From the NCBI RefSeq assembly GCF_000686525.1, contig NZ_JMKT01000011.1:1-64000 (forward strand): a DNA stretch of 64,000 nt, given 5' to 3'. Both the position numbers and the translations under genes were made by a program. Of this stretch, positions 1 through 64,000 are shown piece after piece. The notes beneath the pieces are model-generated. The model worked only from the letters and a program-made list of their open reading frames with translations, was not told where the DNA came from and did not search any database. The DNA comes from Desulfonatronovibrio hydrogenovorans DSM 9292. GTDB lineage: Bacteria; Desulfobacterota; Desulfovibrionia; Desulfovibrionales; Desulfonatronovibrionaceae. How positions within the stretch are numbered: position 1 is the stretch's first letter; every line of letters starts with the position of its first letter.

Positions 1-5
1 CCCCA

Positions 6-28
6 TGTGTCAGGATAGATGTCGTCTT
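6..28 (+). repeat. IS left terminal inverted repeat
   Basis: Pairs with the right repeat at 1658-1680. The inner block GATGTCGTCTT (18-28) matches the reverse complement of 1658-1668 at 10 of 11 bases; the outer 12 bases match at 8. The precise tip is uncertain by a few bases. Confidence 0.55.
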
Positions 29-48
29 GGATGAAATTTGAGGGAGGG

Positions 49-79
49 CCAAGAGGAGCCCCCGGGGGGCTCCTCTTGG
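49..79. repeat. GC-rich perfect inverted repeat upstream of orfA
   Basis: Bases 49-63 and 65-79 are perfect reverse complements (15-bp arms around one central base), with a core of C5/G6. As RNA this would fold into a very stable hairpin with a 3-nt loop. It lies inside the IS, 60 bp before the orfA start. Inference: it could block transcripts entering from outside the element, as hairpins near the ends of other IS do, or sequester the orfA ribosome site. No T-tract follows, so it is not a classical intrinsic terminator. Confidence 0.7.
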
Positions 80-138
80 AACAAAAATCCCTTTCATCCT
101 ATCATGTTCAACATAACAAGGGGCAGGAGCTGGTTATA

Positions 139-615
139 ATGTCTTACCCTTTGCAATTTAAAGAAAACGTGGTCAAAATGGTACTTACAGGGACTGACTC
201 TCAAGCCCAGATCGCCAAGGACATGGGAGTTCCAGGTTCAACCATGCGATACTGGCTTAAAAAAGCACAAAGCACTGGAGATACCATTATGGCCAAACAT
301 GAGAAACGTCCACAGGACTGGTCCTCAAAAGAAAAGCTCGATGCCCTGCTTGAATCTGCCAAGCTTACAGACGAACAGCTGGGAGCCTGGTGCAGACAAA
401 AAGGAATACATACTCATCATCTGGAGAAATGGAAAAAAGAATTCTCCAAGGATCAATCAAGGAACAAAGGCAATAATGTCCGTCAGCTTAAAAAAGAAGT
501 CAAAGATCTTCAAAAAGAGCTTAACCGCAAGGACAAGGCTTTAGCTGAAACAACGGCCCTTCTGGTGCTCAAAAAAAAAGTGGATGCCCTCTGGGGGGGC
601 AACAGGGACGACTGA
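139..615 (+). CDS. IS3 transposase subunit OrfA
   Basis: 158-residue DNA-binding half of an IS3-type transposase. The N-terminal part (about residues 5-50, beginning with SYPLQFKENVV) is a helix-turn-helix of the transposase_8/HTH_Tnp_1 kind. The C-terminal third is a lysine-rich coiled coil with spaced leucines that in this family mediates multimerisation and leads into the frameshift zone. The ATG at 139 was chosen over the upstream ATG at 19 because the family similarity begins here and the upstream stretch is made from the inverted repeat and hairpin. A run of nine A at 571-579 lies in the overlap with the open frame of orfB. Confidence 0.8.
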   Translation: MSYPLQFKENVVKMVLTGTDSQAQIAKDMGVPGSTMRYWLKKAQSTGDTIMAKHEKRPQDWSSKEKLDALLESAKLTDEQLGAWCRQKGIHTHHLEKWKKEFSKDQSRNKGNNVRQLKKEVKDLQKELNRKDKALAETTALLVLKKKVDALWGGNRDD

Positions 616-803
616 TCCCGACCCAGAAGAAAAAGCGCATCCTGACACTTATAGACGAAGCCTGCAGTTCAGGAGCCAGGCTGAAAAAAGCTTGTGCCAT
701 TACCGGCTTAAGTCCCAGGACCATCCAAAGGTGGAGAAGTCCTGAGAAACTTGAAGACAGACGTAAAGAGTCAAGCCAAACACCAGCCAACAAACTGAGT
801 GAA

Positions 804-1658
804 ATGGAACGACAGAAGATTCTGAAGACCATCAACAGTCCTGCATACAGGAACCTGAGTCCGCATCAAATAGTTGCGGATCTGGCTGATCAGGAAACAT
901 ACCTGGCGTCCGAGGCAACCATGTACCGCATCCTTCGGGAAGAAGGTCAAAACACCCACAGGCAGCCTTCAAAGCCTAAGAGACACAACAGGCCTGAAGA
1001 ACTGACAGCTGCTGAGCCCAATCAGGTCTGGACCTGGGACATTACATATCTGCCGGGCCCGGTTAGAGGAGTGTTCTTTTATCTGTACATGATCATTGAT
1101 CTCTACAGCAGAAAGATCATCACCTGGCAGATACACACCCGTGAAGGATCCACTCTGGCCGGAGGCTTGATCAGCGAAGGATGCTATCTGGAAAACATAA
1201 CCAGAGACCAACTGGTCCTACACTCTGACAACGGTGCTCCCATGAAGGGAGCAACCATGCTGGCCACTTTGCAGCAGCTGGGTGTAATGCCGTCCTTCTC
1301 AAGGCCTGGCGTAAGCAATGACAATGCCCATTCAGAAGCCTTATACAAGACTCTGAAATATCGCCCCTGGTATCCTCAAAAGCCTTTTAAAAGCTTAAGT
1401 GATGCCAGAACCTGGGTCGAGGGTTTTGTACAGTGGTATAATCATGAGCATCGTCACAGCAGCCTGGCGTATGTAACCCCCAATGATCGGCACACAGGCA
1501 GGGACAAAGAAATCCTGGCCAGACGACGAGTTGTTTATCAAAGAGCAAAAATGAAAAACCCGGAACGGTGGTCAGGTCAGATCAGGAAATGGTCTGCACC
1601 TTCTGAAGTCACACTGAATAAAAAAAGAACCTCTAATACAGAAAAAATTGCGGCCTAA
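804..1658 (+). CDS. IS3 transposase catalytic subunit OrfB
   Basis: DDE recombinase that cuts and joins the element ends. Counting from the ATG at 804, the rve core has D79 (WDIT), D142 (HSDNG) and E178 (HSEAL). Exactly 35 residues separate the last two, the classical D,D35E spacing, followed by the YNHEHRHSSL helix. The frame is open from 549 and the conserved part clearly starts before 804: a helix-turn-helix-like stretch begins near 612 with no ATG, GTG or TTG start. The natural product is therefore probably the OrfAB fusion made by -1 frameshifting, not a protein started at 804. The stop codon touches the right inverted repeat. Confidence 0.8.
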   Translation: MERQKILKTINSPAYRNLSPHQIVADLADQETYLASEATMYRILREEGQNTHRQPSKPKRHNRPEELTAAEPNQVWTWDITYLPGPVRGVFFYLYMIIDLYSRKIITWQIHTREGSTLAGGLISEGCYLENITRDQLVLHSDNGAPMKGATMLATLQQLGVMPSFSRPGVSNDNAHSEALYKTLKYRPWYPQKPFKSLSDARTWVEGFVQWYNHEHRHSSLAYVTPNDRHTGRDKEILARRRVVYQRAKMKNPERWSGQIRKWSAPSEVTLNKKRTSNTEKIAA

Positions 1659-1680
1659 AGGCGACATCTTTCTTGAAACT
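1658..1680 (-). repeat. IS right terminal inverted repeat
   Basis: Reverse complement of the left repeat at 6-28. The first base overlaps the last base of the orfB stop codon, a compact layout often seen at IS3 right ends. Confidence 0.5.
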
Positions 1681-1735
1681 TACCGGAACCGTGCAGGAAA
1701 CCCTTGCTTTTCTCCAGCAGGCGCGTGCAGGCGCA

Positions 1736-1793
1736 GTCTAACAAGACACTGGTGCGGACACAAAGGTCGCGCCGCTGGGCTTAAACGTTAATA
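1736..1793 (+). other. attC-like recombination site (integron cassette)
   Basis: 58-bp site with the architecture of an integron attC. An R'' box GTCTAAC (1736-1742, fits RYYYAAC) is followed after 11 bases by GCGG (1754-1757). The mirror half has CCGC (1772-1775), again 11 bases, then GTTAATA (1787-1793, the R' position; GTTRRRY only in part). TAAC/GTTA and GCGG/CCGC can pair in a folded strand with equal arm spacing. The next gene starts 14 bp further on, as in cassettes. The outer box match is imperfect, and no integrase gene is present here. Confidence 0.5.
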
Positions 1794-1806
1794 GAAGGAA
1801 TTGATT

Positions 1807-2310
1807 ATGGCTATCTCAAGAGCGGCTATTGCTTCTGGCAACCTTGTCTGGATCGTGCTGCTGGCCTTGCTTTTCCTCAAACCGTTCATGGTAAGTGCTG
1901 ATGATTCAAAGCCCATCGAGTGGCGCGAAGCCTTTGTTACTGTTGATGTGGATATTCGAGAAATTGAAGGTCATAAAGGACATGCGGTCGGGCTTATGCA
2001 ACAGCGAGGTTTCGCCTTCTTCGAAGACTATGAGGTGGCAACAGTAAACGCCTGGATTACGTTCGAGCGATCCGGTGCAGAGACCAGTTATCAAGGATAT
2101 GCGGTCTACACATTTCCCGATGGCGACACCAAGATCGGCCGCTTTACTGGCACCGGGGATCCACGAGGCGAGCAATCAGGTCAGTTTACTCTGGAGGGTG
2201 GAACAGGGCGCTACAAAGGCATCACCGGCCAAGGTCGCTTTTCCGGCCAGGGCTTCCCGCCCCACGGGGATATCTACCTGGATGTCAGCGGAACCTACTC
2301 ACTGCAATAG
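1807..2310 (+). CDS. exported allene-oxide-cyclase-barrel-like protein
   Basis: 167 residues. The N-terminus is a signal peptide (hydrophobic stretch LVWIVLLALLFL, cleavage near VSA-DD). The mature part is beta-rich and glycine-rich, ending in the repeated pattern GGTGRYKGITGQGRFSGQG, which resembles the allene oxide cyclase/dirigent barrel fold seen in many bacterial exported proteins of unknown role. A small periplasmic barrel is the best description; no activity can be assigned. The ATG at 1807 was chosen over TTG at 1801 because an AAGGA ribosome site lies 7 bp upstream. It sits directly behind an attC-like site and before a half attC-like sequence, so it is probably a former gene cassette. 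Confidence 0.65.
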   Translation: MAISRAAIASGNLVWIVLLALLFLKPFMVSADDSKPIEWREAFVTVDVDIREIEGHKGHAVGLMQQRGFAFFEDYEVATVNAWITFERSGAETSYQGYAVYTFPDGDTKIGRFTGTGDPRGEQSGQFTLEGGTGRYKGITGQGRFSGQGFPPHGDIYLDVSGTYSLQ

Positions 2311-2319
2311 TGCGGATTT

Positions 2320-2341
2320 GCCCAACAATTCCACCTCCTGG
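2320..2341 (+). other. possible attC left half (degenerate)
   Basis: GCCCAAC (2320-2326) fits the R'' consensus RYYYAAC and is followed by AATTC as in many attC sites. It begins 10 bp after the stop of the barrel-protein gene, the right place for the cassette's own site. No matching CCAG/GTTRRRY right half is found before the next gene at 2403, so it would be a truncated site. Confidence 0.25.
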
Positions 2342-2402
2342 TTCTTGACAAACAGCATGCCTGTTGTACAATTGTCATATTAACAAGTGCTGGGGAAAAG
2401 CA

Positions 2403-2795
2403 GTGGACATCGTAATAGACTCTTCTGCATTGATTGCGGTAATTGTCGGTGAGCCGGAACGCAAAAGGATCATCGAAATTACTACAGGAAACACGCTCAT
2501 AGGGCCGGGCTCTATCCCATGGGAAATTGGCAACGCCTTTTCAGCAATGTTTAAACAAAAAAGGCTGACACTAACAGAGGCTGAAAAAGGAATATCGATT
2601 TTTAAAGGAATCCCCATCCGGTATGTTGATCCAGATTTTATCAAGGCATTAAAATTATCAAAGCAGGCCAATATTTACGCATATGATGCCTATTTTTTGG
2701 ATTGTGCCATCAGATATAAGGCTCCGTTATTGACACTGGACCGAAAGCTGATCGCATCCGCCCAAATTCTCAACGTCGAAACCCTGGGGGTTTAA
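2403..2795 (+). CDS. VapC-like PIN-domain toxin
   Basis: 130-residue PIN-domain protein, expected to be an Mg-dependent ribonuclease toxin. The acidic residues of the PIN site are visible: Asp in VIDSSALIAV near the start, Glu in the following helix, Asp in AYDAYFLDCA and Asp in LLTLDRKL near the C-terminus. The GTG at 2403 was chosen because it places the first catalytic Asp at residue 5, where VapC proteins have it, behind a GGGGAAAAG stretch. The antitoxin follows after one base, so toxin precedes antitoxin, the reverse of the common order. Its base composition is lower in GC than the core genes, which fits acquisition. Confidence 0.8.
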   Translation: MDIVIDSSALIAVIVGEPERKRIIEITTGNTLIGPGSIPWEIGNAFSAMFKQKRLTLTEAEKGISIFKGIPIRYVDPDFIKALKLSKQANIYAYDAYFLDCAIRYKAPLLTLDRKLIASAQILNVETLGV

Positions 2796-2796
2796 A

Positions 2797-3015
2797 ATGC
2801 AGGTTTATACATATTCTGAAGCACGCCAAAAACTGGCCATGCTTCTTGACCAGGCGGAAAATACAGGCAAAGTGATAATCCGGAGAAAAGACGGCAGGAC
2901 CTTTGCTCTGGTTCCGGAAAAAGTTGTCTCCTCCCCCTTGGATGTGCCTTCAATTAAAGCAAAAATCACCACACAAGAAATAATGGATATTATTCGGGAA
3001 GGAAGGGAGCGGTAG
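2797..3015 (+). CDS. Phd/YefM-type antitoxin
   Basis: 72 residues. The N-terminus, with the pattern YSEARQKLAMLLDQAENTGK then VIIRRKDGRTFALVP, is the Phd/YefM DNA-binding fold (helix, then strands presenting an R-K-D/G loop). The C-terminal tail (ITTQEIMDIIREGRER) would be the disordered toxin-neutralising segment. It follows the PIN toxin by one base and is probably translationally coupled; GGGGG before TTTAAA may serve as ribosome site. Partnership of a Phd-type antitoxin with a PIN toxin is common in bacteria. Confidence 0.8.
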   Translation: MQVYTYSEARQKLAMLLDQAENTGKVIIRRKDGRTFALVPEKVVSSPLDVPSIKAKITTQEIMDIIREGRER

Positions 3016-3119
3016 ACCCACTCGAAACCATCTGGCGACTGTGTTTTTGGTCTATATGGAATTACGGCTTTTCATCGCTGTACGTTTCCCGCTGGTGAGC
3101 TTTTCGTTAAAAGGAGTCC

Positions 3120-3148
3120 TTGACAATGCGTACGCTATGGCGTACGGT
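3120..3148 (+). promoter_or_regulatory. candidate promoter and operator of the YefM/YoeB-like pair
   Basis: TTGACA (3120-3125), 17 bp, then TACGGT (3143-3148) as a weak -10. Two identical CGTACG palindromes (3129-3134 and 3141-3146, 12 bp apart) lie inside it. YefM-family repressors bind short palindromes with a GTAC core in pairs, so this reads as a promoter overlapped by its autoregulatory operator, 22 bp before the antitoxin ATG. Function is inferred. Confidence 0.5.
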
Positions 3149-3169
3149 GGAGAAAACTTGAGGTGAAAC

Positions 3170-3412
3170 ATGCCTACATTATCAGCAACAGAGGCGCGAA
3201 CCAAACTGTACCGCCTTATTGATCAAACATCCCAATCTCACGAACCTATTGTTATAACAGGAAAAAGGGGCAACGCAGTTCTTATTTCGGAAGACGACTG
3301 GCGCTCAATTCAAGAAACAATATTCCTTTTGAATATTCCGGGCATGCGTAAGTCCATTCGTGAAGGATTAGCGACCCCCATTGAGGATTGTACCGAGGAA
3401 ATTGATTGGTGA
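3170..3412 (+). CDS. YefM/Phd-family antitoxin
   Basis: 80 residues, beginning MPTLSATEAR, with the canonical Phd/YefM N-terminal fold: a helix (ATEARTKLYRLIDQ), then EPIVITGKRGNAVLISEDDWRSIQET, in which the GKRGNAVLISEDDW pattern is highly typical. The C-terminal part, ending EEIDW, is the expected YoeB-binding tail. The gene overlaps the toxin by four bases (GTGA), so the two are coupled. Likely role: neutralises the toxin and represses its own promoter. Confidence 0.88.
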   Translation: MPTLSATEARTKLYRLIDQTSQSHEPIVITGKRGNAVLISEDDWRSIQETIFLLNIPGMRKSIREGLATPIEDCTEEIDW

Positions 3413-3672
3413 GTTGGCGAATCGTATTTGCGAAGCAGGCTCAAAAAGATGCAAAAAAGTTATCAGCATCTGGACTTAGATCCAAAGCTGAGAAACTGAT
3501 CAAGATCCTTCGCGATAACCCTTTTCAAGCCCCGCCTTCATATGAAAAGCTTGTCGGTGATTTGGCCGGCGCGTATTCACGGCGGATAAATATTCAACAT
3601 AGGTTAGTTTACCAGATCATTGAAGATGAAAAAACGGTAAAGATCATTCGCATGTGGACCCATTACGAATAG
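3409..3672 (+). CDS. YoeB/RelE-family mRNA interferase toxin
   Basis: 87 residues, beginning V-SWRIVFAKQAQKDAKK, typical of Txe/YoeB toxins that cut mRNA in the ribosomal A site. The C-terminal active-site set is present: R in QHRLVYQII and the final H-Y of MWTHYE; the Glu before SYEKL is at the expected site. The GTG at 3409 overlaps the antitoxin stop; a TTG three bases earlier is possible but less likely. The residues suggest an active toxin. Confidence 0.88.
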   Translation: MSWRIVFAKQAQKDAKKLSASGLRSKAEKLIKILRDNPFQAPPSYEKLVGDLAGAYSRRINIQHRLVYQIIEDEKTVKIIRMWTHYE

Positions 3673-3676
3673 CTGT

Positions 3677-3738
3677 GCAGATCCATCGTTTTCAGCGGAT
3701 CGCGAGGACCATGCGCCCGCTGAAACGCAACGTTGAAC
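3677..3738 (+). other. attC-like site downstream of the TA pair
   Basis: Right half: CCGC (3717-3720), exactly 11 bases, then GTTGAAC (3732-3738), a full GTTRRRY match with the same spacing as the site at 1736-1793. Left half: GCGG (3695-3698) in CAGCGG, which pairs with CCGCTG; an outer CGTTTT/AAACG pairing has one unpaired base, like the extrahelical bases of attC. The R'' box (3677-3683) is degenerate. It starts 5 bp after the toxin stop codon, as expected for a cassette's own attC. Confidence 0.45.
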
Positions 3739-3793
3739 TGAAACACCCTGCCCTAGAACACTGCCTCAGCAGCCAGGATAAAGGAGACAGTCC

Positions 3794-4138
3794 ATGCAAA
3801 CCATATTTTCTCCTGCAGCATCAAGGAAATACCAGGATCATCCCAAATTTGCCGGGGTGGGGATGGCCATGCTGGTGGCCCGGGGCAAGTCAGATCTGGT
3901 CAGTGTATCCGAGCTGGTCATTGACCCTGGGGTGGCTGTGCCGGTCCACACCCACGAGATCCAGGCTGATTCCATCTACATAGTATCAGGTCAGGGAGAG
4001 GCCCTGGTCAACCAGGACTGGACTGCTGTGGGTCCGGGTGATCATATCCTTGTGCTGCCCGGAATGGAGCATGGCATCCGCAACACTGGAACCAGTCCTT
4101 TGAAGTTGTTTATCCATCACACTCCGCCCTTATACTGA
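3794..4138 (+). CDS. small cupin-domain protein
   Basis: 114-residue single cupin_2 domain. The first motif is visible as VPVHTHEIQADSIYIVSG (two His and a Glu/Gln as metal ligands) and the second as PGDHILVLPGMEHGIRNTG (His ligand). There is no signal peptide, so it is cytoplasmic. The substrate is unknown; such proteins are often sugar- or small-ligand binding or isomerase-like. An AAGGAGA ribosome site lies just upstream. Codon use resembles the core genes to its right more than the cassette genes to its left. Confidence 0.75.
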   Translation: MQTIFSPAASRKYQDHPKFAGVGMAMLVARGKSDLVSVSELVIDPGVAVPVHTHEIQADSIYIVSGQGEALVNQDWTAVGPGDHILVLPGMEHGIRNTGTSPLKLFIHHTPPLY

Positions 4139-4194
4139 TGCCTTTTTTAAGGAATCTCATTTATCCGTAACCTTTCAGACAGGACAAATCCTGA

Positions 4195-5115
4195 GTGAAT
4201 AAGAATACTCCAGTTATTGAGGCCAGGGGGCTGGTCAAGAAGTTCGGCGCTTTTACTGCTGTGGATGATGTCAGTTTCCAGGTGGAAAAGGGTGAGTTCT
4301 TTGGCCTGCTTGGTCCCAACGGCGCAGGCAAGACTTCAGTCATCCGGATGATGTACGGGTTTTCTCCCCTGACTGCCGGGAGCATGAAGGTCTTTGGCCA
4401 GGATATACAGACCGGGTGGAGGCAGATCCGCTCCCGGACCGGGGTCTGCCAGCAGGAAAACACCCTGGACCCGGATTTGACAGTTGAACAGAATCTTCTT
4501 GTCTTTGCCGGTTATTACCGGATGCCAGGGAAAAGGGCAGTTGAACGGACCAGGGAACTCCTGGACTTTTTTGCCCTCAAGCACAAGAAAAACGCCCAGG
4601 TCAGTCAGCTTTCCGGGGGCATGGCCAGGCGGCTCATGCTGGCCAGGTCATTGATCAATGACCCGGGCCTGATCATCCTGGACGAGCCCACCACCGGTCT
4701 GGACCCCCAGTCAAGGCACCAGGTCTGGGACAAGCTGCGGGACCTCCAGGCCAGGGGCCTGACCCTGGTCTTGACCACCCATTACATGGAAGAGGCTGCC
4801 AGTCTCTGCCACAGACTGGTCATTGTGGACAAAGGAAAAATCCTGGTCCAGGGAACTCCGGAAGCCTTGATCCGGGAACATGCCGGAACAGCAGTCATTG
4901 AAGTGGACAATCCCGGTCAGGACCTGCTGGGATTTGTTGAGCAGAATAAACTCCGCCACGAAGTCTTGCCGGACCGGCTGGTTGTTTATACCGACGATCT
5001 CAACGGGCTGGGCCAGGCCATCAGGCAGCAGTTCTGTCCGGAAAAGTGTCTGTTTCGCAGCGCCACCCTGGAAGACGTGTTTCTGCGCCTGACCGGCAGG
5101 GAGCTCCGGGAATGA
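4195..5115 (+). CDS. ABC-2 exporter ATP-binding protein (NodI/DrrA-like)
   Basis: 306 residues. Walker A is GPNGAGKT (40-47), the ABC signature is LSGGM (139-143) and Walker B is LIILDEP (159-165), followed by the H-loop TTHYMEEA. The region after the nucleotide-binding domain (about 230-306) is the C-terminal extension seen in NodI/CcmA-like exporters. The best start is the GTG at 4195 although its ribosome site is weak. The four-base ATGA overlap with the permease gene shows they work as a pair. The substrate is unknown: NodIJ homologues export lipo-oligosaccharides, but many relatives export drugs or lipids. Confidence 0.9.
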   Translation: MNKNTPVIEARGLVKKFGAFTAVDDVSFQVEKGEFFGLLGPNGAGKTSVIRMMYGFSPLTAGSMKVFGQDIQTGWRQIRSRTGVCQQENTLDPDLTVEQNLLVFAGYYRMPGKRAVERTRELLDFFALKHKKNAQVSQLSGGMARRLMLARSLINDPGLIILDEPTTGLDPQSRHQVWDKLRDLQARGLTLVLTTHYMEEAASLCHRLVIVDKGKILVQGTPEALIREHAGTAVIEVDNPGQDLLGFVEQNKLRHEVLPDRLVVYTDDLNGLGQAIRQQFCPEKCLFRSATLEDVFLRLTGRELRE

Positions 5116-5894
5116 AAAGATCAGATCTGACCCTTTTGTTTGTGCCGGTCTGGAAGAGAAATCTTATTGTCTACCGCCGGATCTGGAAGGTCAACTTCAT
5201 GGTCCCCTTATTCGAGCCCCTTTTTTATCTGGCAGCCTTTGGCGTGGGCTTGAGCGGTCTGATCGGTGATGTCAGCTATGCCGGGCAGGAGTTCAGCTAT
5301 ATCCGGTTCATTGCTCCGGCCCTTCTGGCCACAGCCATGATGTTCAACGCCTTTTTTGAAACAACCTATGCCTCTTTTGTGCGCATGTACTATCAGAAGA
5401 CCTTTGATGCCATGCTGGCCACGCCTCTGTCCCTGGAAGAGGTCATTACCGCCGAGATAGTCTGGGGAGCCACCAAGTCCATGCTGGCTGCGACCATAAT
5501 CCTGGGGGTCATTTCAGCCTTTGGCTATGCTGTCTATCCCTGGGCCCTGCTGGTTATTCCCCTGGCATTTCTGGGAGGGATGGCCTTTGGCTCGGTGGGC
5601 ATGTACTGTACCGGCATCACCCCGAGCATTGACATGTTCAACCTGCCCATGTTCCTGTTTGTAACACCGCTTTTTCTGTTCAGCGGGACATTTTTCCCGG
5701 TCTCGGGCCTGCCGGCCTGGGGTCAGTACCTGGCCCTGGTCTCACCTTTGTATCACCTGGTGGAGCTGACCAGATTTGTAACCACCGGTTCCATGGAATC
5801 CAGCATTGTGCTCAGCCTGTCCTATCTGGTGGCCTTTGCGGTCCTGTTTTATTTTCTGAGCATCAGGGCCATGCGCCGCAGACTGATTAAATAG
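5112..5894 (+). CDS. ABC-2 type transporter permease (NodJ-like)
   Basis: 260-residue integral membrane protein with about six hydrophobic segments. The core signature for ABC-2 permeases, FLFSGTFFPVSGLPAWGQYL, precedes the segment ending SPLYHLVELTR, both highly typical of the NodJ family. The ATG at 5112 overlaps the ATPase stop (ATGA), indicating translational coupling and a heteromeric exporter of two ATPases and two permeases. The gene ends convergently 34 bp from nfo; no terminator hairpin is obvious there. Confidence 0.88.
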   Translation: MKRSDLTLLFVPVWKRNLIVYRRIWKVNFMVPLFEPLFYLAAFGVGLSGLIGDVSYAGQEFSYIRFIAPALLATAMMFNAFFETTYASFVRMYYQKTFDAMLATPLSLEEVITAEIVWGATKSMLAATIILGVISAFGYAVYPWALLVIPLAFLGGMAFGSVGMYCTGITPSIDMFNLPMFLFVTPLFLFSGTFFPVSGLPAWGQYLALVSPLYHLVELTRFVTTGSMESSIVLSLSYLVAFAVLFYFLSIRAMRRRLIK

Positions 5895-5928
5895 GCCGGG
5901 AGATGCAGAACCGGTCCAGCCTGGCAGA

Positions 5929-6804
5929 TCAGGTTCTGAGCAGGCTGTGCAGGGTCTCCAGGTTCTGCCGGTCCCATTGGCCGGCTTTGTCCTTGGGGGT
6001 CTCCAGGACCATGGGGGTGTTGGCCAGGGCCGGATCATTGAGAACCAGCCTGAATGCTTCCAGGCCCAGTTCTCCTTTTCCAATATGCTCATGCCTGTCC
6101 CTGCTGCTGCCCAGGGGAGTCCTGGTGTCGTTTAAATGGACAGCCCGGACCCGGTCCAGCCCCACTGTCCTGTCCAGACTGGCCATGACCTGGAAATAGC
6201 TTTTTTCTGTCCGCAGGTCATATCCAGCTGCAAACATGTGGCAGGTATCAAGGCACACCCCCAGGCGGTCCGGGAAGGTGCAGGCCTGAATAATTGCGGC
6301 CAGTTCATTGAAGTCCCGGCCCAGGACCGTGCCCTGTCCGGAAGTTGTCTCCAGAAGGACCATGACCCTGGAAGTGTCCGGATGAAGCTCAAGGGCTGTG
6401 GCTAATGATTCATCCAGGCTCCGGACATAGGTTTTGATTCCTTTATCCACGCCCTGTCCTTTGTGGGCGCCGGGATGGGTAACGAGCAGATCAATGCCCA
6501 AAAGGGCGCAGCGTTCCAGCTCCCTGGCCTGGGCCTTTATGGACCGGGAGCGCATCTGCTCATCTGGATTGGCCAGGTTGATCAGGTAGCTGTCATGGGC
6601 CATAACCGGATAGCTGCCCCATAGTTGTCTGGCCTGTTTGAACAGGTCTGTTTCCTGGTCATTCAAAGGTCTGGGGTTCCACTGGCGCTGATTGCGGGTG
6701 AAGATCTGCAGGGCCTGGCCGCCCAGGTCCATGATCCGCTGAACAGCCAGGTTCAGGCCGCCGGCTGTGGAGCAGTGGGCTCCTAAAAGGGGTTGTCCGG
6801 GCAT
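5929..6804 (-). CDS. nfo: endonuclease IV (AP endonuclease)
   Basis: 291-residue zinc-dependent AP endonuclease of base-excision repair. The family signatures are all present: GAHCSTAGG at the start, VTHPGAHKG, LETTSGQG, LDTCHMFAAGYD and HLNDTRTPLGSSRDRHEHIG, which contain the His/Asp/Glu ligands of the three Zn ions. The ATG at 6804 was chosen (AGGA four bases upstream) because it puts GAHCS near the N-terminus as in E. coli Nfo (285 aa); a TTG at 6831 is the alternative. Confidence 0.95.
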   Translation of the reverse strand: MPGQPLLGAHCSTAGGLNLAVQRIMDLGGQALQIFTRNQRQWNPRPLNDQETDLFKQARQLWGSYPVMAHDSYLINLANPDEQMRSRSIKAQARELERCALLGIDLLVTHPGAHKGQGVDKGIKTYVRSLDESLATALELHPDTSRVMVLLETTSGQGTVLGRDFNELAAIIQACTFPDRLGVCLDTCHMFAAGYDLRTEKSYFQVMASLDRTVGLDRVRAVHLNDTRTPLGSSRDRHEHIGKGELGLEAFRLVLNDPALANTPMVLETPKDKAGQWDRQNLETLHSLLRT

Positions 6805-7130
6805 GCTGTCCTGAAATAGTCCATTGTTCAATAAAAGGGTTTGAGCCAGGCGGGTGCCTGGTCCGAAGCTTGATCCACTTTACAGCATCAGGGGGCCGGA
6901 TACAACTCCGGGCAGGGGGCCAGAAAGGGTGGGGGCCGGGGTATTTTGCCGGAAAAACGAAAGTTTTCAAGAGCATGGTTGCTTTTCAAGCCTTAAAAGG
7001 ATATTTCCGGATGAACAGAAAAGACCGGGTTTCCATGTTTACCTGAACCGAGAAAAACCCCCGGTTCAGGGTTCAGTTTAAAGACATCTTTAATCAGCAC
7101 TTCAGGTGTGCAGAGAGGATCAAGGGAAAA
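6805..7130. other. intergenic region between nfo and the STAS operon
   Basis: 326 bp between divergent genes, so it must hold the promoters of both. A near-repeat TTTTCAAG occurs at 6962-6969 and 6984-6991. A hairpin lies at 7042-7070 (separate entry). No clear sigma-70 -35/-10 pair was recognised, and no further gene is supported. Confidence 0.4.
7042..7070 (+). repeat. hairpin in the leader of the STAS operon
   Basis: CCTGAACCG (7042-7050) and CGGTTCAGG (7062-7070) form a perfect 9-bp stem with an 11-nt loop. It lies 61 bp before the STAS start codon and is not followed by a T-tract. It could be an operator palindrome or a leader RNA structure. Confidence 0.5.
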
Positions 7131-7460
7131 ATGGACATCACATGCACCAGAACCGACAAGGCACTGATCATTGAGGTCAGCGGCAGGCTGGATACAACCA
7201 CAGCTTCGGATTTTGAAGCCAGGAGCCTGGAAGAGATGGCTGACGCCAAGAATATCATTATTGATCTCAAACAGGTGGAATACGTGAGCAGTGCAGGGCT
7301 GAGGGGTATTCTGTCTGTAGGCAAGAAGGTCAGGGCTGAAGGCGGGACCCTGGTTTTCTGCAACCTCCAGGGCATGGTCCGGGAGGTTTTTGAGATTTCC
7401 GGATTCTCCTCCATATTCACCCTGCACGAGACCAGAGAGAAGGCCCTTGAAGGGTTCTGA
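7131..7460 (+). CDS. STAS-domain anti-sigma factor antagonist
   Basis: 109 residues, a single STAS domain of the SpoIIAA/RsbV class. The phosphorylation site is visible in DLKQVEYVSSAGLRGIL (the second Ser of SSAG is the usual target), with the conserved N-terminal strand ALIIEVSGRLD. In partner switching the unphosphorylated form binds the anti-sigma kinase and frees the sigma or effector. The ATG at 7131 has a GGATCAAGGGA ribosome site. The kinase gene follows with overlap, and a PP2C phosphatase that would dephosphorylate this protein lies two genes on. Confidence 0.92.
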   Translation: MDITCTRTDKALIIEVSGRLDTTTASDFEARSLEEMADAKNIIIDLKQVEYVSSAGLRGILSVGKKVRAEGGTLVFCNLQGMVREVFEISGFSSIFTLHETREKALEGF

Positions 7461-7875
7461 CGAGCTTGATTTCTCCTGGATCGAGCTTCCTGGAACTGGA
7501 GATAATCTGTCCGGATTTCAGGAGTTTGTCCTTGAGCAGGCCTCCCTGGGCAGGATGTCTGCAGGGGTTATCCAGAAAATCGAGCTGGTTGCTGAAGAAA
7601 TCCTGCTGAATATCATCAGACATGCCTATGGCCGGGAGGGGAGGGCCACAGTCAGGATTGGCTGCGCCGCCTCTGGCAGCGGATCTTTTCACATCAGGTT
7701 CATGGACTGGGGTGAGCCTTTCAACCCTCTGGAGCGAACAGACCCGGACACCACCCTGTCGGCTGAAGACCGTCAGGTGGGTGGACTGGGCATTCTGCTG
7801 ATCAAAAAGATGTCCGATCATGTCAAGTACACCAGGCAAGACAGCACAAATATCCTTGATGTCAGTTTCAGCTGA
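7447..7875 (+). CDS. RsbW/SpoIIAB-like serine kinase, anti-sigma type
   Basis: About 142 residues, HATPase_c_2 fold. The N-box ELVAEEILLNIIRHAYG (E, N and H of the ATP site) and the G-box GGLGILLIKKM are visible, with D-W-G in the middle motif FMDWGEPFNP. Expected to phosphorylate the STAS protein and to sequester a partner. The start is uncertain: the only plausible initiator is TTG at 7447, inside the STAS gene, preceded by GAGAAGG. No sigma factor gene is nearby, so the target may be elsewhere or not a sigma factor. Confidence 0.82.
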   Translation: MKGSDELDFSWIELPGTGDNLSGFQEFVLEQASLGRMSAGVIQKIELVAEEILLNIIRHAYGREGRATVRIGCAASGSGSFHIRFMDWGEPFNPLERTDPDTTLSAEDRQVGGLGILLIKKMSDHVKYTRQDSTNILDVSFS

Positions 7876-7957
7876 TGTTTTTCAATCAGCAACAAGGGCC
7901 TTGCTCAAGTCTTTTAGCCCGGGATAAAAAGAGCCCGGTTTGGGATGGAATTCTGGG

Positions 7958-8953
7958 ATGAGTTTTATTTTGAAGTATACACTGATCTTTATTCTCCTGA
8001 TACTGGTTTCTGGAATGCAGGTCCAGGCCGGGACCTTGGATGACAATGGTCTGCAGCAGGTCAGGTTTATTCCCCACTGGGTTCCCCAGGCCCAGTTTGC
8101 CGGGTATTATGTGGCCAAAGACAAGGGATTTTATGCCAGGCGCGGCCTTGATGTGGAAATCCTGCGGGGCGGACCGGACAGTCCGGCAAGTGAATTCCTG
8201 GCCCAGGGCCGGGCTGATTTTGCCTCCATGTTTCTGATCAACGGCCTGATTCTTCGCTCCCAGGGAGTGCCAGTGGTCAATGTCGGGCAGATGGTCCAGC
8301 GCTCAGCCCTGATGCTGGTGGCCAAAAAAGATTCAGGCATCCATTCGCCCATTGACCTCCAAGGCAGAAAAATATCTGTCTGGCCGGAGTTTGCAGCCCA
8401 GCCCCTGGCGTTTTTCAGCCGCTACCACCTCAATGTCACTACTGTGCATCAGGGCTATACCCTGAACCTGTTGCTCATGGATGGAGTCGATGCTGCCACA
8501 GCCATGTGGTATAATGAATACTATGCCCTGATCAATTCCGGTATCAATGCCAATGAACTGACCACATTTTTTTTGGCTGACTATGGCCTGAACTTTCCAG
8601 AAGACGGCCTTTACTGCCACGAATCACTGGTCCGAAATGAACCTGACCTGGTCCGGAACTTTGTCCAGGCCTCAATTGAAGGCTGGGAATACGCTTTTAA
8701 TAATCCTGAACAGGCCCTGGACATGGTCATGGAACGGGTCAATCAGGCCAATCTTCCCACCAACAGGGTCCATCAGAGGTGGATGCTGGACCGGATGAAA
8801 GATATCATCCAGCCGGCCGGATCCGACCGTCCTGCAGGATGGCTGGATGAGAGGGATTACGAGCTGGTTGCAGCCGAGCTTTTTGAGAATGAGGTCATCA
8901 CCCATATAGCGCCCTTCAGGAAATTTTATGTCCCGGATTTCAGCTCACCATAG
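7958..8953 (+). CDS. periplasmic NMT1/THI5-like substrate-binding protein
   Basis: 331 residues: a signal peptide (FILKYTLIFILLILVSG, cleavage near VQA-G), then an NMT1/SsuA-like type II binding fold with the characteristic opening IPHWVPQAQFAGYYVAKDKG and the segment GRADFASMFLINGLILRSQG. Proteins of this family bind thiamine precursors, alkylsulfonates, nitrate and similar ligands for ABC importers. No importer ATPase or permease is adjacent; the gene sits between the anti-sigma kinase and the membrane PP2C phosphatase and overlaps the latter by 26 bp. Inference: it feeds ligand information to that phosphatase. The ATG at 7958 is preferred over the TTG at 7940 for signal-peptide geometry. 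Confidence 0.85.
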   Translation: MSFILKYTLIFILLILVSGMQVQAGTLDDNGLQQVRFIPHWVPQAQFAGYYVAKDKGFYARRGLDVEILRGGPDSPASEFLAQGRADFASMFLINGLILRSQGVPVVNVGQMVQRSALMLVAKKDSGIHSPIDLQGRKISVWPEFAAQPLAFFSRYHLNVTTVHQGYTLNLLLMDGVDAATAMWYNEYYALINSGINANELTTFFLADYGLNFPEDGLYCHESLVRNEPDLVRNFVQASIEGWEYAFNNPEQALDMVMERVNQANLPTNRVHQRWMLDRMKDIIQPAGSDRPAGWLDERDYELVAAELFENEVITHIAPFRKFYVPDFSSP

Positions 8954-10892
8954 AAAGCAGCGTCTTTCATTCAGACTGGCTCTTTTTGTCCTGTCCAGTA
9001 CGGCCCTGTTTTTTCTGGGGGCCTTTGGCTATAATTATCTGTACTCCAAAAAGGTGGTCCTGAAAAACGTCCAGGAAAGCGCTTCCAATCTGACCCACTC
9101 CCTGGTGAATCGCCTTGAAGTCAAGGTTCAGGGTGTTGAGCAGATTCCGCGGTATCTGTCCCTGCGCATTGCCCAGTCCCGTCCCCCTGCCCAGGAGCTG
9201 GAAGACATGATCAAATCCATGCTTAAGGCCAATCCGGAAATATTCGGAGCAACAGTGGCTTTTGAGCCCTATGCAATGGATCCGGATCAGCATTATTTTG
9301 CCCCGTACCTGTTCAGGGACAATGAAGGAGATATTGCTGTTTCAGAACTTGGGGGAGAAGAATACCATTATTTCCACTGGGACTGGTACAGCATTCCCAG
9401 ACACCTGGAAATTCCGGTCTGGAGCGAGCCCTACTTTGATGAAGGCGGAGGGGGCATTCTCATGTCCACCTATTCAGTACCGTTTTACCGGGAAAACCGG
9501 GGCATCAGTCAGTTTCAGGGCGTGGTAACGGCTGATATCTGCCTGGAAGCCCTGGTCCGGCATTTTGCCGATGTACAGCTGTATGACACCGGGTATGCCT
9601 TTTTGATCAGCCGCAACGGCACGTTTGTGGCCCATCCGGATCCGGACAGGGTGATGCGCCAGGGCATATTCAGTGTGGCTGAGGAAATGGGCATGCCTGA
9701 ACTGCGGATCATTGGCCGGGACATGATCCGGGGAGCAAGGGGGTTTGCCCATGTCACCAGCGTTCACACCGGCCAGGACTCCCTGCTTTACTATGACCAT
9801 GTCAAGTCCACAGGCTGGTCTGTCGGGGTGATGATCCCCAAGGATGAAATATACTCGGACATTGTTGCCCTGAACCACACAGTGGTCCTGATCGGAATGG
9901 CCGGGTTTGCCATTCTTTTTCTGGTAATTGTTGCAATTTCCAAGAGTATTACCAGGCCTCTGCACTCCCTGGTCAGCACCACCAGGGAAATCGCCAGGGG
10001 TAATCTGGATGTTGACCTGCCCCGGGTCAGGGTAAATGACGAGGTTGGGCAGCTTTCCCGGTCCGTTGACCAGATGCGTCTGGCCTTGAAGGAGTATATT
10101 TCAGACCTGACAGAAACCACCCGGGCCAAGGAGCGGATCGAAAGCGAGCTTAAGATCGCCCGGAATATTCAGATGAATTTTTTGCCCAAAAAGTTTCCGC
10201 CCTTTCCAAACAGACATGAATTCGACATCTATGCCATGCTGGAGCCGGCCAAGGAGGTGGGGGGGGATCTGTACGACTTTTTCTTCCTGGATGAAGATCA
10301 TTTGTTTTTTTCAGTGGGCGATGTATCGGACAAGGGAGTGCCTGCAGCCTTGTTCATGGCTGTGACCAAGACCCTGATCAAAGGCATTGCCGAGCAGGGC
10401 CTTGAGCCTTCGGACATCCTGGCCCGGGTTAATAATGAACTCTGCCAGGGCAACGATTCATGCATGTTTGTGACTCTGTTCTGCGGAATTCTGGATCTGA
10501 GGACCGGAGAGCTGAAATATTCCAGTGCAGGCCATAATCCTCCGCTTTTGCTCAAAAAGGGGCAGGATCCAAAGTGGCTGCCCCTGCCTCAGGGCATGGT
10601 CCTTGGAGGCATGGAGGATATGGTGTTTAAAACCATGAAAACCAGTCTTGCCCCTGGAGACAAGCTTCTCATGTATACCGACGGGGTGACTGAGGCCATG
10701 GACTCGGATCAGAAGCTGTATTCAGAAAACAGGCTTAAAAGTGAGGCCAGGGCAATGATCCGGGATGAGTCCCAGGATCTGGTCAAGGGCATCCTGAATT
10801 CTGTGCACAGATTTGCCAGGAATGTACCCCAGTCTGATGATATCACCCTGATGGTCCTGGCATACAAGGGCAGTTCAGGATCTGCTTCCTGA
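8928..10892 (+). CDS. Cache-HAMP-PP2C (RsbU-like) membrane phosphatase
   Basis: 654 residues. TM1 is at about 15-37, a double-Cache-type extracellular sensor at about 40-310 (WSEPYFDEGGGGILMSTYSVPF is the usual Cache strand motif), TM2 at 316-337, HAMP at 338-392 and a coiled linker. A SpoIIE/RsbU phosphatase domain covers 423-645 with the metal-binding Asp residues in GGDLYD (445-450), GDVSDKG (464-470), YTDGVTE (583-589) and DDIT (637-640). It should dephosphorylate the STAS protein upstream when its sensor is engaged. The ATG has CAGGAAATTTT before it and overlaps the binding-protein gene, arguing for coupled synthesis. Confidence 0.93.
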   Translation: MSRISAHHRKQRLSFRLALFVLSSTALFFLGAFGYNYLYSKKVVLKNVQESASNLTHSLVNRLEVKVQGVEQIPRYLSLRIAQSRPPAQELEDMIKSMLKANPEIFGATVAFEPYAMDPDQHYFAPYLFRDNEGDIAVSELGGEEYHYFHWDWYSIPRHLEIPVWSEPYFDEGGGGILMSTYSVPFYRENRGISQFQGVVTADICLEALVRHFADVQLYDTGYAFLISRNGTFVAHPDPDRVMRQGIFSVAEEMGMPELRIIGRDMIRGARGFAHVTSVHTGQDSLLYYDHVKSTGWSVGVMIPKDEIYSDIVALNHTVVLIGMAGFAILFLVIVAISKSITRPLHSLVSTTREIARGNLDVDLPRVRVNDEVGQLSRSVDQMRLALKEYISDLTETTRAKERIESELKIARNIQMNFLPKKFPPFPNRHEFDIYAMLEPAKEVGGDLYDFFFLDEDHLFFSVGDVSDKGVPAALFMAVTKTLIKGIAEQGLEPSDILARVNNELCQGNDSCMFVTLFCGILDLRTGELKYSSAGHNPPLLLKKGQDPKWLPLPQGMVLGGMEDMVFKTMKTSLAPGDKLLMYTDGVTEAMDSDQKLYSENRLKSEARAMIRDESQDLVKGILNSVHRFARNVPQSDDITLMVLAYKGSSGSAS

Positions 10893-10912
10893 TATTCCCA
10901 GCCCCGGGCAGG

Positions 10913-12295
10913 CTATGATGGTTCAGCCACCAGGACCATTCTGGTGAGCCGCTCCACCAGAAGTCCCTGGGGACGGATCAGAAAGAACATCTCCTGGCCG
11001 GGCTCCAGGGAAGTGATCACGGTCCGGCCAATGACCCACCTGCCCGGATCCCGGAAAGGCCTCCAGGTCCTTAAACCCCACATGGAATGATAAGCTGCTA
11101 TCCGGCCGGTTTCCCGGTCCTGCCCGATGTAAAGCATGACATGCCCGGGCATGTACAGGATGGTCAGCCAGGGTTGACCCTGCTCAGCAATCAGTTCTTT
11201 TTTTTGGGCTGGATCAAGTCCGTCCAGTTCAATCACCTGCCCGGCCTCAGCCTGTCCCCTTGAATTCCGGGGCAGAAAAAGGCCGAATCCAGCCAGAAAA
11301 TCCTTGAGCAGGGCTGAACAGTCCCGGTTTTCATAAAGTCCCCCCCAGCCGTAGGCCTGGCCCATCATGGCATTGGCAATCCTGGAAAAATTGGCCTGAG
11401 TTGGCTTGAAAGGCATCCTGTGCAGAGCATGTCTGGGTACGGATGCTGGAATGATTCGGGCGCTGCCGGTATGGTGACGGACTGGGACCAGGACCTGGAA
11501 AGAATCTGGGCAGGGCTGGTCCGGGGCCAGGGGCAGGGCCATGCCCACCCGGCCGGAGACAAGGAATGATCCGTTACTGCTGAGCATGGGGATGTCATCA
11601 GCTGTGAAACCGGCCAAAGAACCGCTTTGATAGGAACTGATAAAATCGGCATCAACCAGGGCCAGTTCATGCCACCTGATCCAGCCGGCGGCAAAGTCGG
11701 TTTCAGCCAGGGCCCATTGCTGATCCCTGCTCACATGGGTGATGAGTACAGGGGTTCCAGCCGGGACCAGGGTGTTCTGCATGTAATCAAAGGGAAAGCC
11801 CTGTCCTGGCCGGGATGGATCAAAAAAGACCGGCCGGCTGGTGGGCAATACCCGCATGGATGCATGGACCACGGTGATCCCTGGCTGGTGGGTTGAAGGG
11901 TATCCGTCCTGATCAGCTCTGCGTTCCATCTCCTGGATCCAGGTCCGGGGCAGGGGCAGGTTATTTGGACCAAAGAGATCCCTGGATGCGTAGCTGCGCA
12001 GTCCCCAGAAGACCTCATGCCCGGAAAATCTTGGATTATCCCGGTGCCAGGGCCGGTAAAACCTGTCCAGAAAATCATGGTAGAACCGGTCCTGGGCCTC
12101 CGGGCTGATGAGCAGGCTGTCCGGATGGGACACATACTGGGCTGCATCCTGGGGCAGGACCTCCAGGTCCCGGATCATACCGGGCTGCCTGGCAGCACAG
12201 GCCCCTAAAATAAGGCACAGGAGGAGCAGCACTGTTTTGGCCGTGGATGGTAAAATAGCCATGCCTCTGGTCCATTTGATCTGGTTGTGAATCAT
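10913..12295 (-). CDS. SH3-domain NlpC/P60 lipoprotein hydrolase
   Basis: Up to 460 residues. A lipoprotein signal peptide ends in LILGAC (lipobox LGAC). An SH3b-like middle region follows (WALAETDFAAGWIRW is typical). The C-terminal NlpC/P60 (C40) peptidase has catalytic Cys in YENRDCSALLKDF and His in MPGHVMLYIG. It is expected to cleave peptide stems of peptidoglycan at the outer membrane face of the periplasm. The start is uncertain: ATG 12295 or ATG 12262, the latter giving a more normal signal peptide but with AGAGG only one base away. Last gene of a minus-strand run of exported proteins. Confidence 0.88.
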   Translation of the reverse strand: MIHNQIKWTRGMAILPSTAKTVLLLLCLILGACAARQPGMIRDLEVLPQDAAQYVSHPDSLLISPEAQDRFYHDFLDRFYRPWHRDNPRFSGHEVFWGLRSYASRDLFGPNNLPLPRTWIQEMERRADQDGYPSTHQPGITVVHASMRVLPTSRPVFFDPSRPGQGFPFDYMQNTLVPAGTPVLITHVSRDQQWALAETDFAAGWIRWHELALVDADFISSYQSGSLAGFTADDIPMLSSNGSFLVSGRVGMALPLAPDQPCPDSFQVLVPVRHHTGSARIIPASVPRHALHRMPFKPTQANFSRIANAMMGQAYGWGGLYENRDCSALLKDFLAGFGLFLPRNSRGQAEAGQVIELDGLDPAQKKELIAEQGQPWLTILYMPGHVMLYIGQDRETGRIAAYHSMWGLRTWRPFRDPGRWVIGRTVITSLEPGQEMFFLIRPQGLLVERLTRMVLVAEPS

Positions 12296-12357
12296 TTTAA
12301 CTTATGGCGGCTGCAAGCATGAAGGACTTAATTATTAGCGGTCCTGTCTGGATTGAG

Positions 12358-12771
12358 CTATTGTGAAACAGTTACAGGCTCATCCAGGATTCCGGCGTAG
12401 AATACGATTATTCTGGCGGGTTCCTGGCCCTGACTCAGCCCGTAATGCCATTTGTCCACCACTTCGACAATGGCATCCCCGGGTTCAAGGATCAGGACCT
12501 CACCCTGTTCTGTAATAACAGCCAGTTCTCCCTGGAGCAGGACTCCTGCATTGATGACCGGGTGTAAATGCATGGGCAACTCTGTCCCTGCAGGGATGGA
12601 TATTTCCAGAATGGTTATTTCAGGCTGACCCTTAGGGTATGTTGGCAGGAGCTGTCCGTCCCAGCTTTTGCTGGTCCGGGCCAGGACCCGGACTTGAGGA
12701 TCTGAGGACTCTGCCCGGGCTGAAAACGGAACAAGTATGATCAGGGCCAGAACCAGACACCAGTATTTCAT
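12358..12771 (-). CDS. periplasmic cupin protein
   Basis: 137 residues: a signal peptide (CLVLALIILVPFSARA), then a cupin_2 barrel with first-motif ligands in LPMHLHPVINAGVLLQGE and the second in LEPGDAIVEVVDKWHYG. Its ATG overlaps the stop of the GH3 gene (ATGA), so it is translated with it. The ligand is unknown; in this context a cell-wall sugar or a metal are guesses only. Confidence 0.82.
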   Translation of the reverse strand: MKYWCLVLALIILVPFSARAESSDPQVRVLARTSKSWDGQLLPTYPKGQPEITILEISIPAGTELPMHLHPVINAGVLLQGELAVITEQGEVLILEPGDAIVEVVDKWHYGLSQGQEPARIIVFYAGILDEPVTVSQ

Positions 12772-13922
12772 GAAGATCGGTCTCCTTTTTCTTGAAGGTC
12801 CTTTTTGAGTTTGATGATCCGGGCAAAGGACTCGTTAATTCTTTTTTCAGGAATTCTTCCCTGTTTGACCAGCTCCAGGATCACTCCCCCGGCTCGGGCA
12901 GCAATATCCTGTTCATAAACCAGGTTGTTTCCAAAAATGATCATGTCGGCACCAGCCATGATGGTCTGTTCCAGGGCGGTTTCCAGGCCGAAATGGTCTG
13001 TAATGGCCTTCATCTGCATGTCATCAGAGATGATCACTCCGTCATAACCCATCCTGGTCCGCAACAGGCCGGTCAGGGTGGCATGGGACAGGGTGGCCGG
13101 CCATTCAGGGTCCAGATGAGCATTAAACACATGGGCGGTCATGACCATGTCTGCACCGGGTGATTCAAAAAGCAGGGCATAGGGCTCAAGTTCAACTGCA
13201 GACCAGGTCTCAGTGACATCAGTAAAGCCCAGATGGGAATCCCGGGTTGAACTGCCGTGACCTGGAAAGTGTTTCAGGGCAGTTAATACCCCCAACTCAC
13301 GGTGGCTGGCAACAACCCGGTCCGCATGCCGGGCAACCAGGCCTGGATCAGAGGAAAAGCTCCGCTCTAAAAGACCGATGACCGGGTTGTCCGGATTGGT
13401 ATTAACGTCCACCACCGGGGCCAGATTCAGATTGATGCCCAGGTCCTGCAGGGTGGAAGCGGTTTGAGAAGCATACCTTGAAGTCAGATCCGGGTCATTT
13501 TGCAGGCCGAGCCAGGCCTGGGACACTGATTCTGGAAAACCCCGGTCCTGCTTCAGCCTTGCTACTCTCCCCCCTTCCTGGTCCACAGCAATGAACAAGG
13601 GGGTGGGGCTGGCCGACTGCAGGGCATTTGTCAGCTCTCTGAGCTGGTCCGGTGAAAGGATGTTTCGGTCCGGACTGCGCTGGGCAACATCGTAATCAAA
13701 CAGGATCACTCCCCCCACCAGGCCTTGCTGGATATCCCTGATTATGGGGCTTTTTTCATCCACATGAGTACCCCGGAACCCGACCATGAGCATCTGCCCG
13801 ATCTGCATGGCCAGTTCTTTGTCCTGATCTGGGCCGGCCTGGCAGCTGGCAGCAAATCCAAATGAAACCGCCAGCCAGACCAGGAGGACCGGGATTATTT
13901 TTCTGGACTGGAAATGGATCAT
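12768..13922 (-). CDS. GH3 beta-N-acetylhexosaminidase (NagZ-like), exported
   Basis: 384 residues: a signal peptide (IPVLLVWLAVSFGFAASCQA), then a family 3 glycoside hydrolase. The NagZ hallmark KHFPGHG followed by the S-R-D-S-H dyad (the His-Asp general acid/base pair) is present, plus the nucleophile Asp in VIISDDMQMKAI and the DQEGGRVARL loop. NagZ removes GlcNAc from muropeptides. E. coli NagZ is cytoplasmic, so a secreted form would act on periplasmic wall fragments. The ATG at 13922 overlaps the pentapeptide gene stop (ATGA) and was chosen for that and the signal peptide. Cys in AASCQA could also make it a lipoprotein. Confidence 0.9.
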   Translation of the reverse strand: MIHFQSRKIIPVLLVWLAVSFGFAASCQAGPDQDKELAMQIGQMLMVGFRGTHVDEKSPIIRDIQQGLVGGVILFDYDVAQRSPDRNILSPDQLRELTNALQSASPTPLFIAVDQEGGRVARLKQDRGFPESVSQAWLGLQNDPDLTSRYASQTASTLQDLGINLNLAPVVDVNTNPDNPVIGLLERSFSSDPGLVARHADRVVASHRELGVLTALKHFPGHGSSTRDSHLGFTDVTETWSAVELEPYALLFESPGADMVMTAHVFNAHLDPEWPATLSHATLTGLLRTRMGYDGVIISDDMQMKAITDHFGLETALEQTIMAGADMIIFGNNLVYEQDIAARAGGVILELVKQGRIPEKRINESFARIIKLKKDLQEKGDRSS

Positions 13923-14284
13923 CTGCACACCCCCATGGAACCAAAGGCGCAGACCCGGCCGTCTGTCCAGATGGCCCTGCTCAGGTCGGCATTGGTCAAG
14001 GCTGCTCCTTCCATTCTGGCCCCATACAGATAGGCATGAATAAGCCTGGCATTGGTCAGGTTGGCATTTCTTAGATCTGCGTTTTTGAGATAAGCGCCCT
14101 GCAGGTTGATTCCTGCAAGGTTTGCTCCCTGCAGACAGACCCCGGGGCATCTGGTGTAAGGCTGAAGGACGCAGCTGTCCATGACCTGCTGGGCCGGGGC
14201 AGGTCCGGATAGAAAAAGCACTGCCAGAAAGAGCATTGATCCAGCAGTGATAAGCATGGTTCTTGAGAGTCTGAACATGTCCAT
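13919..14284 (-). CDS. exported pentapeptide-repeat protein
   Basis: 121 residues: a signal peptide (MLITAGSMLFLAVLFLSGPAPAQ) and about eight pentapeptide repeats of the A(N/D)LxN kind (CLQGANLAGINLQGAYLKNA, then DLRNANLTNARL and on). These build a right-handed four-sided beta-helix. Paired cysteines flank the repeats (C-x6-C-x3-C before, C-x6-C after) and may form disulfides. Role unknown, presumably a periplasmic scaffold. Coupled to the GH3 gene by a four-base overlap. Confidence 0.85.
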   Translation of the reverse strand: MDMFRLSRTMLITAGSMLFLAVLFLSGPAPAQQVMDSCVLQPYTRCPGVCLQGANLAGINLQGAYLKNADLRNANLTNARLIHAYLYGARMEGAALTNADLSRAIWTDGRVCAFGSMGVCR

Positions 14285-14359
14285 CTCCTTCAGGGTATCA
14301 GCCTGATAAGGGCTTTTTCAACACTACTGTCAGGGTCTCCTGGTCATTATCAGGACAAG

Positions 14360-14641
14360 TTAATGATTTGTCAGGTACATGAGCACAGCCAGGCGTTCCT
14401 CCTGGTTCAGCAGGCCATGGCGCTTGGCCTTCATCCGATCCACTGTTCTTTCCCAGAAGGCCAGATTCTGTCCGGTTCGACGGTTAATGCGCTCCAATCC
14501 ATGGCAACTGCTGCAGCGGTTCTGGACCAGGATTTCTCCCTGTTTCTGCAAAGATCCTGCCTCAATGCTCACAACAGGGTCCAGACCATAAAGGATGGCA
14601 ACGCAAAAACAGATCCCGATGAAAGTAAAGATTTTTGGCAT
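14360..14641 (-). CDS. small monohaem c-type cytochrome
   Basis: 93 residues: a signal peptide (IFTFIGICFCVAILYG), then one haem-binding motif CSSCH and a downstream Met in RMKAKRHGLLNQEERLAVLMYL that could be the second axial ligand. Expected to be a periplasmic electron carrier. The ATG at 14641 has an AGGAG ribosome site 8 bp away. It is the first gene of the exported-protein run that continues with the pentapeptide, GH3, cupin and NlpC genes. Confidence 0.85.
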   Translation of the reverse strand: MPKIFTFIGICFCVAILYGLDPVVSIEAGSLQKQGEILVQNRCSSCHGLERINRRTGQNLAFWERTVDRMKAKRHGLLNQEERLAVLMYLTNH

Positions 14642-14941
14642 AGTCAGGGCTCCTGTAAAGAGATTTTTTATTTCAAGGCCTGGAAACTACCAGGAACAGG
14701 TCAGGCTGATCCGGGTATCTTTCCTGTCCTTCAATTATTGTGCCTCACTAAGATATTGGCTGCAGACAAGGTTTTTGGCCGGTCATGAGCTAAGGCAGGA
14801 AGGGTTGTCTGCCCAAAAAGTCTGCATCATGGCCAACTATGTTGGCCATGGCCAGAGCCCCAGGTAAGTCAATGCAGGGTTCTCCTGGTGTGGTTCAGAT
14901 TAACAGGTCTGACTATCTTCCAGCCGGTTCACGGATCAGGC
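14642..14941. other. intergenic region upstream of the cytochrome gene
   Basis: 300 bp between the end of the ABC permease gene and the cytochrome start, both on the minus strand. It contains a perfect 10-bp inverted repeat with a 3-nt loop (CATGGCCAAC at 14828-14837, GTTGGCCATG at 14841-14850). On the minus strand a short T5 run follows 8 nt after the hairpin, so it may be a weak terminator for the efflux operon or an operator for the cytochrome operon. No gene was seen. Confidence 0.45.
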
Positions 14942-16129
14942 TCATTCCGAGCGCAAAGCCTGGATGGGGGTCAGGTTGGCTGCCTGTCTGGCCGGATAAT
15001 AGCCGAAAAATACCCCCACTGCCGCAGAGACCCCCACACCGATGAACAGGGCTCCGTAGATGATCTGAAATTCCCAGCCGGAAAACCAGGATATGCCGTA
15101 AGAAACACCCAGTCCGATGACTATGCCGATAAGTCCGCCCAGAAGGGACAGGATTATGGACTCCATGAGGAACTGCCCCTGGATGTCCATTTTCTGGGCT
15201 CCCAGGGCCCGGCGGATTCCGATTTCCTTTCTGCGTTCAGCCACTGAAACCAGCATGACATTCATGACTCCGACTCCGCCCACAATCAGGGAGATACTGC
15301 CTATTGCGCCCAGAAGCAGGGTGAACATGCGCATCTGTCTTTCCATATGTTCGATTATCTGCTCTGCACTGCGGACCAGGACCTGCATGGGTCTGGGCAG
15401 GTCTGCAAAATAGTCCTGAATGACTGTTTCAGCCTGTTCATGGGATATGCCCCCGGCCTTGACCGCCAGGATGTTGTTGATCCTGTTCTGGGTGTTCATG
15501 CGCCCGGCAGTGGAAATGGGAATCAGCAGCCCTTCCGAAGCCTCATAGGGTCGCATTCCGCCCAGGGAGGCAGGGGCAAGTTCGCCGACAATGGTGAATC
15601 TGCGGTCCTCAAAGTAGAGGTCCTGGCCCACAAAATCATGGAATCCCTGTTCCCTCATCTTTCTGGCCAGTCCGCCGCTGACAACAGCCTGGTACATGAG
15701 GTAGTCAAGGTCGGAAATGAACCTTCCCTCCACCAGACCCAGCTGGTTAATGTGCATAAAGGACCCGGTCACGCCAATGCCCGGAATGGCCATCCTCTCG
15801 CCCTGAAAACGCAGGTCCCCATAGACTGAAATATATGGTGCAACATCGGTCACTGCCTGGCCTGCATGGGCCAGGGCCATGACCTCTTCCAGTCTGAAGC
15901 CCTGCTCCTGTCCGGAATCTCTTCTGGACCAGCCCAGCTGAATATTCAGGACATCAGTGCCCATTTCCATGAACTGTTTCATGCTTTCGCGCTGGACAAT
16001 GGTCCCTGTGGAGACCAGGGCGATGACCGAGCCGATCCCAATGACAATGCCCAGCAGGGCCAGGACAGTTCTTTGTTTTGAAGAAGCCAGGCTGCGCAGG
16101 GCTTCCCTGATATTGGCCCTGAGCATCAT
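14942..16129 (-). CDS. MacB-type ABC transporter permease
   Basis: 395 residues. Topology is MacB-like: one TM near the N-terminus (TVLALLGIVIGIGSVIALV), a large periplasmic domain (about 45-270), then three TMs. The signature GGVGVMNVMLVSVAERRKEIGIRRALGA precedes the last two TMs. Unlike E. coli MacB, the ATPase is on a separate gene just upstream. Start ATG 16129 overlaps the ATPase stop (ATGA); a second ATG follows directly. Part of a TolC/adaptor/ABC efflux operon. Confidence 0.92.
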   Translation of the reverse strand: MMLRANIREALRSLASSKQRTVLALLGIVIGIGSVIALVSTGTIVQRESMKQFMEMGTDVLNIQLGWSRRDSGQEQGFRLEEVMALAHAGQAVTDVAPYISVYGDLRFQGERMAIPGIGVTGSFMHINQLGLVEGRFISDLDYLMYQAVVSGGLARKMREQGFHDFVGQDLYFEDRRFTIVGELAPASLGGMRPYEASEGLLIPISTAGRMNTQNRINNILAVKAGGISHEQAETVIQDYFADLPRPMQVLVRSAEQIIEHMERQMRMFTLLLGAIGSISLIVGGVGVMNVMLVSVAERRKEIGIRRALGAQKMDIQGQFLMESIILSLLGGLIGIVIGLGVSYGISWFSGWEFQIIYGALFIGVGVSAAVGVFFGYYPARQAANLTPIQALRSE

Positions 16130-16821
16130 GCTGCACTTCCTGCCCGGTCTTTGACAGTCCCGTCCTGCATGTGCACCTTTCGCTGGCACTGGGCCGCAAT
16201 TTTGGGATCATGGGTGATGATGACCATGGTGACCTTTTTTTGTCTGTTCAGCTGGAGAAAGAGATCCATGATGTCCTGACCGACCCTGGTATCCAGGGCC
16301 CCGGTAGGTTCATCAGCCAGAATGATGGCCGGCTGGCCGCACAGGGCTCTGGCTATGGCCACCCGTTGCTGCTGTCCTCCGGAAAGTTCAGAGGGTTTAT
16401 GGTGTCTGCGGTCATCCATGTCCACCAGGGCCAGGTTCTCCCTGGCCTTTTCCACCTGTTCTTTTTCCCGGACTCCCCGGTAGATCAGGGGCAGACAGAC
16501 ATTTTCCAGGGCTGTAAGCTTGGGCAGGAGGTTGAACTGCTGAAACACAAAGCCGATCTTCTGGTTGCGGATGGTGGACAGTTCACGGTCGGACAGAGCT
16601 GAAGTCTCCTGGCCGTTCAGAAGGTAGCGGCCGGAATCCGGGAGGTCCAGAAAGCCCATGATGTTCATCAGAGTGGATTTGCCGCAGCCTGAAGTACCGA
16701 CAATGGCCAGAAGTTCTCCAGCCCTGACCTCAAGGTCTACTCCGTTCAGGACGCTGACCTTGACCGGTCCCATCTGATAGGACTTGAAGATCTGTTTCAT
16801 TGCAATCAGACTCATACTCAC
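16126..16821 (-). CDS. MacB/LolD-type ABC transporter ATPase
   Basis: 231 residues. Walker A is [10 protein letters not shown], the Q-loop lies in [18 protein letters not shown], the signature is [15 protein letters not shown], Walker B is [12 protein letters not shown] and the H-loop THD. The [10 protein letters not shown] and EPTGALD patterns are those of the MacB/LolD/FtsE class that drives mechanotransmission across the membrane, not substrate passage. It overlaps the adaptor gene upstream by four bases and the permease downstream by four, so the three are strictly coupled. Confidence 0.95.
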
Positions 16822-18563
16822 CAGCCTGCCAGCCTGTCTCCGGGGTTGACTCCGGACAGGACTTCAACTGAGCGCAGAGTGGTCATTCCTGTTTGGACCC
16901 TTTGTTCGGCTATGGAGTTGTCAGGCCCAACCATTCTGACCATGGGAGTTCCCTGGAAGGTGCGTACAAAGGAAATGGGAACCAGCAGGGCATCTTTTTT
17001 TTCATAGACCACCACTTCAAGATCAGCTGACATGCCCACCCGGATCAGATCCAGGACCCTTTCCTCTACCTGGGGAAATGTGATCCGGACATCAAATTCA
17101 GCTCCATGCCTGCCTGAGCCGGACACGGCCTGGGCTGAAATGTGGGTGACCACACCTTCAAGGGTGATGCCCGGAAAAGCATCGCCCCTGGCCTGGACAG
17201 GCTGACCCAGAGAAATTTTATGAACATCTATCTCATCTACCCTGGTGCTGACAGTAACCCCGCTCAGATCACCTACAGCAAGCAGGCTTGCTCCGGAATT
17301 TACCATGGAGCCTTTTTCCAGGGATATCTTCTTGTCATCTGCTGCTACCGGCTGGATGACCACCCCGGAGACCGGAGCAGTGATATTTCTGCCTGCCAGT
17401 TGTCTTTCCAGGTTTTCCAGATTGACTTTGGCGTTTTCCCTGTCCATTTGAGCCAGCTCAATATTCTCAGGGCCGGCTTTTTCCCGGACTGATTCAAGTT
17501 CCTCCAGGGCAGACTGGACATCCTCCTGGGAGCTTTCTTTCTGGCGCCTGGCGCTTTCAAGCTCCTGAGCCGGAATCACACCGCTCTGGTAGAGCAGTTC
17601 CGCCTCTTCCAGTTTCCTTTCATTAAGGGCCAGGGTATCTCTGGCCCTGGCCAGGCTTCTGCGGGCCCTGGTCATTTCAGTTCCCGTGTCCCAGTTCAGA
17701 AGATTCTGGAGGTGCTGGTTGGCCTTGATAAAGTCACTCCTGGCGTTGCGCAGTTTTATTTCCAGGCCAGAGGGGTCAAGGGCCAGGAGCAGATCGCCCT
17801 GTTCAACCATCTGGCCAAAGGAAAAGTTACGCTGGGTGATCATGGCCTCAAAGGGCGCAGTTACAACGATTTCCTCCAGAGGCTCCAGCTGCCCGGACAG
17901 GGAGACCGAGGCTGAAAGGGGAGCTGGCTGGACAGTGTGATAAGTTGATTCAGCCTGTCCCGGAGAGGATGTCCGGGCAGATGATTCCTGGATTCTTTTG
18001 ACCAGGGTGTTGCCCTGGAAGTAGTACAGGCCTATGCCCAGAAAAAGGCAGATGATCAGTATGCTTGAGACTACCCGGACCACCTGGACTTTTTTCAACG
18101 CCCGCTGCAAAAGTTCGTTTTTGGCCTCCAGGTCCTGGTAAGCCCGGCCCAGTTTGCGGGCGTCCTCTTCCTGTTTTTTCTGAAGACCCTTGATCTCGGT
18201 GATGTCGGAAAAAACCAGGATGACTCCGCTTTTATCCTGGTGCCCGTCTTCCCGGCCCAGGTAGGAGGAGGTTATGGACAGGATGGCGGTTGAGCTGTCA
18301 GGCCTGGCAAAGTCCACAGTGGAGGTCAGACCGATGCCCTGCTGATATACGGCATCCAGAACCACCTGATTGAACTGGTCGTTGGTTTCAGCCTGGTCCA
18401 GGAAAATCATAGCGAACGGTTTTCCCATGGCCTGCTCAGGATCAAGGCCCAGGATCCGGCCTGCAGCTGAGTTGAACATGATGATCCGGCCCTTGAAATC
18501 CAGGGCCATGACCCCGTCAGCCATGTTTTCCAGAATGTTCTGATAAAATGATTCAGCTGGCAT
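16818..18563 (-). CDS. PAS-domain / HlyD-type periplasmic adaptor fusion
   Basis: 581 residues. An N-terminal PAS domain spans about 8-125 (LENMADGVMALDFKGRIIMF through VILVFSDITEIKG), a coiled coil 124-158 and one TM 161-182. The MacA/HlyD membrane-fusion region comes next: a barrel-sandwich strand LEEIVVTAPFEAMITQ, a long hairpin coiled coil (QHLQNLLNW to NIELAQM), a second lipoyl half (RNITAPVSGVVIQPV) and beta-barrel/MPD strands. The PAS domain must be cytoplasmic and the adaptor periplasmic. Ordinary MacA is about 370-400 residues and has no PAS. Inference: efflux assembly or activity is tuned by a signal sensed in the cytoplasm. AGCAGG ribosome site. Confidence 0.9.
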   Translation of the reverse strand: MPAESFYQNILENMADGVMALDFKGRIIMFNSAAGRILGLDPEQAMGKPFAMIFLDQAETNDQFNQVVLDAVYQQGIGLTSTVDFARPDSSTAILSITSSYLGREDGHQDKSGVILVFSDITEIKGLQKKQEEDARKLGRAYQDLEAKNELLQRALKKVQVVRVVSSILIICLFLGIGLYYFQGNTLVKRIQESSARTSSPGQAESTYHTVQPAPLSASVSLSGQLEPLEEIVVTAPFEAMITQRNFSFGQMVEQGDLLLALDPSGLEIKLRNARSDFIKANQHLQNLLNWDTGTEMTRARRSLARARDTLALNERKLEEAELLYQSGVIPAQELESARRQKESSQEDVQSALEELESVREKAGPENIELAQMDRENAKVNLENLERQLAGRNITAPVSGVVIQPVAADDKKISLEKGSMVNSGASLLAVGDLSGVTVSTRVDEIDVHKISLGQPVQARGDAFPGITLEGVVTHISAQAVSGSGRHGAEFDVRITFPQVEERVLDLIRVGMSADLEVVVYEKKDALLVPISFVRTFQGTPMVRMVGPDNSIAEQRVQTGMTTLRSVEVLSGVNPGDRLAGW

Positions 18564-18586
18564 TCATCCTGCTCCAGGTGATTTGG

Positions 18587-18697
18587 TTATATCCTGGGGT
18601 TGTTTTCAAGGGCATCCAGACCGGAAGGTTCCTGAATAGCTACGGTTAAATCCGGGTCCAGGCTGCCCTGTTCCAGGGGGCTGATGGATGAAAACAC
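18587..18697 (-). other. short coding-like stretch between tolC and the adaptor gene
   Basis: On the minus strand a 36-codon open frame starts at GTG 18697 and ends at TAA 18587. Its frame stays open upstream into the 3' end of the TolC gene in another phase. Its composition (acidic, e.g. SLDPDLTVAIQEPSGLDALE) looks protein-like. It may be a C-terminal extension of TolC separated by a frameshift, a tiny gene, or chance. No ribosome site stands out. Confidence 0.2.
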
Positions 18698-18723
18698 CCC
18701 GGCAGCCTCAAAAGCTGCCCAAG

Positions 18724-20328
18724 TTAATTCCCCAGCATCCAGGTCCTGCGGCCAAGGAGTTCCTCTTCCAGATCGGCCCGGTGGGGAGTGAATTCAATCT
18801 CCCAGGTATCAAGGCTGGTGGCCAGCAGCCTGTCAAGATCGGTTAAAACATTTTCATAGGAAATGATGGCCTGGATTTCAGCCAGGCGGTCATCACGCAG
18901 TTTATCCTGTTCCCTGATAAAGTCCACGTTGGATATCCTGCCCAGCCTGAATTCCAATTCGCTGACCTCAAAGCTCTGTTCAGAGAGCTGTCTGGTCCGC
19001 CTGGCCATCTCCACCTGCCTGTGGGCGGACTGGACCCTGCGCACTTCGTTTCTGACCTGGTTTTCCAGATTTTCTTCGGTGGTCAGGATGTTCATGGCAG
19101 CTTTGCGCAAGGCTATCCTGGCCTGGAGCAGAGGGCTTTCACGCTGGTACTTGGCATTCCCGTACAAAGGCAGAGGAATGTTCAGGGACAGGCCCACATT
19201 CCATTCATCCCTTCGGTAATCAGGGTCAGGTCCGTGCCGGTCCCGGTTCCAGCCCTGGCTGTATCCTGCGTCCAGGGACAAATCCCACATCTTCTGATTT
19301 TCAGCTTCCAGAATGCTCAGCCGGGCCACTTCCTTCTGATTTAATGCGTTCAGATAGCCTGAATTACGGGCAAAAGCGATTTCAAGGCATTGTTCAAGGT
19401 CAGGCTCCACGGTCCGGTAGGCTATTTCTTCTGTGGGGATAATGGTGATGTCCCGGCCGATATTCAGGCTGTTCAAAAGGGCCAGATGGGCGTTGTCCAG
19501 ACTGGACCTGGCGTTTTCCAGGGCGAATTCCTGCCGGGCCACATTGGCCTCGGACTGCAGGATCTCGTTGGCTGCTCTGCGTCCGGTGGTGATGAGCACC
19601 CGGGTTAGTTCCATCTGCTGCCTGGCCTGATGCAGGGATTCCTGCTGGACCTTCAGGTCCTGGTAAGCACGCAGCAGATCTCGATAATTCTTAATGACCA
19701 GGGTCACGGTATCAATGACAGCATCGCGCATGGAACGGACGGCATTTTCCTCATTAAGCCTGGCCTTGGTCACCGAGGCAGTGCTGTAGGCCCATCCTCC
19801 GTCCTTGAGCAGGGGCTGGCTGAATTCAACTCCCCAGCCTGTATCCATGGGCTGTCTTCTGGCTGAAGCGTCACGGGTGGAGGTCCTGGTAGTTCTGGCC
19901 CGGTTGTCCCAGACAAAAGACAGCTCAGCCCCGGTGGGTATGTTCTGACTGATCCTGGTGGTGGCATAGGTCCCGGTGCTGCGGGTGGTCACTCTGGAGT
20001 CAGGGCGATCATCTCCCTGATAGGTAGTGGACTCTTCTGTGATATCGGTTTCAGCTCCCAGGTCGATCTCCAGGTCCGGATGGAACTTTGTCAGGTCCCG
20101 GCGCAGATTGAATCTGGCCAGGACCCTGTCCAGGTAGGCGCTTTCCAGAGAGCGGTTGTGGCGCAGGGCCATGAACACCGCATCAGTCAGGGACAGTTCC
20201 ATGACCAGTGGGTAGCCTGATGAAGCCGGGGTTTCCCAGGCCTGAGACTGGCCGGGTACAATCAGGATCAGGTAGAGCACAGCGATGGCCGGCAGGAGCC
20301 AAGTCTTGTTCAGGACCCTGAGTGTCAT
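18724..20328 (-). CDS. TolC-family outer membrane efflux protein
   Basis: 534 residues: a signal peptide (LPAIAVLYLILIVPGQSQAW), then two repeated outer-membrane-efflux-protein halves rich in long amphipathic helices (ALENARSSLDNAHLALLNSL; ILTTEENLENQVRNEVRRV) and the beta-strand segments that make the barrel. It should form the trimeric outer-membrane duct for the MacAB-like pump encoded downstream; first gene of that operon. The end of the frame may be truncated (see the coding-like stretch just downstream). Confidence 0.92.
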   Translation of the reverse strand: MTLRVLNKTWLLPAIAVLYLILIVPGQSQAWETPASSGYPLVMELSLTDAVFMALRHNRSLESAYLDRVLARFNLRRDLTKFHPDLEIDLGAETDITEESTTYQGDDRPDSRVTTRSTGTYATTRISQNIPTGAELSFVWDNRARTTRTSTRDASARRQPMDTGWGVEFSQPLLKDGGWAYSTASVTKARLNEENAVRSMRDAVIDTVTLVIKNYRDLLRAYQDLKVQQESLHQARQQMELTRVLITTGRRAANEILQSEANVARQEFALENARSSLDNAHLALLNSLNIGRDITIIPTEEIAYRTVEPDLEQCLEIAFARNSGYLNALNQKEVARLSILEAENQKMWDLSLDAGYSQGWNRDRHGPDPDYRRDEWNVGLSLNIPLPLYGNAKYQRESPLLQARIALRKAAMNILTTEENLENQVRNEVRRVQSAHRQVEMARRTRQLSEQSFEVSELEFRLGRISNVDFIREQDKLRDDRLAEIQAIISYENVLTDLDRLLATSLDTWEIEFTPHRADLEEELLGRRTWMLGN

Positions 20329-20375
20329 AGATTATCTGGGGGGATGAAGTGATGTCATGGGATTATTACCTGATC

Positions 20376-20404
20376 CAGTTAGAAAAAAAGAAGTTTTTTG
20401 TCAA
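20376..20404 (-). promoter_or_regulatory. candidate sigma-70 promoter of the efflux operon
   Basis: On the minus strand TTGACA (20404-20399) is followed by 17 bp and TAACTG (20381-20376), about 50 bp before the tolC ATG. The -35 is perfect, the -10 poor (T and A only), which suggests activator dependence. Confidence 0.35.
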
Positions 20405-20481
20405 CGGATTATTCTGGACACTGCTCCGGGTCAGCCCGGACATGGGTTTTGACCAAAGATGAGGGCTTTACATTTATTATC

Positions 20482-20500
20482 AGAGTGGGTTAACCGCTCT
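20482..20500. promoter_or_regulatory. inverted repeat, candidate regulator binding site
   Basis: AGAGTGG (20482-20488), 5 bp, CCGCTCT (20494-20500): half sites match at 6 of 7 positions. It lies in the divergent region between tolC and the AAA+ regulator, 24 bp before the regulator ATG and about 80 bp upstream of the candidate tolC -35. Possible binding site of that regulator. Confidence 0.35.
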
Positions 20501-20523
20501 TGGTCGTAATTTTTTAAAAAAGA

Positions 20524-21831
20524 ATGGATGAACGTGCTATGGACAAGGAAAAAGTATTGACTCCTGAAGTGGACCGGCTGCTGAAAAAAATGGAACAGAT
20601 CTGTCATGATCTGGCCTGGAACAAATTTGAGCAGGCAGATGATCTTTTTGAGTTGACCAGACAGAAGAGATACCCGGAACGTATTGCCAAACTGGCTGAA
20701 TCTTTTGGCATGATGCTGGTCAAGGTGGAAGCCAGGGAATACCGCATGGAGGAAATGCTCAAGGAACTGCAGCAGGCCAGAAAGCAGCTGCTCAAAGAGA
20801 ATGCCGGTCTGAAAAAAGGCCTGCAGGAACGTTTTTCCAGCAAGAAAATCATCGGCCGGAATCCTGAAATGCGAAAAATACTGGATCAGGTGGAACGCAT
20901 AGCCGACACTTCAGTCAACGTACTCATCACCGGAGAGACCGGGACTGGAAAGGAGCTGATCGCCAAAGCCCTGCATTATAATTCTCTGCGGGGACCTAGT
21001 CCGTTTGTGGCGGTCAATTGTTCGGCTGTTCCGGAAACTCTGTTTGAAAGTGAGCTGTTCGGGATTGAAAAGGGGGTGGCCACAGGAGTGGCCATGCGCA
21101 AGGGCCTGCTGGAACAGGCCCACAAGGGCACGCTCTTTCTTGACGAAATCGGAGACATGCCCCTGTCCAGCCAGGCCAAGATCCTCCGGGTCCTGGAAGA
21201 GCGGGTGATAACCAGGGTCGGCGGCAAAGAGCCTATACCTGTGGACATCCGGGTGGTGGCGGCCACCAACAGGGACCTTAAGGCTGAAACAGCAGCAGCA
21301 AGGTTTCGGAGCGATCTTTTTTTCAGGCTGAATGTTGTTTCCCTGTGCCTTCCTCCCCTGGCTGAACGGCCGGAAGATCTGCCCCTGCTGGTGAAAAGAT
21401 TCATGGATGTCCATTGCCGGAGCATGAACCGGGCATCCATGAAGGTCAGTCCTGAGGCCATGAGGGCTCTTTTCAGCTATTCCTGGCCGGGTAATGTCCG
21501 TGAACTGGAAAACGAGGTGGAGCGCTTGGTTGCTTTGGCGTATTCTTCAGTTATCAGGCTGGAGGATCTTTCCTTGAGTATCCGGGAGTCAGCCCGGGCC
21601 AGCCGGAAAAGTCCTGCAATCAGCACTGCTCCAGAGACTGGAACAGGAAAAGACCAGGACCTCAAAGACCTTCAGGACAGACCAGAAGCAGAAGTTCAGA
21701 GCCTGGCCAAAGCAGAAAAAAAACTTGTGCAAAGGGCCCTGGAGGTCTCTCAGGGCAACAAGACCCAGGCTGCCAGACTTCTGGGCATCAGCCGGGAAGG
21801 GCTGCGCAAGAAAATGAAAAGGCTTTTCTGA
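20524..21831 (+). CDS. AAA+ enhancer-binding-type regulator with altered GAFTGA loop
   Basis: 435 residues. An N-terminal helical region of about 100 residues is not a receiver and has no Asp pocket. The AAA+ domain has Walker A GETGTGKE, Walker B LFLDEIGDM and the R-finger region RFRSDLFFRLNVV. A Fis-type helix-turn-helix sits at the extreme C-terminus (NKTQAARLLGISREGLRKKM). Loop L1, normally GAFTGA after ELFGHEK, reads GVATGV after ELFGIEK. GAFTGA contacts sigma-54, so this protein may use sigma-54 poorly or differently. The gene is divergent from the efflux operon and probably controls it. Confidence 0.88.
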   Translation: MDERAMDKEKVLTPEVDRLLKKMEQICHDLAWNKFEQADDLFELTRQKRYPERIAKLAESFGMMLVKVEAREYRMEEMLKELQQARKQLLKENAGLKKGLQERFSSKKIIGRNPEMRKILDQVERIADTSVNVLITGETGTGKELIAKALHYNSLRGPSPFVAVNCSAVPETLFESELFGIEKGVATGVAMRKGLLEQAHKGTLFLDEIGDMPLSSQAKILRVLEERVITRVGGKEPIPVDIRVVAATNRDLKAETAAARFRSDLFFRLNVVSLCLPPLAERPEDLPLLVKRFMDVHCRSMNRASMKVSPEAMRALFSYSWPGNVRELENEVERLVALAYSSVIRLEDLSLSIRESARASRKSPAISTAPETGTGKDQDLKDLQDRPEAEVQSLAKAEKKLVQRALEVSQGNKTQAARLLGISREGLRKKMKRLF

Positions 21832-21884
21832 TCAAGCCCTGCAGCAGGCCAGCCAGACTGGGGCCGGATCTGGAAGGAGCAGGC

Positions 21885-24569
21885 TCAGTCCTGGTCATTG
21901 ATCCTGCACAGGGGCATAAGATGGCAATACCTGCAGGTTTTATCCCCTGGACGGGGCAGCGGGTCAACCAAAGCCAGCCCGTCCTTTAATTCACCGGCTA
22001 TGAGCCCGAGTCTTTCTTGCCAGGTGGCCAGGGCCTGTTCCAGGTCTGCCTGGTCCAGTCGGTGTTTTCTGGCCTGGGAATCGTTTTCAAGGATGGGACT
22101 GGCATTGTCAACAAGTCCGTGCAGCTTCATTGCTCCGGCATTGATCTGGGCCAGGACTACAGCTGCAGGAGTGGTTTGAGCGGCCTGGGCATAAATGGGC
22201 AGCTGGGGTTCAATGATCCGCTCCTGCATCCACATGGCCTCGATCTTTTCCATGGCTGCCCCGGTCTTATAGTCGATGATCACCGGGCGGCCGTTATCCA
22301 GTTTGTCCATCCGGTCCAGCCTGGTTTTGATCCGGATCCCGTTTATAACTGCTTCTTCGTTTTTCTCCAGAGCCAGGATTTGAAAGTCTTTCCGTTCCAG
22401 CTCAAGATCAAGCCAGTTCTTCAAGTGTGTTTTCAGTCTGAGGACTTCGATATCCATGAATTCAGCTGTAAACAGGACATGTCCATTTCGGGCGAATTCA
22501 TGCACAGCAATCTCAGCCACCCTGTCCAGGAGGGGCTCAAGGGTGTTCAGCTCTTTTAGTTCCCTGAGTTCCTCCAGAGAATATATCTCCTGCCAGGTGA
22601 GCATCAGAGCCCGGTGGATCAGGTTTCCCCGGTCAACCGGTCCCAGGGCGAACAATGGTTCTTCAACAGGCAGGGCACCCAGCCGGTGTATTGCGTATCC
22701 TTTAAACGGACACAGGGCCTGGTCCTGAAAGGCCCTGGTCCCTCCGGTCAGCTGGTGGCCCCTGAGGGTCAGTCCGTGGTCGTCAATTATCTCTTCAAGC
22801 CGGGAATGCTGCCGGAATAGCCCGGAAACATCCAGGGCCGGCCGGATATCCACTTTTTCCGGCTCAATCAATATGAATTTCTTGATAAAAGGACTTTCCA
22901 GAAGGTCCTGGTCATCCTTTTTTACCGAATAGCTGAAGGTTATGTTTGGACATGACTGAAGGATGGAATCCATCAGTTTTTGGGCCAGCTCCAGTTCCCG
23001 GGCCGGAGAAGAACCAGGAGTGAAGTTTTTCCGCTGGAGGTCCACCGGCAGAAACGGGTTGGGTTTGCTTGGAGCAGGCAGGACATCTGCGTTCATATTC
23101 ATGACCCACAGATGGTCAAATTCCAGGCCGGGAATTTCCAGCAGCCCCAGGATCTGGACTGGAACCTGGCCTGATTCGGGCTGAAATATTTCAGTATGGG
23201 CCAGGCTGGTCAGCTTGGACAGTGCTTTTGAATAACTGATTTTTTGCAGCACCTTTTCCAGGCCGGACAGTTTGGTGAGCTGGCTGTTAAAGGCTTGAAC
23301 GGTCTGGAATTCCGGGCTGTTTAAAGCTCTGGCATCAGGCCAGCCAGCCAGTTTCAGGAGCCGGGAAAAGACAGCTGCCCATCTGGCCGGACTTTGAAAG
23401 GGGTCCTGGTCCTGAACAAGCTCTTGGGCCTGATGAAATATCCGGACAAGTTCTGGGCAGTGCCACGGTCCAGACTGGTCCGAGGCCAGCTCCAGGACCA
23501 GGTCCGGGGTCCTCCAGGGCTGGCCCCCCTGGCGGATCTTTGTATCCAGGGCCGATCTGGCTGGAAATTCATCAGAACCCCCGAAGATAAAGGGAGAATT
23601 CAAAAGGACACTCAGTTCCTGAATATCCCACTGGTCACGGACTAAGAAGTCCAGGAACAGAAGTCCGCAGCGGACCAGGGGCCGGGTGGACAGGGGTTCA
23701 CCCAGGGACAGGTTGAATACCCTGTTTTCCGGTTCAGTCGGAACAGTAAGCTGATCCGGATGAAAAATCCGGTCAAAGGTCCGGACCAGCCGGTTTCGAT
23801 AATTCTCAAGACCCGGGACCAGGATCCCGATGCTGATTCCGGGATCATTCAGGATCAGGTTCAAGGCCCAGCAGGCGGCAGTTTCTGCTTCCTGGCTGAA
23901 TTCATTAAAAGCGACCTTATCAATATTCGGAGCAGCAGATTTTTTTTTCAGGACAAACAGGCTGGTCCCCTGCCGGCTGAGGACCCGGAGAAGATCGTTC
24001 AGAGCCGGGTCAAATTCATAAAATCCGGCCAGGACCAGTTGTTTGGGGATTTCCAGCCGGTTTTTCTCCCACAGCCGGCTGATAAAATCAGACAGCCCTG
24101 CCCGGTACAGAAATTTTTCCTGGGAGCAGACATTCATGAAAGCCCTGGCCCACCCTGCAAAAACTCTGACCTCGCTTTCCAGACAGGTTTCAAGTTCTTC
24201 AAGGGAAAACCTGTAGCGGATCATGGTGTCAAAGGCCCTGCCTGCGGCGGCAGCCATTTCTGAATAGCCTGAAAGAGCCAGGTCATGACCGGATTCGGCA
24301 ATTATTTCCTGCCAGATGGTCTTTTCCTGTTCCGGGGTGAGCAGGCTGGGGTAAGACCGGTCCTTTTGAGCTGAAAAAAAGGCTTTTTCCTGCCAGGAAC
24401 TCAATGGAAGCAGGGTGGGAGTTTCCCAGACCAGCTGGTTTTTCTGCTGCTGGTACCGGGCAAAGGCCATGTTCAGATGCCTGGAAAGACGCCTGGTGGA
24501 AGTGACCAGCTCGCCTTGGGCTTCAAGAATTTTAAATACTTCGCTTTTTTCAGCAGGCTGAAAGTTCAT
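21885..24569 (-). CDS. AddB-like PD-(D/E)XK nuclease (putative DNA repair protein)
   Basis: 894 residues with overall AddB/RecB layout and the TIGR03623 style (TSTRRLSRHL start). No Walker A motif is visible, so the helicase part seems inactive. The C-terminal RecB-type nuclease has Asp and Lys in PVIIDYKTGA. Four cysteines suited to an AddB/Cas4-type iron-sulfur cluster are seen: one in LCPFKGYAIHRLG and three in CRYCHLMPLC. It overlaps the upstream SbcC-like gene by 20 bp. Likely acts on double-strand break ends together with the SbcCD-like pair. Confidence 0.85.
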   Translation of the reverse strand: MNFQPAEKSEVFKILEAQGELVTSTRRLSRHLNMAFARYQQQKNQLVWETPTLLPLSSWQEKAFFSAQKDRSYPSLLTPEQEKTIWQEIIAESGHDLALSGYSEMAAAAGRAFDTMIRYRFSLEELETCLESEVRVFAGWARAFMNVCSQEKFLYRAGLSDFISRLWEKNRLEIPKQLVLAGFYEFDPALNDLLRVLSRQGTSLFVLKKKSAAPNIDKVAFNEFSQEAETAACWALNLILNDPGISIGILVPGLENYRNRLVRTFDRIFHPDQLTVPTEPENRVFNLSLGEPLSTRPLVRCGLLFLDFLVRDQWDIQELSVLLNSPFIFGGSDEFPARSALDTKIRQGGQPWRTPDLVLELASDQSGPWHCPELVRIFHQAQELVQDQDPFQSPARWAAVFSRLLKLAGWPDARALNSPEFQTVQAFNSQLTKLSGLEKVLQKISYSKALSKLTSLAHTEIFQPESGQVPVQILGLLEIPGLEFDHLWVMNMNADVLPAPSKPNPFLPVDLQRKNFTPGSSPARELELAQKLMDSILQSCPNITFSYSVKKDDQDLLESPFIKKFILIEPEKVDIRPALDVSGLFRQHSRLEEIIDDHGLTLRGHQLTGGTRAFQDQALCPFKGYAIHRLGALPVEEPLFALGPVDRGNLIHRALMLTWQEIYSLEELRELKELNTLEPLLDRVAEIAVHEFARNGHVLFTAEFMDIEVLRLKTHLKNWLDLELERKDFQILALEKNEEAVINGIRIKTRLDRMDKLDNGRPVIIDYKTGAAMEKIEAMWMQERIIEPQLPIYAQAAQTTPAAVVLAQINAGAMKLHGLVDNASPILENDSQARKHRLDQADLEQALATWQERLGLIAGELKDGLALVDPLPRPGDKTCRYCHLMPLCRINDQD

Positions 24570-27500
24570 GAATAATCACCGCGTCTTTTTCCGGGATCTG
24601 CAGGGCAAGGTCCACCAGGTGCCGGTGGTGGGTGAAAAAAAGGACCTGTGTTTTCCGGGACAGTTCAGCCAGCACGGCCAGGGTGTTCAGGGATCGCTGG
24701 TCATCAAAGTGGACCAGGATGTCGTCCACCATAAAGGGAAAGGGAGGATTGTTTTCAAGGTATCTGTATATTCCTCCCAGTCTGAGGGCCAGAAAGAGCT
24801 GGTCCCTTGACCCGTCGCTCAAGTCATTCACTCCCAGCTTTTCTCCCTGGACCCTGGCAGCCATGATGACCGGCTCACCTTTTTCATTGAAATCGGTAAT
24901 GATGGTCTTAAAAGCCCCTGAAGTGATGGTCTGGAAGATATCCCCGGCTGTTCTGAGGACCGGCCCCTGGTTGGCTGATCTGTACCTTTCCACTTCTGCA
25001 GCCAGGATGTCAGCGGCCAGACGGAACCGGATGTACTGCTGGACGTTTTCTTCAAGGGAGGCTTTCTGATCCTGGATGGCCTGCTCCACTTCCAGGGCCC
25101 TGGAAGTGCCGTCCATATGTTTCAGTTTGAGCTGGAATTCACGCTTTTCTTCAATAATGGCGTCCCGTTCAGTGTTCAGCTCCAGCTTCTGGTTCTTAAG
25201 GCTGGAGATTTCTGCCTGGAGCTGGTCCGGATCTGATTGACCTGCCGTGGCCACGAACTGATCCAGGTTCTCTCCAGCAGCAATGCTCTGCAGCTTATCC
25301 TGGAGGTGTTCGAATTTTGTCTGGAGCTGGTTTTTTCTTCTGAACTGCTCAATGATATCCGGCAGGAGATCCGGCTCTGCAGCATCTGCTTCCCTGCACA
25401 GGTAAGCCAGATCCTTTTCAAGGATTTCAAGTTCGGTTCTGTTTAAATCGATCTTTTCCCTGGTCTCAACAAGGCGCTGCTCAATGCGGTCCTTTTGGTC
25501 GGCCTTTTTCTGTTCATCCCTGAGGCGGGCATGGAGTCTGGCAATAATGTCCTCGGGCCGGTCCTGTCCGGTCCGGGTATAATCAAGGCTGGACATAAGA
25601 TTGATCACCTGGCTTGTGAATTCCCGGCATTTCTTTTCCAAGCTGTTCTTCTGGCCAGCCAGCTTTTCTGCCTGAGCCCGGCTTGAAAGGATATCCTTGA
25701 TGATCCGGATTTCCTCCAGGGTATCTTCAGGCCTCTGCTCGGGGCTGAGGCCGGTTTCAGCCAGGGCCCTGGTCCATTCAGACTTTGTGCTCTGCAGATC
25801 CTGGTTCAGGTCGTTTATTTTCAGTTGGATTTTCTCCAGGACAGATGCGGTCTTTTCCTGCTCAAACTCTAAGCTGGTCCTGGCTTTCAAGAGTTCCGAA
25901 GCCTTGTTCAGGGCCTGATCAGTCAGGCTGGAAAGGGTGATCAGGTCTGCATCTCCGGGCAAGGAAAAGCCCTCCCGGGTCAGGATATCCCGGGCTGCAG
26001 CCTTTAACTGAGCTGTTTTTTTCCGGATCAGGTCAAGGTCCTGGCTTTCTTGGTCCAGGTTGTCTTCCAGCCGCCGGATTTCATTGACCTTGGCTGTCCA
26101 GGCCGACATCTCCCTTGGTGACAGGGGAGATGAATCCAGGCCCGGCCAGAGATGGGCCCACTTTTGGAGGATGGCTGTGTGCTGTCCGGTTCTGGACTCA
26201 AGCTCTGCTTCCAGTTCTTCTGTTTTGAGTTCAAGCCCGGCAATCTCCCTGACCAGTCCTGAACTGGCAGCCACCCTTTCAGCATTGGCCAGAAGGTCAT
26301 CTGCAGCTGCATCAACCTGAGACAAGCTCTTTTCAAAGCCAAGGGCAAGGCTGTCTGATGAAGTCTGAACCAGGAAGGTGCTAATCTGAGATTGATCCTC
26401 CTGGTGATCCAGCCAGGCGGTTTTGACCAGAGACCATCCGTGATCTCTCAGGGCCCTGGCCTTTATCAGGTCGTCCGGAGAAGGCAGGGACCGGTCCGGA
26501 TCAATCCCGTTGAGTTCCCTTTTCCTGGAAGAGATAAGGTTCTGCAGATCCTGGATCTCCTTTTGGATCAAATCAACTCCGTGCCGGGATTCCTGAATTT
26601 TCCGGTCAAAGAGGTCAATGGTTTCCTGCAGAGGCAAAACAAGGCTGGAAAGCTCTTTTCTGGAACCCTTCCACAGTCCCAGGGACTGGATCTGCTTGTT
26701 GATTTTTGAGGACAGTTCACTGACTTTTCCGGCTGCAGTGCTTTCCTGTTCCATGAGTTCAGGAGACTGGGCCAGCCTTCTTGATAAAATCTCCAGGTTT
26801 TTCCGGTCTGGAACCTTTTCAAATTTTGCCAGCCGGTCCTGGGTGGTTGTCAGGTCTTTTTGGGTTTCCCAGAGGTCCCTTTGGGCCTGGGTGATGCTGC
26901 TCTGCAATGAATTCAGTTCCCTGGCCAGGGATTCAAGTTTTCTGGTCTGCAGGGTATTCAGCTGGATCTGATCCAGATCCGCCGGGGTGAGGTGGCTGGG
27001 AAGCATTTCAGTCTTTTGTTTTATAGAGCCTTGAATCTCCCTGATATCCTGTTCCAGGGCCAGGATATTCTCCCTGGCCTGGGCAACAGCTGAAGCCTTC
27101 AAATGAAGCCGGTCGATTTCAGGGGCAAAATCCAGGGCCTTTCCAGAGACAGGGATATCTTTCAGTGCATGGACCAGCTTTGACTCCAGCTGGGACAAGC
27201 TGCTTAATTCAGACTTAAGGCGGTTTAAACCGGCCAGGATCTTTTCCCTTTTTTCTGGAAAGTCCGGACTCAGGACCGGTACCTGGCCCAGGGCCTTTAA
27301 CTGGGATTTGAGTTCCAGGTAGCCCGATATCAGGGGAATGGCCTGGTGAAACCTTGACTTGCGACTGATTTCAGATTCCAAGGATCTGATTTTTCCTTCG
27401 ATTTCATCCTTGTTCTGAACTGCCTTTTCCAGGCCCTGTCTGAGGGTTTTCCACTGTTCAGGCTTCAGGGCGATTTGCTGAAGCTCTCTGCCCAGCCGGG

Positions 27501-28068
27501 ATATTTCCTGGATATTCTGCCATACAGGCTTGGAATAAGCCCTGGGGGTGAATAATTCATCAGCTCCCTTTCTCAGGTCTTCCAGAGTCAGGCGCAAACT
27601 GGTTATTCCGGATGCTGCTGCAAACAGGGTTTCCCCCAGGTGGCCGCCGCCTTCCAGGATTTCCTTTGCACCAAGCCGAAGGCTCTGGTGTCCCAGGCTG
27701 AACATATTGGTATACATATCCCTGGTCAGGCCGGTCATGAGCCCATTGAGCACTGCCGGGTCAATTGCCTGCCCAGCCTGATTTACCAGGTCGTTTTTAG
27801 CCCGCTTGAACCTGGTCAGGTCCAGGGTCGGACCGGTCTCTGTCTCCAGTTCAGCACCTACAGCCAGGTCCTTGTAGCTGTGCAGGAAGGCATCAGGAGT
27901 GGTGTGCCCGAAACCGAAAAAAAACGAGTCCAGGGCCCGCATGGTGGTGCTCTTGCCGGCTTCGTTGGGCCCAAAGATGATCTGCAGTCCGGATTTGGGG
28001 CTGGAAAAGTCCAGTGTCTGGTCTGTGAAACAGCCAAAGGCCTTTAAATGAAGTTTTCTGATTTTCAT
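24550..28068 (-). CDS. SbcC/YhaN-like SMC-type ATPase
   Basis: 1172 residues. Walker A is FGPNEAGKST (32-41); more than 800 residues of coiled coil follow (leucine and glutamate heptads). The C-terminal signature LSDGSRDQLFLALRL and Walker B PFPFMVDDILVHFD complete the Rad50-like head. The AFGCF...FGFGHTTPDAFLHSYKDL pattern is that of the YhaN (AAA_27) group, not classical SbcC. A zinc-hook CxxC was not seen. Encoded 15 bp after the nuclease partner and overlapping the AddB-like gene. Expected role: ATP-driven bridging and processing of DNA ends. Confidence 0.9.
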   Translation of the reverse strand: MKIRKLHLKAFGCFTDQTLDFSSPKSGLQIIFGPNEAGKSTTMRALDSFFFGFGHTTPDAFLHSYKDLAVGAELETETGPTLDLTRFKRAKNDLVNQAGQAIDPAVLNGLMTGLTRDMYTNMFSLGHQSLRLGAKEILEGGGHLGETLFAAASGITSLRLTLEDLRKGADELFTPRAYSKPVWQNIQEISRLGRELQQIALKPEQWKTLRQGLEKAVQNKDEIEGKIRSLESEISRKSRFHQAIPLISGYLELKSQLKALGQVPVLSPDFPEKREKILAGLNRLKSELSSLSQLESKLVHALKDIPVSGKALDFAPEIDRLHLKASAVAQARENILALEQDIREIQGSIKQKTEMLPSHLTPADLDQIQLNTLQTRKLESLARELNSLQSSITQAQRDLWETQKDLTTTQDRLAKFEKVPDRKNLEILSRRLAQSPELMEQESTAAGKVSELSSKINKQIQSLGLWKGSRKELSSLVLPLQETIDLFDRKIQESRHGVDLIQKEIQDLQNLISSRKRELNGIDPDRSLPSPDDLIKARALRDHGWSLVKTAWLDHQEDQSQISTFLVQTSSDSLALGFEKSLSQVDAAADDLLANAERVAASSGLVREIAGLELKTEELEAELESRTGQHTAILQKWAHLWPGLDSSPLSPREMSAWTAKVNEIRRLEDNLDQESQDLDLIRKKTAQLKAAARDILTREGFSLPGDADLITLSSLTDQALNKASELLKARTSLEFEQEKTASVLEKIQLKINDLNQDLQSTKSEWTRALAETGLSPEQRPEDTLEEIRIIKDILSSRAQAEKLAGQKNSLEKKCREFTSQVINLMSSLDYTRTGQDRPEDIIARLHARLRDEQKKADQKDRIEQRLVETREKIDLNRTELEILEKDLAYLCREADAAEPDLLPDIIEQFRRKNQLQTKFEHLQDKLQSIAAGENLDQFVATAGQSDPDQLQAEISSLKNQKLELNTERDAIIEEKREFQLKLKHMDGTSRALEVEQAIQDQKASLEENVQQYIRFRLAADILAAEVERYRSANQGPVLRTAGDIFQTITSGAFKTIITDFNEKGEPVIMAARVQGEKLGVNDLSDGSRDQLFLALRLGGIYRYLENNPPFPFMVDDILVHFDDQRSLNTLAVLAELSRKTQVLFFTHHRHLVDLALQIPEKDAVIIHELSAC

Positions 28069-28083
28069 GGCACGGGTCCTGGG

Positions 28084-29343
28084 TCACCCTGAGTTGATTG
28101 TCTTGGACAGGGCAGGGATGATGATTCGGCGTGCTTCTTGAATAAGCTCTCTGCGGACCCGGGCATTGTTCAGATCCGGCAGTTTAAAGCCGGTCCCGGA
28201 CAGCTTTCCAGCCAGATCATCCAGATTGAAGCCGATTTGTTCAAGGTTCTCAGGGCATTTTTCCAGTTCGTCCAGAAATCTGGCCAGGTCTCCCTGGGGA
28301 GACGGGCTTTTTTTGAGTTCTTCGAAATCAATGGCCGGGAAGGTGTTGAGGATTATTTTTTCCACCCAGATCTGCTGTCTTGAAACATCTGTGGCAATCC
28401 TGCGGATGGAGGCCTTGAGAAGTTCCCGGTCCTTTTGCAGCTGATCATGGACCGGCCCTGTTCCGGTGAGGACTATTCTGAAGGCCATGGGCCTGCCCTG
28501 GGATTCACTGGAAAAGCTCTGCTCGATTTTTATTGCAGCAAGATCCAGGACCCTGGAAAGGGTATCTGACTGAGAGATGTCTATTTCCAGGGTCTTCCAG
28601 CGGAATACATCCAGGGCAATGGATTCAGTCCGGACTGAACCGGAATTGTCCACATCCACCCGGACGCAGCCCTTGGGTCCGGGCTCTCTGATGTGCCGGC
28701 CCTGAATGCATCCGGAAAAGATCACCGGCGGGTGGCTGTGAACTGTTTCAGGGCGATGGATATGACCCAGGGCCCAGTAATCATAGTTTTTGGCCAGGAG
28801 ATGGTCCAGGTCGCATGGCGCGTAACCGCTGTGGCCGGGACGGCCGGACAGGGAGGTGTGCAGCAGCCCTATGTTGAAAAGGCCGGGCACAGGTCCGGGA
28901 AAGTCAGGCACAAGGTTGTCCAGGACCTCCTGGGATCTGAAGCTCTGCCCATGGACTGCAGTTCCCAGGTCCTTGATGATCCAGGTCTCGGCCCGGGACC
29001 AGGAGAAAGTCCTGACGTTGTCCGGCAGCCTCAGGGATCTGGTCATGGAATTGCCTGCGTCGTGGTTGCCGTGGATAAGGGCGACCCTGGTTCCGGCATG
29101 CTTGAGTCTGTCCATCTGCATGGAAAAGTGGAGAAGGGTCTGGAAATCAGGACAGTCAGCATCATAAAGATCACCGGCAATGAGCAGCAGGGGAATCTGG
29201 TTGTCCAGAATGTACTCAACAAGATTGGCCAGAGCCCGTCGGCCGGCCTGCCTGATTTCCCGGGCCGGGGCTCCTTCGTAACGGTCCAGACCGCGCAGCG
29301 GGCTGTCCAGGTGAAAGTCAGCAGCATGAATAAAGGTCAGCAT
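28084..29343 (-). CDS. SbcD/YhaO-like metallophosphoesterase nuclease
   Basis: 419 residues. The Mre11-type calcineurin fold has all metal motifs: AADFHLDSPLRGL, AGDLYDAD, HGNHDAG and ALGHIHRPE. The DSPLRGL form is typical of YhaO. The C-terminal 150 residues are the capping and ATPase-binding region. First gene of a three-gene operon with the SMC-type ATPase and the AddB-like nuclease; it should form the Mn-dependent nuclease of an Mre11/Rad50-like complex. ATG at 29343. Confidence 0.9.
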   Translation of the reverse strand: MLTFIHAADFHLDSPLRGLDRYEGAPAREIRQAGRRALANLVEYILDNQIPLLLIAGDLYDADCPDFQTLLHFSMQMDRLKHAGTRVALIHGNHDAGNSMTRSLRLPDNVRTFSWSRAETWIIKDLGTAVHGQSFRSQEVLDNLVPDFPGPVPGLFNIGLLHTSLSGRPGHSGYAPCDLDHLLAKNYDYWALGHIHRPETVHSHPPVIFSGCIQGRHIREPGPKGCVRVDVDNSGSVRTESIALDVFRWKTLEIDISQSDTLSRVLDLAAIKIEQSFSSESQGRPMAFRIVLTGTGPVHDQLQKDRELLKASIRRIATDVSRQQIWVEKIILNTFPAIDFEELKKSPSPQGDLARFLDELEKCPENLEQIGFNLDDLAGKLSGTGFKLPDLNNARVRRELIQEARRIIIPALSKTINSG

Positions 29344-29553
29344 TTATAAAGAATACCAGCTTTAGTCTCAGGCCTCAATAAAGATTTATGCAGACAGTTA
29401 ATTGAAGATGGATCATTACCAAACCGGCAGTTTAGGTCCAGAGGGACTTGTCAGCGGGTTGTTCTTGATTTTCCCTGGAAAGAAAATTAGGGTTTATTTC
29501 TAATCAACAATTCTTGTGTCTCCAGTTATGATGCTGGTTTCAGGATATCAAAG

Positions 29554-32097
29554 ATGACTTCTTCCAAGCCGCTCAGTCCAGGAGAAATGGACACCCTCCT
29601 TAAAAGAGCCCCGGTGGGGATTTTCCAGAGCACTCCTGATGGTCGCTACCTCTGGATGAATCAGACTACAGCCAGGATTCACGGCTATGAATCCCCCCAG
29701 GAGATGATGGATTCGGTTACGGACATAGCCCGGCAGATATTTGCTGATCCCGGGACCAGGGACCGGCTTCTGGATCTTTTGGAGAAACACGGGGAAGTTC
29801 TTGACTTTGAAAGCCGTCAACTCAAGAAGGACGGGACAGTGATCTGGATTTCGGAAAATATCCGGGCTGTCCGGGATGATGAAGGTAGAATCCTGCACTA
29901 TGAAGGATTTATTACGGATACAACTGAAAAGAAAAACATCCAGTGTTTTCTGCAGGAGAGCGAGTCCAAGGTTCGGAAAAAGCTGAAGACCATTCTTGAA
30001 CCTGAGGGCGATATTTCGGGTCTGGAACTGACCGACATAATCGACCATCAGGATCTCCAGGCCCTGGTGGACAATCTGTATGGACTGGTCCGGATCGGGA
30101 TGGCCATTCTGGACTTGAAGGGCAATGTTCTGGTTTCCACCGGCTGGCAGGACATCTGTTCCAAGTTTCACCGAGTGCATCCTGAAACCCTGAATAATTG
30201 CAAGGAAAGCGATTTATGCCAGAAAGAAAACCCGGCTCCCGGCCAGTTCAGGCTATACAGGTGCGGCAATGGATTATGGGACATGTCCACCCCCATAATT
30301 GTCGGAGGGAAGCATTTGGGGACCCTTTATTCAGGCCAGTGTTTTTTTGAAGATGAAAAGGTTGACCGGGAGTGGTTCAGAGCCAGGGCCCACCGGTTCG
30401 GATTTGATGAGCAACAGTACCTGGCCGCCCTGGACAGGGTCCCCAGGCTGGACCGGAAGACGGTCAACACCATCATGTCCTTTTATGCCCGGCTGGGATT
30501 GATGATCGCCGAGCTGAGCGAAAGAAACATCAGGCTGTCCAGAATAATCATGGAACGGGACAGGCTGATTGAGTCCCTCAAGGAGAGTGAAGCCAGGTGG
30601 CATTTTGCTCTGGAGGGACCAGGAGACGGAGTGTGGGACTGGAATGTCCAGACAAACAGGATCTTTTATTCCCGTCAGTGGAAGACCACTCTGGGGTATA
30701 GGGATGATGAGGTCGGCGACACTTACCACGACTGGGAATCCCGGCTGCATCCTGATGATGTCCAGATGGCTGTGAATGAACTGAACAGGCACCTCAAGGG
30801 GGAAACCCCTGTGTATAAATGCGAATTCAGGCTGAGGTGCAGAGACGGGTCATACAAATGGATCCTGGACAGAGGAAAGGTTATGGAGCGTTCTCCTGAT
30901 GGAGAACCAGTGAGGGTCATCGGGACCCACACCGATATAAGTGATCGCAAAGATCTTGAAAACCAGCTGGTCCAGGCCCATAAGATGGAGGCAGTGGGAA
31001 CTCTGGCAGGGGGGATAGCTCATGATTTCAATAATATACTTCAGGCAATAGTGGGCTATTCCCAGCTTCTTATATCCAGAAAGAATGCCCAGGATCCTGA
31101 TTTTAATGCCCTGGAGCAGATCAACAGGTCAGGTGAACGGGCTGCCGGTCTGGTCAATCAACTTCTGGCCTTTAGCCGGAAAATGGAATCCCGGCATCAG
31201 CCTGTCAACCTGAACCAGGTTGTGCTTGAGTCGGAAAGGCTTCTCAGGAGTACCATCCCGAAAATGGTTTCCATGGAGCTTGATCTGGAAGAATTTCCCC
31301 GAACCATCAGTGCAGATCCGGTCCAGATTGAGCAGATCATTTTAAACCTGGTCAATAATTCCGTGGATGCCATGCCCAGAGGGGGGAAGGTTGAAGTCAG
31401 GACCCGGAATACAGTCCTGGACGAGGCCTTTTGCCGGGTCCACCCGGAAGTGACTCCAGGGGAATATGTTCTGCTGTTGGTTGCCGACTCAGGGTGCGGC
31501 ATGGACAGGGAGACACGGAATAAGGTTTTTGAACCTTTTTTCACCACCAAGGAAGTAGGCAAGGGAACCGGGCTGGGTCTGGCTTCAGTATACGGCATTG
31601 TCAAGAATCATGGTGGCAACATATTCTGTCGGAGCAGGCCTGGAAAAGGTACTGAATTCAAGATATTTCTTCCGGCCATTAATTCCTCCGGACCAGAAAC
31701 CGAGGCCAGTGTGGAGGAGCCGGCACCCTCTGGCGGAACCGAGCACATTCTGGTGGTGGATGACGAAGCTGAAATCAGAAAGCTGACCAGAGAGGTCCTG
31801 GAAGGCTCGGGGTACAGGATTACTTCGGCTGTGAATGGTGAACAGGCCCTGGAAGTCTTTCAGGGCCGGGGAAAAGATATTGACCTGGTGATTCTTGATC
31901 TGAACATGCCGGGCATGGGCGGGTATTCCTGCCTGCATGAACTGAAAAAGATTGATCCCGGGGTCAAGGTGATCATCTCCAGCGGCTACACCTACAGCCT
32001 TGATCAAAGCCTGGCCAACGGGGCAGCTGATTTTGTGGCCAAACCTTACCGGATCAGTGATTTTCTGGGCCGGGTCAGGGCTGTCCTGGACAAATAG
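29554..32097 (+). CDS. hybrid histidine kinase, PAS-PocR-PAS-HK-REC
   Basis: 847 residues, no TM segment. An N-terminal PAS spans about 15-130. A PocR sensory domain covers about 155-325, with the hallmark LDLKGNVLVSTGWQDICSKF, the Cys residues NNCKESDLC and the later Y-R-C. A second PAS spans about 345-465. The HisKA phospho-acceptor is H490 in GGIAHDFNN, HATPase has N in LNLVNNSVDA and the G boxes, and a C-terminal receiver has D782 in VILDLNMPGMGG. PocR domains bind small organic ligands (found in propanediol and methanogenesis regulators). No response-regulator gene is adjacent, so it signals to a remote partner. AGGA ribosome site. Confidence 0.93.
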   Translation: MTSSKPLSPGEMDTLLKRAPVGIFQSTPDGRYLWMNQTTARIHGYESPQEMMDSVTDIARQIFADPGTRDRLLDLLEKHGEVLDFESRQLKKDGTVIWISENIRAVRDDEGRILHYEGFITDTTEKKNIQCFLQESESKVRKKLKTILEPEGDISGLELTDIIDHQDLQALVDNLYGLVRIGMAILDLKGNVLVSTGWQDICSKFHRVHPETLNNCKESDLCQKENPAPGQFRLYRCGNGLWDMSTPIIVGGKHLGTLYSGQCFFEDEKVDREWFRARAHRFGFDEQQYLAALDRVPRLDRKTVNTIMSFYARLGLMIAELSERNIRLSRIIMERDRLIESLKESEARWHFALEGPGDGVWDWNVQTNRIFYSRQWKTTLGYRDDEVGDTYHDWESRLHPDDVQMAVNELNRHLKGETPVYKCEFRLRCRDGSYKWILDRGKVMERSPDGEPVRVIGTHTDISDRKDLENQLVQAHKMEAVGTLAGGIAHDFNNILQAIVGYSQLLISRKNAQDPDFNALEQINRSGERAAGLVNQLLAFSRKMESRHQPVNLNQVVLESERLLRSTIPKMVSMELDLEEFPRTISADPVQIEQIILNLVNNSVDAMPRGGKVEVRTRNTVLDEAFCRVHPEVTPGEYVLLLVADSGCGMDRETRNKVFEPFFTTKEVGKGTGLGLASVYGIVKNHGGNIFCRSRPGKGTEFKIFLPAINSSGPETEASVEEPAPSGGTEHILVVDDEAEIRKLTREVLEGSGYRITSAVNGEQALEVFQGRGKDIDLVILDLNMPGMGGYSCLHELKKIDPGVKVIISSGYTYSLDQSLANGAADFVAKPYRISDFLGRVRAVLDK

Positions 32098-32105
32098 GAT
32101 GTTTT

Positions 32106-32939
32106 TCAGCAGGTCCTGTGCCAGACATTCATGCTTTCAATACTGCCTGCTATATGGGTGTTGTTGGTCAGGGTCCCGGCATACTGAAATCCGGCTCTGG
32201 CAAAGGTGATATTCATACCGAATGACCCTGACCTGGCAATGGTGTACAGGGTTTTTATGCCGGCCTTGGTCATGTGAGTACCCATGGCTTCCAGGAGTGC
32301 TCCAGCCAGATTCCTGCCCCTGTGCCCGGGCAGGGTGGCGAAGTCAGTCATCTCTGCAGCCAGGCTGGACATATCTTTTTCAGCTGAAGCCAGTCCAGCC
32401 AGGTTTTCGCCGCATAAGACCCCGAAATAGGAGACATTGTCCTGCATGGTCTTTTCCAGGTAATCGGGCTGGAAAATAGGGAAGGGATAGGAGTTGAACA
32501 CCAGGGAATAGAGTTCAGCCATAGCCGGGATATTCTCAGGAGTCATGGCCCTGATCCGGTAGCCCGGGGCAAGACTGGACCCGGATGAGCCCCTTTTTTT
32601 ATTTGATGTCCTTAGAACTTTCTGGGCAAGTTCTTTGTTCCGGCAGCTGCTGCGCTTTTCCTCCAGATACATTCCCATGAATCTGGCCCCGTCCTGTCTC
32701 CGGTAAAATCCAGGTATAAAGGCTTCGGTCTGATATCCGGCTTCAGCAAAAGGTTTGGCCAGACTGTCGGGGACCTTGGCAAATATCTTGGTATAACCCT
32801 TTTGAACGGCCAGGTTTTTAAGCCGGGGCGCTATTTCGGGACAATCAGCCGGATCAAGGTCCATGAGGTAGGCCCGGTTGCTCAACGGCCCGTGCTGAAC
32901 CAGGGATTTGCCGAGCCGGACCATCTTATCAGGCCACAT
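32106..32939 (-). CDS. ablB: beta-lysine N-acetyltransferase
   Basis: 277 residues. A C-terminal GNAT domain (about 145-270) has the acetyl-CoA loop in [18 protein letters not shown]. The N-terminal half with [18 protein letters not shown] and [13 protein letters not shown] is specific to AblB proteins. It acetylates beta-lysine on the epsilon nitrogen to give the compatible solute Nepsilon-acetyl-beta-lysine. The ATG at 32939 was chosen since GGAGAG lies 8 bp upstream; an ATG at 32963 is in frame but lacks a ribosome site. It overlaps ablA by 11 bp. Confidence 0.9.
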
Positions 32940-34335
32940 TGTTTCTTCTCTCCATCCGGACATTGTCCATGGGGGTCAGGCTGCAGGTTGTGTCACTGTC
33001 TGAAAGAAGCTTTTCAATGCCCACGCACTGCTCCACAGCATCATCCTCTTTAAGCTTAAGGTTGCAGGACTTGCAGTTTCGGTCACAGAACGTGGCCTGA
33101 TAACTTTCAGGTTCTGAATAGGTGGTAATGACCCCTTCAAAGTTGCGCAGGATCACTTTATTGGCCCCCCAGGAAACAATATAATTGGGCATAATGGGGA
33201 TTTTGCCTCCTCCTCCCGGAGAATCAATTACATAGGTGGGCACGGCAAAGCCGCTGGTATGCCCCCGCAGGCTTTCAACGATTTCAATTCCCTTGCCCAC
33301 TGGAGTGCGGAAATGGGTCAGGCCTTCGGAAAGGTCGCACTGGTATATATAGTAAGGCCGGACCCGGTTTTTGACCAGTTTCTGATTCAGGGTCCTGATC
33401 AGACGCTGACAGTCGTTCACCCCGGCCAGAAGAACGGTCTGGTTGCCCAGGGGAATGCCGGCATCGGCCAGCCGGGTCAGGGCTGCCCTGGAAGTGGCGG
33501 TGATTTCCCTAGGGTGGTTGAAATGAGTGTTGAACCACAGGGGATGATGTTTTTTAAACATATCCACCAGGTCCTGGGTGATCCGGTAGGGCAGGACCAC
33601 CGGCATCCTTGAGCCGATCCGGACTACTTCAACATGATTTATTTTTCCCAGTTCTCCAAGGATCCAGTCCAGGCGTTCATCAGAAAGCATCAGTGGATCA
33701 CCTCCAGAAAGAAGCACATCTCTGACCTGGGGGGTATTTCGTATGTATTGTATTCCTTTAAGCATTTCTTTTTTCCCCGGCATGGTGTCCTGGTCCCCCA
33801 CCTTTCGCTTTCTGGTGCAGTGCCTGCAGTACATGGAGCAGATATTGCTGATATGGAACAGGACCCGGTCGGGATAGCGATGGGTGATGCCCGGGGTGGG
33901 GCTGTCTTCTTCCTCATGCAGCGGATCAGACATGTCTGATCGCTCAATGATCAGCTCCTGGGGGGATGGAAAAGACTGGCGGAAAACAGGATCGTTTTCA
34001 TAATCATCCGGTTCGATAAGAGACAGGTAGTATGGTGTAACAGCCATGGGAAATTTTTCCGTTGTCCTGGCAAAGGCCTTTCTGGTGGTTTCGGAAAATT
34101 TCACTCCCAGAAGCCGTTCAAAGCTGTTAATGTCCCGGATGGAATGTCTGATATGCCATTTCCAGTCGGTCCATCCTGATTTCCAGTCCGACCACTGCTT
34201 TGAGGATAAATGGAGTTCAGGTCCTGGGCTGGCAACAGACCTTGGGGTGTGGCTGAACCTGTTTTTTGGGTTTCTTGCCAGAATTTTGGCGATTCTTTGG
34301 GCTATTTTACGGTGTTTGTCACTTATTTTGGGCAT
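32929..34335 (-). CDS. ablA: lysine 2,3-aminomutase
   Basis: 468 residues, radical SAM and PLP-dependent. The cluster motif C-x3-C-x2-C is seen in [12 protein letters not shown], followed by GGDPLMLSD and, near the C-terminus, the PLP-lysine region typical of KamA ([10 protein letters not shown]). A Cys-rich tail (C-D-R-N-C-K-S-C) resembles the zinc-binding end of clostridial KamA. Converts L-alpha-lysine to L-beta-lysine. The ATG at 34335 (AGGA upstream) was chosen over a TTG at 34362. With ablB it forms the osmolyte operon. Confidence 0.93.
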
Positions 34336-34662
34336 TTTTATCCTGTTTTGTCTTTGGAGCAAGCATTATTGCCTGTCATCCTGGTCATATTCCAACCATT
34401 AACTATAATAAATCCAGAAAATAATCAAGTTTTCCTGATTCAGGCTGCTTTTTGCCCTTTTTGAGCTTGATATGGCCAGCCTGGCTTGACTGATTACTGC
34501 TCAAATGGTCAATATCAGGCAGCACCTTGGGGACGGTTTTATAAGGCGCCCTGAAACAGCCTGTTTTTTTGTTCAGGACCAGAAAAGACCATCTTCAGGG
34601 CTTATGAATTTTTAGATTCCACAGGGTATGTTGACGAGCCGTTTATATTAAAGGAGGGAAGC
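34336..34662. other. intergenic region between ablA and the LUD gene
   Basis: 327 bp between divergent genes. It contains the candidate abl promoter. Near 34551-34580 an imperfect inverted repeat (CCTGAA...TTCAGG) surrounds T7. An AGGAGG-type ribosome site lies directly before 34663. No gene is supported here. Confidence 0.4.
34402..34428 (-). promoter_or_regulatory. candidate promoter of ablAB
   Basis: On the minus strand TTGATT (34428-34423), 15 bp, TATAGT (34407-34402), about 65 bp before the ablA ATG. The -10 is good (5/6), the spacer short, a pattern seen in some osmotically controlled promoters. Confidence 0.35.
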
Positions 34663-35316
34663 ATGGGAAACGAGCTGGACAAGTTCTGGAGAATAAGGCT
34701 TGATCAGGTCAAAGAGAGTCTTGAAGAAAACAACTTCAGCTGTTTTGTGGCCGAAGATCCGGATGAAGCCAGAAAGCTGGTCCTGACTGAGGTTGTAGCC
34801 AGGCTCAAGCCTGGGTCGGTGTCCTGGGGAGGTTCGGCAACCTTTAAGGAAACAGGACTTTATGATGCCTTGAAGGACAGGAGTGATATGGAAATACTGG
34901 ATACTTACGACAAGAGCATCAGTCCTGAAGCCTCCTGGGAACGAAGAAGACAGGCCCTGCTTTGCGACCTGTTCATCACCGGGACCAATGCCCTGACCGA
35001 GCAGGGCTTCCTGGTCAACCTGGATATGATCGGCAACCGGGTCGGTGCCCTGACCTTCGGCCCCAGAAATGTCCTTGTCCTTTGCGGGAGGAACAAGGTT
35101 GTGGCTGACCTGGATGAGGCCATGGACCGGATCAAGGATATCTCGGCTCCAGCCAATGCCATGCGTCTGAACAAGAAAACACCCTGTGTCAAGACAGCCT
35201 ACTGCCATGACTGTCAGAGTCCGGACCGGATCTGCAATGTGTGGACCATTACTGAGAAGTCTTTTCCCAAGGCCAGGATAATTGTTGTCTTGATCAACAG
35301 GGATATGGGGCTTTGA
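34663..35316 (+). CDS. LUD-domain protein (LutC/YkgG family-like)
   Basis: 217 residues, LUD (DUF162) fold. Typical segments are WGGSATFKETGLYDAL, DLFITGTNALTEQGFLVNLDMIGNRV and FGPRNVLVLCGRNKVV. Three cysteines near the C-terminus (TAYCHDCQSPDRIC) may hold a metal. LUD proteins are linked to lactate utilisation enzymes, but here no lutA/lutB partners are adjacent; the stand-alone form is common in Desulfovibrionales. Strong ribosome site AAGGAGGG. The exact reaction is unknown. Confidence 0.85.
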   Translation: MGNELDKFWRIRLDQVKESLEENNFSCFVAEDPDEARKLVLTEVVARLKPGSVSWGGSATFKETGLYDALKDRSDMEILDTYDKSISPEASWERRRQALLCDLFITGTNALTEQGFLVNLDMIGNRVGALTFGPRNVLVLCGRNKVVADLDEAMDRIKDISAPANAMRLNKKTPCVKTAYCHDCQSPDRICNVWTITEKSFPKARIIVVLINRDMGL

Positions 35317-35502
35317 TGCAGGGATGTCCCAGGCACGGTCATTGACTGTGGATCCTGTGCCGGGTCCGGCATTATGCGGACCTTAGGGTATTGGTCAGGC
35401 TATATTTGTCTTGAGGAAAAAGCCGGCTCAGGCTATGTTTTTCTGATGCAGAATTGAATCTGCTGCCGGAGTTCAGAGCAGTTTAACAACAAGAGGTTGA
35501 CC

Positions 35503-37200
35503 TTGGAAATTCAAAAGACCATCCCTGAAATATTCCAGAAAACCGTGGACAACTACCCGGAAAGGCCGGCCCTGGGGTATGTTGATGATGAACCAATCAC
35601 CTATGCCCAGCTCAAGGACAGGGTTATGGGGCTGTGTGCCATTCTGGAGGAAGCGGGCATAAAAAAAGGGGACAGGATTGCCATCTTGAGTGAGAATTGT
35701 CCTCACTGGGGGCTTGCCTTTCTGGCCGTGACCAGCATGGGTGCTGTTGCTGTTCCTATTCTGACCCAGTTTCATTCCAGTGCTGTGGTGCATATTTTAA
35801 AGCATTCAGAGGCCAGGATGGTCTTTGTGTCCAAGGGCCTTTTCCATAAAATAGAAGATGCAGATCTTTTTGAGTCAGATATCCTTTTTGTGGATGATTT
35901 TACCCATCCTGAAGCTGATTTAGGGGGCAAGAAAAGGATAAAGAACGCCCTCAGCACAGGGCGTAAGGGTTTTGACAGGCTGAAGCAGGCCGCCTACAAA
36001 TATGCGGGCTGGGACAGCCTGGGCAGTGTAGCACCGGATGATCTGGCAACTATAGTTTATACCTCCGGGACCACCGGCCATTCCAAAGGAGTGATGCTGA
36101 CCCACAAAAGCCTGGTCTATGATGCTGAAATGGCAGGAAAGCTGGTTGATGCTGACTCATCGGACCGTTTTCTGTCCATCCTGCCCCTGGCCCATACCTA
36201 TGAATGCTCCCTGGGCCTGCTGGCCCCGGTCCTGGTAGGGGCTTCTGTGTATTATCTCCAGGAAGCTCCGACTCCCAGAATACTTCTGCCGGCCATGGGC
36301 AAAGTCAGGCCGACCATCATGCTCATGGTCCCCCTGGTCATAGAAAAAATATTCAAGACTAAGATCCTGCCTCAGCTGAATAAAAATAGGTTGATGAGGG
36401 GGCTTTACGGTTTTTCAGCTGTGCGTAAAAAGCTGCATAAGCTGGCAGGAAAAAAGCTGCTGGAGTCCTTTGGCGGAGAGATCAAGGCCCTGTGCATCGG
36501 GGGAGCTGCCCTTGCTCCTGAGGCTGAACGTTTTCTGAGGGATGCCCGGGTCCCGTATTCAGTCGGTTATGGGCTGACCGAGACTGCCCCCCTGGTGGCC
36601 GGGTCCAGGCCAGCAGAAACAAGATACACTTCCACCGGGCCGGGTCTGAACGGGCTGGAACTTAGAATCGACAATCCTGATCCGGAAACCGGAATAGGGG
36701 AAATTCTGGTCAGAGGACCCAATGTCATGCAGGGGTATTACAAGGCTCCTGAAATCACCAGGGAAGTTATGGCTGATGACGGCTGGCTGAAAACCGGGGA
36801 TCTGGGTAAGCTGGACAGGGACGGATATCTGTATATCAAGGGCAGGCTGAAGAATGTGATTCTGGGGCCCAGCGGAGAAAACATCTACCCCGAGGAAGTG
36901 GAGGCGGTTATCAACCAGTTCGATCATATCCTGGAGTCACTGGTTTATTCCCAGAACAATAAACTGGTGGCCAGGGTTCATCTTAATTATGAAAAGCTGG
37001 ATGAAGAATTCGGTTTGAGCAGCATCCCTGAATCCCAGGTCCTTTCCAGGGTTAAAAAGCTTTTGGACGACCTTAAGGTCCAGGTCAACTCCCAGGTCTC
37101 TGATTTTTCCAGGCTGAGCAGGATAATCGAGCAGACAGAACCTTTTGAAAAGACCCCCACTCAAAAAATAAAAAGATATCTTTATGTTGAGAGCGAATGA
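35503..37200 (+). CDS. long-chain acyl-CoA synthetase-like AMP-forming ligase
   Basis: 565 residues, ANL superfamily. The P-loop is IVYTSGTTGHSKGV. The adenylate motifs YGLTETAPLV and GWLKTGDLGKLD, the hinge GRLKNVI and the C-terminal catalytic Lys region (TPTQKIKRYL) are all present. It activates a carboxylic acid to acyl-AMP and then the CoA thioester, probably a fatty acid. The start was set at TTG 35503, since AAGAGG lies 6 bp upstream; TTG at 35497 would have no spacing. Its last codons overlap the dnaE start (ATGA), an unusual link of lipid metabolism and replication genes. Confidence 0.9.
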   Translation: MEIQKTIPEIFQKTVDNYPERPALGYVDDEPITYAQLKDRVMGLCAILEEAGIKKGDRIAILSENCPHWGLAFLAVTSMGAVAVPILTQFHSSAVVHILKHSEARMVFVSKGLFHKIEDADLFESDILFVDDFTHPEADLGGKKRIKNALSTGRKGFDRLKQAAYKYAGWDSLGSVAPDDLATIVYTSGTTGHSKGVMLTHKSLVYDAEMAGKLVDADSSDRFLSILPLAHTYECSLGLLAPVLVGASVYYLQEAPTPRILLPAMGKVRPTIMLMVPLVIEKIFKTKILPQLNKNRLMRGLYGFSAVRKKLHKLAGKKLLESFGGEIKALCIGGAALAPEAERFLRDARVPYSVGYGLTETAPLVAGSRPAETRYTSTGPGLNGLELRIDNPDPETGIGEILVRGPNVMQGYYKAPEITREVMADDGWLKTGDLGKLDRDGYLYIKGRLKNVILGPSGENIYPEEVEAVINQFDHILESLVYSQNNKLVARVHLNYEKLDEEFGLSSIPESQVLSRVKKLLDDLKVQVNSQVSDFSRLSRIIEQTEPFEKTPTQKIKRYLYVESE

Positions 37201-40200
37201 TGTCTAATTTCACTCATCTGCACTGCCATACTGAATACAGCCTGCTGGATGGAGCCATAAGGATTGACGACCTCTGCTCCAGGGCCGTGGACCTGGGCAT
37301 GCCTGCAGCAGCCATTACTGATCACGGCAATCTGTTCGGAGCCCTGACCTTTTATCTGACTGCAAAGAAATACGGCATAAAGCCCATTATTGGCTGTGAA
37401 GTATATGTGGCCCACCGGAAGCACACAGACCGCGACCAGCTCAGGTACCACCTGGTCCTTTTGGCCATGGACAATGGCGGTTACCAGAACCTGGTCAAGA
37501 TAGTGACCAAGGGCTGGCTGCAGGGTTTTTATTACAAGCCCCGGGTGGACAAACAGATTCTCAGGGAGCATTCCCAGGGGCTTATAGCCCTGTCCGCCTG
37601 CCTGCAGGGTGAAGTGCAGCATGTGATGCGCAGAAAGGGTTTTGAGCAGGCAGAGATATGTGCCAGGGAGTATGCGGATATCTTTCCGGGCAGATTTTAT
37701 CTTGAGCTGGAGGCCAATGGAATCAGGGAACAGGAAGAGGTCAATGAAAAGCTGATTGAGATGTCTGCAAAGACCAGGCTGCCCCTGGTGGCGACCAATG
37801 ACTGCCATTACCTGAGTGCCCAGGATGTGGAGGCCCATGATACCCTGTTGTGCATTCAGACCAATTCCAGGATCGATGATGATTCCAGGATGCGCTTTGA
37901 TACCAGTGAGCTTTACTATAAGTCTCTGGAAGAGATGGAAAAGGAGTTCGGCCATTGTCCTGCGGCCCTGGAAAGCGTTCATGAAATCATCAGCAGGTGT
38001 GATCTCCAGCTTGAAATCGGCAGGCATCATTTTCCAAAGTATGAACCCTCCAGGGCCGGGACCCTGGATGAGGAATTCATTACCCTGGCCAGGGAAGGAC
38101 TTGAACAGAGGATAAAGAGCCTTCCTTATGAGGTTGAAAAGGAGGTCTATTATCAGAGACTGGAGGAGGAAACCGGGATCATCTGTGACAAGGGTTATCC
38201 GGGTTATTTTCTGATTGTTCAGGATTTTATCAACTGGGCCAAGGCTCAGGATATCCCGGTCGGACCGGGCAGGGGATCAGCGGCCGGGAGCCTGGCTGCC
38301 TATGCCCTGGGGATAACCGATCTTGATCCCATCAGGTATACTTTGCTCTTTGAAAGGTTTCTCAATGTTGAACGGGCCAGCATGCCGGATATTGACGTGG
38401 ACTTCTGCTATGATCAGAGGGAAAAAGTCATCCGGTATGTATCGGAAAAATACGGTCAGGACAGCGTAGCCCAGATAACCACTTTCGGGACCATGAAGGC
38501 CAAGGCCGTGATCAGGGATGTGGGCCGGGCCATGGGGATCAGTCTGGCCCAGGTGGACAAGATCGCCAAGCTCATTCCGGATGAACTGAAGATGACCATT
38601 GACAAGGCCCTGGAGAGAGAACCGGATCTGGCCAAGGCCATGGATGAGGATGAGCGCATCGCCAAACTCATAGATATCGGCCGCAGGCTTGAAGGGCTGG
38701 TCAGACACGCCTCAACTCATGCTGCCGGGATTGTTATTTCTGATAAGGCAATGGATGAATATCTCCCTCTCTATAAGGGGAAAAAGGGAGAGGTTGTCAC
38801 CCAGTATGACATGAAACGGGTGGAAAAGGTCGGGCTGATCAAGTTTGATTTTCTGGGTCTCAAGACCCTGACGGTGATCAGTGATACCCTGGGGCTCATC
38901 AAGATCAGCAACAAGCCGGTTCCGGACATGAACACCCTTGCCCTGGACGACTCCCGGACCTATGACCTGCTGGGCCAGGGTCTGACCGACGGGGTATTCC
39001 AGCTGGAAAGCTCGGGCATGCGTAATGTGCTTACTGATCTGAAGCCGACCTGTTTTGAGGATATCATAGCCCTGCTGGCCCTTTACCGGCCCGGACCCCT
39101 GGAGAGCGGGATGGTCAGCGACTTTATCAAGCGGAAACACGGCCGGGTTCCGGTGGAGTATCCTCATCCGGACCTGGAGCCCATCCTCAAGGAGACTTAC
39201 GGAGTTATCCTGTACCAGGAACAGGTCATGAAGATTGCCCAGGTCCTGGCCGGATACTCCCTGGGAGATGGAGATATGCTTCGCCGGGCCATGGGTAAGA
39301 AAGAAGCCGCAGTCATGGCCCAGCAGAGAAGCAAGTTTCTACAGGGAGCAAAGAAGAATGGCGTTCCTCAGGATAGTGCAGAATACATCTTTGACCTGAT
39401 GGAAAAGTTTGCCGGTTACGGTTTCAACAAATCCCACAGCGCAGCTTATGCCCTCATCTCCTACCAGACAGCCTATCTTAAGGCCCACTATCCCCATGAG
39501 TTCATGGCTGCTTTGATCACCTCGGAAGTTAACAATACAGACAAGGTCATTGCTCATGTCAATGCCTGCAGGGATCTGGACATTGAGATCCTCCCGCCAT
39601 GCATCAACTCCAGTTTGTCCCAGTTCAGCGTGGAACAGGACAGGATCAGGTTCGGCCTTAACGGGATAAAGAATGTTGGCAAGGGGGCCATTGAAAGCAT
39701 AACCAGAGAACGTGACAAAAACGGTCCCTATAAAAATCTGCTGGACTTCTGCGACCGGGTGAACATGCGCAAAGTGACCAAAAGAGTGGTTGAAATGCTT
39801 ATTAAGAGCGGGGCCATGGACTGCCTTGGCTGTTCAAGAAAGGGGCTTTTGGAGGGTATGGAACTGGTGGTGGCCAGGTCCCAGCGTAGTGCAAAGCAGA
39901 AGAGTCTGGGCCGTCCCTCCCTGCTCAGTCTGGTGAGCAAAGATACTTCGATCATAACCGGATTGGGTATTAATTGTCCTGAAAACACACTGCCTGAGTA
40001 CCTTGAAGATGAAAAACTCAAGCTGGAAAAGGAATCCCTGGGTTTTTACCTGAGCGGCCACCCCTTGCTTCCCTTTAAAAAGGACATCAAGCGGATGAAC
40101 CTGAAGAGTATTCAGGAATGCTGCGAGTTGAGTCCCAGCACAGAGATAGAACTGCCAGTGGTGATAGTGGGAAAAAAGGAGATCACCAGCAAAAAAGGCG

Positions 40201-40676
40201 ACAGAATGGCATTTTGCCAGATCGAGGATTTGACCGGATCAGCAGAGGTCACTTTTTTTGGTGATGTTTACGCCAAGTGCAGGACCATGGTTGACAGTGA
40301 TGAACCCCTGGTGGTCAAGGCCAGGATCAGCAATTACCAGGGAGGGATGCAGGCTGAGAGCAATGATGATGGTGAAACACCGAAAAAGGTGAAATTTACC
40401 GCCCTGGAAGTATGTCCTCTTCAGGAAGTGATTGCCTCAGGTTCAGAACCGGTGATGGTCGATCTGTTTGTGGATGGGGACTGCCAGGAGCTGGAGGCTC
40501 TGCAGTCTCTGCAGGGGGTGCTGGATAAACACCCGGGCAAGGTGCCTGTGCAGATGAACCTGATGATAAATAAAGAAATCCAGTGCAGACTTCAGCTTGG
40601 TCCCAGGTTCAGGATCACTCCCTGCCAGCAGTTCTGGCAGGATCTTTCCGGAGCAGGGTTCAGGCAGACAGGCTAA
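37197..40676 (+). CDS. dnaE: DNA polymerase III alpha subunit
   Basis: 1159 residues, almost exactly the E. coli length (1160). The N-terminal PHP domain starts HLHCHTEYSLLDGAIRI. The polymerase aspartates are D398 and D400 in PDIDVDF; GPGRGSAAGSL lies before them. The tail holds helix-hairpin-helix and OB (ITSKKGDRMAFCQIEDLTG) regions and a tau-binding end. Two adjacent ATG codons at 37197 and 37200 are possible starts; the first overlaps the ligase stop. Main replicative polymerase. Confidence 0.97.
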   Translation: MMSNFTHLHCHTEYSLLDGAIRIDDLCSRAVDLGMPAAAITDHGNLFGALTFYLTAKKYGIKPIIGCEVYVAHRKHTDRDQLRYHLVLLAMDNGGYQNLVKIVTKGWLQGFYYKPRVDKQILREHSQGLIALSACLQGEVQHVMRRKGFEQAEICAREYADIFPGRFYLELEANGIREQEEVNEKLIEMSAKTRLPLVATNDCHYLSAQDVEAHDTLLCIQTNSRIDDDSRMRFDTSELYYKSLEEMEKEFGHCPAALESVHEIISRCDLQLEIGRHHFPKYEPSRAGTLDEEFITLAREGLEQRIKSLPYEVEKEVYYQRLEEETGIICDKGYPGYFLIVQDFINWAKAQDIPVGPGRGSAAGSLAAYALGITDLDPIRYTLLFERFLNVERASMPDIDVDFCYDQREKVIRYVSEKYGQDSVAQITTFGTMKAKAVIRDVGRAMGISLAQVDKIAKLIPDELKMTIDKALEREPDLAKAMDEDERIAKLIDIGRRLEGLVRHASTHAAGIVISDKAMDEYLPLYKGKKGEVVTQYDMKRVEKVGLIKFDFLGLKTLTVISDTLGLIKISNKPVPDMNTLALDDSRTYDLLGQGLTDGVFQLESSGMRNVLTDLKPTCFEDIIALLALYRPGPLESGMVSDFIKRKHGRVPVEYPHPDLEPILKETYGVILYQEQVMKIAQVLAGYSLGDGDMLRRAMGKKEAAVMAQQRSKFLQGAKKNGVPQDSAEYIFDLMEKFAGYGFNKSHSAAYALISYQTAYLKAHYPHEFMAALITSEVNNTDKVIAHVNACRDLDIEILPPCINSSLSQFSVEQDRIRFGLNGIKNVGKGAIESITRERDKNGPYKNLLDFCDRVNMRKVTKRVVEMLIKSGAMDCLGCSRKGLLEGMELVVARSQRSAKQKSLGRPSLLSLVSKDTSIITGLGINCPENTLPEYLEDEKLKLEKESLGFYLSGHPLLPFKKDIKRMNLKSIQECCELSPSTEIELPVVIVGKKEITSKKGDRMAFCQIEDLTGSAEVTFFGDVYAKCRTMVDSDEPLVVKARISNYQGGMQAESNDDGETPKKVKFTALEVCPLQEVIASGSEPVMVDLFVDGDCQELEALQSLQGVLDKHPGKVPVQMNLMINKEIQCRLQLGPRFRITPCQQFWQDLSGAGFRQTG

Positions 40677-40710
40677 TGGCGAATGGGCATCAGAAGGTAG
40701 CATGGTCTAA

Positions 40711-40755
40711 AAAACAGAACACTTGGGTCAGGATAGTTACTGACTCAAGTGTTTC
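40711..40755 (-). terminator. hairpin with T6 tail on the minus strand
   Basis: AACACTTGGGTCAG (40718-40731) and CTGACTCAAGTGTT (40740-40753) form a 14-bp stem with one G-T pair and an 8-nt loop. Read on the minus strand it is followed by CTG and six T (40716-40711), a good intrinsic terminator that would stop transcripts coming leftwards from pyk and the HD-GYP gene. On the plus strand only TTTC follows, so it is a poor terminator for dnaE. Confidence 0.55.
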
Positions 40756-40776
40756 AAGGCATAACAGGGTGTATTC

Positions 40777-41193
40777 ATGGAAAGAACGGTTTACAGTCTA
40801 CGGGTCAGCTCGGATTTCAGCTCATCTCACCAGTTGAGAAACTATCAGGGGAGATGTGAGAACCTGCATGGCCATAACTTCCAGGTGGAGGTGGAGATCA
40901 GCGGGGCAAACACTGACCCGGAAACAGGAATGCTCATGGATTTCAAGGAACTGAAAGAAAAGCTGGCCCAGGTGCTGGATAAACTGGACCACAGGCATCT
41001 GAATGAACTGGAATATTTCAAAGAAGTCAATCCGTCGTCTGAAAACATAGCCAGGTTCATTTACCAGGATTTGAAAGGACTTCTGACCACCCGGGAGGTC
41101 AGGCTGGAGTGGGTCATGGTAGCGGAAAAGGATTCTTCAAGGGCCTTTTACAGGGAAGTTCATCCGGCTTATAATCCGGGCAGGACAAGCTGA
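40777..41193 (+). CDS. queD: 6-carboxytetrahydropterin synthase (QueD)
   Basis: 138 residues, PTPS fold. Zinc ligands are His in SSSHQL and His-Gly-His in ENLHGHNF. The catalytic Cys is in RCENLHG, His in LDHRHLNEL, and Glu in WVMVAEKDSS anchors the pterin. It converts dihydroneopterin triphosphate to 6-carboxy-tetrahydropterin for queuosine/7-deazaguanine synthesis. CAGGGTG ribosome site. No other que genes are near. Confidence 0.92.
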   Translation: MERTVYSLRVSSDFSSSHQLRNYQGRCENLHGHNFQVEVEISGANTDPETGMLMDFKELKEKLAQVLDKLDHRHLNELEYFKEVNPSSENIARFIYQDLKGLLTTREVRLEWVMVAEKDSSRAFYREVHPAYNPGRTS

Positions 41194-41205
41194 ACATTCC
41201 ATCAG

Positions 41206-42252
41206 TTATGCGGTTCCAGGAGCATGGTTTGCCTGGGGAGTGCTTTTTTTCATTTTTTGTTTGACCAGCAGATTTAAAATTATCTTGTTCAGCCTCCTGG
41301 TCATTTTGGGATCATATTTGGTGCTGGATTGAATCAGGTATTCCAGGGCCTTTTCCCCAGGAATGGCCTGACTGTTGCGAAGCAGGGTCAGCTCGGAATA
41401 GGCATGAACAGTGGAGGTTATTTTTCCAGCCAGGCTTATTTCAGTGCCTTTCAGTCCCCTGGGGATACCTGAACCGTTCATGAGTTCCTTATGATCCAGA
41501 TGGCAGTTTAAAACGGTTTCCTCAAGCACATCCAGCTTGCGCATTATTCCGGCCCCAGCCATGGGATAATTGGTGAGCTTACTTTGTTCATCCCTGGAAA
41601 GATTGGTCTTTTTTTCCAGGATAAAAGCCGGAACCCTGGTCAGGCCCAGGACGTGGGTGAAAAGACCCAGACCGAGCTGGTCAAGGGTTTTCCGTTTCAG
41701 TCCCCCGCTCTGAGCGTCGATAAAAATGGCCAGTCCCAGGATTCCTGAATTGTAGGAAAGATTGACCATGGAGTATTCTTCATGGAGAAGCCCTAAAAGG
41801 GAATTAATGCGGTGATTGTCCTGCCAGAGGTATTCGGTCAGGACCAGGATATCTGAGTTCAGTTTTTCCAGGGCCGGTTTGACCGGCTGTTCGTAAAACT
41901 CCTTTATCCTCTCGGTCAGGGCGTGCCTGAAAATGTAGACAATTTCACCGGTGGTCAGCTTTTTGTCCACCAGGACCAGGTCAAGCTGCTTACTGATATG
42001 TTTTGCATAAATCTTGTGATCTGACCTGGCTACAAAGAGCTGTCCCTCTCTACTCAGCCGGGCTATTTCTTTTTGCATGTCCTGATTCAGTCTGGTGTCG
42101 GCAAAGTAGTAAGGGATCAGCTGGGCGATGTCCTCTTTGAACTGGTAAAGGTTCAGAGGCAGCCTGAATTTGGGAAAACTGGCCAGGATCTCCGAGGATA
42201 CCTGGTAAAATTCTTCATTCAAATTTTCCGGATCAATACTTTTTTGAGTCAT
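41206..42252 (-). CDS. degenerate HD-GYP-like protein
   Basis: 348 residues. The C-terminal 170 residues align by eye with HD-GYP phosphodiesterases. THVLGLTRVPAFILEK replaces HDIGK-IPD-IL-KP, NYPMAGAGIMRKL replaces KxHP, and HLDHKELMNGSGIPRGLKG retains the HHERxDGSGYPxGLKG loop. The HD pair (now H-V), the second His and the later Asp (VHAYSEL) are missing. It probably cannot hydrolyse c-di-GMP and may instead bind a nucleotide or a protein. The N-terminal half is unrecognised. It starts two bases after pyk ends and is surely cotranscribed with it. Confidence 0.75.
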   Translation of the reverse strand: MTQKSIDPENLNEEFYQVSSEILASFPKFRLPLNLYQFKEDIAQLIPYYFADTRLNQDMQKEIARLSREGQLFVARSDHKIYAKHISKQLDLVLVDKKLTTGEIVYIFRHALTERIKEFYEQPVKPALEKLNSDILVLTEYLWQDNHRINSLLGLLHEEYSMVNLSYNSGILGLAIFIDAQSGGLKRKTLDQLGLGLFTHVLGLTRVPAFILEKKTNLSRDEQSKLTNYPMAGAGIMRKLDVLEETVLNCHLDHKELMNGSGIPRGLKGTEISLAGKITSTVHAYSELTLLRNSQAIPGEKALEYLIQSSTKYDPKMTRRLNKIILNLLVKQKMKKSTPQANHAPGTA

Positions 42253-42254
42253 GG

Positions 42255-43661
42255 CTATTTTCTGTAAATTTTTAACAGGTTAGTAAGGGATCTTTCCTGT
42301 CCTGATTTGGGATGTCCGGCTGTAATGACCAACTTGTCCCCTGGAAGAAAAAAATCAGAGTGTTCAGCAAACATCTCAGTGCGCTGAAGGTGGTCACGGG
42401 GCTGTTCTGGAATGTCCACTGATATGACCCCCCATGAGAAATTCATGTATTTCTGCATATTGCTTTGGGGGCTGAGTCCGTAGATGGGCTGACGGGGTCT
42501 GCAGGAGCTGATGAGTCTGGCTGTAAAGCCCGAGTCAGTATGGGCCACAAGGGCCTTGGCATCGACCTTCTGGGCCATCAGGCAGGCTGCAAAAGCAAGA
42601 AAGCTCTCTCCTCCTTTTTTCTTCGGCTCAACCGGGCTGATACCTTTTTCAAAAAACAAGTCTTCGGCCTGTTCTGCAATTTCAGCCATATATCCGACGC
42701 ATTCCACCGGGTACTGGCCTATGGCGGTTTCTTCTGAAAGCATGAGACAGTCAGCCCCGTCCAGTACAGCGTTGGCCACATCAGTGGTCTCAGCCCTGGT
42801 GGGCATGGGATTGCTGACCATGGACAGCAGCATCTGGGTGGCTACTATGACTGGTTTGGCAGCCTCATTGCAGGCAGAGATTATTCTTTTCTGAAGGGTG
42901 GGCAGAGAAGGAAGGGGACATTCCAGGCCCAGGTCGCCCCTGGCCACCATTATGGCATCGGAAATGTCTATGATCTCCTCCAGTCTTTTAAGGGCGATTT
43001 CCCGCTCTAGCTTAGCCACAACCGGAATCCAGCTTCCTGATTCCTCAATGATATCCTTGGCCTCGGCAATATCTTCAGGACCCTGAACAAAAGACAGAGC
43101 AACAGCGTCTATGCCCATCTCCAGACCGTCCTTCAAGTCTTTCCTGTCTTTATCGGTCAGTGCCGAGATGGAGGTGTGTATTCCTGGAAAGGAAACGCCT
43201 TTGCGGGAGGTTATGATCCCTGTGTTCAGGGCTGTGAGCCGGACTTTCCCGCTGCCCCTGGAAGCAACCTGAAATTTCAGCCCGCCGTCACTGACCCTTA
43301 CCACATCCCCGGTTTTAAGGTCAGACATGATCCGGTCATGATTGAAGGGGATGTACAGGGGATGGTCATCCATGAATTCCGAAGGACCCATGAAGAGTTC
43401 ATCTCCTGCGTTGACCGACAAAGGAGAGATTTTCAGGTCTCCGGTTCTGATCTTGGGTCCGGAAAGATCCTGGAGAATGGTCAGGCTTGTCTTGGCCTCC
43501 TTTTCCACTTTCCGGATCATGCTGATTATATCCAAAAAGTCTCTGGCAGTGCCGTGGGAAAAGTTCAGCCTGAATATCCGGACTCCGGCCCGGACGAGTT
43601 TCAGGATCATTTTCTGCTCACTGCAGGCCGGGCCTATGGTGGCTATTATCTTGGTATGCAT
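42255..43661 (-). CDS. pyk: pyruvate kinase
   Basis: 468 residues. Family signatures: TKIIATIGPACSE at the start, RLNFSHG, DLSGPKIRTGDL, VVAKLEREIALKRLEEI (catalytic Lys), MVARGDLGLECPL, and VATQMLLSMVSNPMPTRAETTDVANAVLDG with the C-terminal regulatory domain after it. Converts phosphoenolpyruvate and ADP to pyruvate and ATP. The ATG at 43661 has AGGA 5 bp upstream. First gene of a two-gene operon. Confidence 0.96.
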   Translation of the reverse strand: MHTKIIATIGPACSEQKMILKLVRAGVRIFRLNFSHGTARDFLDIISMIRKVEKEAKTSLTILQDLSGPKIRTGDLKISPLSVNAGDELFMGPSEFMDDHPLYIPFNHDRIMSDLKTGDVVRVSDGGLKFQVASRGSGKVRLTALNTGIITSRKGVSFPGIHTSISALTDKDRKDLKDGLEMGIDAVALSFVQGPEDIAEAKDIIEESGSWIPVVAKLEREIALKRLEEIIDISDAIMVARGDLGLECPLPSLPTLQKRIISACNEAAKPVIVATQMLLSMVSNPMPTRAETTDVANAVLDGADCLMLSEETAIGQYPVECVGYMAEIAEQAEDLFFEKGISPVEPKKKGGESFLAFAACLMAQKVDAKALVAHTDSGFTARLISSCRPRQPIYGLSPQSNMQKYMNFSWGVISVDIPEQPRDHLQRTEMFAEHSDFFLPGDKLVITAGHPKSGQERSLTNLLKIYRK

Positions 43662-43762
43662 GTCAGTCCTTAGAAGGGTTTTCAGATTTCTGAGACAGAG
43701 GGCATGAAATCAAAAAGGCCCCTTAACTTCTCGAGACAATTATATAATTGCTTGTATCAATT

Positions 43763-43819
43763 AAAAAATCAATGTTTTTTGCAAAAAAACAGTAAAAAAG
43801 ACAAAAAAATAAGAAAAAA
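43763..43819. promoter_or_regulatory. phased A-tracts, likely curved DNA
   Basis: A-tracts of 6-7 bases at 43763-43768, 43783-43789, 43794-43799, 43803-43809 and 43814-43819 have centres about 10-10.5 bp apart (20.5 for the first pair, with a T6 tract at 43775-43780 between). Helically phased A-tracts bend DNA. They lie 75-130 bp upstream of the candidate mraZ -35. Confidence 0.6.
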
Positions 43820-43930
43820 TATTTTGGCATGAAGTTTATTTATAACAAATGGTTATGCTTAAATGTTGCTGATGGCAACCCCCGGGGATGCCTCTTGACA
43901 ATATTTACCCTTGACTTTTTCTTGCCTAAT

Positions 43931-43970
43931 GTGAAATCGGGTGGTAAAAAGTGGTAAATAGTGGATGGCA
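43931..43970 (+). promoter_or_regulatory. MraZ operator (10-bp direct repeats)
   Basis: GTGG repeats start at 43941, 43951 and 43961 (GTGGTAAAAA, GTGGTAAATA, GTGGATGGCA), with a weaker unit GTGAAATCGG at 43931. MraZ is known to bind tandem GTGG/TGGG-type repeats with 10-bp spacing in front of its own gene, as its ring-shaped octamer requires. Ends 5 bp before the mraZ ATG. Confidence 0.8.
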
Positions 43971-43975
43971 AGAAA

Positions 43976-44431
43976 ATGTTCAGAAGTCACAGTCAAAGAA
44001 GCATAGATCCCAAGGGCAGACTGATGCTGCCCCCGGAATTCAGGGATATTATCACGGAGAAATCTCCTGAAGGCAAGATAATGCTCACCAATTTTGATGA
44101 TTGTGTTGCTGCCTATCCCCTGGCTGACTGGGAAGAGATTGAACAGAGTTTTAACCAGCTGAATATGGCCAACCGGAAGTTTAGGGATTTTCACAGGTTT
44201 TTCATATCAGGAGCCACTCAGGTCTGCCTGGACAAGCAGGGAAGAATTCTTGTCCCACCGTACCTGCGGACCTATGCCGGTATTACCAAGGAAGTAGTGC
44301 TGGCCGGAGTGGGAAGAAAGTTCGAGATCTGGGATATGTCCAGGTTTGAAGCCCAGCGGCGGAAAATGGAGCAGGACTTTGACGGCATAATGGATTCCCT
44401 GGCTGATAACGGCTTTGAGCTGAGGTTTTAG
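43976..44431 (+). CDS. mraZ: transcriptional regulator MraZ
   Basis: 151 residues, two AbrB-like MraZ domains. MFRSHSQRSIDPKGRLMLPPEFR gives the first DxxGR motif and CLDKQGRILVPPYLR the second. Represses the dcw operon by binding the repeats just upstream. The ATG at 43976 matches the family's MFRG/MFRS start; a GTG at 43961 would lie within the operator. Confidence 0.96.
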   Translation: MFRSHSQRSIDPKGRLMLPPEFRDIITEKSPEGKIMLTNFDDCVAAYPLADWEEIEQSFNQLNMANRKFRDFHRFFISGATQVCLDKQGRILVPPYLRTYAGITKEVVLAGVGRKFEIWDMSRFEAQRRKMEQDFDGIMDSLADNGFELRF

Positions 44432-44435
44432 CGGG

Positions 44436-45386
44436 ATGCTGCATCAATCCGTCATGTCCGGCGAAGTCCTTGAGTATCTCAAGCCGGTTAAAGGGGGGAG
44501 ATATCTTGACGGAACCCTGGGTCTTGGAGGTCATACCCTGAAGATTCTTGAGGCCTGCCAGGGAGAGTGCCGGGTTATGGGTATTGACCTGGACCAGGAT
44601 GCCCTGGATTTGTCCAGGCAAAGACTGGCCGAGTTTGGTGACCGGGTTTTATTTTTTCATGATGCTTATCAGAATTTTGATTCGCATCTTCTTGATCTTG
44701 GGTGGCCGGGCCTGGACGGGGCAGTTCTGGATCTTGGAGTGTCTTCTTTGCAGCTGGACAGTCCTGAAAAGGGGTTCAGCTTCATCAGCGACGGACCCCT
44801 GGACATGCGCATGGGCAGGGCAGCCGGGCTGGCTCCGGCCTCAGTCCTGCTGGAAAGGGTTTCACTATATGATCTGAAAAAGATTATTGCTCAGTTCGGA
44901 GAAGAGCCTCTGGCCGGAAGGATAGCCCGGGCAATCATCCAGGCCAGGGACAAGAAAAAGATCCAGACCACCCTGGAACTGGCCTCCATAGTCGAGGCTG
45001 CGTACCCGGCCAAAAGAAGGGCCATGGCCAGAAATCATCCGGCCACCAGAACTTTTCAGGCCCTGCGGATCGCAGTGAACAGGGAGCTGGACAATCTTGA
45101 AGAATTTCTGAGGAAAATTCTGATTTACCTCAATCCTGGAGCCAGGCTGGTGATAATTTCATTTCATTCACTGGAGGACAGGGTTGTTAAGCACTTCTTT
45201 AAAAAGGAGGCCCAGGGCTGCCTGTGTCCGCCGATGTATCCGGTCTGTAGATGCAACCATGAAAAGAGGCTGACCATTCTGACCAAGAAACCCCTTGTGG
45301 CCCGGGAGCAGGAAGTCAGGGAAAATCCCAGAAGCCGGAGTGCCAAGTTAAGGGCAGCGGAAAGGTTTTCTGATCCGGATTCCTGA
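44436..45386 (+). CDS. rsmH: 16S rRNA (cytosine1402-N4)-methyltransferase
   Basis: 316 residues. The start HQSVMSGEVLEYLKP, the SAM-binding YLDGTLGLGGHT, DGAVLDLGVSSLQLD, GPLDMRMG, the QALRIAVNREL segment and IISFHSLEDRVVKHF are all standard RsmH (MraW) motifs. Modifies C1402 in the ribosomal P site. Starts 5 bp after mraZ. Confidence 0.97.
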   Translation: MLHQSVMSGEVLEYLKPVKGGRYLDGTLGLGGHTLKILEACQGECRVMGIDLDQDALDLSRQRLAEFGDRVLFFHDAYQNFDSHLLDLGWPGLDGAVLDLGVSSLQLDSPEKGFSFISDGPLDMRMGRAAGLAPASVLLERVSLYDLKKIIAQFGEEPLAGRIARAIIQARDKKKIQTTLELASIVEAAYPAKRRAMARNHPATRTFQALRIAVNRELDNLEEFLRKILIYLNPGARLVIISFHSLEDRVVKHFFKKEAQGCLCPPMYPVCRCNHEKRLTILTKKPLVAREQEVRENPRSRSAKLRAAERFSDPDS

Positions 45387-45439
45387 TCCGGGAGTAATCT
45401 TTTTTACTCAGGGTCGGCTTTGCTGGAAAAAAGGTTATT

Positions 45440-45721
45440 ATGAGCTTTAAGGAAAAATCCAGGGCATGGGGTTGGCTGGCTGCTGTTCTGACCCTGACTT
45501 TTATGGTCGGCCTGGCCAAGGTCTGGGTCAATGTTGAAAGGGTTGACCTGGCCTATCGAATGCAGCGGCTTCAAAGTGAATACAGGGAGAATCAGGAATT
45601 AAGGACCAAGCTGACCATTGAAAAGAATAATCTCCTTTCCCCCTACAGGCTCAAAGGGCTGGGACAGGAAAAAGGATTAAAGCCGCCCCGGGACAGTCAG
45701 ATCAGGAAGATCAGGAACTAA
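45440..45721 (+). CDS. ftsL: cell division protein FtsL-like
   Basis: 93 residues: one N-terminal TM (WLAAVLTLTFMVGLAKVWV), then a periplasmic coiled coil (LAYRMQRLQSEYRENQELRTKLTIEKNNL), the layout of FtsL, which joins FtsB and FtsQ in the divisome. Sequence identity among FtsL proteins is low, so the call rests on size, topology and position between rsmH and ftsI. Confidence 0.85.
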   Translation: MSFKEKSRAWGWLAAVLTLTFMVGLAKVWVNVERVDLAYRMQRLQSEYRENQELRTKLTIEKNNLLSPYRLKGLGQEKGLKPPRDSQIRKIRN

Positions 45722-45723
45722 GT

Positions 45724-47679
45724 ATGGTAAAAAGGGTTGTGAACAATAAACCAAAAGACAGGAGCAGACTTAAGATTGTCCTGGTCTTTTGTCTGGTTGT
45801 TCTCGCCTGGACCGGACTCTGGAGCAGGGCTTTTTTTGTGCAGGTCATCCAGGGTGATGAACTGGCCGGCATGGCTGACCGGCAGTATTTCAGCCGGGAA
45901 AAAATTACTGGCAAACGTGGGGAGATATTTGACAGAAACGGGAATGTCCTGGCCCAGAGCGTACGGAGCAAGTCGATTTACGCCAACCCGTTTCTTGTCC
46001 AGGACCCGGACAAGGCAGCCATAAGCCTGGCTGGTGCTCTGGGCGGAGAAGCAGCTCAGATCCGGGCCATGCTGGACAGGCAGGCCGGATTTGTCTGGAT
46101 CCGCAGAAAAGTCAGTGACCGCCAGGCTTTTGATGTTGCAGGGCAAAACATTCCCGGCGTATTCATCATTGATGAACACTCCAGGGTATACCCCAGAGGA
46201 CATATGCTGGGGCAGGTTCTTGGCTTTGTCGGGATGGACAACCAGGGTCTGGAAGGTCTGGAAAGATCCCTGAATGACAGACTCACAGGTGCGGAAATGG
46301 TCATCGTGACCCAGAAGGATGCTTCAGGTCATGCCATATCCCTGCTGGCCCAGGATCCTACAGCAAAAATCGATGGACAGGATGTAGTCCTGACCATTGA
46401 TTCAGAAATTCAGTTTACAGCTGAAAAGGCCCTGTCTGAGGCTGTTGAGCGGTTTGGCGGAAGGTACGGTATCTCTTTAGTAGTCCATGTGCCTACCGGG
46501 GACATTCTGGCCTGGGCCGGATATCCCTTTTTCAATCCCAACAATTTTCAGAGATCCAATGCTGGTATCTGGAGGAACCGGGCAGCAGTGGATCTTATTG
46601 AGCCTGGTTCCACCTTGAAACCCTTTCTTGTAGCTGCAGCTATGGAAGAGGGGGTGGCTAAAAGCGACTCCCTTTATTTTTGTGAAAACGGCAGGTGGAG
46701 AATAGGCAGGAACGAAATAAGGGATGTCAGAGAACACGGATGGCTGACTGTAAACCGGGTCCTCAGGTATTCGAGCAATATCTGTTCAGCCAAAATAGGG
46801 CTAGATCTGGGGCCGGGGCCGTACTTCAACTATCTACAGGAACTTGGCTTTAATTCAGGTACCAACCTGCCCCTGCCCGGACAGGGAAGGGGCATACTGA
46901 GGCCCTATCCCAGCTGGAGCAGGATGGACCTGGCAACAATATCATTTGGTCAGGGCATGGCTGCAACCCCGCTTCAGCTGGCCAGGGCATATTTGGTCCT
47001 TGCCAATGAAGGCCGGTTTACAGAACTGAATCTGATCATGGAAGACAGGGTTCAAGAGCCTGACAGGCCCAGGGTCTTTTCCAGGGAAGTCAGCAGACAG
47101 GTCCTGTCCATGCTCAGGGATTCAGTGGAAATGGGAGGTACCGGAACCCGGGCCAGGGTGTCCGGAGTGGAAGCCGGAGGAAAGACCGGCACTGCCCAGA
47201 AGGCATCAGCCAAAGGCGGATACGGAGACAAGTATGTGGCTTCATTTGTGGGCTTTATTCCGGCCCTGGAGCCTGAGTATATGATCATGGTGGTTATTGA
47301 CGAGCCTTCTCCCACCCATTATGGCGGCGTCGTTGCTGCGCCGGTTTTTTCCGAGATAGGAACCGGGATCATTTCTTCGGATCAGGGGCTCAGGTTGAGA
47401 AACCTGCCACCGGGCCGGGAAGTGGCTGATCAGGAGGTCAGGACCAGGGAAAATTCCAGGTTCAGCGTGAGCCAGCGTCGGGATTTGATGGGATCCGACG
47501 GAGAAGTTCCGGACCTGCGCGGGGTCTCATTAAGGGAGGCTGTGGAAAATCTTTTGAGCGCAGGTGTGGTTCCTGTGCTGGAAGGAGCCGGTGTAAGGGT
47601 TGAAGATCAGAGCCCATTGCCTGGAGAGCCCTGGGACCAGATGGACAGGAAGATGGTGTTGAGGCTTTGTGAGTCGTAA
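45724..47679 (+). CDS. ftsI: FtsI-type penicillin-binding protein with PASTA domain
   Basis: 651 residues: a TM at about 17-39, a PBP dimerisation domain (RGEIFDRNGNVLA), and a transpeptidase with S296-x-x-K299 in GSTLKPF, SSN in RYSSNICS and K487TGTA. A C-terminal single PASTA domain covers about 590-650 (VPDLRGVSLREAVENLLSAG). Crosslinks septal peptidoglycan. The PASTA tail is absent from E. coli FtsI but common in Gram-positive and some deltaproteobacterial PBPs. Two bases after ftsL. Confidence 0.95.
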   Translation: MVKRVVNNKPKDRSRLKIVLVFCLVVLAWTGLWSRAFFVQVIQGDELAGMADRQYFSREKITGKRGEIFDRNGNVLAQSVRSKSIYANPFLVQDPDKAAISLAGALGGEAAQIRAMLDRQAGFVWIRRKVSDRQAFDVAGQNIPGVFIIDEHSRVYPRGHMLGQVLGFVGMDNQGLEGLERSLNDRLTGAEMVIVTQKDASGHAISLLAQDPTAKIDGQDVVLTIDSEIQFTAEKALSEAVERFGGRYGISLVVHVPTGDILAWAGYPFFNPNNFQRSNAGIWRNRAAVDLIEPGSTLKPFLVAAAMEEGVAKSDSLYFCENGRWRIGRNEIRDVREHGWLTVNRVLRYSSNICSAKIGLDLGPGPYFNYLQELGFNSGTNLPLPGQGRGILRPYPSWSRMDLATISFGQGMAATPLQLARAYLVLANEGRFTELNLIMEDRVQEPDRPRVFSREVSRQVLSMLRDSVEMGGTGTRARVSGVEAGGKTGTAQKASAKGGYGDKYVASFVGFIPALEPEYMIMVVIDEPSPTHYGGVVAAPVFSEIGTGIISSDQGLRLRNLPPGREVADQEVRTRENSRFSVSQRRDLMGSDGEVPDLRGVSLREAVENLLSAGVVPVLEGAGVRVEDQSPLPGEPWDQMDRKMVLRLCES

Positions 47680-47697
47680 TAAAGAACAGGCAGGATC

Positions 47698-49149
47698 ATG
47701 AGTTTTGAACAAGTCATAGACCGGGCTGCCCAGGGCAGCCGCATCAGGATCCATTCAGACCTTGTGGAACAGGGTGAGATTTTTGTGGCCCTGCCAGGGA
47801 CAAAGGTGGATGGTGCCCGGTTTATTCCTGATGCCCTTAAAAAGGGTGCATCCTGGGTCATAACCAGCCATGAACAGGCAGCCAGATTCAAGCATGAGCA
47901 GGTGCTGGGCCACCCCAGTCCGGACCAGGCACTGGGTGATCTTGCCAGGGCCCACTATAAGACTGACCGGTCAGATCTGAAGATCATCGGAATAACCGGG
48001 ACTAATGGTAAAACAACAACTTCCTATCTGCTGGAACATATTTTTGCCAGCAACGGTTATAAGACCGGGGTCATGGGAACCATCAGCCACCGCTGGGCTG
48101 GAATGGTCCTGGAGTCTGGCATGACCACCCCGGACTGCCTGACCATCCATGAGGTTCTGTCCAGAATGGTCCAAGACGGGATCCAGGTGGTGATCATGGA
48201 GGTTTCATCTCACGCCCTGGACCAGAACAGGATAGCTGGAATTGATTTTCATGCAGGGGTGTTCACCAACCTGTCTCAGGATCACCTGGATTATCATCAG
48301 GACATGGAAGAGTACTTCAGGGCGAAATCAAGACTTTTTAGTGCTGCAGGAGCCAGGGATTTCAAGGCGATAATCAATGCAGATGACGAATATGGAGCAA
48401 GGCTGATCAAAAGTCTCCCCAGCTCCATGGGGTTCGGCCTGAAGGCTCAGCCGGGCACTGATCTTCAAGGCAGGCTGTTGCAAAATGATCGGACCGGTCT
48501 GACTCTTGAGTGCAGTCTGGGCAGGGAAGAGTGGAGCATCAGGTCCCCCCTGTCCGGAAGACACAACGCTTTCAACCTGCTGGCTGCTCAGGGTGCGGCC
48601 CTGGCTCTGGGACTTGAGCCTGGACAGATGTCCTGCCTGGAAAATTCAGGTCAAATACCCGGCCGGCTGGAAAAGATTCAGAACAAGCTGGGTCTTGATG
48701 TATATGTGGATTATGCTCATACCCCGGATGCCCTGGAAAACGTCTGCAGTTCCTTAAAGGCCCTCAACCCGGACAGGCTTCTGGTATTGTTCGGATGCGG
48801 CGGAAACAGAGATAAAAGCAAAAGGCCGGCCATGGCCAGGGCTGTAGCCAGCCACGCTGACGTGGTTTTTTTGACCTCAGATAACCCCAGAGATGAAGAG
48901 CCGTTGGATATAATCGAAGATGTCAGACCTGGTCTGAATGGTTTCAGAGATGTTTTTGTGGAGCCGGACCGGAGCCTGGCCATAACCCAGGCTGTTGAAT
49001 TCATGGACCCCGGCGACGTACTGGTGGTAGCTGGAAAAGGGCATGAGACATATCAGGAGGTTAAGGGGATCAAACATTCCTTCAGTGATGTTCAGAAGAT
49101 AGTTGAGGCCCTGGAAAAAAGAGAGTCAGCAGCTGCTTCAGGCAGTTGA
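47698..49149 (+). CDS. murE: UDP-MurNAc-tripeptide ligase MurE
   Basis: 483 residues. The ATP loop is GITGTNGKTTTSYLLEHI, with HDN-like SSHALDQNRIAGIDF and VDYAHTPDALENV. The amino-acid selectivity motif is DNPRDEEP (the DNPR form marks meso-diaminopimelate, not lysine). Adds the third residue of the peptide stem in the cytoplasm. Confidence 0.97.
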   Translation: MSFEQVIDRAAQGSRIRIHSDLVEQGEIFVALPGTKVDGARFIPDALKKGASWVITSHEQAARFKHEQVLGHPSPDQALGDLARAHYKTDRSDLKIIGITGTNGKTTTSYLLEHIFASNGYKTGVMGTISHRWAGMVLESGMTTPDCLTIHEVLSRMVQDGIQVVIMEVSSHALDQNRIAGIDFHAGVFTNLSQDHLDYHQDMEEYFRAKSRLFSAAGARDFKAIINADDEYGARLIKSLPSSMGFGLKAQPGTDLQGRLLQNDRTGLTLECSLGREEWSIRSPLSGRHNAFNLLAAQGAALALGLEPGQMSCLENSGQIPGRLEKIQNKLGLDVYVDYAHTPDALENVCSSLKALNPDRLLVLFGCGGNRDKSKRPAMARAVASHADVVFLTSDNPRDEEPLDIIEDVRPGLNGFRDVFVEPDRSLAITQAVEFMDPGDVLVVAGKGHETYQEVKGIKHSFSDVQKIVEALEKRESAAASGS

Positions 49150-49198
49150 TGGCAAGAGTACTTTCAATTGCCAGCTGTAGTTTGAGGTGTGCGGATTA

Positions 49199-50575
49199 AT
49201 GAACATGACCCTGGAAGAAGTAGCCTCCGCTCTAAAGAGCGTTGGAGATCTGAATGGCGCAGAAAAAGCCATTGTTACGGATATAAGGACCGACAGCAGA
49301 CTGGTTCGCCCCGGGGATCTCTTTTTATGCTTGTGCGGAAAACGAATGGACGGGCATAACTTTGCAGAACAGGCAGCCAAGAAAGGGGCTCTGGCCGTAG
49401 TTTCCCACAATCCCATGCCTGACCTGCAGGTCCCGGTCCTGCTGGTGGATGACACCCTCAAGGCCCTTGGCCGTATGGCCAGGTACTGGAGGCTGAAAAA
49501 AGGGAAGATGGTCATGGCGATCACCGGTTCAGTGGGCAAGACCACAACCAAGGAGATGATCTCCTTTGTTCTGGGGACCAGGTTCAGGGTCGGGAAAAAT
49601 CACCTGAACTGGAACAACCAGGTCGGTCTGCCCCTGTCGATCCTCAAGTTCAGCGGAGAAGAAGACTGCTGGGTCCTGGAGCTCGGGATAAATAATCAGA
49701 CCGACATGGATGAGCTTGGAGAAATCTGCGTCCCGGACCTGGCTGTGATCATCAATATCGGGCCTTGCCATCTGGAAGGCCTGGGGTCGATTGCAGGGGT
49801 GGCCATGGCCAAAAGCAGAATTCTGGACCATCTGCAGGGAGCAGGTCCTGTCCTGGCCAGCAGGGACTATCCTCTTCTGGAAAAGGAGATTGCTTCCAGA
49901 CCGGATATCAGCCCGGTGTGGTTTTCATGCCGGCAGGCTCAAGCTGATTACAAGACAAATTATCTTGGCGGCAACAGGTTCCAAGTGCAGGAATACGGCC
50001 AGGTCTTTGAGATCCAAACCCAACTGAGGGGGGCTCACTACTGCGAGAATATTTCCGCAACCTGGGCCCTGGCCAGGCACCTGGGGATTGAACCAGAACT
50101 TATCATCAGAGCCATAAACCAGTTCAAGCCTCCGGAACAGAGGTTTTCCATCGAGGACCTGGGGAAATGGACCATTATTGATGACACCTATAATGCAAAT
50201 CCCCTGTCCATGAGCAAAGCCATGGCTTCAGCCAAAGGTCTGGCTGGAACCAGACCTTTGTTCCTGATCCTGGGAGACATGGCTGAACTGGGAGAATCCG
50301 AAGCCAATGCTCACCTGGAGCTGGGCAGGGAAATAACCCAGCTGGGCTGTCAGGGGGTTTTTTTTCATGGTCGAAATACCCGGAATGTCTTTGATGGGCT
50401 GGGCCAGGAGCTGATGAACAGATTCTATTCCATAGCTGACTGTTCTGGGTTTAAAGCTGCTCTGGATCAGATCCGTCCCAGAGAAGGGGTCCTGCTTTTC
50501 AAAGGGTCCAGGAGTGCTGGAATGGAAGAATATGTTTCCTGCTTCAAGGAATGGGCTGGAGGTGTTCTTGAATAA
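49199..50575 (+). CDS. murF: UDP-MurNAc-tripeptide:D-Ala-D-Ala ligase MurF
   Basis: 458 residues. The ATP loop is AITGSVGKTTTKEMI; typical segments are NWNNQVGLPLSIL, ELGINNQTDMDELG and IDDTYNANPLSM. Adds D-Ala-D-Ala to the UDP-MurNAc-tripeptide. The start is uncertain between GTG 49187, ATG 49199 and ATG 49205; ATG 49199 is used (GGATTA before it). No ddl gene is in the cluster, so its substrate is made elsewhere. Confidence 0.95.
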   Translation: MNMTLEEVASALKSVGDLNGAEKAIVTDIRTDSRLVRPGDLFLCLCGKRMDGHNFAEQAAKKGALAVVSHNPMPDLQVPVLLVDDTLKALGRMARYWRLKKGKMVMAITGSVGKTTTKEMISFVLGTRFRVGKNHLNWNNQVGLPLSILKFSGEEDCWVLELGINNQTDMDELGEICVPDLAVIINIGPCHLEGLGSIAGVAMAKSRILDHLQGAGPVLASRDYPLLEKEIASRPDISPVWFSCRQAQADYKTNYLGGNRFQVQEYGQVFEIQTQLRGAHYCENISATWALARHLGIEPELIIRAINQFKPPEQRFSIEDLGKWTIIDDTYNANPLSMSKAMASAKGLAGTRPLFLILGDMAELGESEANAHLELGREITQLGCQGVFFHGRNTRNVFDGLGQELMNRFYSIADCSGFKAALDQIRPREGVLLFKGSRSAGMEEYVSCFKEWAGGVLE

Positions 50576-50642
50576 TAAAACCATGCTGATTCTGGATGTC
50601 CACTGGAGACCAGGCCGGGCACGGCTGTAAAGCGAGGACTGA

Positions 50643-51719
50643 ATGCTTTATCATCTGTTGTATCCGCTGAGCGAAGACATAAGCGTATTCAATGTATTCA
50701 GGTATATCACCTTCAGGAGCATTTACGCTTTGCTTACAGCCCTGGTCATCAGCCTGTGGCTTGGCCCCAGGTTCATCAAATGGCTGCAGAAAATAAAATG
50801 CGGCCAGTACGTTCAGGACGACGGTCCTGAACATCAGTCCAAACAGGGGACACCGACCATGGGAGGGGTCCTTATTGGCTTCAGCATGATTGTGAGCGTT
50901 CTTTTGTGGGGTGATCTGACCAATAAGTTTGTCTGGCTGTCCATATTCGTATTCCTGGGTTTTTTCCTGGTGGGTTTTTTTGATGACTATCTCAAGGTAG
51001 TGAAAAAACACAATAAAGGGTTAAGTGCCAAGGGCAAGTTTCTTGGGCAGTGCATCATAGCTCTGGGAGCAGTTTCCATCCTGCTGACCCTGCCCGGGTA
51101 CAGTACTGAGCTGCTGGTTCCGTTTTTCAAGGGGATAAGACCGGATCTGTATCTGTTTTATGTACCGTTTGCCGCTCTGGTCATGGTGGGAGCTTCCAAC
51201 GGAGTGAACCTGACCGATGGCCTGGACGGTCTGGCCATTGGTCCGTTTATTGTCAGTGCAGCCTGTTTATCAGTTTTTGTTTATGTTTCAGGCCATTATC
51301 AGCTGGCCAGTTACCTCCAGGTTCCATACATTCCCAACCTGGGTGAGGTCACGGTCTTCTGTGGAGCCATGGTTGGTGCAGGTTTGGGCTTTCTGTGGTT
51401 CAACGCCTATCCGGCCCAGATATTCATGGGGGACACCGGGAGCGTCAGCCTTGGCGGGACTCTGGGGTTTATTGCTGTCCTGTGCAAGCAGGAGCTGCTG
51501 CTGATCATCGTAGGCGGGCTTTTTGTAATTGAAACCCTTTCCGTCATTCTGCAGGTGGGCTATTTTAAAATGAGCGGAGGAAAAAGGATCTTTCGTATGG
51601 CTCCGCTGCACCACCACTTTGAACTCAAGGGGGTCCCGGAATCCAAAATCATCATCAGGTTCTGGATTCTGTCAATCCTGTTTGCCCTGGCTGCCTTGAG
51701 TACTCTTAAACTCAGATAG
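50643..51719 (+). CDS. mraY: phospho-MurNAc-pentapeptide translocase MraY
   Basis: 358 residues, ten TMs. Signatures: [38 protein letters not shown] (DD pair), [28 protein letters not shown], and [14 protein letters not shown] with the HHH loop. Makes lipid I on the inner membrane. Confidence 0.98.
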
Positions 51720-51734
51720 AGAGCACTGGTAACT

Positions 51735-53093
51735 ATGAAAGAGCTTATCCATAATCAGCAACTCAAGGGCCACAGGGTCGTGGTGGTCGGTGCCGGGCGT
51801 TCCGGGCTTGCGGCTGCATCCCTTTTAACGGCTTTGGGGGCTGAAGTTCTGGTGCTGGAAAAGAATGAGCAGTTTAAGGTGGAAAGTCTGGCCCAGGATC
51901 TGGTCAAGGCCGAAGTTAGGCTTGGTCTCCACTCCCGGAAAGATTTTGCCGGGGCAGACTTGATTGTGGTCAGCCCTGGTATCCCTTTGCAGGAAATCAG
52001 GGCTCTGGCTCCTGCAGGGGTCATGGTTTGTTCAGAGCTGGAACTGGCCTCCTGGTTTGTGCATGAGCCCATAATCGCTGTTACCGGAACCAATGGAAAG
52101 ACCACCACCACGATGGTTATTGCCCATGCCCTGGAAAAAATGGGCAAGAAGGTTTTTGCCGGGGGCAATCTGGGAACACCTCTTAGCGCATATGTCCTTG
52201 GCAGGGATGAGTGCCAGGTCCTGGTTCTGGAAGTGAGCAGCTTTCAGCTTGAGGGCTGCAGCGGTTTTGGCCCCCAGGTGGCGGTTTTTCTGAATTTTTC
52301 CCCTAATCATCTTGATCACCATAAGGACAGCCTGGAGTACTTTCAGGCCAAGGTCAGGATCTTTGCCCGGCAGAGGGATCAGGACCTGGCAATAATAGCC
52401 CTGGGGCTGCGTGAAGAAGTTGAAAAGACTGGGCTGGTGCAGTCCAAACGGGTTTATTTTGCTCCTTCATCCAGGTTTGCCTGTCCCGCACTGACCGGCC
52501 AGCATAACCAGGCCAACCTTGAGGCTGCTTTTCTGGCCTGCAGGTACTTTGGGATGGACCAGGATACTTTTAATTCAGCTCTTAATGATTTCCAGCCTCC
52601 TGCCCACCGCCAGGAAGTATTTCTCAAGCACGGAGGCAGGATTTTTGTCAATGATTCCAAAGCCACCACTACAGCAGCTGTAGAAGCGGCCTTGCAGGCC
52701 TTTGAACCGCCCATCAGGTTGTTTGCCGGGGGAATATACAAGGGAGGCAATTTTTCAGATCTGTCCAGCCTGGTTCAGGAAAAGGTCAAAAAAGCATATT
52801 TATTCGGAGATTCAAGGGAAATATTTGAAAGTGCCTGGCAGGGCAAGACCATGCTGGAGCATTTTACCGGTCTAGAGCAGGCTGTTCAAAAGGCTTTGTC
52901 AGAGTCGGAGCCCGGAGACACCATTCTTTTGGCACCTGGTACGGCAAGCTTTGATCTGTTCAGCAACTATCAGGAACGGGGCAATGTGTTTAAAGAGCTG
53001 ATCAAAAAAAACCTGGGGTTACCCTGGGAAGAAAAAGCCAGGGCTGATTGCAGCTGCCCAGGAAAACAGCTCATGGATAAGGCAGGACACTGA
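51735..53093 (+). CDS. murD: UDP-MurNAc-L-Ala:D-Glu ligase MurD
   Basis: 452 residues. The N-terminal Rossmann GAGRSGLAAASLL is followed by the ATP loop AVTGTNGKTTTTMVI, NFSPNHLDHHKD, and FVNDSKATTTAAVEAAL in the C-terminal domain. Adds D-glutamate. The extreme C-terminus (CSCPGKQLMDKAGH) is longer than usual by about 15 residues. Confidence 0.97.
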   Translation: MKELIHNQQLKGHRVVVVGAGRSGLAAASLLTALGAEVLVLEKNEQFKVESLAQDLVKAEVRLGLHSRKDFAGADLIVVSPGIPLQEIRALAPAGVMVCSELELASWFVHEPIIAVTGTNGKTTTTMVIAHALEKMGKKVFAGGNLGTPLSAYVLGRDECQVLVLEVSSFQLEGCSGFGPQVAVFLNFSPNHLDHHKDSLEYFQAKVRIFARQRDQDLAIIALGLREEVEKTGLVQSKRVYFAPSSRFACPALTGQHNQANLEAAFLACRYFGMDQDTFNSALNDFQPPAHRQEVFLKHGGRIFVNDSKATTTAAVEAALQAFEPPIRLFAGGIYKGGNFSDLSSLVQEKVKKAYLFGDSREIFESAWQGKTMLEHFTGLEQAVQKALSESEPGDTILLAPGTASFDLFSNYQERGNVFKELIKKNLGLPWEEKARADCSCPGKQLMDKAGH

Positions 53094-53097
53094 AGCC

Positions 53098-54207
53098 ATG
53101 AATGCACAGCGAAAAACCATTCAGTCTGCCGGACCTGACATCTGGCTGTTTTTTGCAGTGATGGTCCTGTGCGGCCTGGGTCTGACCATGATTCTCAGCA
53201 CCAGCGCCATCATGGCAGAGCGGTTTTATTCGGATAAATACTTTTTTTTCAGGAAACAGCTGATCTTCGTCTGCACTGGGCTGACAGTACTGGCCCTGGT
53301 CTACTTTACACCCAGGAATTTTTTCTACCGGCTCAAATATGTGTGGGTCATACTCGCTCTGCTGGCTTTTGGTCTGACAATTTTTTCTCCCCTGGGCATA
53401 ACTGCCGGAGGGGCAACAAGATGGCTGGATCTGGGCTTCATCAATGTCCAGCCTCTGGAGATGGCCAAGATCTCTCTGGTCATCTATCTGGCCTGCTTTT
53501 TTGCCGGTAAACAGGAAATGGTCAAGAGTTTCAGTGTGGGCTTTCTGCCCCCGACCATTATTACCGGCATATTCTGTGTTTTTCTTCTGCTTCAGCCGGA
53601 TTTTGGGGGAGCAGTGTACATGGCAGCTCTGCTTTTTCTGATGAGCCTGATAGGAGGAACAAGGATCATTTATCTTTTTTCCTCTTCAGTTCTGGCCTTG
53701 ATTACAGCTGCCATCCTTGTGATGCAGTCGCCGTACAGATTCAGGAGGTGGTTTTCCTTTCTTGATCCATTTAAGGATGCTCAGGACTCTGGATACCAGC
53801 TGGTTCAGTCCCTCTATGCCTTTGGTTCCGGTGGAATATGGGGCATGGGACTTGGTGAGGGCCGCCAGAAGCTGTTTTTTCTGCCTGAGGCCCACAATGA
53901 TTTCATAATGGCGGTTGTCGGGGAAGAACTCGGGTTCATTGGCGTGTCCCTTGTCTTTGTCCTGCTGGGCATCATCATCTGGAGGGTGGTGGCCATATCC
54001 ATCAGCCAGAATGAGCTGGTTGACAGGTTTGCCGGCTTTGGAATGGGCATGATTCTTATTATCGGCAGCCTGCTGAATCTGGCCGTGGTTCTGGGAATGG
54101 TGCCGCCCAAGGGATTGCCCATGCCTTTCATCAGTTACGGAGGGAGCAGTCTGCTTGTTTCCATGTTTTGCGCCGGGTTTTTACTGAACCTGTCAAGGGG
54201 ACGGTGA
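53098..54207 (+). CDS. ftsW: peptidoglycan glycosyltransferase FtsW
   Basis: 369 residues, SEDS family with about ten TMs. Family motifs: GGATRWLDLGFINVQPLEMAK, PYRFRRWFSFLDPFKDAQDSGYQLVQSL (the conserved extracellular Asp region) and PPKGLPMPFISYGGSSLL. Polymerises lipid II at the septum together with FtsI. Starts 4 bp after murD; its stop shares one base with the murG ATG. Confidence 0.97.
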   Translation: MNAQRKTIQSAGPDIWLFFAVMVLCGLGLTMILSTSAIMAERFYSDKYFFFRKQLIFVCTGLTVLALVYFTPRNFFYRLKYVWVILALLAFGLTIFSPLGITAGGATRWLDLGFINVQPLEMAKISLVIYLACFFAGKQEMVKSFSVGFLPPTIITGIFCVFLLLQPDFGGAVYMAALLFLMSLIGGTRIIYLFSSSVLALITAAILVMQSPYRFRRWFSFLDPFKDAQDSGYQLVQSLYAFGSGGIWGMGLGEGRQKLFFLPEAHNDFIMAVVGEELGFIGVSLVFVLLGIIIWRVVAISISQNELVDRFAGFGMGMILIIGSLLNLAVVLGMVPPKGLPMPFISYGGSSLLVSMFCAGFLLNLSRGR

Positions 54208-55295
54208 TGTTGAAGAGGGTTCTTGTTGCCACAGGCGGCACTGGAGGCCATATTTTCCCGGCTCTGGCCGTGGCTCAGAAGATCCTGGAGATGCATCCGG
54301 ACTGCCGGGTCGTATTTGCAGGCGGCGAGTACGGTCCGGAAAGGGAAATTGTGACCAAGGCAGGGATCACATTCAAGTCATTTCCGGCCCGGGGGGTTCT
54401 GGGAAGAGGGTTTAAGTCTCTGGGGTCATTATTCTGGATGAGCAAGAGTCTTGTGCTTTCGCTGTTTTTTTTGCGCTCGTTCAAACCGGAAGTGGTGATC
54501 GGATTCGGGGGATATGCCGGATTCATGCCTGTCCTGGCTGCCAGATGGCTGAAGATACCAACGGCTATTCACGAACAGAACAGTCTGCCAGGGGTAACCA
54601 ACAGGATACTTGGCAAAAAGGCGGACAGGGTGCTGCTCAGTTTTCCTGATGAAAACAGTTTTTTTCCGGCTCTAAAGGTTGTTGAAACCGGAAACCCTGT
54701 GCGCAGGGAGATTGTCCAGGGGGTAAAGGGCAATTCATCGATTCTGGGCCGGGTCAGACGGCTGCTGGTTGTTGGAGGAAGCCAGGGTGCAAAGGCCATA
54801 AACGATGCCGTACTGGCCAGTATCAAGGAACTCAAAGCCATGGACGTGGAGATATGGCATCAGACAGGACAGGTTGATTTTGAAAGGGTCAGTCAAGTTT
54901 ATCAAAAAGAATATCCCCAGGCCAGGGTTGAACCTTTTATTGCGGACATGGCTGAAGCGTACAGTTTTGCAACCCTGGTCCTGTGCAGGGCCGGAGCCTC
55001 CACCCTGGCTGAACTGTGTGTGACCGGCAGACCGTCGATATTGATTCCTTTTCCCTATGCCACCCACAATCACCAGATGACCAATGCCAGGCATCTGGAA
55101 CAGCAGGGGGCGGCTCTGGTCCTGGCTCAAAGCTATCTGCACGAGGTTAATCTGGCCAGGGTTGTCGGGGACCTCCTGGCAATGCCGGACAAGCTGAGAA
55201 GAATGAGCCGGGCCGCTCTTGAGGCCGGCAGGCCGGATGCGGCCCTGAAAATAGTTCAGGAATTGGAAAAAATAAGAAAAAAATCAAGTAAGTAG
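54207..55295 (+). CDS. murG: GlcNAc transferase MurG
   Basis: 362 residues, GT28 fold. N-terminal [17 protein letters not shown], then [31 protein letters not shown] and the UDP-GlcNAc motif [27 protein letters not shown]. Converts lipid I to lipid II. The ATG at 54207 overlaps the ftsW TGA by one base and was chosen over upstream starts inside ftsW. Confidence 0.97.
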
Positions 55296-55296
55296 A

Positions 55297-56661
55297 ATGA
55301 AAGGAAAGATAAACAGAATTCACATGGTCGGCATCGGCGGCTCAGGCATGAGCGGCATAGCCGAAGTCCTGCTCAATCTGGGATATGAGGTCAGCGGTTC
55401 AGACCTTTCAACCGGATCTGGAGTGACAAGATTGAAGAACCTGGGGGCCACAGTCTTTTCAGGACACCAGGCTGACAACCTAAAGGATGCCCAGGTACTG
55501 GTCAAATCCACGGCTGTTGGTGAGGACAACCCCGAGGTGATGGCTGCCAGGGAAAAAAATATTCCGGTCATCCCCAGGGCTGAGATGCTTGCTGAACTGA
55601 TGCGTTTGAAGACCGGCATTGCTGTTGCCGGAACCCACGGTAAAACCACCACCACTTCATTTCTGGGTACAATATTTAAAGAGGCCGGGGTGGATCCCAC
55701 CGTGATCATCGGCGGCCGGCTCAACTCTTACGGGAGTAACGCCCTCCCAGGAACTGGAGAGTACTTTATAGCTGAGGCAGACGAGTCCGACGGATCATTT
55801 CTTTGCCTTAAGCCCATCATGAACGTAGTGACCAATGTTGACGCTGACCATCTGGATTTCTACCGGGACCTGGATCAGATAAAGGACAGTTTTGTGACCT
55901 TTATGAACAGTGTTCCGTTTTACGGGATGAACGTGGTCTGCGGAGATGATCCCGGAGCAGAGTCATTGCTTCCGGCAGTCAACCGCCCGGTCATGACTTA
56001 CGGGCTGACTGAGGGGAACAATATCCGGGCCGAGATTATAAATACAGTTTCCGGCTCAGAATTTAATGTCTTTGTTGAAGAACGGTTCTGGTCCAAAGTA
56101 AAGCTGAGTCATCCGGGTAAACATAATATTCTCAACAGTCTGGCTGCCATTGGCATATCCATTCATTGCGGACTGGACAAAGAGGACATAGTTTCCGGGC
56201 TGGCTTCCTTCGGAGGTGTTGGCCGCAGGTTCGAGATCAAGGGCGTCAGGGATCAGATCATGGTGGTTGACGATTACGGTCATCACCCCACTGAGATCAG
56301 GGCCACCATTGAAACGGCCAGGCAGTGCTATCCGGACCGGAGGCTGGTGGTTCTGTTTCAGCCGCACCGGTTTTCCAGGACCAGGGCTTTGTTCGGTGAT
56401 TTCTGCAAAGTCCTGGCTGAAGCTGACGTCCTGCTTTTGACCGAAATATATCCTGCATCTGAAGCGCCTATTCCCGGAGTCAACAGTCAGAGCCTGGCCC
56501 AGGGAATCAAACAGATCAGCAGGACCAGGGTCAGCTTTTTTGAAGACCTGGACGAAGCAGGAGCTGGTTTAAAGGATGTGTTAAGGCCCGGGGATCTGTT
56601 CATTACCATGGGTGCAGGAACTGTCTGGAAAGTTGGAGAAAGTTTTTTAGGAAAGCGATGA
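55297..56661 (+). CDS. murC: UDP-MurNAc:L-alanine ligase MurC
   Basis: 454 residues. The start [18 protein letters not shown] (Rossmann), [40 protein letters not shown] and [13 protein letters not shown] are all MurC hallmarks. Adds the first stem residue. One base separates it from murG, and it overlaps murB by 4 bp. Confidence 0.98.
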
Positions 56662-57536
56662 AGGCAATACAGAACCCTGAACTTGGAACCATGTCCACCT
56701 TGAAGATGGGCGGGAAAGCCAGGATGGCTTATTTTCCCCAGGACTTCAGAGACCTGGAGAATCTGGCCAGAATGTGGCCGGAGCTGGGCCCGGAGGTCCT
56801 GATTGTGGGCAGGGGCAGCAACATCCTGTTCAGGGATGGTGTCAGGGATCTGGTCCTGGTGGGCTGGCAGGGAAAAGAACCTCCGGCAATGGTCAAGGAA
56901 GAAAGGGACAGTGTGCTGATCATGGCAGACGCCGGATCAAGCCTGCCCGGACTTATCAGGTGGTGTGCAGTCCATGGTTTTAGCGGTCTTGAAGGTCTGG
57001 CCGGCATTCCTGGAAAAGTGGGCGGGGCAGTAGCAATGAATGCCGGTTCTTATGGTACAGAGATCTGCACCATGCTGGAAAAAGTCACTGTATGGAGTCC
57101 AAGCCATGGAGTTGCTGATCTGGAAAAAGATGCCTTCAGCCATGGATACAGGAATTTCAGGCCAAACAGGGCTGAAACCGGGTTCATTATCCTCAAGGTC
57201 TGGCTGAGACTGGGCAGGGATGAGGCCGGAGTGATCAAGGAGCGGATCAGAGAATATTATTCCCGGAAAAAGAAGAGCCAGCCAGTTCTCCAGAATACAG
57301 CGGGATGTGTCTTTAAGAATCCTGCAGGACATGATCCGGCTGGAATGCTTCTGGAACGGATCGGGTTCCGAGGTAAAATCAGGGGCAAAGTCTGCTTTTC
57401 TCGGCTTCATGCCAATTTTCTTGTAAATGCCGGCCAGGGCCGGAGCCAGGACGCCCTGGATCTGATCCAGGAAGCTAAAACCAAGGTCAAGCAGGTTTAC
57501 GGGGTTGATCTTGAAATGGAAATCAAGGTGATCTGA
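56658..57536 (+). CDS. murB: UDP-N-acetylenolpyruvoylglucosamine reductase MurB
   Basis: 292 residues, type II-like (short) MurB. The FAD site is [15 protein letters not shown], with [24 protein letters not shown] and the catalytic Ser region [18 protein letters not shown]-terminal HANFLVNAG and Glu in the last strand. Makes UDP-MurNAc using NADPH. Overlaps murC (ATGA) and touches ftsQ by one base. Confidence 0.97.
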
Positions 57537-58351
57537 TGGCTTATGCTGCAAGCATCCGTACAGGCCTCAAAGCCACCAGGTACACCAGGTCCAGGGAAAA
57601 GGGCCGGATCAGAAGATTTTTCAGTGTGCTGAGCAGGGTCCTGGGCATGTCATTGATGCTGGTCATGAGTCTGGGCTTTCTCGGGCTGATCAGCCTGGGT
57701 CTTCTGCTGGGCTACAACAAGGCAGTGAACAGCGATTTTTTTGCCCTGAAGGATATTGAAGTCATTGGTAACAGACAACTGACCTATGCTGAACTGACTG
57801 AGCAGATGAATATTCATCCCGGAGACAGCCTGCTCCAGCTCAGGATGTCCAAGTTGCAGGCAAGGCTTGAGCAGAACCCCTGGATTGCAACAGTAGCCGT
57901 GACCAGGGAGTTCCCGGACAGGGTCATGGTCAGGATCAAAGAACGACAGGCCTACTTCTGGGTCCAGGACGACCACCGGCTGTTCTATGCAGATGAAAGG
58001 GGACGGATCATTTCTGAAATAAGCCCCAGGAGATTTGTTTCCCTTCCCATTCTTCATGTCCGTGGGGAACAGCAGGAAGCAGACCTGGGGGCGGTGGTCG
58101 GTTTCCTGGAAAGCAGAAATTTTCCCTTTCCTCTTCAGGATGTTTCCTGGATCAGGATCAGGGAGTCAGGAACAGTTGAAATAGGCATTTCAAGACAGAA
58201 TCTGCTGATTGTCCTGGACCGGGCTCAGCTGGGCAGAAGTGCATCCCGGCTGAGCCTGGTGTGGGCGGATATTAAAAACCAGGGAGAAGCCCAAGCGGTT
58301 CAACGGATTACCCTTGCCGGCAGGAATGCCTGGGTGGCTTATGCTGAATAG
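57536..58351 (+). CDS. ftsQ: cell division protein FtsQ
   Basis: 271 residues: a basic cytoplasmic N-terminus, one TM (LMLVMSLGFLGLISLGLLLG), a POTRA domain (LKDIEVIGNRQLTYAELTEQM) and the FtsQ beta domain (VTREFPDRVMVRIKERQAYFWVQDD). Links early and late divisome proteins through FtsL/FtsB. Starts on the last base of murB. Confidence 0.94.
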   Translation: MAYAASIRTGLKATRYTRSREKGRIRRFFSVLSRVLGMSLMLVMSLGFLGLISLGLLLGYNKAVNSDFFALKDIEVIGNRQLTYAELTEQMNIHPGDSLLQLRMSKLQARLEQNPWIATVAVTREFPDRVMVRIKERQAYFWVQDDHRLFYADERGRIISEISPRRFVSLPILHVRGEQQEADLGAVVGFLESRNFPFPLQDVSWIRIRESGTVEIGISRQNLLIVLDRAQLGRSASRLSLVWADIKNQGEAQAVQRITLAGRNAWVAYAE

Positions 58352-58409
58352 AACTTAAGTCACAGATCCTGAAATAATAATCCGAAACTTGTCGAAAAAG
58401 GAATGAGTT

Positions 58410-59636
58410 ATGGCCAAACCTGATTTAATCGTGGGGCTTGACCTGGGCACAACCAAAATCTCAGCCGTGGTCGGGGAAATGTCTCCAGACGGGGTGGATA
58501 TTGTAGGCATAGGGACCAGCCCGTCCACAGGCCTGCGCAAGGGCGTGGTTGTGAATATCGAGCAGACAGTTCAGTCCATCAAAAAGGCTTTGGAAGAAGC
58601 CGAACTGATGGCCGGCTGTGAGATAAGGTCGGTATATGCAGGCATAGCAGGAAGTCATATCAAGGGTTTTAACAGCCACGGGGTAATTGCAGTCAAGGGC
58701 GGAGAAGTGGGGAGCAGAGATGTTGAAAGGGTCATAGATGCGGCCAAGGCCGTGGCCATCCCCCTGGACCGTGAAGTCATCCATATTCTGCCCCAGGAAT
58801 ACATTGTGGACGACCAGAGGGGGATAGCTGATCCCCTGGGCATGGCCGGGGTGCGCCTGGAGGTCAAAGTGCATATTGTCACCGGAGCTGTCAGCAGCGC
58901 CCAGAATATTGTCAGATCCTGTCACCGGTCTGGCCTGGATGTTGCCGATATTGTTCTGGAGTCTCTGGCTTCGTCCAAGGCGGTCTTGACCGAGGAAGAA
59001 AGGGAAATCGGGGTGGCCCTGGTGGATATAGGCGGTGGAACCACTGATGTTGCCATTTTCAGCAATGACTCCATCAAACATACCGGAGTAATCGCCATTG
59101 GGGGGGCCAACCTGACCAATGACATTGCCTTTGGTCTGAGGACTCCCATGGTGGCGGCTGAAAAGATCAAGGTCAGATACGGCTGCGCCCTGGCCGACAT
59201 AATTCAGGAAGACGAGGTAATCGAGGTCCCAAGCGTTGGCGGCAGGCCGCCCAGAAAGCTTTCCAGACATGTCCTGGCCGAGATCTGCGAGCCGCGCATG
59301 GAGGAACTCTTTGCCCTGGTGGACCAGGAGCTCATCCGTTCTGGATTCAAGAACTCCATTGGGGCCGGTGTTGTCCTGACCGGCGGAGCATCATTGATTG
59401 AAGGGTCCCAGGAGCTGGCCGAGCAGATTTTCAACCTGCCCACCAGGATCGGATATCCGAGAAAGGTGGGAGGACTGAAAGATGTGGTCAACAATCCCAT
59501 GTTTGCCACAGCTGTGGGAGTCCTGATTTACGGAGCTGAAAAGGAGAGCTCTGAAAAGAGCTTTCGGATCAGGGACAAGAACATGTTCAACCGCATCCTG
59601 ACCAAGATGCGCAATTGGTTTGTGGATATTAAATAG
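58410..59636 (+). CDS. ftsA: cell division protein FtsA
   Basis: 408 residues, actin-like. Phosphate loops are VGLDLGTTKISAVV and VALVDIGGGTTDVAIF, with the adenosine motif VVLTGGASLIEG and the SHUTS subdomain (1C) between about 85 and 165. A C-terminal amphipathic helix (MFNRILTKMRNWF) anchors it to the membrane. Tethers the FtsZ ring. AAGGA ribosome site at 58398. Confidence 0.98.
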   Translation: MAKPDLIVGLDLGTTKISAVVGEMSPDGVDIVGIGTSPSTGLRKGVVVNIEQTVQSIKKALEEAELMAGCEIRSVYAGIAGSHIKGFNSHGVIAVKGGEVGSRDVERVIDAAKAVAIPLDREVIHILPQEYIVDDQRGIADPLGMAGVRLEVKVHIVTGAVSSAQNIVRSCHRSGLDVADIVLESLASSKAVLTEEEREIGVALVDIGGGTTDVAIFSNDSIKHTGVIAIGGANLTNDIAFGLRTPMVAAEKIKVRYGCALADIIQEDEVIEVPSVGGRPPRKLSRHVLAEICEPRMEELFALVDQELIRSGFKNSIGAGVVLTGGASLIEGSQELAEQIFNLPTRIGYPRKVGGLKDVVNNPMFATAVGVLIYGAEKESSEKSFRIRDKNMFNRILTKMRNWFVDIK

Positions 59637-59642
59637 TTTCCA

Positions 59643-59661
59643 TCCGGAAAATTGTTCCGGA
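59643..59661 (+). repeat. short hairpin between ftsA and ftsZ
   Basis: TCCGGAA (59643-59649) and TTCCGGA (59655-59661) form a perfect 7-bp stem with a 5-nt loop, 7 bp after the ftsA stop and 50 bp before the ftsZ start. It has no T-tract. It could slow polymerase or alter mRNA processing and so set the FtsA:FtsZ ratio; this is inference. Confidence 0.4.
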
Positions 59662-59710
59662 AAAGAAATAGTTCAGCAGAACCTTGAAGTTACAGGGGAA
59701 GGAGGAAGCC

Positions 59711-60940
59711 ATGGAATACCAGGAAATCGAAATGGAAGGCAATGCCAGAATCAAAGTAGTGGGTGTTGGAGGAGGCGGTGGAAATGCCGTGAACAATATG
59801 ATCTGCTCAGCCATGAAAGGAGTGACTTTTATCGTGGCCAACACTGATGTGCAGGCCTTGAAGCATTCCCGGGCTGAATACAAGATCCAGCTGGGGGAGA
59901 AACTGACCAAGGGTCTGGGGGCTGGAGCTGACCCTGATGTGGGCAAGGAAGCGGCCCAGGAAAGCGTGGATCAGATCCGTGAGTCTCTCCAGGGTTGTGA
60001 TATGGTCTTTGTGACTGCCGGCATGGGCGGTGGTACAGGAACCGGAGCAGCCCCGGTCATCGCCAGGGTGGCCAAAGAGATGGATGCCCTGACCGTTGCA
60101 GTGGTGACCAAGCCGTTTTATTTTGAGGGCAAGAGGCGGCGCAGCCAGGGTGACAAAGGCATTGCAGCTCTCAAGGAAGTAGTGGACAGCATTATTACTA
60201 TTCCCAATGACCGCTTATTGTCCCTGGCCTCCAAAAAGGCGTCATTTCTTGAGATGCTCAAGAAGGCTGATGAGGTCCTTTATTACGGAGTCAAAGGAAT
60301 ATCCGACCTGATCATGGTGCCTGGACTCATCAATCTGGACTTTGCCGATGTCAAGGCGGTCATGTCCGAGATGGGCCTGGCCATGATGGGAACCGGCATT
60401 GCCAAGGGCGAGGGACGGGCCAGAGAAGCCGCCATGAAGGCCATTACCAGTCCGCTGCTTGAAGACGTTTCCATTGACGGCGCCAGGGGTGTGCTTATGA
60501 ACGTGACCTGCGGAACCGACCTGGCCATTGATGAGGTCAGTGAGGCTGCAGAGATTATTCATGAGGCAGCTCATGAAGACGCCAAAATATACTTTGGAAC
60601 GGTCTTTGACCAGGATATTGAGGACGAGATCAGGATCACGGTTATTGCCACAGGTATTGAAGATGCTTTTGACAAGATCGAAGAGACCAATCCCAATGTG
60701 ACCAAGTTGAGCGAAGCCAAGAGGTCCGGATCAAAGCTGGTCCAGCGTCCGCGGTCCATGGCAGTGGACCCTGACAGCAGGGAAAACCTGAATATTCCGA
60801 CTTACCTGAGAACAAAGAAAAAGATTGATTCTCTTGCCGGAGCAGAGACCAGTTCCAGGACTGGCCAGAAAAATGAAGAATTCATTTTTGACGAGGATGA
60901 ATTTGAGATTCCCTCGTTCATCAGGAGACAGGCAGATTAA
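59711..60940 (+). CDS. ftsZ: cell division protein FtsZ
   Basis: 409 residues, tubulin-like GTPase. The nucleotide loop is [13 protein letters not shown], the tubulin signature [13 protein letters not shown] and the T7 region lies near [13 protein letters not shown]. The conserved C-terminal peptide that binds FtsA is [10 protein letters not shown]. The ATG at 59711 has GGAGG 5 bp upstream; a TTG at 59684 is rejected. Last gene of the dcw cluster. Confidence 0.98.
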
Positions 60941-61036
60941 GCTCAGACTGTCCGGTGGGGGTAAGGATTATTCTGTGCATGGGGGCTGGAAAGCTGCAGG
61001 TCAGCAGCTGGATTCAGAAAGTGTTGGCCCTAGTCC

Positions 61037-62695
61037 ATGACCAGGAATGAACCAGTATCTTCCAGGGAATGGGGAGGTCGTCTTCCTGTTGCCCTGGTCT
61101 TTCCGGAAGAAGAGTCCCTTGCCCTGTCAACCCTGGGCTGGCAGGCGGTCTACAATGATCTTGGCAGGGACTCCAGATTTTACGTTGAACGCTTTTTCTG
61201 GGACAAAAAACTGCAGGGAGCGGCTTCAGCAGACTCCAACAAGACCATTGACCTCTTTCCCCTGGTCTGCTTCAGTCTGAACTTTGAAGGTGATTTCCTG
61301 AATTTGATTCATATCCTCAAATCCGGGCAGATACCGGTTCTGGCCCGGGATAGAAGCGATTGGCCCCTGATCATGGCCGGAGGGCCCATCGCTTTTTTAA
61401 ATCCATTTCCCATCATTCCCAGTCTTGATTTTCTGTATGTTGGTGAGTCAGAAGGAAGGTTCAAGGCTGTGGCCGGTTTTCTCAAAGAAGTCTGGCTGGG
61501 CCATGGCGGAAGACATAAGACCCTTAAAGCATTGTCAGCTTTTCCTGGGATATTTGTTCCTGAAAATGAAAACAAGGTAAAAAGACAGGTTCAAGGATCA
61601 GGTCAGCTGGAACATCCTGCCCATTCGGCCTTTATCTCGAACCGGTCAATTTTTAAGGACAGTCTGCTTATTGAGATAAACAGGGGATGCGGCTATGGCT
61701 GCCGGTTCTGCGCTGCCGGATTCATATACAGGCCCCCAAGACAGGCCGGGTTAAAAAGGATTCAGGACCTGGTTGAAACGGCTGCACCCAGAAAAGTGGG
61801 ACTGGTGGGTACAGCCCTGACCGACTGGAAGCCTCTCAAACCCTTTCTGGCCTGGCTCGCTGACCGAAGAATCAAGTTTTCCCTGTCCTCCATGCGGGCG
61901 GACGGTCTGGACTGGGAGTTTCTGCAGTTTCTCAGAAAAACCGGGATCAGGAGCATCACCCTTGCTGTTGAGGGCATCAGCTGCAGGCTCAGATCAGCCA
62001 TAAACAAGCATTTTGACCAGGAAAAGTTTTTTCAGGCCGTGGAGCTGGTGAGCAAACTGAGGTTTAATAACCTCAAGCTGTATTTTATCCTGGGTCTGCC
62101 CGGTGAAAAACCAGATGATTTTCAGGAACTGGAATGCTTTTTAAAAAGGCTTGACCAGGCCAGAACTCAAGGCATGGGCTCCAGAAAAAAAGGCGTGGAT
62201 CTGATCAGCATCAGCGCATCCATGTTTGTGCCCAAACCATGGACCCCCATGCAGTGGGCACCCATGGACCAGGAGGATGTCTTTCTGGAGAAGGCCGGGA
62301 AGTTCAGGCAGCTGTGTGCACCGTACAAAGGGTTGAAATTTAACTTTGAAAGGCCTTTCATGGCCAGGATTCAGGGACTGCTGTCCAGGGGAGGGCCGGA
62401 TGTCCATGAGCTGCTGCTGGATACCGCTGAAAACAAAAATGACTGGAGAAAAGGTTTAAAGAACTGGTCAGGCAGCATTAAAGAGTACCTTGATCAGGAA
62501 TTGCCACTGGAAACATCCTTTCCCTGGGAAGTTATGGACATGGGCATTGACAGAAGTTATCTGGAAAAGGAATGGCAAAAGTACAGGAAATCCCTGCTGA
62601 CCAGACCGTGTCCGGAATCAGGTTGCCAGACATGCCGGAGGTGCGGTATGCAAATATTGCTGGAGGAGCATGAACATGGCCAGAATCTGTTTTAA
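61037..62695 (+). CDS. radical SAM protein of unknown substrate
   Basis: 552 residues. An N-terminal B12-binding-like or related Rossmann region (about 15-180) is followed by the radical SAM core with C-x3-C-x2-C in RGCGYGCRFCAAGF, the SSMRADGLDW and LAVEGISCRLRSAINK strands, and LKLYFILGLPGEKPDDF. A Cys cluster at the C-terminus (CPESGCQTCRRC) may bind a second metal site. It resembles the YgiQ/TIGR03960 style of B12-type radical SAM proteins. The MoaD-like gene overlaps its end by 26 bp. Confidence 0.88.
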   Translation: MTRNEPVSSREWGGRLPVALVFPEEESLALSTLGWQAVYNDLGRDSRFYVERFFWDKKLQGAASADSNKTIDLFPLVCFSLNFEGDFLNLIHILKSGQIPVLARDRSDWPLIMAGGPIAFLNPFPIIPSLDFLYVGESEGRFKAVAGFLKEVWLGHGGRHKTLKALSAFPGIFVPENENKVKRQVQGSGQLEHPAHSAFISNRSIFKDSLLIEINRGCGYGCRFCAAGFIYRPPRQAGLKRIQDLVETAAPRKVGLVGTALTDWKPLKPFLAWLADRRIKFSLSSMRADGLDWEFLQFLRKTGIRSITLAVEGISCRLRSAINKHFDQEKFFQAVELVSKLRFNNLKLYFILGLPGEKPDDFQELECFLKRLDQARTQGMGSRKKGVDLISISASMFVPKPWTPMQWAPMDQEDVFLEKAGKFRQLCAPYKGLKFNFERPFMARIQGLLSRGGPDVHELLLDTAENKNDWRKGLKNWSGSIKEYLDQELPLETSFPWEVMDMGIDRSYLEKEWQKYRKSLLTRPCPESGCQTCRRCGMQILLEEHEHGQNLF

Positions 62696-62963
62696 GGCTT
62701 TTTCTTTTTTGCAGCCCAGGCTCAGGGCTCTGGGCCGGGACTGTTTTGACCAAGAGTTGGAAATAACTGAAAATGAAACTGTTGAAGACCTGGTCCAGAG
62801 TCTGGGACTCGGGCTTGATGAGGTTGAAGCAGCCTTTATTAATGGACGGGTGGCTCCGTTGTCGACCAGGCTTAAACACGGCGACAGTGTGGCCCTGGTC
62901 CCTCCGGGCACCCCCGGGCCTTACCGGGTTCTTCTGGGAATCAGAGAGTGCAAGGCAAAATAA
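62670..62963 (+). CDS. MoaD/ThiS-like ubiquitin-fold protein
   Basis: 97 residues, beta-grasp fold: ELEITENETVEDLVQSLGLGLDEVEAAFINGRVAPLSTRLKHGDSVALVPPGTPG is the typical MoaD/ThiS pattern. The end is not the usual Gly-Gly: after PPGTPGPYRVLLG comes IRECKAK, so it would need trimming to act as a sulfur carrier. ATG 62670 or 62676 are both served by GGAGG. Overlap with the radical SAM gene suggests they act together. Confidence 0.8.
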   Translation: MNMARICFKAFSFLQPRLRALGRDCFDQELEITENETVEDLVQSLGLGLDEVEAAFINGRVAPLSTRLKHGDSVALVPPGTPGPYRVLLGIRECKAK

Positions 62964-62975
62964 GGAGCATTTGTT

Positions 62976-63230
62976 ATGCCGTATATTTCTGCTGACAGAC
63001 GCCAGGCCTTTGATCAGGCCCTTGAAATGCTGGCCCTGGAGGTCCGGGACCAGGGCGAACTCAACTATTGCATCTTTAAGCTGTCCAGGCTGATTATTGA
63101 CCGGATAGGTGAGAGCTATGCCAATCTGAGCATGTGTTCCAGTGCCATGGAGCATGCCAAACTGGAGTGGTACAGAAAGGCTCTGGTCCCTTACGAAGAA
63201 AAAAAGATTCAGGAGAACGGCGGGATTTAG
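62976..63230 (+). CDS. small helical protein of unknown function
   Basis: 84 residues, start MPYISADRRQAFDQAL, mostly helical (LEVRDQGELNYCIFKLSRLI, then ANLSMCSSAMEHAKLEWYRKALVPYEEKK). It resembles a family of small conserved proteins with the same MPYI start and a GELNY motif, often phage-linked or scattered, with no known role. No signal peptide or TM. It follows the MoaD-like gene by 12 bp and is probably in the same operon. Confidence 0.65.
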   Translation: MPYISADRRQAFDQALEMLALEVRDQGELNYCIFKLSRLIIDRIGESYANLSMCSSAMEHAKLEWYRKALVPYEEKKIQENGGI

Positions 63231-63235
63231 AACCC

Positions 63236-64000
63236 TTACATGAGCATGAGCAGGGTTGCGGCCATGACCAGCATTCCTGCAACAAGGGCGTAGATAGCCA
63301 GGTGGCCCTGTCCGTATTCCTTGGCTGCTGGAAAGAGTTCATCCAGAGATATGAAGACCATGATCCCGGCAATAAAGGCAAAGATAAATCCCATGGACGT
63401 GGGATTAATAAAAGGGCGCAGGATAAGGAAGCCGATAAGGGCGCCAAGGGGTTCGGCCAGCCCGGTGGCCATGGAAAGCCAGAAAGCCTTGGCCCTGCTT
63501 TTGGTGGCATAATATATGGGAACAGCTACAGCTATGCCTTCGGGAATGTTGTGCAGGGCAATGGCGATGGCGATGGCAATCCCCAGGGTCGGATCTGCCA
63601 GGGTGGCAAAAAAGGTGGCCATGCCTTCAGGAAAGTTGTGGATGGCAATGGCCAGGGCTGCAAAAACCCCCATCCGGTGCATTTTTCTGCGGTCCACACC
63701 CTGATGGACTTCTTCCACCTTTCTGGCCTGGTGAGGGTTTTCATGCTCCGGAACCAGCCGGTCAATGATTCCAATGAAGAATACCCCGGCAAAGAATCCC
63801 AGGGTCATGATCCAGGCTGCTGCTTCATTGCTGTGGATGGACTCCAGCATTTCCAGGGCTTCCGGCAGCAGCTCTACAAAGGAAATATAGATCATCACCC
63901 CGGCGGAAAAGCCCAGGGCTATGGACAGAAAAGCCTTATTGGTATGCCTGGTGAAAAAGGCGATGAAACTGCCTATGCCGGTGGAGAGTCCGGCCAGGGC
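63236..64000 (-). CDS. ZIP-family metal transporter, partial
   Basis: The C-terminal part of a ZIP (ZupT-like) transporter; the frame stays open to the right edge, so the start lies beyond the window. Metal-site helices carry HNFPEG and HNIPEG; more TMs follow, e.g. MGFIFAFIAGIMVFISLDELFP. Between TM3 and TM4 is a His-poor but acidic loop (EHENPHQARKVEEVHQGVD). Imports Zn or other divalent ions into the cytoplasm. Its end is convergent with the small-protein gene, 5 bp away. Confidence 0.9.
   Translation of the reverse strand, partial: ALAGLSTGIGSFIAFFTRHTNKAFLSIALGFSAGVMIYISFVELLPEALEMLESIHSNEAAAWIMTLGFFAGVFFIGIIDRLVPEHENPHQARKVEEVHQGVDRRKMHRMGVFAALAIAIHNFPEGMATFFATLADPTLGIAIAIAIALHNIPEGIAVAVPIYYATKSRAKAFWLSMATGLAEPLGALIGFLILRPFINPTSMGFIFAFIAGIMVFISLDELFPAAKEYGQGHLAIYALVAGMLVMAATLLMLM

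Follow-up and report, generated by a model that had tools for sequence, protein, structure and literature searches.

A putatively cytoplasmic PAS domain fused to the periplasmic adaptor of a predicted MacB-type tripartite exporter in Desulfonatronovibrio hydrogenovorans and its relatives

In MacB-type pumps, ATP hydrolysis in the cytoplasm is coupled to work in the periplasm, and the MacA hexamer accommodates the periplasmic part of MacB, as described in the accessible part of PMC5985334. MacA itself is without a cytoplasmic domain, and adaptors of ABC type are controlled mainly by transcription, according to the accessible sections of a 2026 review (PMC13328181). The same sections show that sensing by adaptors of RND systems, for metals or pH, is already known. 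CusB and AcrA are described there as sensors, CusB of metal ions, and in this respect they resemble the adaptor presented here; in these proteins, however, it is the adaptor itself that senses, without a PAS or GAF domain set apart in the cytoplasm. Likewise, cytoplasmic parts of adaptors are not new as such. Sizable cytoplasmic domains, whose structure is little known, are typical of adaptors in ABC and MFS systems, as stated in the available part of another review (PMC8277102), where the term 'PAS domain' has no occurrence. In HlyD the cytoplasmic N-terminal part has a role of its own, since it binds the HlyA signal (PMC13328181, accessible sections) and is required for TolC recruitment and HlyB activation (PMC4446572, accessible sections), but neither of these texts, as far as accessible, reports a PAS or GAF domain. 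By analogy of architecture, the closest precedent is Alg44 of alginate export, an adaptor of the PilZ-TM-MFP type that unites a c-di-GMP-binding cytoplasmic PilZ domain, a TM region and a MexA-like periplasmic domain in a single chain. It differs from the present case in having PilZ instead of PAS or GAF, and its partner is a polysaccharide polymerase, not an ABC pump (PMC3815931, available part).

For the element between sensor and membrane there is precedent in signal transduction. A coiled coil of about 40 residues that adjoins a PAS or GAF domain is known as a signalling helix and has an ERT signature in its central heptad (PMC1592074), and in the LOV kinase YF1 signalling depends on the linker length by heptad (PMC6798134); the words 'transporter', 'hlyd' and 'abc' do not occur in the accessible part of PMC1592074. 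In the open-access literature, to which our search was confined with subscription journals outside its scope, we found no description of adaptors with PAS or GAF domains. What appears new here is the PAS or GAF domain on an adaptor, whereas cytoplasmic parts of adaptors and sensing RND adaptors are already known.

We analysed a 64,000-nucleotide stretch of D. hydrogenovorans DSM 9292 (the window), in which a single intact frame with an ATG start encodes an adaptor of unusual composition (Table 1); frame 1 of the opposite strand across the same interval is interrupted by stops. Pfam assigns PAS to residues 6-121 (48 bits, cut-off 22.6), with PAS_9 also matched, and both HlyD_D23 (residues 219-480, 51.6 bits, cut-off 30) and HlyD_3 (51.6 bits, cut-off 22.2) to the periplasmic part. 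The protein belongs to the broad adaptor subfamily TIGR01730 of NCBIfam (123.1 bits, cut-off 94.9), and Pfam matches with E values up to 0.1 include no PilZ domain, so that it is not a PilZ adaptor like Alg44. Hydropathy reveals a single peak at residues 161-179 and none ahead of the PAS domain. Among 56 homologous adaptors one peak is seen in 43, two in 12 and three in 1, and the additional peaks overlap the TM helix; the exceptions are L168, L174 and L101, each with one peak close to the C-terminus. Because no hydrophobic peak precedes the PAS domain and the HlyD part follows the single TM helix, we infer the order cytoplasmic sensor, coil, TM helix, periplasmic adaptor. An AlphaFold2 model of residues 1-190, built like the full-length model on 3 sequences, agrees with this order (mean pLDDT 76): it predicts a PAS fold and an uninterrupted helix (residues 122-189) that runs from the PAS domain into the membrane. 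In the full-length model (mean pLDDT 54) the periplasmic part is for the most part of low quality and cannot be used. Compared with known PAS structures, the modelled domain reaches a best Z of 13.1 with an rmsd of 2.0 over 99 residues, in a match list from which the absence of a family does not exclude that family. The original prediction of a PAS domain, a coiled coil and one TM helix in front of an HlyD part is therefore borne out by Pfam, by the single hydropathy peak and by the model.

Table 1. Features of the pump locus in the window and of regulatory genes beside related operons; locus names precede coordinates outside the window
Feature	Position	Strand	Basis
PAS - coiled coil - TM - HlyD/MFP adaptor, 581 aa	16818..18563	-	ORF, Pfam, model, relatives
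Cytoplasmic PAS domain (aa 1-122)	18198..18563	-	Pfam PAS 48 bits; model and PDB fold matches
Signalling-helix-like coiled coil (aa 122-162)	18078..18200	-	Heptad length rule and periodicity
Single transmembrane helix (about aa 163-183)	18015..18077	-	Hydropathy peak; continuous helix in model
Periplasmic adaptor part (about aa 209-581)	16821..17939	-	HlyD_D23, HlyD_3, TIGR01730
TolC-family outer membrane factor, 534 aa	18724..20328	-	Pfam OEP 121.4 bits
ABC ATPase (LolD/MacB type), 231 aa	16126..16821	-	ABC_tran 129 bits
MacB-type permease (MacB_PCD + FtsX), 415 aa from GTG	14942..16189	-	Pfam
Sigma-54 activator, divergent; short N-terminal region without Pfam match	20524..21831	+	Neighbour, not core
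STAS + RsbW-type HATPase beside operon	L091:5761-6527, L093:94-850, L177:8440-9226		
STAS + RsbW-type HATPase beside operon	L160:10826-11641, L166:987-1766		

The genes for a TolC-family protein, an ATPase and a permease are clustered with the adaptor gene on the same strand, as had been predicted. The ATPase gene and the end of the adaptor gene share 4 bases; in the permease, many homologues start matching near codon 21. The one-strand order TolC-adaptor-ATPase-permease recurs in 51 of 55 further loci, with gaps below 335 bases in the four-gene loci except for one of 749 bases between TolC and adaptor in L072. Three of the four deviating loci (L073, L173 and L183) end at contig ends, and the fourth, L101, has TolC last. 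L101 (G348:C1) is the second of two PAS-adaptor operons in its genome, and its PAS domain is very divergent. From gene order alone, a tripartite pump of adaptor, transporter and TolC is predicted. The designation 'MacAB-type' that had been given to this pump applies to the fold of the transporter, since the permease matches MacB_PCD (86.9 bits, cut-off 27) and FtsX (69.4 bits, cut-off 25.5), and the TM-anchored HlyD-type adaptor and the TolC partner are further points in common with MacAB-TolC. It does not extend to the adaptor, which scores 40.9 bits with the MacA model NF008606, far under the equivalog cut-off of 342, nor to the gene architecture: ATPase and permease, one chain in MacB, are separate genes here, and the scores with the MacB model NF007826 are 245.3 and 190.5 bits (equivalog cut-off 966).

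The fusion is not confined to the window. Its closest named records are metagenome-assembled genomes of Desulfonatronovibrio sp. (64%) and of a Desulfohalobiaceae bacterium (62%), and 3 of the 18 genomes from the window's family contain the fusion at full length. G012 falls in the window's genus; G010, of the same genus, may possess the pump operon in incompletely assembled form, because it holds an ATPase fragment that is 84% identical. Searches of larger genome samples, which are all drawn from the window's phylum and overlap one another, and in each of which the majority of genomes lack the system, gave matches in 19 of 297 genomes of the window's order (E ≤ 1e-30; 17 with PAS, G120 and G075 without) and in 15 of 395 genomes of the phylum sample (E ≤ 1e-25), the latter comprising the window's own genome, 8 others with PAS (9 genes), the PAS-less G572 and G513, and 4 distant adaptors. 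The corresponding numbers were 10 of 46 in the order of G591 (PAS in 7, none in 3), 7 of 21 in the order of G486 (8 genes, PAS in all) and 17 of 149 in the order of G518 (16 with PAS, 1 with a different N-terminus). Among 72,556 plasmid records there were 15 matches at E ≤ 1e-20, none of which spans 80% of the query or starts before residue 185.

An alignment of 56 homologous adaptors, which does not include the distant matches of G571, G555 and G350 or the second gene of G513, contains 49 with a PAS domain, 1 with a GAF domain in its place and 6 with neither; PAS presence was scored from filled alignment columns, and Pfam itself was run on the window adaptor and on those of L175, L099, L089 and L101. 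The 49 PAS adaptors come from 48 genomes of 14 families in the window's phylum. G25, N31 and D120 are invariant in all 49. Mean pairwise identity, calculated for the first 26 sequences, amounts to 35% in the PAS domain, 31% in the coil and 42% in the adaptor part, and to 12% in the linker behind the TM helix. Many genomes give full-length matches without internal stops. The original prediction had named a sequencing frameshift, or absence from close relatives, as grounds for giving it up; neither applies, and the PAS-adaptor fusion is real, not a frameshift or a one-off.

What the fused domain does is a matter of interpretation. We consider it slightly better than an even chance that the locus encodes a MacB-type tripartite exporter in which the cytoplasmic input domain of the adaptor acts through coil and TM helix on the pump. 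PAS domain and parallel coiled coil would join adaptor subunits in pairs, and a ring of six would then be a trimer of such dimers. A small ligand in the cytoplasm, or else a partner protein, would alter the PAS dimer, and the change would travel along the coil as rotation or supercoiling to the TM helix and the membrane-proximal part of the adaptor. In this way, PAS pairs on the cytoplasmic face would determine how the coil is twisted and, with it, which state the TM helix and the adaptor part next to the membrane adopt. Engagement of the transporter by the adaptor ring would thereby be altered, be it in ATPase stimulation, substrate capture or assembly. Topology, subunit pairing, the direction of the signal and the effect on transport are all points that we infer. 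The foremost alternative is that PAS domain and coil sense nothing and bind no ligand, but form a scaffold for dimerisation, which would hold adaptor subunits together in pairs or brace the ATPase domains. We regard this as unlikely, albeit with appreciable weight, and the properties of the coil, the natural variants and the PAS domain bear on both readings.

The stretch from D120, which sits in a D-x-T/S motif at the end of the PAS domain, to the juxtamembrane R163 (48 R, 1 K) measures 43 residues in 25 of the 49 PAS adaptors, including that of the window, and 50 residues in the other 24; further lengths do not occur. The two linker forms thus differ by exactly one heptad. For the interior of the PAS domain (G25-D120) we counted 9 lengths, and for the region behind the TM helix (R163-G224) 8. 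Hydrophobic residues follow the same period, with values of 0.67/0.61 and 0.85/0.67 at heptad phases 4 and 1, and of 0.37 and 0.30 at the next phase. As a positive control, the periplasmic coiled-coil hairpin shifts only by sevens (33 to 26, 53 to 46; 5 of 49 proteins). Constancy of length alone is not special, because other adaptor segments, for example 250-291 and 511-529, likewise keep one length in 49 of 49; it is the seven-residue jump that is special. In the adaptor tree the proteins with the 50-residue form fall into one supported group (96/98), which also contains the GAF protein and three PAS-less adaptors, so that the heptad rule amounts to essentially one seven-residue event and no other indels. 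The adaptor coil shares with signalling helices, including the linkers of LOV and PAS histidine kinases, the helix of about 40 residues with heptad pattern beside a PAS or GAF domain, and the tie between linker length and heptad that is known from YF1 (PMC1592074 and PMC6798134, accessible parts). It differs in its output, here a membrane adaptor, and in the ERT signature of the central heptad, which was not seen in the adaptors; there, the three positions from -16 to -14 ahead of R163 usually hold E, Q or G, then K, S, T or A, then N. The heptad rule shows a coiled coil, and it supports signal transfer without proving it, because a structural coiled coil would give the same pattern. As the hairpin control illustrates, the rule is accounted for equally by the coiled coil of a scaffold.

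Exchange of the PAS domain points the other way, and loss of it weighs against both readings. In G735 (L175:6445-8472) an adaptor of 675 aa has a GAF domain at the place of the PAS domain (49.4 bits, cut-off 22.4). BLAST matches its residues 12-206 to a GAF-HD protein from a different genome (55% identity) and its residues 206-669 to the PAS adaptor of L091 (47%); the two parts meet where the coiled coil begins, and coil and TM helix are retained. GAF-HD proteins related to this GAF domain are found in L195 and L196. In the tree the GAF adaptor is sister to L091 (100/98), and its coil aligns with the 43-residue form while that of L091 has 50 residues, again seven apart. This replacement, observed in a single genome, by a domain akin to that of GAF-HD signalling proteins points to a slot for inputs more than to a scaffold of one fixed kind. 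PAS-less adaptors of G572, G513 and G692 form a clade (100/100) within an otherwise PAS-bearing group (98/96) and keep the TM helix, part of the coil and the operon, so the domain was probably lost there; the tree places of the PAS-less G120 and G075 are unsure, with long branches. Being absent in 6 of 56 adaptors and probably lost in a clade that retains part of the coil, the TM helix and the operon, the PAS domain appears dispensable, and because PAS-less members keep the operon, a scaffold would not be essential either.

PAS domains of the LOV and PYP type hold their chromophore by a conserved Cys, haem-binding ones such as FixL and DosP use a conserved His ligand, and those that bind FAD non-covalently, such as NifL and Aer, have a conserved Trp at the flavin. 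The window PAS domain has zero Cys, zero Trp and a single His (H108), which lies in a variable loop. The commonest Cys column is occupied in 3 of the 49 PAS adaptors and the commonest Trp column (W85) in 10, all of them in the group with the 50-residue linker. LOV, PYP, FixL and DosP structures rank near the top of the fold searches, a likeness by fold alone, and LOV or PYP chemistry is unlikely because there is no conserved Cys. Haem or flavin sensing, which had been proposed for the window protein, finds no counterpart in these residues, and haem is unlikely for the window PAS domain, which has no conserved haem ligand. The commonest His column, H79, is filled in 22 of 49 proteins, of which 19 are among the 24 with the longer linker, and haem may be bound in that subgroup, where H79 is common. 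H79 lies just before the G strand, a possible subgroup-specific ligand site. The lack of a cofactor residue conserved throughout the 49 PAS adaptors would suit a ligand-free scaffold. So would some of the 12 relatives found by sequence in the PDB, which include WalK, VicK-like, CitA and DcuS PAS domains, those of CitA and DcuS being membrane-proximal and cytoplasmic. Of the closest PAS proteins in the order that are not adaptors, two checked by Pfam, L113 and L103, are PAS-HisKA kinases, which together with the PDB relatives speaks for an input domain. The PAS domain may respond to a small molecule or to a partner protein, or it may be a relay that binds no ligand.

The signal might also run from outside to inside, such that periplasmic pump assembly or substrate load acts via TM helix and coil on the PAS domain and from there on a cytoplasmic regulator. 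We deem this improbable. It draws on regulatory genes near the operons. A sigma-54 activator stands beside the window operon (Table 1), and its N-terminal region of about 100 aa recurs in a pump-adjacent sigma-54 activator of L161 (40%), which fits such a scheme; the same region is also present in L091:4838-5764, an HD protein, and in L091:17220-17699. As a conserved partner of the pump, the sigma-54 regulator was rejected, being absent beside most operons. A scan for the sigma-54 promoter consensus gave 30 matches against a shuffle mean of 43.3, fewer than chance, and no match in the gap upstream of TolC. In L072, from a relative in the window's genus, the permease gene is followed immediately by one for a PAS-GAF-HisKA histidine kinase (L072:2964-5267).

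In L091, L093, L094, L177, L179, L180 and L181 the genes immediately upstream of TolC encode STAS and RsbW-like HATPase proteins; such genes are downstream in L160 and L166, and close by on the opposite strand in L167. We searched HATPase_c_2 in 31 of the 55 genomes with loci, hand-picked after the neighbourhoods had been viewed. Among the matches listed, each genome has 2 to 10 such genes, and 6 of 19 genera have an RsbW-type HATPase, mostly with STAS, no more than 5 kb from the operon, where 0.40 would be expected (Poisson P about 4e-6, for matches picked by eye and an enrichment noticed post hoc). The omitted genomes add 7 more genera, none with the HATPase in the neighbourhoods viewed, which gives 6 of 26 versus about 0.55 (scaled) and P about 2e-5. 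This enrichment is in line with an outside-to-inside signal, but its post hoc origin in a hand-picked set, the 13 of 19 genera without such a neighbour within 5 kb among the matches listed, and the absence of a fused output domain speak against it. The window has a partner-switching cluster of its own at 7131-10892 (+ strand), with STAS, HATPase_c_2, an NMT1-type binding protein and a dCache-HAMP-SpoIIE phosphatase; its STAS/HATPase pair, about 7 kb off, was excluded from the 5-kb count.

An assembly artefact, a frameshift or a neutral fusion has a negligible probability. The one point that would suit it, by way of a dispensable domain, is that 6 of 56 adaptors have lost or lack the PAS domain, while many genomes hold full-length matches without internal stops and the PAS domain is conserved at 35% against 12% in the free linker.

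We therefore return to an input domain that acts through coil and TM helix on the exporter. The original prediction held that the pump may be gated after translation from inside the cell. An influence of the PAS domain at this level is indirectly supported by its conservation, by the heptad-quantised linker and by the GAF swap; 'gated' goes further than these sequence comparisons do. As a more far-reaching and tentative proposal, to which we give somewhat less than even credence, the family may constitute one-component ligand-gated trans-envelope pumps, in which a PAS/GAF slot and a phase-locked coil plus TM helix would switch the exporter by way of paired dimers and with no kinase or transcription step. 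The natural variants, with PAS, GAF or neither and with linkers of 43 or 50 residues, allow one to study how a signal from the cytoplasm may pass through the membrane to reach an adaptor. An adaptor family whose cytoplasmic sensor can be swapped and sits on a phase-locked coil would, if true, imply that an ABC pump is controlled directly, at the post-translational level, by the cytoplasm.
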